This document shows, piece by piece, positions 1 through 64,000 of a stretch of DNA of 64,000 bases. Origin of the DNA: Tubulanus polymorphus (Eukaryota; Nemertea; Palaeonemertea; Tubulaniformes; Tubulanidae); assembly GCF_964204645.1 (NCBI RefSeq), contig NC_134026.1, positions 1 to 64,000 of the forward strand, written 5' to 3'. A program made the translations under genes and the position numbers. Each line of letters begins with the position of its first letter. Within the stretch, counting starts at the first letter, position 1. Below the pieces are notes generated by a model, which was given only the letters and a program-made list of their open reading frames with translations, made no database searches and was not told where the DNA came from.

Positions 1-71
1 ATATCTGAAACTCTCAAACTCTGAATATCTGAAACTCTGAATGTCTAAAACTCTGAATACTCCCTAAAGGG

Positions 72-589
72 GCACTCAGGTCGCCCTTACAACTGCAACT
101 ACAACTAGAAGCGACTGGTTCGAGCAACTGGCAGCGATCGTCAGCGACTGGTTTTTTCCCAGTCGCAGCGACCTGAGCGCGTCTACAACTGACAGCGACG
201 GGTCGGCGACGCAAAAACTGCCAGTCGCTATGAGTTGAACATGTTGAACTTTCAGCAACGCGTCGCAGCGACTACCACTAGTTGTACAGCGTTTTTGTCG
301 ACCTGAGCGCTACTGCAACTGATTTCCGCGTTGTAGGGAAGTACTATAGTCATTTTGAACAGATCACATGATCAATTGAACATGGGCGGCGCCATTTTGA
401 ACAGATCACATGATCAATTGAATCGCGCATTGCAGCGACGGTCGTAGGGCGACCTGAGCGCGCACTGATTAGCGTTGAACGTTTCAATCCCGTTGCTGCC
501 GGTCGCTTCTAGTTCTAGTTGTAAGCGACCTGAGCGCGGTTACAACTCGTAGTCTTCAGTTGCGTCGCGTCGTAGGGCGACCTGAGTGC
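72..589. mobile_element. Non-autonomous inverted-repeat DNA element (MITE-like)
   Basis: A 16-base sequence at 72-87 (GCACTCAGGTCGCCCT) recurs as its exact reverse complement at 574-589. A second pair of inverted blocks lies just inside (about 88-120 against 499-538, sharing the words ACAACTAGAAGCGAC and GTCGC). The word GCGACCTGAGCGC or a close variant repeats internally near 170-180, 300, 450 and 530. A 30-base direct duplication with a 42-base period (351-380 and 393-422, containing AGATCACATGATCAATTGAA) sits in the middle. No transposase frame is present and no clear target-site duplication was found, so the superfamily is open. The short ORFs inside it are not credible genes. Confidence 0.6.
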
Positions 590-1767
590 TGCTTTACTCT
601 CTCCCTCTCCATAATGCCTGACATGATTTAAACAGAAACGAGAGCATGTTTTTTTTTCTCTCACCACCCGTTCACCGGGGTAAAGAGATTTATGCAGTAG
701 TACTAACTGAAAGACCCTGCCGTATACCGAGCTTACAGCGGTACTCACAGGTGAATTATACTACACCAAACCGGGTCACTCGGTGCATTATAGAAAATTT
801 ATCAACAAAACGCAAACAGTATATACACACAGTTATAACAGTTACCGGATATAGAAAGAGAGAGAGAGAGAGAGGTTTATAAGATCAGTTTAACTAGCTA
901 TAAGGGTTCAGCGGACACTGCTGTGTGACACACTGTCGCTTTGTGTCCAAACTAGTTCTAATAATGCCGTATAATAGATTGCCTGTCAATTTTCATTATT
1001 ATTTTGAATTATGAATTGTGTATTATAATCCGTCAGTTCGTCGTTTGTCAATCTCAGCGATATTTCACTTACAAAACCAGTTATTCATATATCACGCGCG
1101 TGTGTGTGTGTATAGATTTATCTATGTCTGATTCCTGTAGTTGATAAATTCAAACTCCAGTAACTGGTTTTAGACCGGTCTTAATCCGAGAGCCAAGCTG
1201 CACGGTAGTGTTTAATCATATAGAGACTGGTCTTATGAGTTGAGAACCAGCCCCACGAGCTCATAACTGGTGATTTCTATCTCTCCTAAATAGTTTCAAC
1301 GTAGAATCCTGTTGCACGTTTTGCCTGCTACCGGGCTCGTCGAAAATGGGCTTTTTTAACCCCAAAACCTACGCAATTTACACATTTAAACAGTTAACTG
1401 AATATATAAATATTAAACAAGATTATATAAATTTGAAGTGATATCAGCTTAAACGGAATGCTCTATAAACTAAAATAATGAACCGGCGTTCCTGGGAATA
1501 TTACATTTTTATGATATTTCCCTGATTCTAGGTCGAAGAGGTACTTTAAAATACATATAGGTTTAACCAGAAATACGTAAAGAGGTTAGACTGGTTTTAA
1601 TCGACTAAGTTCAGTTTTAACCCCTATTACACCTGGGCCTAGGCTCACATCCAGTCTGAAAACAAGCCCCTGGAAAGTGAATTTACATAATAAGATGTCG
1701 AAAATTAAAATCAGCTAAATCATTTTTAAGTAATTAGTTACATATATATTATATTATTATATATTAT

Positions 1768-1769
<2 letters not shown>
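590..1769. other. Unannotated AT-rich sequence
   Basis: No credible coding frame. It holds a short GA microsatellite at about 856-873, a short GT run near 1098-1112, and degenerate phrases such as ACTGGTTTTAGACCGGTC and GAGACTGGTCTTATGAGTTG (about 1160-1250 and 1585-1610). These resemble the dispersed repeat family seen at 55.3 kb. Confidence 0.5.

Positions 1770-1862
<93 letters not shown>
1770..1862. repeat. (AT)n microsatellite
   Basis: An almost perfect AT dinucleotide run of about 90 bases. It is flanked on the left by imperfect TATTAT sequence. Confidence 0.95.
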
Positions 1863-1866
<4 letters not shown>

Positions 1867-1930
1867 AATTAGATGAGTGATCGAGAACACTAACGAGAGT
1901 GATATCACAACAATACTGCTAATATTGCAG

Positions 1931-1976
1931 TAGAGGATTCCACTTGTGGCAAGTGAAGATCCACCAGGTGTCACTA
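1931..1976 (+). repeat. Dispersed 45-bp repeat, copy 1
   Basis: The phrase CACTTGTGGCAAGTGAAGAT followed by CCACCAGGTGTCACTAG is repeated in reverse complement at 23482-23526 with only a few differences. A more diverged copy lies at about 9650-9692. This is a conserved fragment of an interspersed element. Confidence 0.6.
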
Positions 1977-2745
1977 GTAGTTACTCTGGCCGTAAAATTG
2001 AATGAACTTTTCTCTCAAATGAATCAATTAATAATCATGGACCCAGGAGCCTAAAAATTCTTCTCAAAGTTCATCAATAAAGAGCTAATTTTGATGACGT
2101 TAGACCGAGTACTTGGCACGCCACCTAGTGAGATAGCTGGTGTTGCAGTTCCCAATTCACAGATCAATAATTCAGTGAAATACGATGAGAGAGGAGGGAG
2201 AACATCATCTGATTCTCTCAGTAAATAGAGACAACCCTTCAGCAGTTTAATTAATATAATTAAAGCCATCTAAACACAGGAAACTAACAGCAGGTTCACT
2301 TTAATAAATATATATTACTGAACGTTTTTTTCTTCATACTTGTTATTATTCAATAGTGTAATTACAATAAGGTCAGGTCAATGAAACTGAATTATTATGT
2401 CAAGATGTTCGTGTTCCTTCTACACTGTTTAGAGGTCATACACTCAAATTCCAGCATTTCATTTGACTTTAGAGTCAACTGATAATTCTTCCACGCTGGC
2501 AGAAAATAAATCATCATTAAAATGATTATATCATATTACATCATATCATATCAATCATATCATAGACTAATTCATTGAACTGTCAGGTTTTATATTATCA
2601 CAATGACTAGAGCCGTTTGTGTAAATCAAATATATACAGAAATATTGAATACTTCATCCATAAAAATCAAACATTTTTCATACACGAGAAATATATGGAA
2701 AGTAAATCAGTTGAGTAAATGATTTTCAAAACATCTGTTGTTTCG
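1977..2745. other. Unannotated sequence
   Basis: AT-rich with no gene that can be supported. Short near-repeats of ATCATATCATAT lie around 2525-2565. The minus frame at 2051-2269 has no splice context or recognisable domain. Confidence 0.45.
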
Positions 2746-2834
2746 TCGGCTGCCTGGTCGGCTGCCTGGTCGGCTGCCTGGTCGGCTGCCTGGTCGGCTG
2801 CCTGGTCGGCTGCCTGGTCGGCTGTCTGGTCGAC
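2746..2834. repeat. 12-bp tandem repeat
   Basis: About seven copies of CGGCTGCCTGGT in tandem, with diverged edges (CGGCTGTCTGGT, CGACTAGCTGGT) out to about 2850. The unit is a multiple of three, which produces the (AADQ)n open frame on the minus strand. I treat that frame as non-coding. Confidence 0.9.
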
Positions 2835-3821
2835 TAGCTGGTCAGCTGGCGGTCGATATTGTTCAATGAATCTTACATAATGTATTCTATACGAGATATC
2901 ACTGATTAAACTATTTATAGCTTTATGTTTTAATACAATTATCATTATATAATAAAACTAGAGCTAGTAACACGCAATCCTCCACCGAACACTCTACAAA
3001 TATGGCTCTGCTAGCCATTTTGGAAGATCTACATGACTCAAAACAAAAACAGCACAACCTCCTACCAAGTTATGAGAAAATTGGTCAAAAACTGTTAATA
3101 GTTGAGCGCTGGAAACTGCACGCAGGTCTATACTACACAAAGTGTAACGAATTCATTTCCCAAACATCTCCCAGGAAATCTATTGAATTCCAAATAATTC
3201 TCCAATTTACCTGTCGTCCTGCGGGAACCACGAATGAAGTCGTACTCACCAAAACTTAGAAAAGTCGGTCATATTCCAAGTGTTAACGAAAGACAGCCTC
3301 TCCATGAGTATTAGATCAATCTATGTAAGGTTTGTTAATCTTCTAACTTTCTTAATACTGAAAGTAAAGAAATTAGAAACATATGTTGAATATTGAGGGG
3401 ATTAATGTAAATAATAATGCTTGTGAAGATCTGTGCCAAGGTTGAGAGAGGAGAGAGAGAGAGAGAGAAAATGGCTGCTACGTTTCCAAAGTCATAAAAA
3501 GCCTCATAAATAAAACCTATAAGCAGCTTTCCTACCGCTGGGTGGCCTTGACATTACACAGACAGTCAACCGATAACCGCAGAGAGTCTGGATTATAGAG
3601 ATTAAATATCCGATATTCACAAATAAAATATTTAACAAAGTCATTTACTAATTTTTTACCATTTACTAATTTGAAAAGCGGATTAACCGGATTAGTGATT
3701 CTAAAGTGATTATCCTTCTGTGCATCGCACAAGTTTGTATTGGTAACATTAAGGAGGGAAAGAGGCCTGATTAGTATCCATAATATTTGAGTGTTAGAGA
3801 ATGAGACCAAATTAGAGGAGA

Positions 3822-4540
3822 AAGGAGGCACAGGGATGCCAACCTCTGAAAGGAGGCACAGGGATGCCAACCTCTGAAAGGAGGCACAGAGCTGCCAACC
3901 TCTGAAAGGAGGCACAGAGCTGCCAACCTCTGAAAGGAGGCACAGTGCTGCCAACCTCTGAAAGGAGGCACAGGGATGCCAACCTCTGAAAGGAGGGACA
4001 GGGATGCCAACCTCTGAAAGGAGGCACAGGGATGCCAACCTCTGAAAGGAGGGACAGGGATGCCAACCTCTGAAAGGAGGCACAGTGCTGCCAACCTCTG
4101 AAAGGAGGGACAGGGATGCCAACCTCTGAAAGGAGGCACAGGGCTGCCAACCTCTGAAAGGAGGCACAGTGCTGCCAACCTCTGAAAGGAGGCACAGTGC
4201 TGCCAACCTCTGAAAGGAGGGACAGGGATGCCAACCTCTGAAAGGAGGCACAGGGCTGCCAACCTCTGAAAGGAGGGACAGGGATGCCAACCTCTGAAAG
4301 GAGGGACAGGGCTGCCAACCTCTGAAAGGAAGCACAGTGCTGCCAACCTCTGAAAGGAGGCACAGTGCTGCCAACCTCTGAAAGGAGGGACAGGGATGCC
4401 AACCTCTGAAAGGAGGGACAGGGATGCCAACCTCTGAAAGGAGGCACAGTGCTGCCAACCTCTGAAAGGAGGCACAGTGCTGCCAACCTCTGAAAGGAGG
4501 CACAGGGCTGCCAACCTCTGAAAGGAGGCACAGGGATGCA
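3822..4540. repeat. 28-bp minisatellite, about 25 copies
   Basis: Head-to-tail copies of a 28-base unit containing CTGAAAGGAGGCACAGGG and ATGCCAACCT. Variation is concentrated at two places: CAC or GAC after GGAGG, and GGGA, GAGC, GTGC or GGGC before TGCC. Because 28 is not a multiple of three, all three minus-strand frames stay open across the array and run into flanking sequence, giving false 247-432 aa ORFs. The right flank (4541-4600) and the unit itself recur as one copy near 51.0 kb. Confidence 0.97.
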
Positions 4541-4600
4541 GTATTTCTCGTAATAAGAGAGTAACAAATACTGAAAATCAGGAACAGTTGAGCCGCAGCT
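4541..4600 (+). repeat. Dispersed-repeat flank of the 28-bp array
   Basis: The stretch with TTTCTCGTAATAAGAGAGTA, ACAAATACTGAAAAT and AGGAACAG matches, in reverse complement, 50905-50950 inside the ELOVL intron, with about five mismatches in 44 bases. The minisatellite is therefore embedded in a copy of an interspersed element. Confidence 0.7.
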
Positions 4601-6845
4601 CTGGAGAGGAGAAACAGAAAGAACAAGAGGAAGAGAGGCAGAGGTAGAGAGAGGCTAGGAAGAGAGATTGAGAGGCAGAGAGGATGAGAGCGAGTGCGAG
4701 ACTCGGACAAAGAGGTATAGAGAGGTATAGAGAGGCAGGCAAGCGTGTCTATCTGATATATCTCTTGAATGTATTTAGAGCAATAACCATTTATATCAGT
4801 GATCTCTCCCTCTCTCCCACACAGATACAATATACAGATTTATGGGCTATAATTCAGTAATAGTTCTCATCAAACTAAAGTAGCTTTCTCTCTGAACTCT
4901 CAGATAAATGATCGGTCGGCAAAACTTCAAAGGCTTATAAAAATCTACAATGGAGCCGTATAGCTGGCCTAGTGCCACATGGCCGAAATACTTCACCAAT
5001 TTTTATGACCCGTTTTAGCCTAGTTTTAAACGGGAGGGCATTCAGAAAATCGACATCATCACACCTTCCCTAAACGGACTACTAAAAAGAAGTGAAGTTA
5101 TTCTCAAACTGCACTGGGATGAATTCATCGTATGTTATATAATACTATCAGTAAAATGAATACCACACACTCTAGTAGTTGGATCTGTTAAACTCATTTC
5201 AAAGGAGTTCTTTACGAGAATAAATTACTGCACTGACAATAAAAAACTGGTAAACAGTAGGTTATATAAATCACTGACAGAAATTCAGGTTAAATTCGCC
5301 ATTAGTTTCTAACGAAATCAAAGTATCAATTCTTCTCTTGATTCTTTTCTGTGGTCGACGACGAGACCCATTCACTCTATGTACGCGGCTTCTAAGAATT
5401 AAAAAAAACAGGTACAATTTTTGTTGCATTCGAGCAACTTTTTCTGCGTGCACTGAAGCATTAGAAATGGATGAAACTGACTGGGCTTTTGTTTTACTAA
5501 TCTTCGATGAAAAATATCTCGAAGATTCAAGCATTCAAAACAATTAAATAGAGTTCTATTTGAAATTCTAATTAACATTTTACTCCTTAAACGATGCATT
5601 ATTTTCCCGATTCAGAATTAACAATCAACATTTGTTGCGGGCTTAATAAGAAAGTCTTATAATCAACGCATTCTCAACCACATAATGAAAGAAGTTTTAT
5701 CAATGAATATCGAGGAACTTGATTCCAGAAAATCAAATTTGAAAAGTATTTAAAATTCTAATAAACATTTCCATGAAACCGGGTGCAGATATATAGGAAT
5801 AAGAACGTTTTGTATCCGGTCTGAAAACGAGTTTTTGAAATAAAAACGATTTTAATTTATTATTCCCCGAGGGGCAATTCAGTGTGTTTAAAATATTCAC
5901 ATCGTTTATCAGCGTCGGATAAAGAGGAAACGTTTCCTAGAAATAAACGAAAACTAATTTTCTAGAAAAAACACCCAAACACATAAACAGAACACGAGCC
6001 ACAGTTTCCAAGAAATTAATAATTATTTTTTTGGTCAGGTATTTCTGGCGATAATCGATTATCAAAGAAATATTATATTTCTCTCTCTCGCTCTGTGTCG
6101 CCCTGAATTAATGGATGAAATGACAGATTTGATAAACTGCTGTTATGTGCGATGAATTCTATGGAAAAGAGAATTGTACGTGCGACTCTTCGGTGCGAAT
6201 GAGGTCGTAATTCCCAGAAACCAACAACTGTTATTTATAGCTGCTCTTCGCAGCGCCGGTGCTCTGCCACCGGCGCTCGCTGCTAGCTCGTGGTAAATAA
6301 AAGCACATCTAAAACAGGTTCTATGAACTGTACCAGGGCTGTGTGTATGATATATGGATCACTAGTTCCTAGAATTATATAATTGCACAAAAAAATACAG
6401 TTGAAAAATCGATGCAATGAAGGCTTCTACAATAACCGCATTAGATCAATCATGATTAGTAGAGGGGTCCAGGAGAGGGGTCCAGGAGGGGGGGAGGTAA
6501 TGGAAATAAAGTCCTTGATCTCCATGTGTTAACTCCTCCAATAATTCACCCTTTTTATTTCAGCTAAAAAAGACAAATTTCCATCATCCAATCAGATTCA
6601 CTGAATTAGGAATTTGTGTAGTAATATAATTAATTCATCTCAATATACACCATTTGTATTTGTTTAGACGTGTGTATGAGATCTAACTGTTTATTTTGGT
6701 GTAACTTAGATATAAATAACTAATTATGTTATTCACCCTAAAAGATGTTTCATTTTCCTCATTAAGAACTGATTCAGAATTGAATAATGATACAAATTAG
6801 TTGTAATTGTCTAATAATAAAGTTTTATAATGAGAAAATGACAAT
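4601..6845. other. Unannotated AT-rich sequence
   Basis: No supported gene. Short ORFs on both strands at 5271-5599 overlap one another and lack splice sites or domain features. A GC-rich hairpin (GCGCCGGTG with CACCGGCGC) lies at about 6253-6276. Confidence 0.45.
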
Positions 6846-7030
6846 CAGCCACCATAACTGACTGGTCACCACTGACCAGCCACCATGACTGACTGGTCAC
6901 CACTGACCAGCCACCATGACTGACTGGTCACCACTGACCAGCCACCATGACTGACTGGTCACCACTGACCAGCCACCATGACTGACTGGTCACCACTGAC
7001 CAGCCACCATGACTGACTGGTCACCACTGT
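6846..7030. repeat. 31-bp minisatellite, about 6 copies
   Basis: Tandem copies of a 31-base unit containing CCACCATGACTGACTGGTC and ACCACTGACCAG. Copies are almost identical, which points to recent expansion. Confidence 0.95.
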
Positions 7031-7070
7031 TCACACTGACCAGACAAACTACCTGACCAAGTTAGCCACT

Positions 7071-7190
7071 AGAGCTCAGTGGTCTAGTGGTTAGCATGGC
7101 GGCCTTGAAAACTGCAGACCCAGGTTCAAATCCCAGGAGGGGTCACTCAACTAAGATTAGCACTACACAGCGGTGTTTAATTTTTTTCAA
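7071..7190 (+). mobile_element. tRNA-derived SINE
   Basis: A tRNA-like head has an A-box-like segment (GTGGTCTAGTGGTTAGC, about 7079-7095) and a B box (GGTTCAAATCC, 7123-7133) at normal pol III spacing. A non-tRNA tail follows. The cloverleaf looks imperfect, so a SINE is more likely than a functional tRNA. Confidence 0.6.
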
Positions 7191-7261
7191 GATTTTTAAC
7201 AGTCTTTGAATTTTCAGTTCTAGTTTTTGGGGGGTCACACATAGAATTTACGGGTCCTGCA

Positions 7262-7349
7262 TGTACAGCTGGGCGCACACGGGACCCGCGTGTACAGCCG
7301 GGCGCACACGGGACCCGCGTGTACAGCCGGGCGCACACGGGTCCCGTGT
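7262..7349. repeat. 29-bp tandem repeat, 3 copies
   Basis: Three copies of a GC-rich 29-base unit with GTACAGCCGGGCGCACACGG. The short plus-strand ORF across it is a by-product. Confidence 0.9.
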
Positions 7350-7852
7350 GTTCAGCGGTCGGTGTTTAATGCTGATCATTTATATAAAATGCCTAACTAT
7401 CAAACCGCGACATAAAATTACCATAAAACTATTCGCACTAGTTTAGATTATGGTCTATTATTGGTCGAAAGCGTGTTTCGACGATGGCCTTCACAAAACA
7501 CCGAACCTACATAAAATAACGATAAAATTCTAATCATTTCACACGGTTTATTTTCTCGAGTTTGACTTTGAGAGCATCAAAAACTGGCGGCAGCGATTTC
7601 TCGTTATAACGAACCCGAGTCATTAGAGAATTGCATCCTAATTACTATGTTTAATGCTAGGATTAACCATCAAATATGTAGAGGTTTTTTAGGAGTAATT
7701 CTAGCTGTGTGTAAATAAAGCACGACGTGTATGAGAGCTCCAGGCGACTATGGCAAATATGTAGGCCACTTACATATATAAAATACTATGTGAGTGAATG
7801 GGGTATATAAACTTACTGATGCTACAGATACTCCAGAAATACAAATACAATC

Positions 7853-7952
7853 GCCGAGCCAATCATACCCGCCCGAGCCAATCATACCCGCCCGAGCCAA
7901 TCATACCCGCCCGAGCCAATCATACCCGCCCGAGCCAATCATACCCGCCCGC
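7853..7952. repeat. 19-bp tandem repeat, 5 copies
   Basis: Five copies of CCGAGCCAATCATACCCGC, each containing a CCAAT word. The unit is not a multiple of three, so overlapping false ORFs arise on the plus strand. Confidence 0.92.
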
Positions 7953-8994
7953 CGTCCGTCGCTCCTCGCATACACATCTCTCTCATATCTTTTTTAGGAA
8001 TTGAAATTTTATGGACATCGTAAATCTTTGAAAAGTCTACAACGCAAACCCTGATACGGGGAAACAGACGATAAGGGGAAACAGACGATATAACATTTTA
8101 TAGTAGTCGCCAGATTGTCGTAAATCTTAGAAACGTCTACAATTCGTTATTACGAAGCAAAGTCTAATAGAAACAGTAAAAACAGCAGTAATTAGTGGAT
8201 CAGACAGAATGACTGATATATCAAAAAAACAAGTGAATCCTATAACAGTGTCATACACCAATTATACTTGATTTTATATCGGATTTTGGGTAAATTTGAT
8301 TTTCTCTGTAAAAAAAGGTTCGAACAGCGGCAAAAAATCGGCATTCAACAGCTGTTGGTTTGACTGCAGTTTCAGTTTCAGGATTACATTTAGACCGCTG
8401 AAATAGGGAAGCTTTTTGGTCTCAGGAAAAGTATAGAAAATTAAGCTTCATTCTCGTTCGAGCAACTATTTTTCAAATATAAACTCTAATACTTTGTAGA
8501 GCAATAACTGTCTGGAACAACAGTTAAACAGCACACGATGCTATTGTTAGTTTCACTACTAACTGTAGAACTCTTTGTAAAGACTCAGTTTGTTTGATCA
8601 AAATCAACACGCACATCACATCTATATCAAACAACTAGACAAAAACATCAACCGGTTAAATCAATCCCCTCACCCCTCCCCCCCACACCGCCGAATATTA
8701 CCTCATCACAAAGGAATAAAATGTCAAAACTTTTTATCCAAAATTGAACACAGCTGATACAAAAGGAAGTAATTAGAGAGTGAGTGAGTGAGAGGTCTCT
8801 GAAGGTAAAAGGTCGAAGTGAACAAGAACTAAATGTCAGAAGGCAGAAGTCAATAATGAGTCTTACTCCCGGCTAAAACTCTTCTGTCTGGTTTATAATA
8901 TTTATGAAGATATAAAGATTGTTGTTTCTGTTGTGTATAAACAATTCACTGGGTCAAGGTTCCATCAATAAACAATTACAACTAATCACTTAGT
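7953..8994. other. Unannotated sequence
   Basis: AT-rich with no credible coding exon. There is a C run at about 8678-8690 and a short GAGT repeat at about 8779-8793. Confidence 0.4.
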
Positions 8995-9085
8995 AATTAT
9001 ATATGGAGCATTCCCCCACACATCAATTATATATGGAGCATTCCCCCACACATCAATTATATATGGAGTATTCCCCCCCACAGGC
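8995..9085. repeat. 30-bp tandem repeat, 3 copies
   Basis: Three copies of a 30-base unit with ATATATGGAGCATTCCCCC and ACACATCAAT. The third copy is diverged. Confidence 0.9.
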
Positions 9086-9177
9086 TGAATTACAATTTAG
9101 GCTGGTGAAGTTGCAAAGCTTTTAGTCTGAGAATTGATATCAATTCGATATATTCAAGGAGCAGTAGATATTTTAAC

Positions 9178-9320
9178 CGGGGTGAAAGGGGGATGTCTGC
9201 TGCGTATATTGGGGGGGGGGGGGAGGGGGTTGTCTGCTGCGTATATATAGGGGGGGGGGGGTCTGCTGCGTATATGGGGGGGGGGGGTGTCTGCTGCGTA
9301 TATATAGGGGGGGGTGTCTG
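9178..9320 (+). repeat. G-run minisatellite, 5 copies
   Basis: Five copies of TGTCTGCTGCGTATATA, each followed by a run of 7-13 G. The spacing of at least four long G runs on one strand makes G-quadruplex formation plausible. Confidence 0.88.
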
Positions 9321-10669
9321 TTGTGTCTAGAACCTACTGTAAAGATCACTGAATTCGTATTGTTTCTCATGTTATTGATGTAACTATGGAAAGAAACAAT
9401 TGTTTTATCTCTTGTTGCAATTACTATAATTTGTAGATCTCAGCAGCGGAGAGACGACTCCGACCGACCGGCGAATCATTGAGTAAACATTAACTGCATT
9501 AACAGCGGTTTCAAGCTGCGACTTCGTTTATTCTTTACTCGTGATGAATCACGATAGGAATCGATTCGATTCCTTACAATAGAAAATCTACAAATATTTC
9601 TAGAATTTCAGCAAACTAAATACGGCTACAATAAGAGGTACTGTCACTGCTACTTGTGGCGAGTGAGGTTTACACAGGGGGCGCCAGGTGTTGTTTTCGG
9701 GAAATTAACCATTATTTCAAATTTTCTAAGGAGAGGAGGACTCGGCACTATTTGTGTACGAGAAAGTTTTGCTTCCTCATTTCTCAATTGCTGGATTTTC
9801 GGTGAAATCTACACCAAACATTGAATGAGAAAGTGAATGTTATATCTATCCTATATCTATATGTATTGCACCATCTGGTGTGTACTGAAAAAACCTTCTA
9901 ACAACATAGAACTCAATGAGTTGATCTTCAATTATCCTCGTTGATAAATGCCATAAACTACTGTAACCGAAACTAAAGTCAGAAAAATAACGAGACTCGG
10001 CATGAAATTCATTCAAACCGTATTCAACATACTGTAAAAAAATCAGCAGCTAACGCGAAATATTTCACTATCGAAAAAACAATTTTCAACGTCGTAAAAA
10101 ATGTATTAAAACAGAAAATAGGTCAAATAATAATATGAAATTCTACACAACGTTGAACAATAGAAACATTTAAAAAAAACTCTAGTAAAACCAGACAGAT
10201 TTTATTAATCGCGCTGTTTTAAGAATTTAGGCCACCATGAAATAATAGTTTAGGATTTCATTTCTGGGAACTAAGACGTAGCTCCGGTGGCCCGCCGGTG
10301 GCCCGCTGGTGGCCGGCAGCCAGTGGAGTTCCATTTCAATACAATACTAAAGAATTCAGTGTTACTTATTACTTATTCAGTCATCTGTATTTTCTAGTTT
10401 TATTTATCTACAGTTTGACCACTAGTTAAACATGAAGCGTTTATCGTTAGAGGTGTGTCCAAAAACTAGCACAAGAAAAAAGACCCAGTGTCGTATTGTA
10501 GAATAGAATCTCTCGTTTCAACCTCAAAGTAATAAAACTGATGTCTTACTACATCTCGAACTTCAGGAGATCAGAACATCTGTTCATTATAACCGATAGT
10601 TAGTAATATCTAGTGTACGTGTTGCGTGTTTCAGCCACTTCCTGTTTTATATTAACTATTTCCTAGGAA
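9321..10669. other. Unannotated sequence
   Basis: No gene supported. A diverged copy of the 45-bp dispersed repeat lies at about 9650-9692 (ACTTGTGGCGAGTGAGG). A GC-rich local repeat (GGTGGCCCGC, three imperfect copies) lies at about 10277-10315. The phrase TTCATTATAACCGATAGTT near 10583 resembles phrases at 11396 and 37800. Confidence 0.4.
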
Positions 10670-10992
10670 TTGTGCAGGAGTTGTGAGCAGGAGTTGTGAG
10701 CAGGAGCTGTGAGCAGGAGCTGTGAACAGGAGTTGTGAGCAGAAGCTGTGAGCAGGAGTTGTGAGCAGGAGTTGTGAGCAGGAGTTGTGAGCAGGAGCTG
10801 TGAGCAGGAGTTGTGAGCAGGAGTTGTGAGCAGGAGCTATGAACAGGAGCTGTGAGCAGGAGCTATGAACAGGAGCTGTGAGCAGGAGCTGTGAGCAGCA
10901 GCTATGAGCAGGAGCTGTGAGCAGGAGCTGTGAGCAGGAGTTGTGAGCAGGAGCTATGAGCAGCAGCCTGTGAGCAGGAGTTGTGAGCAGGA
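10670..10992. repeat. 13-bp minisatellite, about 24 copies
   Basis: Copies of GAGCAGGAGTTGT, with T/C and G/A variants (GAGCAGGAGCTGT, GAACAGGAGCTAT). The variants are interspersed rather than blocked. Confidence 0.93.
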
Positions 10993-11136
10993 GAAATGTC
11001 TGTCGGTTTCAACTAGTTTCATTCGTTTTTTTGTAGTTTATCAATCGTATTGATTTAGCTGCTGCTTTACACAATTCTGCATCAAAATCCAATAATATTT
11101 CTATCCACTGACGATAGAATAAAGTAATAATATATT

Positions 11137-11163
11137 AGCAGCAGCAGCAGCAGCAGCAGCAGC
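11137..11163. repeat. (AGC)9 trinucleotide microsatellite
   Basis: Nine perfect AGC units. No coding exon surrounds it, so it is not a polyglutamine or polyserine coding repeat on present evidence. Confidence 0.95.
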
Positions 11164-11777
11164 TATATACAATCGATATTCATTCACTACTGACACGTTT
11201 TGCTACTAAATCTCAATTAGACTTTAAAAATAGAAATCATACACAGACGACGGGATGATAGAGGAGTTACTGAACCTCGCGTAGTAATCAAAATTCCACA
11301 GCAAAAATTACACCAAAAACTAAATATTTCCTATTTATTCCTCATTTTCTGAACTGACACAATCTTTACGCAGCTGAACAGTAACAAAAAATCTGTTCGT
11401 TAAAACCGATAGTTCACTATTATATCCAGTAGGAAATTAACCGTCCGATTTGAGAGAAATTTCTAATTTCGTTATAACTCGAGATATTTCACCGCTATCT
11501 CTCAGTATCTCGGTCTATACAACGGAGGAAAGTAGATCGATTTTCTAATGTGTGAAACAAATATGAACCATTTGAAAGGAACCCCCGCTGAATCCAGTCT
11601 CCACGACTGAAATACTAGTATTCACTATTCACTCATTAATCAACAGCTGTTTATAAAATGAACAACACGGTTCTCTCGTAATTTCTCTAGCCAACTGTTC
11701 ACAGGCCGGGCAGGCGCATCTGTAAATTCGAATAATCAGATTAACTAATAAGGCTGAAGATATCATCACAGGCGTAT

Positions 11778-11834
11778 TCGAGGAAGAATTATTCGAGGAA
11801 GAATTATTCGAGGGAGAATTATTCGAGGGAGAAT
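11778..11834. repeat. 15-bp tandem repeat, 4 copies
   Basis: Four copies of TTCGAGGAAGAATTA or TTCGAGGGAGAATTA. The minus-strand reading is an (S-N-N-S-P) run, but the frame has no support as a gene. Confidence 0.88.
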
Positions 11835-12128
11835 ACATAGGCTGAAAATCCCTGTGAAATTGTTTTCAGATGAGATTTCTTGCGTGCCTTATTCTAGGTG
11901 TACATCCTTCCCTGAATCCGATCCTAGACGTGACCTCGATAATAGCTGCATTTTATACATACACCACCCACCACTGTTGGCCACCGCCCCGGTCGTATCT
12001 CGGCAAAAACTTGACTCGGTTTTTTTCATGATTGAACAAATATGACTGGAGATGAGTTTTCTTTGTGCAACGGAAGAATAGCTGACTAAACATCTAACTT
12101 TATTGGAACTACAAACCCAATAGAAAAC

Positions 12129-12165
<37 letters not shown>

Positions 12166-12246
12166 GAGAGAGGAAGAGAGAGAAAGAGAGAGAGAAGAGA
12201 GAGAGAGAAAGAGAGGAAGAGAGAGAGAGGAAGAGAGAGAGAGAAA
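12129..12246. repeat. (GA)n-rich polypurine tract
   Basis: Interrupted GA repeat with GGA and AAAGA variants, purine only on the plus strand. Confidence 0.9.
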
Positions 12247-12690
12247 GTTTATCTTACACTAATTCGCTTAAAACTGATTTCCCCTCAGATCATCCTCATC
12301 AAACATCGCGCTAATTAATCGCTGAGTAAAGTCGTTAAAGCGTAGATATGAATTTGAAATTTTATATAATTAACCTCAGCAGGGATTTACTAGTAATTAT
12401 GTGTACACAGGCGGGACTCTGATATTATATTACCTATTATTATATGAGAACTGAATTATGTTATAACAACCTACATTGAGACTATATCGATTTATACCAA
12501 ACGGTTTTCAAAGGAATTTCATATGAATAGAAGAAGAACTGAATCCATTATTGAATGGCGAGGGTGCGTAGAATAACTCGCTCTCGTTAAAACATAATAG
12601 TTCAAAGTTCCTGAAAAATCACAAAGACATTCGTTGAAATGAATAGTTATAGTTGGTGTTAGCGGTAGTGAACGCACGCACAGACTGACA

Positions 12691-12732
12691 CGGACCGGAC
12701 CGGACCGGACCGACCAGACCGACCGACCGAAC
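12691..12732. repeat. Short GGACC/GACC repeat
   Basis: Tandem CGGAC then CGAC units. Confidence 0.8.
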
Positions 12733-12860
12733 CAGTTAGTAGAAAGTACATGTCTATATATAAATAGTAGAAGCTCTCGCTATTTTAAATAGTATTTATC
12801 TGTTTGAACACTGACTGAAATATCTATTTATCTATTTATATCTACTTCAGTAGACTAGAG

Positions 12861-12911
12861 TCAGAGAGAGGAGGGAGAGGAGAGAGAGGAGAGAGGAGAG
12901 AGGAGGAAGGG
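12861..12911. repeat. GAGAG polypurine tract
   Basis: Purine-only run built of GAGAG and GGAG words. Confidence 0.85.
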
Positions 12912-13588
12912 GTTAATACTGCTAAACCTCGCTTACTAACTCAGATATAACAAACTGAAAATTTAACAATTTTATTAATTTCACAGATGAAACTAACGTT
13001 TAAATGAAGAGATTTTCTAATTATTTGAAGTTCATCGCGTTACGACTAACACACAGTGACCCCCGACCCTCGAACTGTTCCGACATAACTTCTCGTTCCG
13101 ACTAAAAAAAAAGATGAAAATAAAAAAATGAATACTTACGACGATTAAATGAATGAAATTTATATCCGAATTGAGAAGAATGAATATTAATAATGAAATA
13201 GGTCGCGGCGTCACTCAGTGAGAGGTGACTGCACTGGTGGCTGCTCACGCATTCTGTATATCACTACTAAAGCCTTTTAGTATGCGTACTACAAGACACT
13301 GACGATAGTGCAGTATATGTGCAGTCTGTGCTAGTATACGCATTACACGTGGCGCCACCAATCTATCAAAAACCAAACTAAAACATCGTTTTCTAGGTCA
13401 CCATTACATTTTTACTAGTATTAACATAGTTTATGGACAGGAACACCGTTTAAGCAGTAAGTTGATCTACCTACAACTCTTAACAACTGCATCGGTTTAG
13501 AATGAATACTTGAAACAATTTCAAAAGCCACGATATTTATATAAAAGTCTCCTATTCGTAACAAAATCTAACGACGTTTTATATCAAG
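12912..13588. other. Unannotated sequence
   Basis: No exon with splice or domain support on either strand. Confidence 0.4.
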
Positions 13589-14035
13589 ATGTATCGCAAA
13601 CTACAGACGACTTCTGTCAAATTGGACACAGTTTTTGTCAGGGCAAAATTTGTCAGGCTTAGGTCAGATTTAGGGGGGTGGAGCAGGACGACTGGTTCAT
13701 CCCCTTCTAGATGTGCCCTCCAAAAAGTCCCTGGAAAAATTATTTTTGTAGGGAAAATTTTGAAAAGACTAAAAATAAATCAAGATCAGCTGGTTCAAGC
13801 TTCAGTTCGAGCTTCAAAAGCCCCTTTTTGTCCTAAATCTTCTGTGGGAATACCAGGAACCCCTCTAATCTTACAAGCTCGCAGCCCTCGCCAAATCTGC
13901 GATTTCAAATTAAGCGCCAATTCCTATTTTCAGGTCTACCTAATCCTAGATCCAGTTAGGAAAGCATCTAATTTTAATAAATCTGACTTGAACAGAGTTT
14001 ACAATGAGATTGATTACAGGAATATAATAATATAG
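13589..14035 (+). CDS. Unrecognised 148-aa open frame, doubtful
   Basis: This is the longest ATG-initiated frame in region 1 that is not made of tandem repeat. I recognise no domain, signal peptide, membrane segment or conserved motif in the translation, which is basic and rich in Lys, Arg, Ser and Val. Neighbouring sequence gives no convincing splice sites, promoter or poly(A) signal. It could be a chance ORF, a remnant of a transposable element, or a lineage-specific gene. The GC content is a little higher than its surroundings, which helps explain a long chance frame. Treat it as hypothetical. Confidence 0.15.
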   Translation: MYRKLQTTSVKLDTVFVRAKFVRLRSDLGGWSRTTGSSPSRCALQKVPGKIIFVGKILKRLKINQDQLVQASVRASKAPFCPKSSVGIPGTPLILQARSPRQICDFKLSANSYFQVYLILDPVRKASNFNKSDLNRVYNEIDYRNIII

Positions 14036-14390
14036 GACGTACCCAGATCTTTCTGTTTTTAAGTAAGATGTTTGACGCCGGTTTCATGTCTCATCAAAAT
14101 AACCCTGGGTCTTATATCTAACAATCTCGTTACTGTGACAGATATCACGTTTTTCTGCAGTATCTCCGAATAAACCACAAAACCGACAAAAACAAATCCC
14201 TTTCTTAACATAAAATGTTAAGAGATCAAGGACGAATCAGAGATTCCTTCTAAGAACTAAACGTAGAACCAGGTAAATGATTAACTATAAGAAACCTTTA
14301 GCCGACTGTTTCTGGCTGTGTGCGATCTGAATTATCCATACAATACACACTGTTTCATCATGATCTTATGATTATGTTTTTATGGGAACA

Positions 14391-15829
14391 GAGAGGAGAG
14401 AGAGGACGGAGAGGACGGAGAGGACGGAGAGGAGAGAGAGGAGAGAGAGGACGGAGAGGACGGAGAGAACGGAGAGGAGAGAGAGGACAGAAAGGACAGA
14501 GAGGACGGAGGAGAGAGAGGACGGAGAGGAGAGAGAGGACAGAGAGGACAGAGAGGAGAGAGAGGAGAGAGAGGAGAGAGAGGACAGAGAGGACAGAGAG
14601 GAGAGAGAACAGAGGGGAGAGAGGACGGAGAGGAGAGAGAGGACAGAGAGGACAGAGAGGACAGAAAGGACAGAGAGGACGGAGAGGACAGAGAGGAGAG
14701 AGAGGAGAGAGAGGACAGAAAGGACAGAGAGGACGGAGAGGACAGAGAGGAGAGAGAGGAGAGAGAGAGGAGAGAGAGGACGGAGAGGACAGAGAGGACA
14801 GAGGAGAGAGAGGAGAGAGAGGACGGAGAGGATGGAGAGGAGAGAGAGGACGGAGAGGACAGAGAGGAAAGAGGAGAGAGAACAGAGGGGAGAGAGGACG
14901 GAGAGGAGAGAGAGGACAGAGAGGACAGAGAGGACAGAAAGGACAGAGAGGACGGAGAGGACAGAGAGGACAGAGAGGAGAGAGAGGAGAGAGAGGACGG
15001 AGAGGATGGAGAGGAGAGAGAGGACGGAGAGGACAGAGAGGAAAGAGGAGAGAGAACAGAGGGGAGAGAGGACGGAGAGGAGAGAGAGGACAGAGAGGAC
15101 AGAGAGGACAGAAAGGACAGAGAGGACGGAGAGGACAGAGAGGACAGAGAGGAGAGAGAGGACGGAGAGGACGGAGAGGAGAGAGAGGACGGAGAGGATG
15201 GAGAGGAGAGAGAGGACGGAGAGGACAGAGAGGACAGAGGAGAGAGAGGACGGAGAGGACGGAGAGGAGAGAGAGGACAGAGAGGAGAGAGAGGAGAGAG
15301 AGGACAGAGAGGAGAGAGAGGACAGAGAGGACAGAGAGGAGAGAGAGGACAGAGAGGAGAGAGAGGACAGAGAGGACAGAGAGGACAGAGAGGATGGAGA
15401 GGAGAGAGAGGACGGAGAGGACGGAGAGGAGAGAGAGGACAGAGAGGAGAGAGAGGAGAGAGAGGACAGAGAGGAGAGAGAGGACAGAGAGGACGGAGAG
15501 GACAGAGAGGACAGAGAGGAGAGAGAGGAGAGAGAGGACGGAGAGGAGAGAGAGGACGGAGAGGATGGAGAGGAGAGAGAGGACGGAGAGGACAGAGAGG
15601 ACAGAGGAGAGAGAGGACGGAGAGGACGGAGAGGAGAGAGAGGACAGAGAGGAGAGAGAGGAGAGAGAGGACAGAGAGGAGAGAGAGGACAGAGAGGACA
15701 GAGAGGATGGAGAGGAGAGAGAGGACGGAGAGGACGGAGAGGACGGAGAGGAGAGAGAGGACAGAGAGGAGAGAGAGGACAGAGAGGAGAGAGAGGACAG
15801 AGAGGAGAGAGAGGACGGAGAGGACGGAG
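14391..15829. repeat. 9-bp polypurine-rich minisatellite, about 160 copies
   Basis: Some 1.44 kb of nine-base units GAGAGGACG, GAGAGGACA and GAGAGGAGA with occasional GAGAGGATG and six-base GAGAGG slips. The plus strand is almost all purine, with one C in many units. Two plus-strand frames remain open for about 500 codons because the unit is a multiple of three and lacks stops. The products are Glu-Arg, Gly-Arg and Thr-Glu-Arg low-complexity runs, not a protein I would annotate. Blocks of about 170 bases recur (compare 14870-15010 with 15040-15180), indicating segmental duplication within the array. Confidence 0.97.
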
Positions 15830-17271
15830 ATGTTATTTATTCAATGTAACTAATGTAAGACTGTGAAACTCTATTGAGACACTCTACAATTATACAGCGT
15901 AAAATTCATTTTATTTCATGTCTTCGACAAAAAGAATCATTGATTCAAATATAAATTATCGTATACAAGATTCATCGTAGTTAATAAATCAAGTTGTATC
16001 CCGTTTTGTACAGGTCTGATTTAGACCATGCGGGTCCACGCCTGCTGTCTGTAGAAATCTATATAACATCGTTAATCTTACCTGTGATTCGCGATGAAGC
16101 CTTGCGTCGATTCTAAATGAAACCTCGCGAGGAAACCTCAAGAAGTGACTAGGGAACGAATATACAGAGACCTCTAGTGGCGTATAGAAACAACGTAAAC
16201 TTTGCTGACGTTCAGTTCAAAGCGATAAATCATAAATGAATTTCTATCGCTTTATATCAAACTGTCACTTGATAAAACTTAAAGACATTAATACAATTTA
16301 TCATTCTATCCGTTTAAATCATTGAATACAATAAAAACAATAAATATGATAAACCGATACAATAAATAAATCCCACATTGACGATACTTATCTATCACGG
16401 CAACCGAATGCTTAAAAGTTGGAAATATAAGGAGATGATTTTAGCCCCGAAACACATTAAGCATGTGTCTAATTAGAGCCTGTGTCGCGTAAATCTATCA
16501 CTCATTACTAAACATAAAAACAATACTCTAACAATTGAGATGAAATCCCTTACAGAACCAGTGAGCAAGTTTGGAGCAAGCCTGGTGCGATGTTTTGGTC
16601 AGTGTCAAATTCGGCAGCAAAAAAATGCTTTTAACTTAGAAGAATTTCGGGATAATTTATTTTTGATTGATTGATTGATTGATGTGTGCGATTGAGTCAG
16701 GTGTTTTCATTATGTAATAAAAACACAATTTGCACCGAATGCTTCCACACTTTGACCGCAAAACACTTGAAATATATTCACAAAATATCAACTGTAGTCT
16801 TACTATATATGATAACAAAACCTAATCATAATGATATATGAGATCGCACCGAACGGGTATCATACAGCTCAGAGATCAGAAAACCTTCCTGGTTCATCTC
16901 TCTTCTATCTAAACGATCGATCTAATAATTCAGAAACTTTGTCGCATCGGTTAAATATCGAATGTTTGATATCCTCGGAAAATAGAAAATAACTAAATTA
17001 ATTGACGTCCTTGAAAAATATCACATATATCTCTTGATATCGTATTCGAGTATATCAAAAATTTGAATTGAATGGCAACCAGTCTAACCGCGATATATCG
17101 ATAGCATAGTGCACATCCTCTCAACAATAATCATAATAATCTTATCAAAAAATCTGAAATAAAACAACAGTTATGAAATGATAAAAGTTAAATTCCAAAA
17201 CAACTGCAAAAATTCACATTTGTAATTATTTTTTTTTAACATCAATATTGATGAAGTAGTACACATCGACT
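15830..17271. other. Unannotated AT-rich sequence
   Basis: No gene supported. A short (ATTG)n run lies at about 16663-16682. Confidence 0.4.
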
Positions 17272-17684
17272 CACACGGAACCCCTCATACACTCACACAG
17301 AACCCCTCATACACTCACACAGAACCCCTCATACACTCACACAGAACCCCTCATACACTCACACAGAACCCCTCATACACTCACACAGAACCCCTCATAC
17401 ACTCACACAGAACCCCTCATACACTCACACAGAACCCCTCATACACTCACACAGAACCCCTCATACACTCACACAGAACCCCTCATACACTCACACAGAA
17501 CCCCTCATACACTCACACAGAACCCCTCATACACTCACACAGAACCCCTCATACACTCACACAGAACCCCTCATACACTCACACAGAACCCCTCATACAC
17601 TCACACAGAACCCCTCATACACTCACACAGAACCCCTCATACACTCACACAGAACCCCTCATACACTCACACAGAACCCCTATA
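17272..17684. repeat. 22-bp minisatellite, about 19 copies
   Basis: Near-identical tandem copies of a 22-base unit containing ACACTCACACAGAACCCCTC. Very low divergence suggests recent expansion or homogenisation. Confidence 0.97.
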
Positions 17685-18167
17685 CTAGGTATCAATATAT
17701 ATAAACATTATTGTAACGCGTAAAAAAATCTTTATCTTCCAAAAATAGAAAAAAGCAGTTTCATTTCGGGGAAGAGGAAAAATAAAAGAGTTTACAATGA
17801 GAATGAAACAAACTCTGAGAAAAACGACTGAATTGAAATAGATTTCGCTTTTGACTTATATCACACAAAGTGGTGATGTGTGGTGGTCCGGGTACTAGAG
17901 ATAGAGCATTGTCAACCAAACGATCACTACAGTGGCTGTGTTCACTTATCTTAAACAAATATAGAAGCACATACGCCATAACAATCATAACAGATTGGTC
18001 ACGATCCTCGAGTAGATACTTGAAAAAAATAACGCGCTTATTCTCTACATAAACCAATCAACACCACGCCTTTCATTAGTCAAAATTCATAGTCAGACCT
18101 TCGATGACTTCTTCACCTTGATATTCAACTGAGTTCATCTGCTGAACACACACACACACTACACTAC

Positions 18168-18304
18168 ACACTCCCGACCTGCGGGAGGGACGGGTACTCC
18201 CGGCCTGCGGGAGGGACGGGTACTCCCGACCTGCAGGAAGACGGGTACTCCCGACCTGCAGGAGGGACGGGTACTCCCGGCCTGAAGGAGGAACGGGTAC
18301 TCCC
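18168..18304. repeat. 26-bp minisatellite, 5 copies
   Basis: Copies with ACTCCCGACCTGCGGGAGG and ACGGGT. Each contains a small inverted repeat (CCCG-CCTG-CGGG). Confidence 0.9.
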
Positions 18305-18486
18305 TGCAGAAGAGAGACTGAGTACTCAATATATATGTATATGGATGCTATGGTCATCAACCCGATGGCTTTCAGTCACTCAACTAATATCAAGTGACAT
18401 CAACACTTGACGAAATAAGTAAAGGTTGTGATTTAGGAAAAGGAAATATGAATGCATTAGTAAAATTACCCGAAAGGTCATATACT

Positions 18487-18520
18487 GATACTGATACTGA
18501 TACTGATACTGATACTGATG
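18487..18520. repeat. (TGATAC)n microsatellite
   Basis: Five to six tandem TGATAC hexamers. Confidence 0.92.
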
Positions 18521-18984
18521 TAAGTGAAGGCAATCAGTGAGATGATGAATCATGCTTTATCTGAACTAACCTTCATCACTCTCTGAGAGTCACACGCATC
18601 AAAATAACAATTGTTTTTCATCCGAAGCAAATTTGAATTCACCGTAAATTCAAGGCTGCACTCGATGTCATCGTCAAATGCCAGTTTATTAAAAGCGCAG
18701 AAAAAAACATATTTTTTGCAATAACAGATATTTATAACTGGCATTTGAGTGAGGAGTCAAATGACAGTTATAAAGGTGAAGAAAAAAAGTTTTTAAAATG
18801 TCAGAAAGCTTTCTAATCGGTGACGGCATCAGGAGTTTAACTGGGGACGAGAGACTAGAAATAGAGATGTTAGTGTTAGAGATGGTGACTGTGTTACAAG
18901 CATATATCATACATCCATTAGCTAGCTCAGGCATCTATAGCTTTATGGGGTGGATTACTTGGAAAATGTGTGCAATTTATCAGG

Positions 18985-19055
18985 AAGCCTCCTCTCCCAC
19001 CCTCTCTCTCTCCCTCCCTCTCTCTCTCTCTCCCTCTCTCTCTCTCTCTCCTGCT
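18985..19055. repeat. (CT)n-rich polypyrimidine tract
   Basis: CTCTCTC with CCCTC interruptions. It produces the C-terminal Ser-Leu-Pro run of a short false ORF at 18798-19076. Confidence 0.9.
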
Positions 19056-20571
19056 CTGTCTATCTGTAACTCCTGAAGTATGAAATATTGCCATAAATAA
19101 CAGACTGCAGATCTTTTACACAGAAATCTATTCAACTTTATTACATAACATTAGCAGTAGTGAGTGGCAACCATTAGATAGCACCGGTTTCTGGAAACAG
19201 ATTCATCTGAGAGAGCTAGGAACCAATTATAATTTCCAAGGAAGCTTTCGTTTAAGAAACATTTCCAGTGAAGAGTCATTAACGCGATTAAACACATGCA
19301 GTGAAGTATAATCTACTAATTGTATTCTAGGAAAAATTATCGAATTTTCATTTTACCGGCCAGAGATTTTTAGATTTCTGTTGTTTTTATACCCAAAACC
19401 CATCGGACAGTCATCGACACCCCTCTCATCTAAGATGGCTATAATTCTATTAACCCGATTATTCCCTGACAAGCGCATTGTTTTCCCCAACTTGATTTGA
19501 TCAATAAACACAATTCAAATACATAAAACATAGACTGAAACTGTTTGATTTTACGCCCGATCAAAATATCTCAATAAATATCTCTCACTTTTAGCTTCTT
19601 GTTTTTATAAAATGCTGATTTCCAGATAAGTGACCACCCTGAATAATCTACCAAATTCCACGACCTTTCTTTTCTAGTTTACATGTTATTTCCAACACTC
19701 GACTCTAAAATTCCTCGATGTTTCATATTTCTAATATTTCAACTCAACACGACCTTGACACGTGATCATCATACAACAAATTCCACACGGACGGCAAAAC
19801 AAATGATAATAACATTACACCTAAAGTTTCAGCTATAATTCCTCGACTTTCAAAGACGTGGAAGACTGTTTAAAGCTTCCCTGATTTATCAAGATTTGCA
19901 CTGTAACCTTTTGGTGATAATTACTATATGAAGTAATGAGTAAATGCGTTAATTAGCAGTTCCTTAAAGTTTAAAATCCTGAGCCGAGTTTCACACATGA
20001 TTTACCGACAGGGTCCCGTGTTTGAATTGTTTTTGGATTAACTGATAGCAATAAACCAAAATATTAAATTTGAGACCCGGTCAATGAAACCAGGTCCCGA
20101 ATATGGCAAACATTGAACCCTATATCTTGATATATCGAAATCTCAGGAAGTCTCGCATTCATCAAACATCTACTAAAACTGAGTTAGCAATAAACATACG
20201 CATAATGCCATAACTTACAAAAATTCGATTTATTATCATATTTAATTTTTTGATTCGAAATATCTACAAAATTTTCCCGGGCGGGCGCTGGTGTTACCTG
20301 ACATGACTGATAGATTTACCTGTCAACATACAGTCATTTATTACTTTAATCAACAATCAACATTTATATCTAAAACTGCTGATTATTTTGTTGATAGTAT
20401 TTCAGTTCAGTCGACCCTCTCAACGCACCGACAAAACATAAATTAAAATTCAATTGAATTTTCGAATGAAATTCTGCTCCAGTGCGCGACACATCGTATC
20501 ATCACTAGCTATCTAACCCGAAAATTCTGCATTTATCTGATAACGTTTATTTTCACTCAGAGATGGTAGCA
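19056..20571. other. Unannotated AT-rich sequence
   Basis: No coding exon, RNA gene or tandem array could be supported on either strand. Confidence 0.4.
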
Positions 20572-20654
20572 TGAGAGGAGAGAGTGAGGAGGGGAGCAAG
20601 GAGGAGAGTGAGGAGGAGGAATGAGGAGGAGGGGAGTGAAGAGAGGAGCGAGGA

Positions 20655-20699
<45 letters not shown>
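20572..20699. repeat. GAGGA polypurine tract followed by (AT)n
   Basis: A purine tract built of GAGGAG words (about 20572-20656) runs directly into about 42 bases of AT dinucleotide. Confidence 0.92.
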
Positions 20700-20701
<2 letters not shown>

Positions 20702-20819
20702 TATGTAAGAAAAAATTGGGTTGCCAGAGGTTTTACATAACCATGGCAACGGCATCAATCACATCAATTATCAAAAGATTCGAGAGATATGAATAAAAAA
20801 AAGAAACACTGATGAAGAA

Positions 20820-21880
20820 CTAACAGGCTGAACCTAAATAACAGGCTGAACCTAAATAACAGGCTGAACCTAAATAACAGGCTGAACCTAAATAACAGGC
20901 TGAACCTAAATAACAGGCTGAACCTAAATAACAGGCTGAACCTAAATAACAGGCTGAACCTAAATAACAGGCTGAACCTAAATAACAGGCTGAACCTAAA
21001 TAACAGGCTGAACCTAAATAACAGGCTGAACCTGTATAACAGGCTGAACCTAAATAACAGGCTGAACCTAAATAACAGGCTGAACCTAAATAACAGGCTG
21101 AACCTAAATAACAGGCTGAACCTAAATAACAGGCTGAACCTAAATAACAGGCTGAACCTAAATAACAGGCTGAACCTAAATAACAGGCTGAACCTGTATA
21201 ACAGGCTGAACCTAAATAACAGGCTGAACCTAAATAACAGGCTGAACCTAAATAACAGGCTGAACCTAAATAACAGGCTGAACCTAAATAACAGGCTGAA
21301 CCTAAATAACAGGCTGAACCTAAATAACAGGCTGAACCTAAATAACAGGCTGAACCTAAATAACAGGCTGAACCTAAATAACAGGCTGAACCTAAATAAC
21401 AGGCTGAACCTAAATAACAGGCTGAACCTAAATAACAGGCTGAACCTAAATAACAGGCTGAACCTAAATAACAGGCTGAACCTAAATAACAGGCTGAACC
21501 TAAATAACAGGCTGAACCTAAATAACAGGCTGAACCTAAATAACAGGCTGAACCTAAATAACAGGCTGAACCTAAATAACAGGCTGAACCTAAATAACAG
21601 GCTGAACCTAAATAACAGGCTGAACCTAAATAACAGGCTGAACCTAAATAACAGGCTGAACCTGTATAACAGGCTGAACCTAAATAACAGGCTGAACCTA
21701 AATAACAGGCTGAACCTAAATAACAGGCTGAACCTAAATAACAGGCTGAACCTAAATAACAGGCTGAACCTAAATAACAGGCTGAACCTAAATAACAGGC
21801 TGAACCTAAATAACAGGCTGAACCTAAATAACAGGCTGAACCTAAATAACAGGCTGAACCTAAATAACAGGCTGAACCTG
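20820..21880. repeat. 18-bp minisatellite, about 59 copies
   Basis: Nearly perfect copies of ACAGGCTGAACCTAAATA. The only recurrent variant is CCTGTATA in place of CCTAAATA, seen near 21031, 21193, 21661 and in the last unit. Spacings between variants are whole numbers of units (9 and 26). The 18-base unit without stops gives two minus frames of 364 and 401 codons with six-residue repeats. They are by-products. Confidence 0.98.
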
Positions 21881-21887
21881 TATACAT

Positions 21888-22776
21888 CTGAATACATCGC
21901 ATGTCTGTCCACACCTCCTGGGTTCATACCACTCTCACTGACCTGAATACATCGCATGTCTGTCCACACCTCCTGGGTTCATACCACTCTCACTGACCTG
22001 AATACATCGCATGTCTGTCCACACCTCCTGGGTTCATACCACTCTCACTGCCCTTAATACATCGCATGTCTGTCCACACCTCCTGGGTTCATACCACTCT
22101 CACTGACCTGAATACATCGCATGTCTGTCCACACCTCCTGGGTTCATACCACTCTCACTGATCTGAATACATCGCATGTCTGTCCACACCTCCTGGGTTC
22201 ATACCACTCTCGCTGATCTGAATACATCGCATGTCTGTCCACACCTCCTGGGTTCATACCACTCTCACTGATCTGAATACATCGCATGTCTGTCCACACC
22301 TCCTGGGTTCATACCATTCTCACTGATCTGAATACATCGCATGTCTGTCCACACCTCCTGGGTTCATACCACTCTCACTGATCTGAATACATCGCATGTC
22401 TGTCCACACCTCCTGGGTTCATACCACTCTCACTGATCTGAATACACCGCATGTCTGTCCACACCTCCTGGGTTCATACCACTCTCACTGATCTGAATAC
22501 ATCGCATGTCTGTCCACACCTCCTGGGTTCATACCACTCTCACTGATCTGAATACATCGCATGTCTGTCCACACCTCCTGGGTTCATACCACTCTCACTG
22601 ATCTGAATACATCGCATGTCTGTCCACACCTCCTGGGTTCATACCACTCTCACTGATCTGAATACATCGCATGTCTGTCCACACCTCCTGGGTTCATACC
22701 ACTCTCACTGATCTGAATACATCGCATGTCTGTCCACACCTCCTGGGTTCATACCATTCTCACTGATCTGAATACA
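21888..22776. repeat. 55-bp minisatellite, about 16 copies
   Basis: Tandem 55-base units containing CTGAATACATCGCATGTCTG, TCCACACCTCCTGGG and TTCATACCACTCTCACTGA. It directly abuts the 18-bp array. The first units carry GACCTG and later ones GATCTG, so homogenisation is block-wise. Confidence 0.98.
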
Positions 22777-23050
22777 GTTCCTATCTAATCATAGTCCAGG
22801 AAATTGCGTCTAGAAGCTGGGCCTATTTTTCCTGGAGAGGACCACCACACCCCCATCCCCCTCATGGTCAGTTAATTCATAAATCAGCAGCCTCCTGTCC
22901 CATATACACAGTTTTTAGTTCTACCCCTGCTCATAGTACTGTTAGATGTCATGTATAGCTAGAAGAGAGACTGGCTGGCTGGCTGTTTTTAATCAGTTCT
23001 GCATGGGCATCTAGCGAAGCTATAAAACTCGAGCAAATAAGGCTATTCCT

Positions 23051-23344
23051 ATGCTAGACCATTGTCTCTTTAATGAGCCTTACCACCGAGACGACACTTT
23101 ATGGGCAAGCCGGAATTTTACGAGCCATAATCTGCGTCGATGTAAGCACTACGAGTTCTATGTTGAAGGTTCTGGCGCGGCGCAAATGGCCGTAAACAAT
23201 CGCCGAGCAACATGCTACGAATCGGTAAAAAATGCGTCCTACGATGTCGACTTAATGGGAAACACCAGCTATCCCACCAGATGGCGTGACGAGCGCTCCA
23301 GTTTTACTCGTTCACATTTAGATCATTTTCAAAATCTAATTTGA
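23051..23344 (+). CDS. Unrecognised 97-aa open frame with upstream TATA word
   Basis: An intronless frame starting with ATG, rich in charged and aromatic residues, between two minisatellites. A TATAAAA word lies at 23021-23027, 30 bases upstream. That places any TATA-directed start almost on the ATG and would leave practically no 5' leader. I see no signal peptide, transmembrane segment or known domain. It could be an exon of a larger gene, a fragment of a mobile element, or chance. Confidence 0.18.
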   Translation: MLDHCLFNEPYHRDDTLWASRNFTSHNLRRCKHYEFYVEGSGAAQMAVNNRRATCYESVKNASYDVDLMGNTSYPTRWRDERSSFTRSHLDHFQNLI

Positions 23345-23481
23345 ACTGAATTTTTAGGCTCCAGAATATATACATTATCACAGGAACCACTGATTGTTTT
23401 ACTCAGTGTTTGGTATAATTTTCATTGATAATTATGAGAAAAGTGGAATCCTTGATTGGCAGTAGTTGATGTCCTACTTCA

Positions 23482-23526
23482 CACTAGCGACACCTGGTGG
23501 ATCCTCACTTGCCACAAGTGGAGTCA
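23482..23526 (-). repeat. Dispersed 45-bp repeat, copy 2
   Basis: Reverse complement of the sequence at 1931-1976, with the shared core CACCTGGTGGATC and CACTTGCCACAAGTGGA. Confidence 0.6.
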
Positions 23527-23883
23527 ATACAATAACTATGGAGCCCTGTATTCTATCTGGTGCTGGCACAGAGACGTAAACACGTATTTACTGTGACTGA
23601 CTCGAATATTTCATGATTTATCAGCAAATTGCAGCAAGCCTTTAAAAATATACTGCACGCAACGAAGGATGAAGACTACATTTTACCCGATTGCCAGGGT
23701 TCTTCTAACATATCCCAGAATTCTCTCATATTTCCACGACTAAAGATATCCTCAGTGAGGGTTGTTTCTTATCAAGAGGTTCCTTGTGTCACTCGTCACC
23801 AGCAAGAACAACAATACACGAAAAAATTCAAATTCTCTAACTTTTTCCTGATTCCAAGAATAGAAACATGTGGCACATAGATA

Positions 23884-24405
23884 CCTGAGACGGGTAGCCC
23901 CTTAGATGGGTAGCCCGTAAGACGGGTAGCCCCTGAGATGGATAGCCCCTGAGACGGGTAGCCCGTGAGACGGGTAGCCCCTGAGACGGGTAGCCCGTGA
24001 GATGGGTAGCCCCTGAGACAGGTAGCCCCTGAGATGGGTAGCCCCTGAGACGGGTAGCCCGTGAGACGGGTAGCCCCTGAGACGGGTAGCCCGTGAGATG
24101 GGTAGCCCCTGAGACAGGTAGCCCCTGAGATGGGTAGCCCGTGAGACGGGTAGCCCCTGAGACGGGTAGCCCCTGAGACGGGTAGCCCCTGAGACGGGTA
24201 GCCCGTGAGACGGGTAGCCCCTGAGACGGGTAGCCCCTGAGACGGGTAGCCCCTGAGACGGGTAGCCCGTGAGACGGGTAGCCCCTGAGACGGGTAGCCC
24301 CTGAGACGGGTAGCCCCTGAGACGGGTAGCCCCTGAGACGGGTAGCCCCTGAGACGGGTAGCCCCTGAGACGGGTAGCCCCTGAGACGGGTAGCCCCTGA
24401 GACTA
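23884..24405. repeat. 16-bp minisatellite, about 32 copies
   Basis: Units GACGGGTAGCCCCTGA with variants (GATGGGTAGCCCGTGA, GACAGGTAGCCCCTGA). The left half is variant-rich and the right half nearly homogeneous. Confidence 0.96.
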
Positions 24406-24597
24406 GATTAAATGCAAACGATTAATTACAGCAAGTAAAATGTGCAGCCATAAATATAAAATTCTCGGATGAAGACGACGAGGAAGGAATCCTGTAAATG
24501 TTTACCGTGAATAATATTCTGTGATGCTATAAAAGCGTAAAGATAAATATCCCTACTTCAGTGACTTATAAAACGAACATAAAACTGAGTGTCTCAC

Positions 24598-24800
24598 ACA
24601 GATCTGTGTCTCACTCCCTTCACACTCCCCACTCCCCTCTCTCTCTTACTCCCCACTCTCCACTTCACTCCCCTCTCTACTCCTCACTCTCTCTCTCCAC
24701 TTCACTCCCCTCACACTCCCCTCTCTCTTTCTCTCTCTCCCTCTCCCCCTCCCACTCCCCACTCACTCTCTCTCCCACTCCCCTCTCCCCTCTCACTCAT
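24598..24800. repeat. CT/CACTCCCC polypyrimidine region
   Basis: Low-complexity sequence of CACTCCCC and CTCTCT words. The two overlapping plus ORFs here are low-complexity artefacts. Confidence 0.88.
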
Positions 24801-25372
24801 TGTCACTGATCAGGTAAACAGTGGAATATTGAATACACATCTACAGAAAATATAAACAGCCTTTAATATGACATCCGACGAGCCACTCCGAGCCACTCCC
24901 TGAGTTTTTACACAACTCATCTGACATTCGTCTTCAACATTAAATGAAATATGAGGATGAAAACGATGTCTATTCATAGGTAAAATTCACTTTATTCTCA
25001 TCAGTTTCATATTCATCATCTAAAAAATCTCACCAATTATTAATTCAGGTTTTACATTTATTCATTTTTTGTGTAAAATGTAAGAGAAATTTCACGACGT
25101 TTCATCTGAATTTCTTATAATCCATCAAATAAATTCAACACTAATCAGAACAGTAGAACTTGAAACATGAAATTACATTTTGAAGTTTGAAATATATATA
25201 TATTGATATATATTCACTGATAAATAAAGTATTCAGATATCGAGCAGGTATCAAATATATACCATTCAACTCAGGCCTGAACACCCCTTCAAATATTTGA
25301 TATTTTAGCGTGAAGTGTGGATGATCAGTTTTTGAAAGTGTGCAGACAAGATGTCTAATGTCTGGTGTTTGT

Positions 25373-25437
25373 AGTTCATTTTCAATTAAAAATGTCTCAG
25401 ATGAAGCACTGAACACACGTGAAGTGTGGATGATCAA
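25373..25437 (+). repeat. Dispersed 65-bp repeat, copy A
   Basis: The phrase AGTTCATTTTCAATTAAAAA then TGTCTCAGATGAAG then GTGAAGTGTGGATGATCAAA recurs at 27749-27815 and 27852-27917. Part of it recurs at about 25277-25330. Copies are diverged but in the same orientation. Confidence 0.6.
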
Positions 25438-25482
25438 AAATAAGAATTATGATTATGAAATGTCTATGGATTTAGGCTTAAG

Positions 25483-25895
25483 GGGCAGTGCAGGGTCCAG
25501 GCAGAGGGGCAGTGCAGGGTCCAGGCAGAGGGGCAGTGCAGGGTCCAGGCAGAGGGGCAGTGCAGGGTCCAGGCAGAGGGGCAGTGCAGGGTCCAGGCAG
25601 AGGGGCAGTGCAGGGTCCAGGCAGAGGGGCAGTGCAGGGTCCAGGCAGAGGGGCAGTGCAGGGTCCAGGCAGAGGGGCAGTGCAGGGTCCAGGCAGAGGG
25701 GCAGTGCAGGGTCCAGGCAGAGGAGCAGTGCAGGGTCCAGGCAGAGGGGCAGTGCAGGGTCCAGGCAGAGGGGCAGTGCAGGGTCCAGGCAGAGGGGCAG
25801 TGCAGGGTCCAGGCAGAGGGGCAGTGCAGGGTCCAGGCAGAGGGGCAGTGCAGGGTCCAGGCAGAGGGGCAGTGCAGGGTCCAGGCAGAGGGGGT
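25483..25895. repeat. 24-bp minisatellite, 17 copies
   Basis: Near-perfect copies of a 24-base unit with CAGTGCAGGGTCCAGGCAG and AGGGG. The unit is a multiple of three, so open frames persist on both strands (GSAGSRQR, TAPLPGPC, CPSAWTLH runs). I do not regard them as genes. A 16-base ATGACATACACA repeat follows at 25925-25958. Confidence 0.97.
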
Positions 25896-26285
25896 GCTCC
25901 GGTTGAGGGGCCAGCTACCTGAAGATGACATACACAATGACATACACAATGACATACATTACATTTAATGGCTGCGTTGAGAATCCAAAGAATTTCTTTC
26001 ACTCGAAGACAATAATAAAAATTAAAACCACTTGAGATAAAGCAGTTCACAACCACTTCAGTATTCTAAATACCAAACATCTCATTTCGATATAACAATA
26101 ATCATATATGATATCCTATAACAGTATAAACACTACATGCAGTGAATTAATTAAAAATCATCAGTTCACTGACAGATAAAAAACAGATAAAACCAGAATC
26201 AATTAATCAATCCAAAAAAAAAAAAATATCATATGAAAGAGAATTTAATTACACCAGGAAAAATCTATTTTCCTCATCAGATTTT

Positions 26286-27256
26286 CCCAGCCAATACAGG
26301 CCTATATCTAAAACCAGTCTAACTGATTACAGTCCCAGCCAATACAGGCCTATATCTAAAACCAGTCTAAACTCATTACAGTCCGAGCCAGTACAGGCCT
26401 ATATCTAAAACCAGTCTAAACTCATTACAGTCCGAGCCAGTACCGGCCTATATCTAAAACCAGTCTAAACTCATTACAGTCCGAGCCAGTACAGGCCTAT
26501 ATCTAAAACCAGTCTAACTGATTACAGTCCCAGCCAATACAGGCCTATATCTAAAACCAGTCTAAACTCATTACAGTCCGAGCCAGTACAGGCCTATATC
26601 TAAAACCAGTCTAAACTCATTACAGTCCGAGCCAGTACCGGCCTATATCTAAAACCAGTCTAAACTCATTACAGTCCGAGCCAGTACAGGCCTATATCTA
26701 AAACCAGTCTAACTGATTACAGTCCCAGCCAATACAGGCCTATATCTAAAACCAGTCTAAACTCATTACAGTCCGAGCCAATACAGGCCTATATCTAAAA
26801 CCAGTCTAAACTCATTACAGTCCGAGCCAGTACAGGCCTATATCTAAAACCAGTCTAAACTCATTACAGTCCGAGCCAGTACAGGCCTATATCTAAAACC
26901 AGTCTAAACTCATTACAGTCCGAGCCAGTACAGGCCTATATCTAAAACCAGTCTAAACTCATTATAGTCCGAGCCAGTACAGGCCTATATCTAAAACCAG
27001 TCTAAACTCATTAAAGTCCGAGCCAGTACATGCCTATATCTAAAACCAGTCTAAACTCATTACAGTCCGAGCCAGTACAGGCCTATATCTAAAACCAGTC
27101 TAAACTCATTACAGTCCGAGCCAGTACAGGCCTATATCTAAAACCAGTCTAAACTCATTAAAGTCCGAGCCAGTACAGGCCTATATCTAAAACCAGTCTA
27201 AACTCATTACAGTCCGAGCCAGTACAGGCCTATATCTAAAACCAGTCTAAACTCAT
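26286..27256. repeat. 49-bp minisatellite with early higher-order structure, about 20 copies
   Basis: Units contain ACAGGCCTATATCTAAAACC and AGTCTAAACTCATTACAG. A variant lacking one base (AACTGATTACAGTCCCAGCC) occurs at 26321, 26516 and 26711, and a TACCGG variant at 26441 and 26636, all 195 bases apart. The left third is thus a four-unit higher-order repeat, while the right part is homogenised single units. The right edge runs into CATTTTGGTTCTA and CAGTCTAACAACTTA, words also found in the degenerate repeats at 55.3 kb. Confidence 0.96.
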
Positions 27257-27534
27257 TTTGGTTCTAAAAACAGTCTAACAACTTATGAGTTTCACCTCTG
27301 CTTGCTGGTCCCCCTGGTCCCCGGGTTAAACTCAAAAATTCTTAGGCTAAATGTTTGATAATACAATCGGTACTGAACAAAATGTACTATTGCTTGGAAC
27401 TCTGAACTGGTGATGCGGAGTATGATTGACCTACGAGGTGAACTCCTTATTTTACAGATGTTTGGCTTCAACTCATTTAACTCAAATCAGCCATAGATTA
27501 ATCAGTTCATTAAACATTTCATATCAATACACAC

Positions 27535-27562
<28 letters not shown>
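27535..27562. repeat. (TA)n microsatellite
   Basis: About 13 TA dinucleotides. Confidence 0.92.
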
Positions 27563-27565
<3 letters not shown>

Positions 27566-27748
27566 ATAACATCATGATATAGGCTTATTCTAGTGTGAAA
27601 GTTCAATATGGGTTGAGATTCTATAAATAATAGTCAGTATGGAGGAGACACCAGGAACCAGCTGCTGTCTGTAGTACGTATACTGCTGTCAACACCAACT
27701 TCAGGTCAATCTTCCATTACTCATAAACACTCATTTATATAAATATGT

Positions 27749-27917
27749 TTTTAGTTCATTTTCGCTTAAAAAAATGTCTCAGGTGAAGCGCTGAACACTT
27801 GTGAAATATGGACGATCAATTGATAAAATGTCTAATGTCTGGTTTTTGCAGATCATTTTTGATCTAAAATATCGGGTGAAGTCCTGAACGCGTGTCAAGT
27901 GTGGATGATCAAAAATT
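27749..27917 (+). repeat. Dispersed 65-bp repeat, copies B and C
   Basis: Two head-to-tail diverged copies of the 25373-25437 phrase, separated by about 35 bases and sharing GTCTAATGTCTGG with the sequence just upstream of copy A. Confidence 0.55.
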
Positions 27918-30243
27918 GTCAGAACATGAGAAAGTATTTCAAGATTTTAAATCAATTATTTTTTCCATAATGTAAACCATTTTTTTTGTTTACAAAAAGT
28001 TTGTTCCTAAGCAAATACAGTAAAACCCGCTTAATCTGAATTTGGGTCCAGTTCGGACAATATTTGCAATCTATTTGTTCAACAATATACAAGAAAATGA
28101 TTTTTAATCTGGATTTCCCATAAAACGGTTGAATTTCGTAAATCCCAAATGATCGGAATTAAGAAGATTCTATCAGAAACTTACCCTATGTATAAATATC
28201 CTCTGTGACTATCTCCTCTCTCTCTCTTCTCTCTCTTCTCTCTCTTCTCTTTCTGCTTTTCTTTTATTACGATGAATGAGTATTTTACTATTTACGGCAC
28301 CTAGAAAACAGAAAGAGGAAATTTAAACCATCGTCCCATAAACACAATCTACTAATATCCTCTAATAAATGACTGACATGTTGAATGATCATTCATGAAT
28401 ACTGCTTTCCTTTGATTGCCATCTCAAGGGTCTGCAAATAAATCATACTAAAATCATGTATGTTTTTCCGGCTCCTAGATTTGACAGATTCAATTGTTAC
28501 ATCGGTTGTCAATGGTTACCGAGAATCGCGTTCGACCGGGTCGTATTTAAGGGATCGCTGCGGATTGTTAAAGCACCCTCCAACCGCTGTTTAGTGTTTG
28601 TACATTTTTTATATAAGTAAACCACTCTGTAGAATTGATTGTTCCCATTTACGGGTTTTCGATGAGTTGTAACTATCCGACACAAATACAACTAATTTAC
28701 TTTATAACGAAACTCATGAATCAGGCTATAACGTAAACCATAATATTTTCCAATTCGAGGTTATTTTAATAATGAATCTATCAGAATAGAAACGTTTCGA
28801 GGAAATGATTTATAAATTCTAAACGTAACGTTATTTTTACGAGTTTGAAATTATATCATATGTAGTTCTGATTATTCGGTACAGATGGCGCCACATTCTT
28901 TAAGTCGGGCAGCAAAGAATTTATGATTCTCCGAAAGAATTAACCTTCATCTGCGAAAGTAGATCCAGTATTTATGGCCTCATTTTTTAATGCCCTTGAA
29001 AAACTACACGAGATTGTAACTCACTCAATAGAGTTTTACAATGCAATAAATATAAGATTTTGAGGATGTAAAGGGTCCCTATCCTATTGTCTTTAATTTA
29101 TTTCAGAATAAATCAAAATTCACATTCTGTTCAGATAAAACCAAACTAATCACAATTTCTCAGGACAAAATAGTAACAATACACTGAAAATCAGTAACAG
29201 TAGGCAGCTGTAAGTTGGGTTAAAACAGTAAAATGGTCATCAGAACTGAACGCTTTGTTTGCTAATTTCTACTTCATAGAAAATGGTTGTTTTAACCACA
29301 AGCAACAGGATAAACACAAGTATCTGTCACTCAGTGTATTACTCATAATCATATCAAATCAATCATTGCATTAAACCTGTAGAGATGAAATGTAGCTCCC
29401 AAAAACATTTGTGGCAATAAATTTATTAATTCATTTGAAAATGAGATTTTCACTGTTTTTACTTCCATGGATAAACATTAGGTATTTCTTATCACTGTTC
29501 AATGACTTATCGCTGGTCGCTCAATGACTTATCACTAAACGCGAGTCAAACAATAACTATGGAAACGTATAGAAAAGCACACATTTATTTCCCTGACAAT
29601 TGACCGGGGACCGGGTCCCCTGAATAGGCAGAGTCCAATACAGATTGAACTAACAAATATTTACTTTATCACTGTTCAAATTCTGAGACAGAAATGAAAA
29701 ATACCATCGGGTCTCTGTAGGTACAACAACAAGCCTAACAACCCTCAACTTAAATAAACATTTAATAACAAACAGTTTAACTCTATAAAAACTCAAATCA
29801 TTCTAATTGATATTCAAAAGGCGTTCACAGTATTTGTAAATATAACTCTGAAGGATTCAGTTCTACAGATTGTGAATTAGGAATTCATTTTGAGTTTTAG
29901 TTTTGAGTTCATATGAGTTAGGAGTTCATTCTATTTCATCTTTTATGAGTAAAACTTGAGTCAAATTCACTCAATTCACAACAGTTGAACATAAGAATTT
30001 GAAAGGCTATAAAAACCATGGAGCCTATGATCAATGAATATAAGCCATGAATAACATCCATTCATACTCAATCTATCAATACCATTCATTCATAGGTTAC
30101 ATCATTATGACATCACAAACCTTTTTGTTTTAAAATTAAATGACTGAATATCTGCTATAGTCTTCTATCACTGAGTAATACAAGAAAAACGGAGCTAAAG
30201 GTAAGGAGCTAAAATTCCATTTGGACCAAGATTATTGAGGTTG
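27918..30243. other. Unannotated AT-rich sequence
   Basis: No gene supported. At 28018 the words CAGTAAAACCCGCTTAATC resemble the terminal inverted repeats of pogo/Tigger-type elements. A CT tract lies at about 28210-28255. Confidence 0.4.
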
Positions 30244-30320
30244 AGGGGTCACTCACTCACTCACTCACTCACACACCCACTCACTCACTCACACACTCAC
30301 CCACTAACACACTCACTCAT
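30244..30320. repeat. (CACT)n microsatellite
   Basis: CACTCACT runs with CACA and CCCA interruptions. Confidence 0.9.
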
Positions 30321-31103
30321 TCAAACTGTATCTGCTGTAGTAGATTAAATCAGCATACCAGAGAATAACAACTAGTTTAAAAATTGACTGCTTGATTTAT
30401 CAATGAAGACGTTCTCATGTCAAAATAACGAATGTGAATGATTGGATCTGGATGGATGGAGTGTGCATGAACGGGTCTAGTAATAGTATTTGACTTTTGT
30501 TAAAAAGGTACCGACTACTGACTGGACTGGAATCGGTGGAATGGAACTCAGGTTTGGACCATCATGGTAAGCTCTTGATGGTTCAAAATATCAGCCAACT
30601 CAGCGCTGAGTCGACCTGAGGAATGACCCGGAATAAATAGAGCTATAGCCTTAGGGGTCTGGTCGGAGGCCTCACTCTCCTATCCCCTCCTACTCGCTCG
30701 TCGTCCTCAATCTATGTGACATTTGAGGAAACGCAAGTTAGTTTCTATTCGATTCATGTCATGTTACGCATTGCTACTCACTGAGTTGTGATCAGAGCTA
30801 GGCAGTCAGGTTCCCTTTATCTGTGTGTAATTAATTGAGCGTGACCAGAAATAACAACAAAAACGACGACGAAATGCTCAATCAACCCACATTCATCGAC
30901 GCCATGTTGTTTGGTGGACTGTAAATTGATAATTACTGATGAATACCGCTTTAATCTAGCATTTATTTGCAAGTAATGTTCCGAATTATTGATATCCAGA
31001 AATATACGGGGCCTATTTTGGGAATATTGTATCTAGATTTAAATTTGAAAGTGGAGAAAACGACCGAAGTTCGTAGAATCGCTATCGACGATTCAGTATT
31101 TAT

Positions 31104-31225
31104 GTAGCACCTAGAAGGCGCGCTAACCTCTAACGTCGAGACGCCGCGGTAAACTTCGGCGTTCAAACCGTAACAGGTTCCGATACCTGTTAAGCACTGA
31201 CACCGGGTTCGAATCCACAATTAGC
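31104..31225 (+). mobile_element. tRNA-derived SINE, diverged
   Basis: A good B box (GGTTCGAATCC, 31206-31216) with an A-box-like stretch (TAGCACCTAGAAGGCGCG) about 100 bases upstream. The spacing is longer than in a tRNA and the cloverleaf is not intact. Confidence 0.4.
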
Positions 31226-32515
31226 CCAATAAATCAAAGTAACGAAATTTTAAGTCTTTCGATTGATTTATTAATTTTTGAATCATCACAATATCATTTT
31301 TACAATGAACCATACAATGAAAGATTGAGCGTCTCTTTATACACTGATATGAGACCAGCTCAACTCGTAACAGTTTTAAAAAAATCACGCAAACAAAAAT
31401 GTTTTATCATCACTTGACACTTTCTAAAAAAAAAAACATGGACACGAATGAACACATCAAATAAACTAGCAGATTTTTCTAATTAGCACTAGCAAAAACC
31501 AATGATTAGAAAAAGCTTACAAGCTATTCAAATCACAGTAATCCACGAAAATCTATAATAAAAATATTTTGTTCTATAATCATTCAATTCTCAATCATAG
31601 CTTCATTACTCATTGCATTGTATTAAGAGTAGAAAAATAAATAATTAAAATAATCTATATGAATGAACACTTGGAAAATTGAGTCCATGCTACAAAAATT
31701 TTTATGAAATTCACACGTGCGTGCAAAATACCGGGAAGGTTATTGATAAATCGATGACAGCCTAGAAACATTGTTGTCCTTATCGTAAGTAAAGCTGAAT
31801 TCTATACCTTGCTACACAACTGATTGCCTTGGATTATCGCGTTTCCCGCTGACTAAATTTATAAAATTGCCCTATGACAATGCATATGATGAACTATCGA
31901 CTGAATTTTGCTCGCCCCATCGGAAAACAATTTATCAGTTCTGCGAATATGAGGCAAGCTCAGTCTACTTTACTAGCCTTTTCAAAACTGACCCTTAGAT
32001 TGTACATACTGTATCATTATTTAATTAATAAATTATGCCCCAAAATAAACTGGACGAATAAATCTAAACCCACGTTTCCATCAAATCTCAATAGTTGTGT
32101 TCTTAATAAACACAATTCTTCAGGAAGATTTTGAGCTCATTTTGTCAAAAGTGGACATTTTTACTTTATTGCAATTTGTGCTGATAAGTACGCAGTGTAT
32201 AATATAATGTGTGAATACAATACAAAAATTGATCATCATTTACTGAATTTTTATACTATCAAAATGTGTTTATCACATTTTGATGCGAATTATTTTGATT
32301 TTTAAGTGTAAATATTTACACAATTCATATCTACATGATTTATATACAGTACAGATATATAATTACATATTATGTCACTTTGCAGTGGTAAAACCACTGT
32401 ACCTGGCAGTGAAAATCGACTATCAATAAACCAGGTTTTTTGTGAGTTATAGCTGAAATTAATTTCAATTTCAAGAATAGCATTTCAATACTGATTCATC
32501 TCAAACTAGAAAGGG
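31226..32515. other. Unannotated AT-rich sequence
   Basis: No exon supported. The plus frame 31874-32134 has no domain, signal or splice evidence. Confidence 0.4.
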
Positions 32516-33806
32516 AATCAAAAGATCCGACTTGAGCGGAGTCTACTGTATCATCCAACTCAGATATCACTCTCAAGTCAAAAGATCTGACTTGAGCGGA
32601 GTCTACTGTACCATCCATCTCAGATATCACTCTCAAGTCAAAAGATCTGACTTGAGCTGAGTCTACTGTACCATCCAACTCAGATATCACTCTCTAGTCA
32701 AAAGATCAGACTTGAGCAGAGTCTACTGTACCATCCAACTCAGATATCACTCTTCAAGTCAAAAGATCCGACTTGAGCGGAGTCTACTGTACCATCCGAC
32801 TCAGATATCACTCTCAAGTCAAAAGATCCGACTTGAGCGGAGTCTACTGTACCATCCAACTCAGATATCACTCTCAAGTCAAAAGATCAGACTTGAGCGG
32901 AGTCTACTGTACCATCCAACTCAGATATCACTCTCAAGTCAAACGATCAGACTTGAGCGGAGTCTACTGTACCATCCAACTCAGATATCACTCTCAAGTC
33001 AAAAGATCAGACTTGAGCGGAGTCTACTGTACCATCCAACTCAGATATCACTCTCAAGTCAAACGATCAGACTTGAGCGGAGTCTACTGTACCATCCAAC
33101 TCAGATATCACTCTCAAGTCAAAAGATCCGACTTGAGCGGAGTCTACTGTACCATCCAACTCAGATATCACTCTCAAGTCAAAAGATCAGACTTGAGCGG
33201 AGTCTACTGTACCATCCAACTCAGATATCACTCTTCAAGTCAAAAGATCCGACTTGAGCGGAGTCTACTGTACCATCCGACTCAGATATCACTCTCAAGT
33301 CAAAAGATCCGACTTGAGCGGAGTCTACTGTACCATCCAACTCAGATATCACTCTCAAGTCAAAAGATCAGACTTGAGCGGAGTCTACTGTACCATCCAA
33401 CTCAGATATCACTCTCAAGTCAAAAGATCCGACTTGAGCGGAGTCTACTGTACCATCCGACTCAGATATCGCTCTCAAGTCAAAAGATCAGACTAGAGCG
33501 GAGTCTACTGTACCATCCAACTCAGATATCGCTCTCAAGTCAAAAGATCTGACTTGAGCTGAGTCTACTGTACCATCCAACTCAGATATCACTCTCAAGT
33601 CAAAAGATCAGACTTGAGCGGAGTCTACTGTACCATCCAACTCAGATATCGCTCTCAAGTCAAAAGATCTGACTTGAGCGGAGTCTACTGTACCATCCAA
33701 CTCAGATATCACTCTCAAGTCAAAAGATCTGACTTGAGCGGAGTCTACTGTACCATCCAACTCAGATATCACTCTCAAGTCAAAAGATCAGACTTGAGCC
33801 TACTGT
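32516..33806. repeat. 60-bp minisatellite, about 21 copies
   Basis: Units contain AGATCAGACTTGAGCGGAGT, CTACTGTACCATCCAACTC and AGATATCACTCTCAAGTC. Diagnostic variants (an extra T giving CTCTTCAAG at about 32752 and 33233, each followed by a CCGACTC unit) are about 481 bases apart, which shows duplication of an eight-unit block. The unit is a multiple of three and supports false plus ORFs of up to 259 codons. Confidence 0.97.
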
Positions 33807-34007
33807 ACCATCCAACACAGATATCGCTATAAGTTGGATGAATTTCAATAAGATCAGACTGGAGCGGAGTCTACTGTACCATCAAACACAGATATCTCTA
33901 TAAGTTGGATGAATTTCAATAAGATCAGACTGGAGCGGAGTCTACTGTACCATCAAACACAGATATCTCTATAAGTTGGATGAATTTCAATAAGATCAGA
34001 CTGGAGT
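33807..34007. repeat. 71-bp derived repeat, about 3 copies
   Basis: The 60-bp core (AGATCAGACTGGAGCGGAGT, CTACTGTACCATC) is joined to a new segment, ATAAGTTGGATGAATTTCAA. The resulting unit repeats with a period of 71 bases (33831, 33902, 33973). It sits at the right edge of the 60-bp array. Confidence 0.9.
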
Positions 34008-34380
34008 AGTCAGCTGCTGTAAAAGCTGAACAACAGAAATTATTTACACATTGAAATTAACAGATGTTTCTGATTGAATTGTTTTGTCAATATTACACTA
34101 GACACACACACACTGTGACACACACACAGTGACACACACACAGTGACACATATTGTAACAGGTGATTTATCTAGTAATGGATTGTTATTCATCGTACACC
34201 AATCAATCCTCATTCAAAACCGTTTCCAAACACTATTCATTAAAAGTGCATTATAATCTGAGCCTAGTTACTGACAGTGAAATATGTTATACCGGTATTA
34301 GAATTATAAATATCAAATAATGGAATAATATTCCTAATATCTAAACACGTGCTGATAAGGAATGTAATTATGGTCTGTTG

Positions 34381-34386
34381 TTTATT
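34381..34386 (-). terminator. Poly(A) signal of the pantothenate kinase gene
   Basis: AATAAA on the minus strand, about 50 bases past the stop codon at 34437. Confidence 0.6.
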
Positions 34387-34436
34387 CGAGCACCGCAGTT
34401 CTCTCGGTTTTCATCTCATCCACTTTCTTCACCGGA

Positions 34437-37400
34437 TCATAAATGATTTTCGCTTTTCATAAGTTCTAATAGACATCCAGTAGCACCGAAATATCCCTGA
34501 AAATATATCGCCATTTACTATAATAACTATTCAAATATTCAAATTCCCCGACGAATCAATTACAGATCACAATATCCGTGATAAAACGATACGAGTAAAA
34601 TCCCACAATAAATTAATTAAGTGACAAAATGTTTATTAAAACATATGAGAAATATTTCGGGTGGTTACTACCACCCTTCTTCAGTCTAAACTTTTAAACT
34701 GAAGAAGGGTGGCAGTAACCACCCGAAATATTTCTTATATGTTTTAATAAACATTTTATCACTTAATTCATTTATTGTGGGATTTTACTCGTGAATTCCC
34801 TGACGTTTGCAGAAAATATTCAGAATTCCCTGGATAAATCTGGATACCTGGATCCGTAAGAACCCTGCATATACACAGGTGTTGAAAATCAGCGGAACTT
34901 TTGGGGGGGGGGGGGTTACCTCATGTTCCAGGAAGAGAGCTTTCATCGAGCCTTGAGACCAATAGTCCATCGCGTGAGCCAATAGTTTCATAGATATTGT
35001 ATTTACACGTAGGAAATTACCGACAAATACAACACGCTCAATACCCTGAAAAAATACATCATCAACCATTAATACTTACAATCTACAATCTACAACTTAC
35101 AACTTACAATATAAGATATAAATACGTACCATATTAACAGCACACATACGAGCTATTGAACCGATATTATTCGTTATCGTAACAAGAGTCGATCTCGCTA
35201 AATCTTCTTTAGATACTGATTTACGCTTCTCTTTAAATATCATACTTCCAAAACTACAAAACATTTCAACATTGTTTATTTAACTGCAGCAGCGACAGTA
35301 GCTCAGTGAGAGAAGGCGTGATGCGGTTGCATTCACTATCAGTGCTGAGTGACAAGTGGGTTTGAGTCCTGCTGGCTGCTTACAGTGTGCGGGCAACACT
35401 TCAAAGGTTGTGGTCCCGTCGTGAAGTTAAATGAATAATCCAATAGGGTTCGTCTCGGGAAACCAAGATCCAAACGACGTAAAGCCAAAAACAAGCAGCT
35501 GCTCTGTAATCTGTACTCTCTCACATACCGGTAATCAACATTTGAACAAAATTTGGATTGATTTGATTTGAATTCTAATGCATGTTAATGAAATGTCTAC
35601 ACCTATGAGGATCAGATAAATGAATAATTCATACTCAAATAAAAATGTCTTTGGTTCAGAGAGGAGACCTATTGAAGTTTGAATGGTCAGCATTTGTAAT
35701 TATATCCAACAGATTATCAGCTGTTATAGTTCAAAATATAAATTACCTGCTCGCCACTAGATCGCCGGATAGATTCATTTTTGGATAATCTCCACCGTAG
35801 ATATCTTTAACGAGTTTATCTACGTTAGTATTATCACCTTTAGCAGCGAGTTCAATCGCTTCTTCAAATGTCTCACAATCAGTCAATAAACAACACAAAC
35901 CTAAAAACGTTCCTCCACCGAGACTGAAAATTGACAAACAAACCAAAATTTAACATTCACTTCATCTTATCTTCAACTACAAATTTCAGTGGATCAAAAT
36001 CGATCATCAGGGTCCCTATTGATCGGCCATTCCAGGATATAAGGAGTCTTCAAGGAATTCTAAAGGAAAAAAAGTCAGACTCCTAATCGGGTAAAACAAA
36101 TGCAGGTCTCACCTGTACCGATTTACGTGTAGTCTATTGACTGTACAACTACAAACATTTCTAATTGTCTATATCTCAAAAATGAAAGAGGTTTAAAGGT
36201 GTTTAAGCATGTTGCTCAAACTAAAGGAGCTTCCAAGCACCTTTAAAATGCATTTTTGGTTAAGAAGGAGTTTTTAAGGAATCAAGACGGAACTGTAGGG
36301 ACCCTGTTAATTCAGCGAGACCCGGGTTGAGGGGTGTGTATTTTACCTCGTGCCGCTGACTCTTCTATAGTCATTCTGTGAATTCACTGTTAGTATACTA
36401 ACACCCGAGCCGATATTCACTATCAAATACGGATACGGATCACGGAAATCAAACTGTACTTTCTCATATCGTGATGGGTCGTCATGGACGCGCCAATAAT
36501 AACACTCAGATTTCGGCCGCCAGCGGTCGATGTGATGAACACCTTTTATTAAACTGTCTAGTTCATCGTATTTCATTAATGATAAGTTTACGCGCTACAA
36601 ATTAAAAACATTACATCAGTGAATTATTTCTAATGTTTAAAACTCTCGCGTGAAATAGTAAACCACAACAACTGTAGAACTTTAGATCCTGGTGATTAAC
36701 GTAAACCAACTTTCAAGCAACTGGCCACAAATGAATACCATATTGATGATGCAGGGTCTGGTTCCAGTCATGGCTTAAATCATAAAATCTGTCTAAGATC
36801 ATCTGATATCCGGCCAATCTCACAACATAGCACTTATAATACAGATGTCAATAGTCAAGACTTAAGTTGTCTAAAATCTTGGGACTTGTCTAACAACATG
36901 AAAGACCGGTTTTAGGATTTAAGACCTTTTTTGGATTTAAGTCTTGACCCAGAGCCACAATTATGAGTTAGAGTCGAGTATAACTTCATTTCCAATGAAA
37001 ATGAAACCGCTCAATAACTTACCGTTTTGAAATCATTTTCAAACTTATAAGCACCGCCGCCCGTAGCGGAAACTGTAGTCGATAAACTCGCCAGATTCTT
37101 AGAAACGGCTAATTCTATAAACGCTGACATTTCAGACGTCGGGAATCGGATGAAATGTAAGATTCCACGTCTGCCCGCTAAAACATGGTTCTTCATTTCT
37201 AGATGTACGTCTCGTATCCCTGTATTTCCGTACGCGACGTTCCCGACGAGATAACGATGAATCGTTTTTACAGCCTCCTTCTCCTGGTCTTTCTCCTCGT
37301 GTGAAAGATCGGTCGGTTCGAAATAAACGAGCTTCGTAAGAGTTCCTCCGACATCCATTCCAAACCACGGGAACGCTGTAAATAACATACACAATAATAA

Positions 37401-38090
37401 CGGTGCAAGCTTTCAAACAATTTACAAAATTCCCTGAGTTTTCAATGTTATAACACGAAATTCCCTTAGGAGTTTCTTCATTTAAAATGGTACCATTTAT
37501 AAACTTTTGGTCAATAATAAATCGAGTTATCGAGGTCAGTGGCTACGAATCCTCGTAATAATTTTGTATAGTGGAACCTCATTTAAACAGAGGACGCTTC
37601 CAACCAATTTACAAAATTCCCTGAGGGATTTCTTCGTTTAAAATGTTACAATGTATCCACATTTCATGAAACACGTATTGATAAAGAAATGTTTGGTCAA
37701 TAGACATATGCTCTCCTGAGTTATCCGGGTTAGTGGCCACGATTCCACATAATTTCGTATAGTGGAACTTCATTAAAACAAATTTCAGGGAAAATCTGTT
37801 ATTTTAACCGATAGTTCTATATAAGTGAAACCTCATTACATCAAACCTAAGGGAACCAGAAAATCTGTTTGTCAATAATCAATAATTCATTAATATGCCT
37901 AAGTCTTAAGCTTGGGATGAAATTTTGGGTTTTATCTGATAAATCGTTACAGGCCTAAAGAACTTCCACAGTAACTATGTTCATTGTTAAACCGGTGATA
38001 TAATTAATATTTACGAGGCAATTTATAATTTTCTGCTTCAGCGAATTCATCTCTCTTATCGACATCGCCATTCATCAGTTTTTCTGCCAT
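34437..38090 (-). CDS. PANK: Pantothenate kinase (PANK1/2/3 family), 7 exons
   Basis: Catalyses ATP-dependent phosphorylation of pantothenate (vitamin B5), the first and rate-controlling step of coenzyme A synthesis. Exons on the minus strand: 38090-38015, 37375-37023, 36594-36347, 35923-35747, 35253-35130, 35045-34920 and 34496-34437. Phases agree at every junction and give 387 residues, against 370 for human PANK3. Visible family motifs: [19 protein letters not shown] (ATP site, about 26-44), [29 protein letters not shown] (its Glu is the expected catalytic base), [61 protein letters not shown] and the C-terminal GYFGATG. The start ATG is preceded in frame by TGA and, 19 bases upstream, by a splice acceptor, so an untranslated first exon lies further up. 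The N-terminus lacks a long mitochondrial or nuclear extension in this transcript. No broken motif is seen. Confidence 0.96.
34591..34792. mobile_element. Foldback element (near-perfect 200-bp hairpin) in a PANK intron
   Basis: Two arms of about 95 bases are almost perfect reverse complements. The outer ends read ACGAGTAAAATCCCACAATA at 34591 and its complement ending at 34792. Each arm contains CTGAAGAAGGGTGG, a short loop, and CCACCCGAAATATTTC. It lies in the intron between the last two PANK coding exons. No target duplication is obvious. Confidence 0.8.
34699..34728 (+). ncRNA. Hammerhead-like core motif
   Basis: CTGAAGA, one extra A, a six-base-pair stem (GGGTGG with CCACCC), then GAAA: the order and spacing of the conserved hammerhead ribozyme core (CUGANGA, stem II, GAAA). 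The extra base before stem II and the lack of a clear stem III with an allowed cleavage nucleotide argue against an active ribozyme. A minus-strand copy lies in the other arm (34655-34684). Confidence 0.25.
35288..35480 (+). mobile_element. tRNA-derived SINE in a PANK intron
   Basis: A-box-like AGTAGCTCAGTGAGAG (35297-35312) and a B box GGGTTTGAGTCCT (35358-35370), then about 100 bases of non-tRNA body. It lies between PANK coding exons 4 and 5, antisense to the gene. Confidence 0.55.
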
Positions 38091-38756
38091 CGCCACAAAC
38101 TCAAATCAACTGAAATAAACGATAAGATATTGATGCAATATTTGGTGACTGAAAGACGGCAAGTCGTGGGACTACGAGACATAATCCATCAGATTATGAT
38201 GTGCTCATTTAAGTCTTTACAATCAAAATAAGTTCATCATCGATTTTTCAACTCGTCATTCATATTTCGACCAATCAATGTGTTCGCGGTTGCATATCGA
38301 CGATACAGCATCAGAGAGGATAATCGGTTTCGTTCAGTACTTAGCACGACCGCTGGCCCATATGTCAGAAATGAATGTGATTTCGAATCGTTTTAAGAAA
38401 CGACAGTTACAAAAACTGATATATTTCCTATTATAGACTTATAAAAACTCAATTTACTTTTACTTTGTTTCTGATATACGATTCAACATTAACTGTAGCC
38501 CTGATATTTTAATAAAATTTGACTGTCAGAATAAAAATCATTTCCTGGTCTTGTTCACAATCACCACAGATCGGTTAGCAATTCAATTCGATTTTATTAG
38601 GAAACAAAAGACTATAATTAGAACTGCTTGCTTGTCATTTAGGTAGTTATATTATGAGAGGCTTACTCGTCTGGGGTCAGTTAATAGCTGTGGAACTTTC
38701 CATATGGCAGTGTGAATAGGAATAAAATAAAATTTGATTGGATTTGGTTAGTTGTG
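38091..38756. promoter_or_regulatory. Shared upstream region between PANK and PLPBP
   Basis: The two genes point away from one another, with only 666 bases between their start codons, and this must also contain the untranslated first exon of PANK. A CCAATC word lies at 38271-38276. No TATA box is evident near either start. A bidirectional promoter is inferred from layout, not shown. Confidence 0.45.
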
Positions 38757-40402
38757 ATGTATCGTAAAATGGCGGACGTTGAAGTGGTGAAAGCGCTGCG
38801 TTCAGTGATTGAAAGAGTTACTGCAGCTTGTGATCTTCGCGGATCGGTGAGTTTTTAAGTGCGAACAAAACCTCTCTATCTAAAGCATCTTTTGAGCTAT
38901 AAATTGTCACTTTTATCCGAACTATTGTATGTGTAATCGCCATTTAATGTAAGATTTTTTCTGCAATTCGCACCCGATTCATTCGCCATCTACCGGTTAT
39001 TTGTTTCAGAATGTAACTACTCGTTTAGTCGCTGTCAGTAAAACTAAACCCAAGGAACTCATATTTGCTACTTACGACGCTGGTCAAAGGCATTTCGGTG
39101 AAAATTATGTAAGAAAACATCAAAGATAAGCGTAAAATTCATCTTAGATTCATCACGACCTTTGAAATGATTCTTTTCTCGATGTTAAATAAGTTCAGAA
39201 ATTTACAGAATTTATGGTTTTGTTTTAGGTTCAAGAATTAGAAGAAAAAGGCCACGATAAAAGTGTATGTAAACCATTCCAGATGAAATAAGACATATCT
39301 ATGAATTTAGCGTATAATACTCTGTTGTGTTTCTCCTTTTTAAATTTCAGATATTAGAAAAATGTTCAGATATAAAATGGCATTTTATTGGTCACCTTCA
39401 ACGCAATAAAGTAAATAAAGTTACAGGTAAAATTGACAGGATCCGGTTCCAAGGTTATAATTCGAAAACTTAAGAGTTTACTGAACTCATTATGCTGTGG
39501 AGTTATGTGCTTGCTTTTTTATTCTCTCGCTGCTGCGACCACTTTATTTATTTCAGGTGTGCCAAATTTATTTATGGTTGAAACTGTTGACAGCGACAAA
39601 TTGGCAATGGCACTCAACAATTCGTGGCAGAAATGTGGCAAAGATGAACCATTGCGTATAATGGTACAAGTGAATACTAGTGGAGAACAAAGTAACTTCT
39701 AAATTTACCTATTTTACACAGACTTGTTAAACTCAGTGAAATTGTCTCTATTTTTGAGTTCTAATTTGTATTTCAATTTACCGAGTGTAACTCATTGACA
39801 AATGATATTTCACTGTATTTCAAAGTCTATTTCTTCATTTAACTGAATCAATTACGCGCTCTTTATTTTTGTAGATAAAAGTGGTTGTGAACCGAATGAA
39901 GTGACTGCTGTGGTAAAACATGTTTTAGAAACTTGTCCTCATCTGAAACTTCAAGGTCTAATGACGATAGGAGCATTTGATCATGATCTAAGCTCAGGAC
40001 CGAATCCGGACTTCCAGGTATTGCAAGTTTCCTTATCAGTTTTTGAAAATATTTGTCTGAAATGAAAGAAAGCTGCTTGATATGAATTTTTTTGTATGAA
40101 TTATTTATTTCAGAAATTAGTGCAGTGCAGAAAAGATGTCTGCAATAATCTAAAACTGGATGAAAATGATTTCGAACTGAGTATGGGAATGTCTAATGAT
40201 TTCGAACACGCTGTAAGTAGGAAAATCAGATTCAAATTTGATTTGATTTGTTTTTGTTAATGACTGATAGAATCAAATATAAATGGAATATTTTGAATTG
40301 TAGATAGAGGCAGGAAGCACTAATATACGAGTAGGAAGTACAATATTCGGATCCAGATCATACCCGACTAAACCATCTACAGAAACCCCAAACACTTCAT
40401 GA
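38757..40402 (+). CDS. PLPBP: Pyridoxal phosphate homeostasis protein (PLPBP/PROSC, YggS family), 8 exons
   Basis: Binds pyridoxal 5'-phosphate and buffers free vitamin B6 aldehyde; it has a TIM-barrel alanine-racemase-like fold without known catalysis. Exons: 38757-38846, 39010-39108, 39229-39264, 39351-39426, 39557-39691, 39875-40017, 40114-40212 and 40304-40402, all in phase, giving 258 residues (human 275). The PLP lysine is in LVAVSKTKP; other family landmarks are [52 protein letters not shown] and [14 protein letters not shown]. Two in-frame starts are possible: 38757 ([10 protein letters not shown]) or 38769 (MADVEV, better Kozak context AAAATGG, 254 residues). The longer one resembles the human start, MWRAGSM. 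Head-to-head with PANK. Confidence 0.95.
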
Positions 40403-40667
40403 TTTTGAAGCCGCCACAACCTCAACAAGTGGCATCTGAACAACTTTCCATCTTTTGCTCATTTGTGACGAATCCTGATAGATATATTTGTTTTTTTTTC
40501 AGATTAAGTTGTGATAAGTTGAAATGATTTTATGATTGTTACAGTATTTTGTGAAAGGACAGGATGAACTCATTACTCGAGTAGTTCCTGGTTCTTATTC
40601 ATATAGATTTTAAACTAACTTTGTATATTTGTGAAGAGCTTATTGAATATATAAATACAGTAAATGA

Positions 40668-40673
40668 AATAAA
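40668..40673 (+). terminator. Poly(A) signal of PLPBP
   Basis: AATAAA about 265 bases past the stop codon, the last before the next gene's upstream region. Confidence 0.6.
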
Positions 40674-40795
40674 TATCTCGTTGGTTTAACATTTCTGAAC
40701 GGGTTTAGTTGGGATTCGAGTCTGTTTAGTTCGTGCGTCTGTAGACTAGGAAATATCTCGCAGGTCACCGACATCAGGGACACCTCCCTGCCGAC

Positions 40796-40895
40796 ATCGA
40801 CCAATCAAAACGTCTAGACTGGTTGCCGGTCCCATTCGAAGATAGAGACCGGTAACCAGTCTAGTTAGGGCGTTGTCGTTGGCGCTGATTGGCTG
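40796..40895. promoter_or_regulatory. CCAAT boxes around an 18-bp inverted repeat upstream of the small membrane-protein gene
   Basis: CTAGACTGGTTGCCGGTC (40814-40831) and its complement at 40847-40864 match at 17 of 18 bases around a 15-base loop. A CCAATC word flanks it at 40801 and an inverted one (GATTGG) at about 40887. The block is GC-rich relative to its surroundings and lies between the PLPBP poly(A) signal and the start at 41136. This fits a TATA-less promoter; a small palindromic element is the alternative. Confidence 0.4.
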
Positions 40896-41135
40896 ACCAC
40901 GCGTGGCCGGTAAAACCTGAAGCGCGCGATCATTAGATGATATGTGGAGCCAACCAGGAAGTAAATGTAATGTGTAAATTTTGCATTTTCTTCAAATAAA
41001 TTGTCACGTAAATAACCAGTATTCCCCGATCTGGAATGAAATCGAATCGTTCGATTGAATATCTATATTTTGCAGCCCCAGTCAAACAGTAGTACTGGAT
41101 TACCGGTACTAGAACCTGAGAGAGATGTGTGAGAC

Positions 41136-41530
41136 ATGACGTCATCATCGGCAAAAAGAGAAGTTTTTGACGTGAAAGCTGAATTAGAAAAACAACCGGA
41201 AAAAACTGAACATGACACGAGTGAGAATGAAGAAAACAGACCGTAAATATCATTCTTAGATTTTGAAAGAACGAGAGAGAGATTTTTATATTCATTATTG
41301 ATAAAGATAGAAACTTTTTAAATTGTAGTCAATTTGGAATCAAGAGACGAAACAAAGACGAACGAACAAAAAACACGGCAAAACAACTGGAAATAATGCT
41401 TAAAAAACAGAAAGAACACGAAGTTCAAAGACATCATCGAATTTCAGTATCGAGTGTTTATATCGGTGTTGGTATAGCAGTAGGGCTGATAGGGGTTGGG
41501 GTTGGTTTGTATCGACTATTCGCAACTTGA
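41136..41530 (+). CDS. Predicted 102-aa tail-anchored small membrane protein, 2 exons
   Basis: I do not recognise the family. Exons 41136-41242 and 41329-41530 join in phase (CC|T) with a GT-AG intron of 86 bases. The start ATG has an in-frame TGA two codons upstream, and AATAAA words follow at 41554 and 42167. The protein is hydrophilic and highly charged for about 77 residues: an acidic, Glu-rich first part, then a basic stretch (FGIKRRNKDERTK) and a predicted helix with KQLEIMLKKQKEHEVQRHHR. One hydrophobic segment of about 20 residues follows (VYIGVGIAVGLIGVGVGLY) and only RLFAT remains after it. No N-terminal signal peptide is seen. This layout is typical of tail-anchored proteins of the ER, mitochondrial outer membrane or peroxisome. 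The Gly-rich helix (GxGxxxG) could mediate dimer packing. Function is unknown. Confidence 0.7.
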
Positions 41531-42166
41531 AGTCAACTAATTTCAGTGCCTTTAATAAACAGTTGTTCTTCATCTATTGCATTTTTTAATATCTATCAGT
41601 TTTATTGTATTCTCTGTATTTCAATCAGTGACCGTGTCGGTCTCTAACGGTTTATGCCGGTCTCTAATAAACAGTCTATACCTATTAGATTCAATTTGTC
41701 TGTGGGAAATTGCTGCAGTTAGGTATTTTCTGATACATTTGTATTTGTTCAGTGATGCGCGGTTGTGTATGCGCCTTGGTAGCTCGTTACTATAAACGTC
41801 AGGGGAACAGAAAGTGTCATGACATGACTATTATCAGTTATTACAAACTTGTTTAATTTGTTGTAGTTGTATAAATCATACGTTGATAGTTAATGGCGAC
41901 AAGTTCGACTGTATTTGAGATGAAATTCTAATTTGTTTGTAAACTGATCTGAGATTATAGTGTCGAGGATTCACTGTGAAATGTAGTTTAGTTTGTCATG
42001 AAATTTGGACGATTCATTTCTAATACATCGTACTTTGAACCTTTTTGTAAAGATGTTTGTATAGCATTCTGTTAATCTCTGTTAAACAGCATTACTAGAT
42101 AATCTGCGATATAAATCTATATGAACAATGAATTTTAGAATTGATTTGACAATTGTTATTGTTATC

Positions 42167-42172
42167 AATAAA
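42167..42172 (+). terminator. Poly(A) signal of the small membrane-protein gene
   Basis: AATAAA in a TCAATAAAAG context about 640 bases past the stop. An alternative AATAAA at 41554-41559 is only 24 bases past the stop. Confidence 0.45.
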
Positions 42173-42440
42173 AGATTGATTGATTTTTGAATTGATGAAA
42201 GTTCTGGTCTTCATTTCCTTGAATCCACTTCATGTTATAGAATCGTAAAAGACTAAACGACTCAAGCTGACTATTATCAGAGGTGCTCTTCAGAAACTAA
42301 AGATGATGTTAAAAGGCTGGAGAAATAAAGACTAAGAGTCTACAGTAGAGTGACCTTGGAATGGTGTAAAAATCAATCTGCGTTTTATCAATTCATTTAC
42401 TTTCTACATACAAGGTTATCAAATGGCATTGAACATTGAA

Positions 42441-42446
42441 TTTATT
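42441..42446 (-). terminator. Poly(A) signal of the secreted PLL-propeller gene
   Basis: AATAAA on the minus strand, about 140 bases past the stop at 42587. It faces the plus-strand signal at 42167, so the two genes are convergent with about 270 bases between signals. Confidence 0.55.
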
Positions 42447-42586
42447 GGCGTTTTCCAGGGAAAATTAGGCTTGTTTTTATTTGATAATTTTTTTTTTCAT
42501 TTCTAATCTTTCACTATCAGTAGTTATCAGTTTTAGCTGTTAAAATACACACGTATGATCGGGTTATTATCACATAAAGGAGAATA

Positions 42587-45500
42587 TTAGAATTTCAGAA
42601 TTCTGTTTTGACGTTGTTCCGCATCTAAACTGCGGCGTCTGTTATACAGCGCCGGACGAATTAGATAACTGAGACCTTTATCAACATCGTCTTGTAATGA
42701 AATACATGCAGCTACGATTCGACCTATTGACATTCCTCCCTGTTCGTAAGCGTCTATCTGTTGAATAGCGTTTTGAGCAGCTCTGATATCTCCGTAAATC
42801 TCGTATCTATTCTTGTATAAGATGAAAAGTTCCTCGGCGACTTTCACGACGAACGATCCACAATCACCTGACGTGCACGAAATCAAAGACTTGATGAATC
42901 CGATAATTTTAAACGCTATCTCCGTTTCGGAACACGCCATGAACGCTTCGTATAAATCTTTTAAACCGAATCCAATATTTCTGAGGCCTTCGTCAAACTG
43001 CGAATACAACACGAGACATTCAGATTATTATTGAAAATGTCTTACGGGATTAAAATCGAAGTGGTTTAATTTTTCTTACCTTCCCGGCGGTAAATGAAGT
43101 AAACGCGTTATGGAAATCTGCGACAGTTTTTTCACCGTCTTTGACGCATTCGGTGATATTCATTCTAGTCTCCTCTCCTAAACCTCGGAGCATTCCCTTA
43201 AATAACTGTTCCCAATTCGCATCCTTCGAGGAGCTACTACTTATTAAATCTATAACAACAAATGTAGTGTCCAAGTGACGAGCTTGTTTCATTTCGGGAC
43301 AACTTTCAGGGGCGGGCCTTTGAAATTTGGAAGGCAGAGTCCAGTTGTTTAGTTAACACATTCTGAATTTGCTTTCACCTCTTTTCGAACCTGATGACTT
43401 GTATCCCTTTGGAAAAATAATGGCTATTGAGCTAATGTTATGCGACCAAAAACATGGGAACTTTGGATAAGTGTCGCATATCCTTCGAATTGATACCACG
43501 ATTAGAATCGCTCACTTCACTGGCCATGGATAGATTTACGAAAAATACACTGTATTTTTCTAATGGATAATGATGAAACTAAAGAAAGAATTGACTCAGA
43601 TAGAACATACCTGTGTGTATGACGCTTGTGAATTCTCGATTTACTAAATATCTAACTTCATATTGACCAGCTGGTAAAAACATGCGCATATAAACCTTAC
43701 CCTGAGGTACCGGTTTACTGAGCGGGTTCTGCCCTCCTTGAACATATCTGTTAGAAAATCATAATCACGAATTAGCAATTAATCCTCAAACTGAATTGAT
43801 TAAGTGGTTGTTATTACCTGAAGTCGATGTATTTATCATTAGAAGCAGATTTCGGGTAGATTCCGATCCAGTCGTTAGCTGTCGCCTCGTCTTCAGGTAC
43901 CGACCATATAGCTGATGTGCTACCACCAAATCCTATTGTTTTATTAGATACTTTCAGAGTTCTAGTTTCAGTCATACTTTCTATCTAAATAATGTGTTGA
44001 AAAAGAAGGCGTACATACTGAAAGTGCCCCAACGTTAGGGGGGATCTAGAATTATATACGTACGAGTGAAATGAGGGGAGGGGGATGTAGCTAGGAAAAG
44101 ACGACTTAAAGCATTTGAGGACTACTTAAAACCTCGTAGGCCCCTACGTTACTTTAACTGTAAAACTGAATGGATTCATAAAAACGTATTCAAGAAAGAT
44201 ATTGAGGCCATAAAAAAGTAGTTGAAATATAGATTGAAGATGATGCGCCGCAAACCTTGTCACCGGCAGTTACAACATGAGCGGTCCACCAACCAGCTTC
44301 ATTCTGTGCCACGAACGGTAAAGACACGATTGAACCACTCGCAGGACGCCCTACAGATTCCCAATCTTCATATTTAGCTCCTTTTTCCAATTGCCAAGTG
44401 TGCCACAAACTAGACGAATAAAAGATAAAATAGTCCAACATCAGTATTCCTGAAGATGACAATAGTTGAGACTTTGAATAAACTGATATATGTTGGAAAC
44501 TTATCGGACTTAATTTTTCATTCTTAATCTGGGACTTTTTATATCATCGTCACAACACGGACTCAGGAATATTTCGTAAATGGTTATTAAACGGATAAGA
44601 TATTTTCAGTTTGTGTTAACCTCAGAGGTTCAAAATAATTGTCTTTTCAAAATACATATTACAGAGATATTTGTCTTACTTTCCATCGCCACCGACAGTG
44701 AATAATTCTATGCCACGATGTATGTTATACCCGACTGTAAAACCGTTCACATTAGAAGCTGGTTTCGGTGTCTACAAAAATATGAGATGGTTACGTATAT
44801 CCGGAAAGCTTATCGCTCACAACATTATGACATAAACACGAAATACGACATAGATTTAATCGTTATGGGTTTGATGTCGCTGAACCGAGCTATCAAAACA
44901 CATAAACACAAATCTGTTTCGTATTTTGGGTTTATGTCGCGCGCTAAGCTTCACAAAACAGGAAACAAGCTTTCCGCAATTAGGCGTTTTATTGGAACGA
45001 TGCAAATGTCCTGACTGATTGATTCAATTCTCCAAGACTTATCTTTTCGTACAATCATTAAAATATCTGAATCTATAATCAATCTAATATAGTTTTCTAA
45101 TGCGGATTTCATTCAGGCTACAATGAATTATGAAATGAGTGGAATTAAAATCGATACCTTGGCGTGCATTTTGTACCAAACAGACCAGGTACAGTATCCC
45201 CATGGATTCGGTACAGCGTCGCACGTCGTCTGCCAAACTTTATGCAATAAACCGTCTTTACCGTACGCAAATACTTCACTTCTTCCGTTAAAGAAACTCT
45301 TGTCCATCGCATGAGCTATCGGTCGAATAGTGGGCACCATTGCTGCCTGACCCCAGCCTTAAGGAAATCGTAAGATATGAATGGAATAATGTTGGGATGA
45401 ACTATGGCGACGTTTTAGGCGCTGTACTAGATGGAACTTATGCTCAAAGAGATCTGATGATAGACGTAATATAGGTTTACTGACTATCAAATATATACAT

Positions 45501-47070
45501 ATAATAACATAGATACATTTTATTGACGGTTATTGAGATATTGAAGCTTTTTGAACAAACATTCCGTGAAATACATTGATTAGATTAAATAAAGCTGTAT
45601 TTTTTTGTTCCTCTGAAGATGAGGTTTAGTTTTAACCTCGAAATTGTCAGGAAATCTGTTTCTACAAATCTAACTGTGGGTTTTTTATTCGTTATCAGTG
45701 AAATAAATTTTATTGTCAGAAAACTAGACGGAAAAATAGTAAATCCATATTTTGTTGCATTTTAACTGATAACATTAATATCTCAGTGTATTTCGACGAT
45801 TTAGTGATAAGCTCTGTTTGTTTTATCTACGCATCGCCATGTATTTTCATTTGATAAATTGTGGCTGTTTCGCGGTCTACTTACTCAATGTTCTCCACGA
45901 AGCCCAACTTCCATCTTTCCATTGCCAGGTTCTGTAAACTTTAGTGTCAGTAAATATAGCGAACGCTTCGAATGCTCCCGAGTACGGGTTGAGAACCAGA
46001 CTGACGTCACTGAGTAACTGGCCACCGATATCTAACCATCTAGTATAGACCTTACCAAACCTGTGGGTAGTTTGCATTAGAGTGGATTTCGAATGCTGCG
46101 TCCGGGCGAATACGTAGAGGATTTGTTGACGTTTTTGGACGAACAGTCGATCTCTACCGACTAGCTTAGCATTTGAGTCGAACGGTAGATAACCAGTTTG
46201 AACTAATCTTCTGAACTTATCAAATCCGCCGCAACCAGAAGCCTTCACTGAAATAGAAATACAAAAATCGATCATACGTTATTTTTCAACATGGATTTAT
46301 AATGAGAAAGAGTTCAAACTGTAATCAAATTATTTCTATTTAGAAAAATAGGTTTATCCTTTTATGATTATGAGATTCTTATTTAGCGTTATTCGTACTA
46401 CAGTCAACCTCGGTTAATCCGTTAAACTGTATAAGTGCTTATTCCGTATAAACAAATTGGTCCCATTTTTCAGTAACGTTATTCCCTTTAAAATTCTGTA
46501 TCAAATCGGGACTATAAAATTAGGTCAACCAAATTTAGATTTGAACTTTGGCACGGCAGATGCTAAAATGAAAGTAAATACGCAAAAACCAGGATTTCGT
46601 AAAATAGAAGCCATTTTACGTGAAATGAAATGACGGTTTTTAAAAAACTTAAAGATTAGAAAGTAATTTTCTTAAAGCGTATTTGTTTCTTACAATCTAT
46701 TCAATAATGTGTGCGTCATGATAATAAAAGTGAATAATCATTTACCAGATTGAGTACTGACGTAAACCTGACCATCTGAAAACTGCGCATAAACGTGAGT
46801 CGTATTGTCAATATCTTGTGACGTCACTGCATTAGAAACTGGAAATAACGTCGCAGTCGGATTGTCGAATATTGTCCAAGCGCTCCATTTCATATCACTG
46901 GCGGCCGTGGCGCATTTTACACCGGTCGAATCGGCGTAAAAAGCGAGTTGATGAAATCCGGGATTCAAAAGATCTATCGTTACGTCCAGTCTCCTATCAA
47001 CCGAGGACGCATCGATCCGTACTAACAGCGCACCGGAAAACAGTAACAGAAACGTGACAACTTCCATCAT
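42587..47070 (-). CDS. Secreted PLL-like beta-propeller protein with DWIGIYP domain and unknown helical C-terminus, 9 exons
   Basis: Exons on the minus strand: 47070-46746, 46247-45885, 45342-45158, 44771-44680, 44409-44256, 43984-43818, 43747-43611, 43249-43080 and 42997-42587; phases agree throughout, giving 667 residues. The start has an in-frame upstream TGA. Residues 1-22 form a signal peptide (EVVTFLLLFSGALLVRIDAS). Residues about 25-370 repeat a blade pattern with W-x-x-W ends: WSAWTIFDNP, FAIFTDTKVYRTWQWKDG, EVFAYGKDGLLHKVWQ and ELFTVGGDGNLWHTWQLEKG. This is how PLL/DUF346-type propeller lectins look. Residues about 377-475 contain NDWIGIYPKSASNDKYIDFR and LPAGQYEVRYLVN, like SKICH or related beta-sandwich domains. 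Residues 476-667 are mainly helical with a few Cys (MACSETE, SCTSGDCGS) and match no family I know. Acceptors of exons 3 and 8 were chosen by phase among near alternatives. Sugar binding is inferred. Confidence 0.85.
44805..44955. mobile_element. MITE-like inverted repeat in intron 3 of the secreted-protein gene
   Basis: Imperfect inverted ends: AAGCTTATCGC and GACATAAACACGAAATACGA on the left against TCGTATTTTGGGTTTATGTC and GCGCTAAGCTT on the right. The whole is about 150 bases. It creates the false plus ORF 44718-45014. Confidence 0.5.
45613..45643 (+). ncRNA. Second hammerhead-like core motif
   Basis: CTGAAGA, one extra T, a six-base-pair stem (GAGGTT with AACCTC, seven-base loop), then GAAA. 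Same layout as the motif at 34699 but with a different stem sequence, so the pairing is preserved while the bases differ. It lies in intron 2 of the secreted-protein gene, antisense to it. Flanking stems I and III are not evident. Confidence 0.25.
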
Positions 47071-47507
47071 TGACTTATAGGAACCTCAATTTGAGCTATA
47101 TTTACTTCAGTTCGCTGCTATATGTATCGCGGGGGGGATCGTTATCTGATCTCCGTGCGTCACATTATTATGATAAACACATGCATTTTTAATCTTATCG
47201 TTAATGGTTCAATCATTATTAATCATTGAATTCACGATCTAGACTCAAGAGCGCGAATGTGACAGCGAAAAATGGTGGAAATTATATATTCGATGGAGTT
47301 GAAAATAATCTCATTTGCGTCATCATAATAAACCGACCTACAGTTTGTGGAAGTAGAACTTGGAAGAATATCGGGCGTTGTCCGACAATTGAACTGCGCT
47401 TTTGACAAGTTTTTTTTAGCGTTTAATAAAGCGAATTCATTTTATCAGAATAACCTTCAGGTATTGATAGTGGCTACATCTATATCTTTGTCGTCGTCAT
47501 TCTCCAA

Positions 47508-47609
47508 GAGAACATTTCAAAGCGCAAAAACAATTTTCAGAGCGCAAAAACAATTTTCAAAGCGCAAAAACAATTTTCAAAGCGCAAAAACAATTTTCAA
47601 AGCGCAAAA
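47508..47609. repeat. 20-bp tandem repeat, about 5 copies
   Basis: Copies of AGCGCAAAAACAATTTTCAA, upstream of the secreted-protein gene start. Confidence 0.92.
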
Positions 47610-48429
47610 AACAAGAAGCATGCATTGCAAAAATGGTATAGTTTGATTTTTGCGCGTTGAAATTTGTTTTTTTGCATGTTGGAATTTGTTTTAGTGCGTT
47701 CTCGTGCGGGATGATGTTGATGAAAAACATTGATATAGGTAACGTAAAAAAGTCAGCAAGATATCTAAAAGATCGGTCGCAAATTCTGCTAGTATTCTCA
47801 AATTCAAAACAGCATGAAACATCATGTCAAAAATACAAACTCCAAGCTGCAAAATGAGAACATTTTTTTTGAGATTTTGTCGTTAATTCAAATTCATATG
47901 ATTTTTTCCAATTGTTTCTATCCCTATTGATCAAAAATACAGAAGGTATTTATATATTTTTGCTATTACAGAGAAGTTCCAGGGTCATGTTGTGACCATG
48001 TCGACCAATAAAAAGGGTATATATTCTTGATTTAGGGCGGAAAGGCATATCAGCAAAATTTTTGAAATTTTACTATCATTTTTAGAGCTTTCTGAGCGTC
48101 TCTGAGAGGCATTCAGTCAAGAAACATAGGTTATATATTTAGGAAAAATATCTATTGTGTATCTCAGGTGGTTACAAATTTTGATACAGAGAAAAAATAA
48201 AAATGCGCTTTAATATTCCGACCGTGTCGGGCGACACGGTCTAAATCCGCACCTGAGTTCACATTAAAAAAAAACACATTTAAAACTGGTCTCGTTATGG
48301 TATAATTGGAATTTGATTTTATCGACGTATAACTATAGTAAGAAATGATTTTATTTGTGTATGAAATGAAAATGAGAACCACGTGAAAGTATCGACAGCC
48401 GGTTATTGTGACCTAGTGATAATATTGAA

Positions 48430-48556
48430 TGTGGTATGTTGTGTAGCGTAGACACGGCGTGTGTGGCTTTAGTGTACGTTGTGAGTCTGCTGGCTGAGGT
48501 TGCTGTGGCTGCTGTACTCGGATTCTACCATAACAGTGACGAGGAAAACACGTCAG
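48430..48556 (+). other. Possible untranslated first exon of the elongase gene
   Basis: CACGTCAG followed by GTAAGA at 48556/48557 is a consensus splice donor. A good acceptor (TTTTATCTAG) ends at 49649, 44 bases before the elongase ATG. The region has GTGTG/GTTG-rich sequence without a long frame. The 5' limit is a guess. Confidence 0.35.
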
Positions 48557-49693
48557 GTAAGATTTAAGTCACATCTAATACACATACGGGTTGATGTTTT
48601 TGTTTGGCATTTATAAATGAACGGAGGTTATTCTCTGTTTTGGCGTGGCTGTTATTGCAAGGCGTTGGGCGAGTCAGTCGATAAAATGCACTGTAGGTAC
48701 GGTGCGCGTCATAATCGATAGGACATTCCAGTATCGAGATACCAGGAGATACTGTGTAGCTTTCTGGTCTTATATTGAGACTCACACTTTAAGGTAGTGG
48801 TTGGACATAGTGTATATATGTATGTATATATATTGTTTTATGAACAGATATGATTTATCGGAGGCATAAAACATCTGTCGCACCTGACTCAGTTCTACCA
48901 AAACACATTGTCATTAAAACAGAAATAGAAATAGAATAATCGGATAAACCTGGTTTTCATGTATCGTACGAAATTCTGTCATGAAATAAACAGTTTTGAT
49001 ATTATTCGCCATGTTCTAAGTTTTTAACGCGGTGTAAAATGGATATTATGGAAATTATTGTTAGAAGGAGTCATAACAACTCTTGCTGTCTTCGATGAAT
49101 TTTCATTCACTGGTAAGAGACACGTCTTCTTGCGACTAAAAAGTTCTGATTGTATTATATAGTAAACCCGACACAAATGATAGTAACCTTTTCATAGTCA
49201 CTTATAAAAAGCCCGAATTCATATAAAAAACACACAAAAGCCTGTCGGTACATATAGGTCATTGGATTGAATCAAGGTGGAAATCGTGCAAAAACCGAAG
49301 TGACTTAATATCTTCTCCAAAACGTATTGAATCCGGTGTCTAGGTGATACTAACAACACCGTAGTTATTGAAGGAGTTGAAGCGACATGCGCATTCATAG
49401 AACATTCATCAGTTGTACTCTACTCCGGTGTGCAGCTCTGGTCGTGGGTTTATATGGTTGGTTGTTATTCAGACATCACCATTGACTCAAAAAAGTAAAC
49501 CTTTGTACCGTGTTTCATTATCTGGCCCTATGACATAGTTTGGGCTTTATATAGTGCGGTAAAAAGTGAAGTGAATTTATTAGCGAACCAGACACCAAAC
49601 TCCGCGACTCTCATCACATTTGATCCACTTTCATTCATATTTTATCTAGAACATAATACGTAAACCTCAACGGCAGTCAAACCAGTGAAAATC

Positions 49694-52600
49694 ATGTCGA
49701 TTTTTGAAACTCTGCGGGATAAGTATGAATTGATGCTCAATAAATCAGGTAAGTTTAACCTTTGAACTTTCTCCTCCATTTTTATCGTTAGCGGTTTTTA
49801 AGTTAAATTTTCTTTTTGGTTCGTTTGGAAAGTACGAGCTAATTCGAGGATATAAGGTTCAATCCATTCGTTTAAGGATGTGATGTTAAAAGTCATAACA
49901 TTAACAGGACAATCCCGCTTTCACTGACCCACGACAACATTGTACCACATTATAACTTCATTTAATATGCATACCATGTTTTATCAGTTTGTGATCCGTA
50001 TAAACACGTTTAGCGATCTCAAGTCTCATCCGTATTTTTTCATATTCATATTTTACCTATAGATCAGTGATGTAGGTTTAATATAATATGTCTGTTGTGT
50101 CTCATATATTTACACAATTTTCATATTCAGGATAAAAATAAAAATCGTTCTAACATTCACATGTAAATCATTTTTCGTTGAACCAGATGTTGTGGTTTGT
50201 GTATTAACCACGAGTATTTATGCGAACACGTGTTTTTTTTTAAATTTTGGGTGAATTCATAATTCGGAATCTGTGTACATTAGACTCGGCTGTACTCGAT
50301 AACGTTGGATAATCACCGTATTGCAGAAATAGAAAGTTTTACTGAATGAATTTGAGTTAAATTATTCACTGATTTGAGCATTAGTGAGTAAGGAGAGTCT
50401 ATTGAACCCGTCTCTAGGAATCGCTGGGCGATGTGCATTTCATGTTCACGTATATCAGATATCGCGTATTTACGTGCCCGACCCTGACATTCATTTAACT
50501 ATCCTTACTTATCCTTACCTATCGGCATTCATCGTTTGATTCCTGTCTACGAATAGACTTAGTTTGATAAGATAAAGATAAAACTTTCGAGGTCGCAGAC
50601 CAAACATGGATTGGAAAAATCTCGATGACATTCTTATGTTTTGGCAAGTGAAGGTCACGGTTCACTTTCAACGAGTGAAAGTCAGTTGTATTCAAGGCTT
50701 GAATTCAAGATCTTAGCCCATCTTGATAGTATAAGCCAATCTAAGACCGGTCTCATGATTTAAGACCCGTTTTGAATTTAGATCTCACGGCGGTGCAAAT
50801 GGGACTGCAGTTTCCTCATAGCTCGACATTTCAAATCATGTTTATCATAATGTTTAAATTATGGCCTATAGAACTTGAAGTCTCCTATGAACAGCAGAGC
50901 TGCCACTGTTCCTTATTTTCAGTATTTGTTACTCTTTTATAATGAGAAATAAGGATTAGTTTGATTGCTGCATTTAGAAATTTGAAAGCTGTCACCGAAA
51001 AAAAATCAATTTGTTACTGACAGCACTTTTTAGAGGTTGGCAGCCCTGTGAAAGGTTATCTGCACTCCCTGTAGCATCGGTTTCAGTAATTTCTGCATGA
51101 AAGTTTACTCCAATCTACCCGAAGAAATTCATATAATTATGTAATATTTTTCAGACAAACGATTTGATCACTGGCTATGGATGAAAAGTCCCGTCCCGAC
51201 TTTAGTCTTTCTCTTCTTGTATATCGTAACGATATATATCGGTCCAAAAATAATGAGAAATAGGGAACCGTTTCATCTAAAACCGGTTTTAGTTTTATAC
51301 AATCTATGTTTGGTTGTTTTATCCGCTTACATAAGCATTGAGGTAAAGTTAATTTTGATATATCTGAAATCGATATTCGTTTATCTCCGCGAAAATATAC
51401 TATTTCAACGTAATGTATTATTTTGCAGACTGTTCGTATTGCTGTTTTCAAATACGAATATAACTGGTTTTGTCAACCTATAGATTACAGCACTGAAGAC
51501 GATGTGATGAGAGTAGGTTTTATTTACTGTATAATTTACATGTAACATGTTTGTTTCTGAAATTTGATCGATTTGAATATATATTTGCAACACGATTTCA
51601 CGATGTTTTATATTTACAGTTATCCTCAATGGGCTGGTGGTTTTACATATCAAAAATTATAGAGTTACTTGACACGGTAAATGATGACATTATTGCATTA
51701 TGTTTTAAGTGCTTGATAAATATATTACTCATATATTGAACTGAGTAGAATTAGATCGCGGTGTGCGGTGTGCGGTGTGCGGTGTGCGGTGTGGGTATCG
51801 GGAATGTTAGATAGACCTCGACCCAGCGATACTCGAAAATTATGCGATCTTCTTTCGCCGTTTTCATCGAATACTCGCATATTCAGTTGTTGAGACGACC
51901 TCGAATTGGTGCTAGTTTAAAGTAGGTTCCCTAGTGAAACATTGCAGTAAAACATTTCAACGGACGGATCTATGGAAGGCGGGAATCTTATGGACAAGGA
52001 GGGGGATTCCACCAACTGCCACAGGCGGATTCGCCCTCCGTGTTACAACACTTAGAAGGAAGAAATATATCCAAAAGGATACAATTTAGATGAGAATGAG
52101 TCAATTTTTCTTGTTTTGAAGAAGGGAAATCTAAAAAAGAAGGAAGGGATCCGCCCTCAAAAATACTTCCTAGACTTTCATCCCTAAAACATTCTCCAGA
52201 AAATCATTGCAAACAATGTGGGAATAGAAATAATATAAAATGTATGCTATCATTGCGAAGTAAAATCAGTAGTAGCCTCGACTGATTACCGCCATTTTAC
52301 ACAGTTTATAACCCGAGAAAAAAAGGCGTTTTCTCGAGAAACCATCGTCGTATTCAGAATCGATCACGAGTCACACCCTACAACTCGCTTAAACAATATT
52401 GATAGCCAAACAGTCGATTAACGCAGCGGCCTTTAGATATATAGAACCATCGGCAATATACTGTATATTCAGCTGTATGTTATAATGATCGATGTAAATT
52501 GATGGCTTTTTATTTCAGGTATTTTTTATTCTTCGCAAAAAGAACAACCAAATTAGCGTTCTACACTGTTATCATCACGGTACTATGACGATTATCTGCT

Positions 52601-53635
52601 GGACTGGTGTGAAATATTTTGGCGGCGGTTCTTGTAAGTTTCATTGTGATCGATCGATTGCTTTTTGTGCGTTAATTCACTAAATACCAGAGTAAGATTT
52701 AAATGTTTCCCAAAGTAACGAATGTTAATAGCTCTCAATTCGAGGTCACTGAGGTTTCGTCTTATAAATGATAAAGAATAAGTTCAATCGTGTTATGCAC
52801 GTTGTCGAGGTGACACCAATCTTTGAAGCCTCGTAGGATGATTTCTTACTTGACTACCCAATATCCAAACATAAAACTCATTCAAACATATTTTCAAATT
52901 GTAGCATTCATTTATCCGATGTTCAATTCAACGATTCACACATTTATGTACACCTATTACGGGTTAGCAGCCATGGGACCAAGTATGCAGAAATACTTGT
53001 GGTGGAAAAAGTATATGACTAAATTACAGTTGGTAAGTACGCTAGATGGCGCATTGATCGACGACTTTATTTCGTTCTGATTTGCGTATGTGCATATCTA
53101 CTCTCTCTTCAGGGCCTCGGCTTGACAATCACTTAATGATTTCCTAGGTCCTGATGATTGTCATGCATTATACGTATACATTTTGTAACAATTATGTATT
53201 TATATTTGTATCATGATAATCATCAAATAAATCAAATCAAATCAAAATGATTGGTAAAAATTGTTTTTTTTTTCATATTTTTGCCTCAAGTTTTCAATTT
53301 GAAATATTCATTTTAACAATTCGTTTTTTTTCTCAAAATTTCAGCTACAATTAGTCGGCATAATGTTTTTCATGGGCGGTGGAATCTTTAAAGATTGCAA
53401 TTTTCCAAAAATCGTCAATAAAGCGGTCATCGTTTATACGCTAAGTTTGGTAGTGTTATTCGGCAATTTCTACTACCGAGCCTACATCGCGAAAAAACAG
53501 GTTTCTAAATCTAAATCGAATGGGCTGAAAAGTCACCAGAACGGCGTCGCTATTAGCAACGGAATTTACGCTCACAACGGCAGCAGCAGCAGCCGCAGCA
53601 GCAAGCAACAAAACGGCAAATCCAAAATCAATTGA
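49694..53635 (+). CDS. ELOVL4: Very-long-chain fatty-acid elongase, ELOVL4 type, 7 coding exons
   Basis: Catalyses condensation of malonyl-CoA with long-chain acyl-CoA, the first step of each elongation cycle, in the ER membrane. Exons: 49694-49748, 51155-51342, 51429-51512, 51620-51676, 52519-52633, 52905-53032 and 53345-53635, in phase throughout, giving 305 residues (human ELOVL4 is 314). Family motifs: [64 protein letters not shown] with the HxxHH metal box at 144-148, [30 protein letters not shown], and several hydrophobic spans. The C-terminus ends KSKIN, a K-x-K-x-x ER-retrieval signal as in vertebrate ELOVL4 (KAKGD). The tail also has a Ser/Asn/Lys-rich stretch. The start has an in-frame upstream TAA. 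ELOVL4 is preferred over ELOVL2/5 because of the tail and sequence, but a pre-duplication ELOVL4-like gene is equally possible. Confidence 0.94.
50898..51062 (-). repeat. Dispersed repeat containing one 28-bp minisatellite unit, in elongase intron 1
   Basis: On the minus strand this reads CACAGGGCTGCCAACCTCT, about 75 bases, then AAAGAGTAACAAATACTGAA and AATAAGGAACAG. The first word is the unit of the 3822-4540 array and the second matches that array's right flank (4541-4600), in the same order. Confidence 0.65.
51757..51796. repeat. (CGGTGTG)n short repeat
   Basis: Four to five tandem seven-base units within elongase intron 4. Confidence 0.85.
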
Positions 53636-53676
53636 TCTAATAATTAAAATAGGCTCATTATCTATAGATTGTTCCA

Positions 53677-53682
53677 AATAAA
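53677..53682 (+). terminator. Poly(A) signal of the elongase gene
   Basis: AATAAA 42 bases past the stop at 53635. Further downstream signals (for example near 54236) would allow a longer 3' UTR. Confidence 0.6.
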
Positions 53683-54639
53683 ACTTCAACTTTACTTCAA
53701 CTTTTAGCTATATGTGAAATTTTGTATACTTTTCTATGAAGACGATGTATTTTTTGTCGTTTTTAAAAATGAATAAGGGGCTGGTTACCGATGAGTTGGA
53801 TTCTACCGCAGCCCTGGGGCCGGGCTTTAGAAGCAGTTTTTACCTAAACCCGAGGGATAACTGAAGTTGTCGCTAATCCCGGTTCAAAGTCAATACTGAT
53901 TTATAAAAACGGTCCCTAGGAACACACAACGATTCATTGAATATATTTATTTTTACTTTGACTTAACGATGAATATTGGAACGTTATGATTAAATGATTC
54001 CGTTAAGAAGAAAATGGATGATGATGATCGTGACGTTGATTATGATCGCGACGTTGATGTTAAGTTAATGATAAGAAAATGATGTATATTTTGCTCGTTT
54101 ATTTATTGACTGTTTTTGAAAGAGTTTCTGTATTTTATATAAATCGAAGCTTTAATGAATCATAGATCACACATTTTGCATACTTTCTAAAATGGGTTTC
54201 ACGCGTTAGTTGCCTTGCTTTTTTGGTTTAGCTGAAATAAATTTCCTTTATAATAGAAATAACGTGGTTTACACTTTATTATTTTATATTCATCTCGATT
54301 CCGCAACACGGAGCTACTAGGTTCGAACCCCAGTTTTTACAGTTTTCCAGGTTCTTGCAAAAAAAGAAATACACTGTACAAGAAAAAAAAGGAGAGTAAT
54401 ATTCATCTTTTGCCTCAAGTAGACGATATACGCATTCTAATTATAGTCGTAATCAATCCCAACTCATCAATCCAGGTTCACACTGAGTTGCAATAGTCAA
54501 AAATTCAACCCATAACTGTGCCGCCGAACCAAATTTCAGATGATCTCTAACCGGCTGAACCATCGACCTCTTAAGTCTAGATTTTAATCTTATTCATCAG
54601 TTGTGAAAGCTAAGGAATCCTATCGTCAGTTGCTTTAGG

Positions 54640-54759
54640 ACACCGGACTCCGGCCCGACCCTCGCTACCACTGTTTGTGACAACGGACTCCGGCCCGACC
54701 CTCGCTACCACTGTTTGTGACAACGGACTCCGGCCCGACCCTCGCTACCAGTGTTAGGC
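54640..54759. repeat. 40-bp tandem repeat, 3 copies
   Basis: Copies containing CGGACTCCGGCCCGACCCTC and GCTACCACTGTTTGTGACAA with starts at 54644, 54684 and 54724. Confidence 0.93.
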
Positions 54760-55275
54760 GGTTGCGCTCGGGGTAAAGCGGCGTTACCTTGTTGTCTGCA
54801 AGACACGAACAGAAAAAGCAATCATTGGAAACAAAATGCCTCTGTCATCTCGTAATTACAGCGTTCTCATTTGTCCGGGAATCAATTATCTTCGCTAGAA
54901 ATTAGTCGCTAATTTCATATAGTGTTCGCACCTATTACTGTCTTGTCTATTAACCTATCGTGTATGCGTCGTACTGGGAACACTATGACTCACCTAGCGG
55001 CGAATAATCACCGAACATAGGGATTATCAGCAATTTAATTACTCACGGAAAAGGTAGAGAAGTTGATTTAATGAATCGCCCCGAAGTTTTGTCCAGCGCG
55101 ATGGTTGTAAGGGATGGCTGTCCGTTCGGCTTACTGTCAGTACACACCTCACGGGATTCAGCTGCCGTGTAATTTACTGGACCTCAGCTGTCCGGTCACT
55201 AGAAATTATCATTGATCGTCGCTACATTTTTATGCGTAACATACAAAAAATGGTCTTAAAAATGGTCTTAAAAAT

Positions 55276-55455
55276 GGTCTTAGACTGGTCATAAGTTGTT
55301 AGATTGACTGTAGAACCAAAATGCATGAGTTTGCACTGATCTTAAGTTGTTAGATTGGTTATAGAACCAAAATTCACGAGTTTAGACTGGTTTTAAGTTG
55401 CTAGATGGCTATAGAACTGAAATGAACTGGTTTTGAATGGTTGATTGGTTGTGGG
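55276..55455 (-). repeat. Degenerate 62-bp repeats of a dispersed family
   Basis: Three diverged copies containing GACTGGTTTTAAGTTG, TTAGATTGGTTATAGAACC and AAAATTCACGAGTTTA. In reverse complement, the words AAAACCAGTCTAAACTC, TTTTGGTTCTA and CAATCTAACAACTTA occur in the same order as at the right edge of the 49-bp array (27240-27290). Confidence 0.65.
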
Positions 55456-56790
55456 ACCAAAATTTGATTAAGATGGAAGACTGAAACCACAGCAAATCAC
55501 TGGAATAAAGATCGAAGCACTATTTGTAGTTGGTAGAGGACTCTATTGATGTCGGTCGGGTCGGGGCTGATGATAGACGGTGCAGGGGTAATTTCCGACG
55601 GAAAATAAATGCACGCGAACTGAATAAGAATAGATCGTAATCCCTGACTATCTATTCCAGTATCACAGGAAGACATTATACAAGTCGGAAGTACAGCGAG
55701 GTTATCGTCTACAGAATCTTACAGTCGATTATCCGACATTCGATTTTCACTATCCTGAAATCCTCATTACAAAAAATTTAGTTAATTGTCAATTAAGATT
55801 ATGTTCGTTTCATCCGCCAGACTCAATGAATGACGGATAACGCGACAGTTTCTCAACTATCTAACATTAATTCACAAAAGTTTAGGAAAACTCACAATTC
55901 TAAAACAGTGACGGGGATTGTTACAGAAAAGACGGTATTATAAAATCCACATGAACGATACACTGACCGAATATTTAGATCGCTCTCATACTGCGAGAAC
56001 AAGCACGAGTCCTTCCTTTGTTATATTTTTGTCATCTTTGCTGCAAACGATCTTAAAAACATGAACTTAATTACAACACCCATAATGATGCAAACAGATC
56101 ATACATGTATATAGGTTAGAGACAAACAATAAACCTCGTCTAACTCGGACAAAACGGGACGAGTAAAACCGGTCCGAGGTAAGCGGAGTTTGAGTTAAGG
56201 ATGGGAACAATACGATATTCATAGAATGATTATCCGTTGTGGTCCGAGTTGGTCCTAGGTTCATAATCCATGAAACTGTATCGACACATAAAACTAAATA
56301 CTTTTTGTAAAACAAGTTAAAAGCATTTATTTATTTATTATTATTTGATGAATTTACATATACAATATCATATCGATTTTATTCAGTTCGCTGTGGTTTA
56401 ATTCCGTTAAACGATACAAATACATGCGATCAAAGAAAGTCAAAGAAAGATGAATACGTTAATGATCTGTTTAATATGGCACCTGTTTGAGACGGAACTA
56501 ACTTTCTATGATCAGACGAGAAACGAAGGAAACGGTTCCAGAGTCGACACGCGGCTCAATCACACACAGGGCGATTTGACCCGGACCGGACCAGGGTCAA
56601 ATTTGGCATAAGGCCCATACCTGATCGCGTTCAAAACGATGCTGTAGCAGCCGAGAGGAGATTCACGTAAAAACCCGATGATTTTAGCGTCAAACAGGCA
56701 CGGACCCATTTAGCACCACGCTGTATAGTTGATGGCCTGTATAGTTGATGTGTGTGATCGCGGCTTATCCTAGTCAAGATTCGTGGTTCA

Positions 56791-56856
56791 TTTCCACTCA
56801 ATAAGCCCATGGACGTACAACATATGGTATACGTTCATGGGCTAATTGAGTGGAAA
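56791..56856. repeat. 66-bp palindrome
   Basis: Arms TTTCCACTCAATAAGCCCAT (left) and ATGGGCTAATTGAGTGGAAA (right) are complementary with one mismatch. They continue through GGACGTA and TACGTTC, around a short CATATG-containing centre. Confidence 0.75.
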
Positions 56857-57828
56857 CTAGACCCTTCATAGCTTATCTAATGAAAACGGTAAATTTTCGG
56901 ACTTTGAAAGTTCATTCTAGACACAGATCTGGGTTCTCCATTGTTAACCTTGACTCTTGGCCATAAGTTAGTTTCTAAACCAAGCCTAAGTCAAATCCTA
57001 GACTGTGGAACCGACCCCTGTAGTTCGTGAAAGCAAATTGATGATTCCTTTTTTGAATAAATCTATAACATTTCGTATGTTTATTTCGAATGAATTAATA
57101 GAAAACTCGAAATAATAAAAATAAACAATCATAACGTAATAAATTCTACTCGCAATAATTCGGGGTTCGAACCCTCGGTACGCGCTGTCGCGAGCCAGAT
57201 ATCAATACAACAATATTTATTATGCTTTATTGAGAATGTTACGAGGAGGCGAGATGCAGTTGTTTGGAATCATGACTGAAGCGAGAAGTCGCACGCAATG
57301 CGACTACACAAAAATCATTTGGGCTCAAGACGACACCGACCTCAGAAAACAACGAATACATAGAAACTTTATGTATTTTTAGTTTTTGTTGAAAAACAGT
57401 AACTTAGGGAGGAAAATACCTGGAATACTGACACAACGATCCTTGTACATTTAAATACATTTTTGATACATTTTCATCATTAGAATATTCACCAGGAATG
57501 GAATACAATGATGTATATATATATATATGTATTTATATATATAACAATGTAGAGCGTGGGCTGAGCTTGTCTCATGTGATAGCGCCATCTTTAACGCGTA
57601 AAATGCACGACTGACAAATAAACAAAGCTTCATAGTGAAAGTCTTCATTATCTCATTGTCTGTAGGAGACAGGCGCCGACCACGATACCGATAGAGTTCT
57701 CTGTGACCCTCTGATGGCGTATTTCACCCGCTTAGCTCGACACAAGCACCGATGAAGCACGTGCGAATAGCTGCAGATATGTTCTCTTTTCATCCGTCAG
57801 ATATATCATCGTATTCATCGGTTTTTAA

Positions 57829-59217
57829 CTACGTGAAAAATACTACTAATGTCAGCAGTAGCAAAACACAGCAATTTGATGCCATTGAAGCAGTAGGTTT
57901 AATACAGTTGTTGTGGTCGGCTGTAATCTTTCCTGCCGAGCGGTGTCCTCCGATAATCTTACTTCCACGATCGTCACTTCCCGCCGTGTCCAAACTGCAA
58001 GGACCTGAAAACAGATACAATAACATCAGTGATCATATAGTTTGAACTTGTCTCGCGATGATGAATTCCTAATTATTCCGAAAGCTTATATTATTACACA
58101 TATATTTACTATTAAAGAAATCAATCCAAATGCTGAAATTCCATCTATTATTAATGTCTTTTTCTTAAGTTTCAATTTATTGCGGAAGGAAGCATGATAT
58201 AGAGATTTTAAATATTTAATAATTAGCACAATACGTAGGCTTCTTCAGGGATGAACATCTTAAAAACAAGATATTTGAAAATAAAAGAAAACAGATGATG
58301 ACAGTGCAAGAAGATTGAGAATGCTTAGCTTTCTTATGAGGGCCATGCAAAAATACCAAAAAACTGCTACTGCAAGGAATTATTAGTAGAAAAACTAGAG
58401 AATAGTAAAAGGACAAAGCAACTGTGTGGTTAGCCCAGTTGGTTAAGTGGATGACCCAAGAGGTCCTTGGTTCGAAACCACCTCATGGCGTTGGATGTCA
58501 AAACACATAAATGGACTAAGATCTGCTACTTTAGTCAGGTTGTGAGTCACAACCAATAAAAAAGCCCTGGCCATTTCTTAAAACCCACTAGGGTTACACT
58601 GATAAGTTAAACGTTATAATCATACGGTTATTGTATTACATGTATATATATGTACTATCTATCTGCATGAGATGCAAACAAATAAAATCTTCCTCAAAAC
58701 GTTAGCCTTAAAAATGTGGAATATTTTTTTAAGCATGAATAGACGATTACTAACCAGCGGATCGTTGTATTGTGTAAGACATTTTCCGATCTACGATAGC
58801 AGGCGCACCCATATTACAAGCGTTATCCACTGAAAAGCGCATGTTGCGAGCATCAACAGTTTTAAAACTCTGCAAAAATGATAACAGAATATCATTAGAA
58901 AACAGAGAGAGAATAAAAACTTATCACTTGAATTATGGAAACATGATCTGTGTATGTTTTGTACTTACGAAACAGTTGGCTGCCTTACTTCCGGTAGTTT
59001 TACGAGCAATAACGTACGTTGTGGTATTCTGTGTCCAGCTACTCAAACATGTTAAGCTGGCAGCTAGATTAAAATAGATTTAAAAAAAACAATTTAGATT
59101 GAATGAAAATTATGCAGTCACGAAACCACGGCTTACTGGATGGTAGGAAATGGTTCTCGAGTATGAAAGACCTCGCTGTACAACAGTCACGACCTAATGC
59201 CGTCCATTTCAACATTT
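57829..59217 (-). CDS. Cys-containing, probably GPI-anchored extracellular protein, 3' part of gene (4 exons)
   Basis: Minus-strand exons about 59217-59137, 59063-58969, 58869-58755 and 58004-57829 join in phase and give about 154 residues up to the stop. The visible part has motifs WTALGRDCC, SLTCLSSWTQNTTTYVIARK (two NxT sites), SKAANCF, FSVDNACNMGAPAIVDRKM and GPCSLDTAGS. The tail is Ser/Ala-rich, then SNCCVLLLLTLVVFFT ends the protein, which fits a GPI-attachment signal or a C-terminal membrane anchor. The LTC-xx-W then NCF arrangement recalls DUF7042-type invertebrate surface proteins; this is an impression, not a search result. The 5' end is unresolved: a phase-1 exon must precede 59217. 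Later acceptors within the first exon are possible. Confidence 0.6.
58426..58500 (+). mobile_element. tRNA-derived SINE head in an intron
   Basis: TAGCCCAGTTGGTTAAG (A-box region, from 58431) and GGTTCGAAACC (B box, 58469-58479) at tRNA-like spacing, followed by unrelated tail sequence. It lies in the intron between 58004 and 58755, antisense to the host gene. Confidence 0.55.
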
Positions 59218-59349
59218 CTTATAACCAAACTAATCTTGTGATTTAAGTCCAGTATCACAATATGACCACGCTTAAATCGAAGACCATCTGAGTCATGACT
59301 CAAGTCATAGTCTTATCCCATTCAAAACCTCTCCTCAAACAAAGCTTAC

Positions 59350-59441
59350 GGTTTGATAAAGCCAGGTTCTCCCAGAATTAAAAGAATTAAACATAAGATC
59401 AGTGCTAACAGAACCAAAATTAATCTTCGAACCGTAGAGTC
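59350..59441 (-). other. Candidate signal-peptide exon upstream of the GPI-protein gene
   Basis: On the minus strand a stretch bounded by an acceptor-like TATCAG and a consensus donor (AAACC|GTAAGC) encodes a run of 17 hydrophobic residues (LILVLLALILCLILLIL) then GEPGFIKP. That suits a signal peptide, but the frame has no ATG and ends in phase 2, while the next exon as drawn needs phase 1. A different acceptor in the next exon (before TCTTTCATA) would restore phase. An alternative frame gives a 48-residue segment ending in phase 0. Confidence 0.25.
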
Positions 59442-59772
59442 CTGATACCATCAGGTTATAATCTCTACCGGATGAGGAACAGAGCTCGGTCCCTTGAGTT
59501 TTCTTTTTAAATCAAATGATCTGCAACACAATCACAATCTCTCATAGCGATTGAAGATTGTTTCTTCTGTTAATGAGCAGCAACAGTAATTAACAGTAAG
59601 AACTAATTAACAAGTTTAACAGTAATGAATGAACGGTAATGAAGTAATTTGTACAGTAGATAGAAGTGTAGGGCGGCGAGGAGAGCGGAGCTAGAGCAGA
59701 TTCTCTAATATTCAAACAGTATAAGGTAAGGTATAATTGATAGGCATCGTTTGAACATCGATCACTGAGTGA

Positions 59773-60112
<340 letters not shown>

Positions 60113-62453
60113 ATGTCACAAACACCTGTTTAACACTGATAACGCAACCACACGCGTCACCGCCGTGTTCGTCTGTTTTCATTCGCGTTTTAATAATCAT
60201 GATTTTTATCGTTACCTTCAATTTCAAACTGTGTAATTATTTCCGATATGATTTAAGTTCGAGCCCCGCAGCAGAGTCGCGATTACTGGTTCTATCACAT
60301 CAAACACCATCGATATTTAAGACAATGTTATAAATAATAATAATTTCAGATATCGATGTTGAGTTATTGCAGCGATGAAATTACGTTTTCAAAAGAATAT
60401 TTCCCGAATGAATCGAACTAACAGATGATGTAAATGTAATGAATTTATAACAATTCCTTATCGGCGTAAAGTGTTTCTGTTTCTTTTCGTTCTAAGGGTG
60501 CCAGCGTTTTACAGGCTTAAGGCTTAGCTGGTCCTGTACGTAACTTATTGTATGCATGTACGTGTTAATAATATTGTATGCAAATAAATATTTATTGTAT
60601 TGTATTGTGTGCGCGCCTGAACGAACTCTGACGGACATGAATGAGTCGTCGGTCGGTTAAAACTTGCCGGTCGATCGCGTCATTACAGCACGGTAGATTA
60701 ACTTTCAAACCTTTCACAGTGTGTATTTATTAATTGAATTTCCGAGTTCAATAAAACGGAAAGCGCCCATTTGGCTTAGAAACAAAGCCATGTAGTTAAT
60801 GATAGCTGGCGGCACAAAGACCGGTGTAAATAGGATGATTGAAATTAGGAAAAATCCGATTAAGAAACTGCTGGGAGTTCAATTACCACATGGCACCCGG
60901 CCATTCGATGACTAACTCACAAACCACTCTTAAAAGTGGTTTCAGTTTTCTATCCCGTTGATTTCATTATAAACGCCACGAAATTGCTTCACTTTCAATT
61001 AAATCTTTAACGCAGAATTTCGTAACATAAGTATAGAGAGTTGACTGGGGGCAGTTTCAAGTCGCGGGAAGACGGAGACCAACAACGCGCCTGTCATTTA
61101 TCATGCGTTGTAATCTAATTTTTATTAAGTTAACAGTTAACGACGCAGTGTCAGAGACGACGGAGTGATACACGCGAGTCCGTATTACCAGTGACGTTAT
61201 CCGTCGTGAAACCTTCTTCAAAGCGTCATTGTCGATTAATGACGCGAAACCGCCGCAAAAATTAGCCGTAATTAACGCCGGATCTTACCACACACTTTTT
61301 AACTGCGTGGATAGAAAAAAAAACTGAAAAAAATCATCGCCGTCCAGCAGAAAATTTATACTTAAAAAATTCAAAAGGAGGAATGTTTTGTTTAGAAGAA
61401 ATATTTAGAATAAAGCATTGATTATGTTCGTAGCCTGTAGCAAACATACTAACAATACCGACAATAAACAATGAAAAATCCATTACACTGAGGTATCGAA
61501 TACAATCCATCTTTAGAAATTCATTTCAAATTCATGAATTTTTCAAATGACTTTCAAAAAATGCAGTCTGTAGGCGTAGTGTATATAAAAAACCACAATA
61601 CGACGATTAAATGAAGAAGGATAGAAGTACCCCAAACATCGGTCTAAAAGATTTTTTCTCGTTCAATGTGTTGGGGTTTTTAATACATTACAAATACTTG
61701 GATCGTGAAGCTGAGCGCATAGATATTCGAGAAAATGATACGATACTCTTTTGACCCTATGATGGCCCGCAAACAATTTTTGACCAGAAACAAATGTTTT
61801 CTATGTTTTGTAGTGCCGCATAATGCTGAACACAAACACACAAAACAGAATTATTCTGTTGTAAACTCGCTGCCGTACAGTTCGGCTTGTGAGAGCTTAT
61901 AACGCCTTTTATAAAAACCTAGTTTCCAGTACTTAAGTTCTTAGCATTTGTTTCAGAAGCGCCTCGGGGGAATTTCTCTACTCTTTCCTCTAATACGATA
62001 ATCAATTTGTAAATTCTATTTATGCCTCATTATCGAAATAAAACGATCGATTTATTCGATTCAATTCAATTCAATTCATTATCGAACGTTTTATTCCTAG
62101 GTGCGACGTTGCGAGCGATAAACTGTATCGATGGTGACAATATTGGCAAAGTAATTTCATAGCAGCAGCAGCAATCCAATTACTAGCGATTTAAACTGTG
62201 GATCTAGAGACGATCTGTTTGATCTAACGCGTTATCGTCGATACCACCAAGTCTTACCCCACCTTTATCTTTGAACTCTCCGTCAAATCGGGTTTAATTG
62301 AAATTGTAAGACGCGCGACGAAAAACGGTTTCAGCTATAAATAAACAGCGGAGTTTAAGCAGCGCCAAGTTTTGAAATGTCAAATGCGCGAATAGAAAAA
62401 AATTACAAGATTGTAGATTGTTTGAATCGTGGAGCATTTACTGTCGCATCCAG
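60113..62453. other. Unannotated sequence
   Basis: No gene firmly supported. A possible acceptor TTTGTTTCAG at about 61960 opens a short frame with a stop near 62013 and AATAAA near 62037, but no upstream exon could be tied to it. (AATTC)n words lie near 62060-62080. Confidence 0.35.
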
Positions 62454-62665
62454 GGAATCAATGTTCACGTTTATACGTTCGTACTCGCTTACCAGGGTTT
62501 GATCATCCCTATTCTTACCGGAGCTCACTCCAAACTTGGAGTAATCAGACTGATGATTACTTCAACAAACTCCAACACAGGTCGCGCCAAACCCTGGCAA
62601 GCGAGGTTGAAGACATAAGAATTACATCTATCCGCGACGACAGAATATTAGAAATTAGCCTTTAA
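62454..62665 (+). CDS. Candidate terminal coding exon, family unknown
   Basis: After an acceptor-like CTGTCGCATCCAG at 62453, an open frame of about 70 codons runs to TAA at 62663-62665. Its translation looks protein-like: RLPGFDHPYSYRSSLQTWSN, then YFNKLQHRSRQTLASEVEDI and RITSIRDDRILEI, charged and low in cysteine. The frame stays open upstream to an ATG at 62429 (MEHLLSHPG). I do not recognise the family. No convincing upstream exon or AATAAA nearby was found, so it may be a terminal exon of a gene with long introns, or chance. Confidence 0.3.
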
Positions 62666-62975
62666 TTGAATTATAGATGATCAGAATTCGGTGGTTATTA
62701 ATCCGAAGCATTGCTTGCTGGCCATGTGGTTTACATAATACATTACAGCATTCTAGAAATTATAGACACTGTAACCATATGAGGCGATGATGTATGTTAC
62801 AGTCATCATTCGCTTGACTCCCAAATCAAATTACATATCATTAACTATCATTTGCACGTAATACATTTCAAACTAGCCATTAGTAACTAGAGACGTTTAT
62901 CGCGACAGTGTTGAAAAGTCTTTGATTCAGATGAAAGAAGCCTCTATTAGAAGCTCAGAATTAAGAGAGCAATGC

Positions 62976-63093
<118 letters not shown>

Positions 63094-63225
63094 CCACTTT
63101 TCCAAGTCTTAGATGGCTTTAGGAGCGAGTTGTTTTACCGCGTACAAACCTCGAGGCTAAATACCCATCAACGTTTTTACGAGAAGCAGCGTAAAAAAAT
63201 AAAAAAAATCTTTGATTTTCTGATC

Positions 63226-63296
63226 GTGGAGAGAGAGAGGAGAGGAGAGAGGAGAGGAGAGGAGAGGAGAGGGGAGAGGAGAGAGAGGAGAGACAG
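63226..63296. repeat. GAGAGGA polypurine tract
   Basis: Purine-only tract of GAGAGGA and GGAGA words. Confidence 0.9.
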
Positions 63297-64000
63297 GCGC
63301 GCATGGGTTTTTTTATTCTCGGATATCGAATGTTAATGTTATACATTACATCGAGTGATGAGAAAAATGATGTCTTTTCTCTAATGAAACTAATTAAAGC
63401 TGTTAATTGTTCCTTTATTCAGCGACTAATGCGATGGTAATGGTGATTTTTGATGTATTAATGGAATGAAGTTGGCTGAAAGCAACATTCCTACAGTCGG
63501 AACATACAATCAGGCACTTTCAAGCAAAAAACTCCATCTTTTCCATTAGCAAAGGTTTGACTATTTCTCTTTGATGCGATAATTAAGTTTTCTGACACTG
63601 ATTTCCAGTGCCGTATAGTACCACGGGCGAAGTAAGCATAGACCGAACAAACAGCGAGTACGGGACACGCGAAAAGGCCAACAGCAAACGAGCGCTAATA
63701 GCATGAAATCTGCCTTATAACTCACAAAATCAAATTTCATCCACATCCAAGATATGCTTTCTTAATAAAGTAATACCCGCTTTCATCGATACCGTCTGAT
63801 GTCCAAAAACAAGATCGACATTTACCGGTGGAATGTCATCGAGGCGCGTCGCAATAATTCCACGCGTTTTAACTGTTCTTCAGAAATAAAGAGTTTGAAT
63901 TTCATACATGCTCGGCGTCTCTTTCACCGACAGCGTCGTCATCGATTCGTGGAGAATTGAAATTTTCTTCCGTTAAAATTTGATTAGGTGATGTAACGTT
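63297..64000. other. Unannotated sequence at the right edge
   Basis: No exon supported. The minus frame 63561-63746 has a hydrophobic N-terminal stretch (MLLALVCCWPF), but I could not link it to neighbouring exons. Confidence 0.35.

Follow-up and report, generated by a model that had tools for sequence, protein, structure and literature searches.

The DNA analysed here, referred to as the window, comprises bases 1–64,000 of a 31.9 Mb contig from the genome (268 Mb in total) of the nemertean Tubulanus polymorphus. One locus on its minus strand raises the question of whether nine putative exons, encoding parts that resemble a bacterial lectin propeller, a SKICH-like sandwich and a region of no recognised family, form a real gene, and of what its protein would do.

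Gene structure and genomic surroundings

When spliced, the nine exons give a coding sequence of 2019 bases including the stop codon, which is translated into 672 residues without internal stop (Table 1). All eight introns are bounded by GT...AG. A leave-one-exon-out codon test ranked the spliced frame first of three in each of the nine exons, with slim margins for exon 1 (0.220 vs 0.194) and exon 7 (0.061 vs 0.059). The spliced frame is open throughout; at least one stop interrupts each of the 18 alternative exon frames. GC content is 0.40–0.49 in the exons and 0.33 in the introns. The locus is thereby confirmed as a genuine eukaryote gene of nine exons, read from the minus strand. The nine exons in phase claimed in a preliminary description of the locus stand, but its length of 667 residues does not. 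An artefact or chance frame is ruled out by the result of the frame test (9/9 exons).

The splice junctions are linked by evidence of different kinds. Those of exons 2–5 are bridged by PLL homology (phmmer against PDB sequences) and that of exons 6–7 by the SKICH-like match in Pfam; the pairs 5–6, 7–8 and 8–9 rely solely on reading frame and splice signals. Exon 3 has the weakest acceptor of the eight. A polyadenylation signal (AATAAA/ATTAAA) lies 105 nt downstream of the stop codon; introns 2, 3 and 8 contain three, two and one of them, respectively, and introns 1 and 4–7 none.

The open frames nearby include matches to pantothenate kinase (Fumble, 69 bits), to fatty-acid elongase in three frames (ELO; two above the cut-off and one just below) and, below the cut-off, to the N-terminal domain of alanine racemase, the last of which may represent PLPBP. 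Bacterial contamination is ruled out by the introns and by these eukaryote-type neighbours. A family expansion is likewise discarded, as the genome yielded a single copy of each part of the protein at the search thresholds applied; the sole other place with a propeller is on contig C8 (E 0.027). The beginning of the contig is rich in minisatellites, which would be in keeping with a position close to the end of a chromosome.

Table 1. Exons of the gene and other features (window positions unless another sequence is named).
Feature	Position	Strand	Content
Exon 1	46746..47070	-	Signal peptide (aa 1-21, putative cleavage after A21), blade 1, part of blade 2 (hand layout)
Exon 2	45885..46247	-	Remainder of blade 2, blades 3 and 4
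Exon 3	45158..45357	-	Blade 5, including C275 and C285
Exon 4	44680..44771	-	Link and beginning of blade 6
Exon 5	44256..44409	-	Remainder of blade 6 (W329, W332, W343) and truncated blade 7; weak donor GTTTGC
Exon 6	43818..43984	-	DWIGIYP sandwich, first half; ATG at fourth codon
Exon 7	43611..43747	-	DWIGIYP sandwich, second half (YEVRYLVN)
Exon 8	43080..43249	-	Beginning of C-terminal region without recognised family
Exon 9	42587..42997	-	Bulk of C-terminal region and stop codon; single occurrence in genome
Minisatellites	1-35000		Numerous units (9-60 bp); longest arrays ~1.4 kb
Dispersed repeat in intron 1	46396-46506		~110 bp; at least 40 other genome matches, 80-95% identity
Tandem repeat	47515-47610		20-bp unit, ~450 bp upstream of start codon
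SKICH places L022-L024	contig C8, 10590264-10596833		Three in tandem, with long open frames; L022 and L024 resemble INPP5K-type inositol phosphatases
Archaeal module L014	Thalassarchaeaceae MAG, 2433-3668		One WIGIYP module joined to EF hands

The probable secretion signal

The signal peptide that had been proposed is probable. Residues 1–19 constitute the best 19-residue hydropathy window of the protein (1.97), and small residues permit cleavage after A21. Judged from hydropathy, residues 1–21 thus resemble a signal peptide and the protein is probably secreted. After residue 25 no window exceeds 1.15, so that no further membrane span is expected.

The N-terminal propeller and its candidate sugar sites

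The N-terminal part of the protein was compared with PDB sequences by phmmer. Eight distinct Photorhabdus lectin sequences were matched (E 3e-21 to 3e-14), which supports its assignment, made on homology, as a PLL-type propeller. Weak matches were BP39L (0.023) and an agarase (0.43), the latter on the sandwich. As the eight best Photorhabdus lectin alignments all start at residue 141 or later, blades 1 and 2 lack PDB support. No propeller family was found in Pfam, NCBIfam or PHROGs, the Pfam copy possibly lacking a PLL/DUF346 model. Two plasmid records, from Embleya and Paenibacillus, matched the propeller by tblastn (E 2e-4, about 26% identity), the Embleya match spanning residues 70–366 (26.5% identity, E 2e-4).

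According to the excerpts of PMC7778903, PLL, PLL2–5 and PHL of Photorhabdus are seven-bladed propeller lectins (DUF346/PropLec7A). Like them, the nemertean protein has W-motif blade repeats, seven when laid out by hand, and the propeller is probably seven-bladed. Unlike them, it is encoded by a multi-exon gene, carries a signal peptide and joins the propeller to two additional parts; its blade starts are 51–61 residues apart with a final step of 40, blade 7 being truncated and blades 1–3 divergent in the hand layout.

A further difference concerns the sugar sites. In PLL3, the hydrophobic sites involve Trp 203/218 and 251/265 and the polar site W111 (excerpts of PMC6943638 and PMC12203525). 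These positions were transferred by hand through a PLL2 alignment, assuming a shift of two residues. By this mapping, the hydrophobic-site pair is complete in one of the seven blades (blade 6, W329/W343) and not kept in five, blade 7 not being assignable; in blade 4 it is half kept (Y213/W226, with Tyr for one Trp). Blades 4, 5 and 6 retain the polar-site Trp (W216, W271 and W332; 3/7), also by hand mapping. With most of the sugar-site tryptophans replaced, sugar binding is less sure than first implied: as far as these residues can tell, it would be reduced, and is doubtful.

The same residues bear on an alternative that we consider unlikely, though deserving serious attention, namely that the propeller has lost its sugar binding and that the protein would serve as a structural or protein-binding component of mucus, of an adhesive or of the extracellular matrix. 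The residues at the W0 position, K, Y, L, Y, H and W in blades 1–6 (blade 7 not assignable by the hand mapping), are what would be expected from mostly replaced sugar sites; the tryptophans that remain in blades 4–6, as mapped by hand, argue for the opposite.

The DWIGIYP sandwich

The claim that the second part is a SKICH-like sandwich is supported, though its Pfam match lies under the family cut-off: 17.2 bits with the whole protein and 21.2 bits with the domain alone, the gathering score of PF17751 being 23.4 bits. A profile built from eight bacterial modules gave the sandwich 33.9 bits; the maximum in 1000 shuffles in which both motif blocks were kept was 27.5 bits. It also scored higher with the bacterial modules than did three SKICH domains of the same genome, a yardstick drawn from the six SKICH places of that genome and including one domain shortened by an exon end. 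When WIGIYP and YEVRYL were masked, the scores dropped to 0.6 (prokaryote), -0.9 (bacterial) and 1.9 (SKICH profile). Masking thus removes nearly all of the score, and neither branch is preferred outside the motif blocks. Compared with the PDB, alignment A3, which includes the nemertean sandwich, gave the SKICH domain of NDP52 first (E 0.03) and translocon-associated protein delta at 0.1; with alignment A1 the hits were chiefly heavy chains of antibodies, starting at E 0.04.

SKICH proteins are cytosolic and carry a coiled coil or an inositol 5-phosphatase domain. The nemertean protein differs from TAX1BP1, NDP52/CALCOCO2 and INPP5K in its signal-peptide-like N-terminus, in having no Pfam match to an inositol phosphatase family along its 672 residues, in its sub-cut-off score and in its better fit to bacterial modules. 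A Sulfurovum MAG, itself found via the DWIGIYP motif, has 14 places that match the SKICH profile, and the four loci read encode predicted secreted proteins, mostly with tandem modules. SKICH-like sandwiches are not only cytosolic, which corrects the preliminary description of them as normally belonging to cytosolic proteins. The modules of the four loci (L013, and L027, L029 and L030, the last three found via the SKICH profile) share with the nemertean sandwich the DWIGIYP...YEVR pattern and, by eye, a secretion or lipoprotein signal; one module is 37% identical to it over 73 residues, having been found by the same motif. Unlike the nemertean gene, these loci are bacterial and show, by eye, neither a PLL propeller nor the C-terminal region in the adjacent frames read. 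Among 298 sampled genomes of the phylum of Sulfurovum, four, the MAG included, contain a match at E 0.01, and two exceed the cut-off.

Searches of other collections gave no confirmed relatives. Alignment A1 yielded 75 stretches in viral contigs, none confirmed, and a reshaped WIG-YP pattern had no match there. Pattern searches based on the sandwich together with the C-terminal part yielded one stretch in viral contigs and 19 in genome contigs, none confirmed, and tblastn yielded none in plasmids. Three phage tape-measure records at E 0.9 in tblastn with the same query are taken as chance.

Could the propeller and the sandwich have come from bacteria by horizontal transfer, with introns and the C-terminal part gained later? 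The propeller's relatives in the PDB come from bacteria, bacterial modules give the sandwich a good score, and each of the two has one occurrence in the genome at the search thresholds applied. The comparisons made here were with bacterial, plasmid, viral and PDB sequences, so animal relatives may exist unseen; the two plasmid matches share only about 26% identity with the propeller, and PLL homologues are reported in fungi in the excerpts of PMC10481521. We regard such a transfer as improbable. Slightly less credit still is due to two adjacent genes, a secreted PLL-like propeller (exons 1–5) and a second protein, made up of sandwich and C-terminal region and starting at the ATG of exon 6, that would be cytosolic like SKICH proteins: this exon opens with I-E-S-M and the exon 5 donor is the weakest of the eight, but the junction fits in frame and phase, the exon 6 acceptor is fair (3% of the AG sites of the region score as high), intron 5 is merely 271 nt long without polyA signal, and the sandwich outscores the three SKICH domains of its own genome used for comparison on bacterial modules.

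The C-terminal region

The C-terminal part had been described as about 190 helical residues of no known family. The latter holds: for residues 485–672 no significant match was obtained in Pfam, NCBIfam (whole protein), PHROGs, PADLOC or PDB sequences, the best rows being E 0.22 (Pfam) and 0.27 (PHROGs), and the region occurs once in the genome at the threshold used. A helical nature is favoured by a slight lean in composition and by an all-helix AlphaFold2 model of exon 9 alone, but the model is of low confidence (pLDDT 42.1, pTM 0.25) and neither is proof. No internal repeat was detected in this part, 160 of 200 shuffles being equally good. Five of the nine cysteines of the protein lie here (514, 558, 577, 582 and 634), and this odd number would leave room for a disulphide between two molecules.

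Proposed role

Taking these results together, we favour, with a probability of about 0.45, the reading that the gene occurs in single copy and encodes a soluble, secreted ~73 kDa protein that would recognise microbial, mucus or cell-surface glycans. This explanation draws on what the analysis shows: the gene structure, the homology of the propeller, that of the sandwich to bacterial modules and, by hydropathy, no later membrane span. From these we infer secretion, ligand, oligomeric state and role, and the surface recognition or defence suggested earlier has the same standing. The PLL-type propeller, probably seven-bladed, would be the recognition head, probably binding a glycan or another surface ligand via the sites with kept aromatics (blades 4–6). 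The DWIGIYP sandwich would be an extracellular SKICH-fold module acting as a spacer or a second binding surface, and the cysteine-bearing, probably helical C-terminal region may dimerise the protein or carry its effector or its contact with a partner.

Among the titles and opening lines of abstracts listed from the open-licence literature we found no animal protein of the same architecture, which says little. More speculatively, and at long odds, the gene could be the founder of a new secreted eukaryote, probably animal, family, which would use a bacterial-type PLL propeller, together with an extracellular SKICH-fold module that perhaps originated in bacteria, to bring a new helical effector domain to the surfaces of microbes or hosts. 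Should the architecture prove conserved, it would represent a kind of secreted lectin-like protein that has so far gone unannotated. The SKICH fold has been studied as a cytosolic autophagy or phosphatase domain; the data suggest a secreted branch shared with bacteria and archaea, which would bear on the origin of the SKICH domain.
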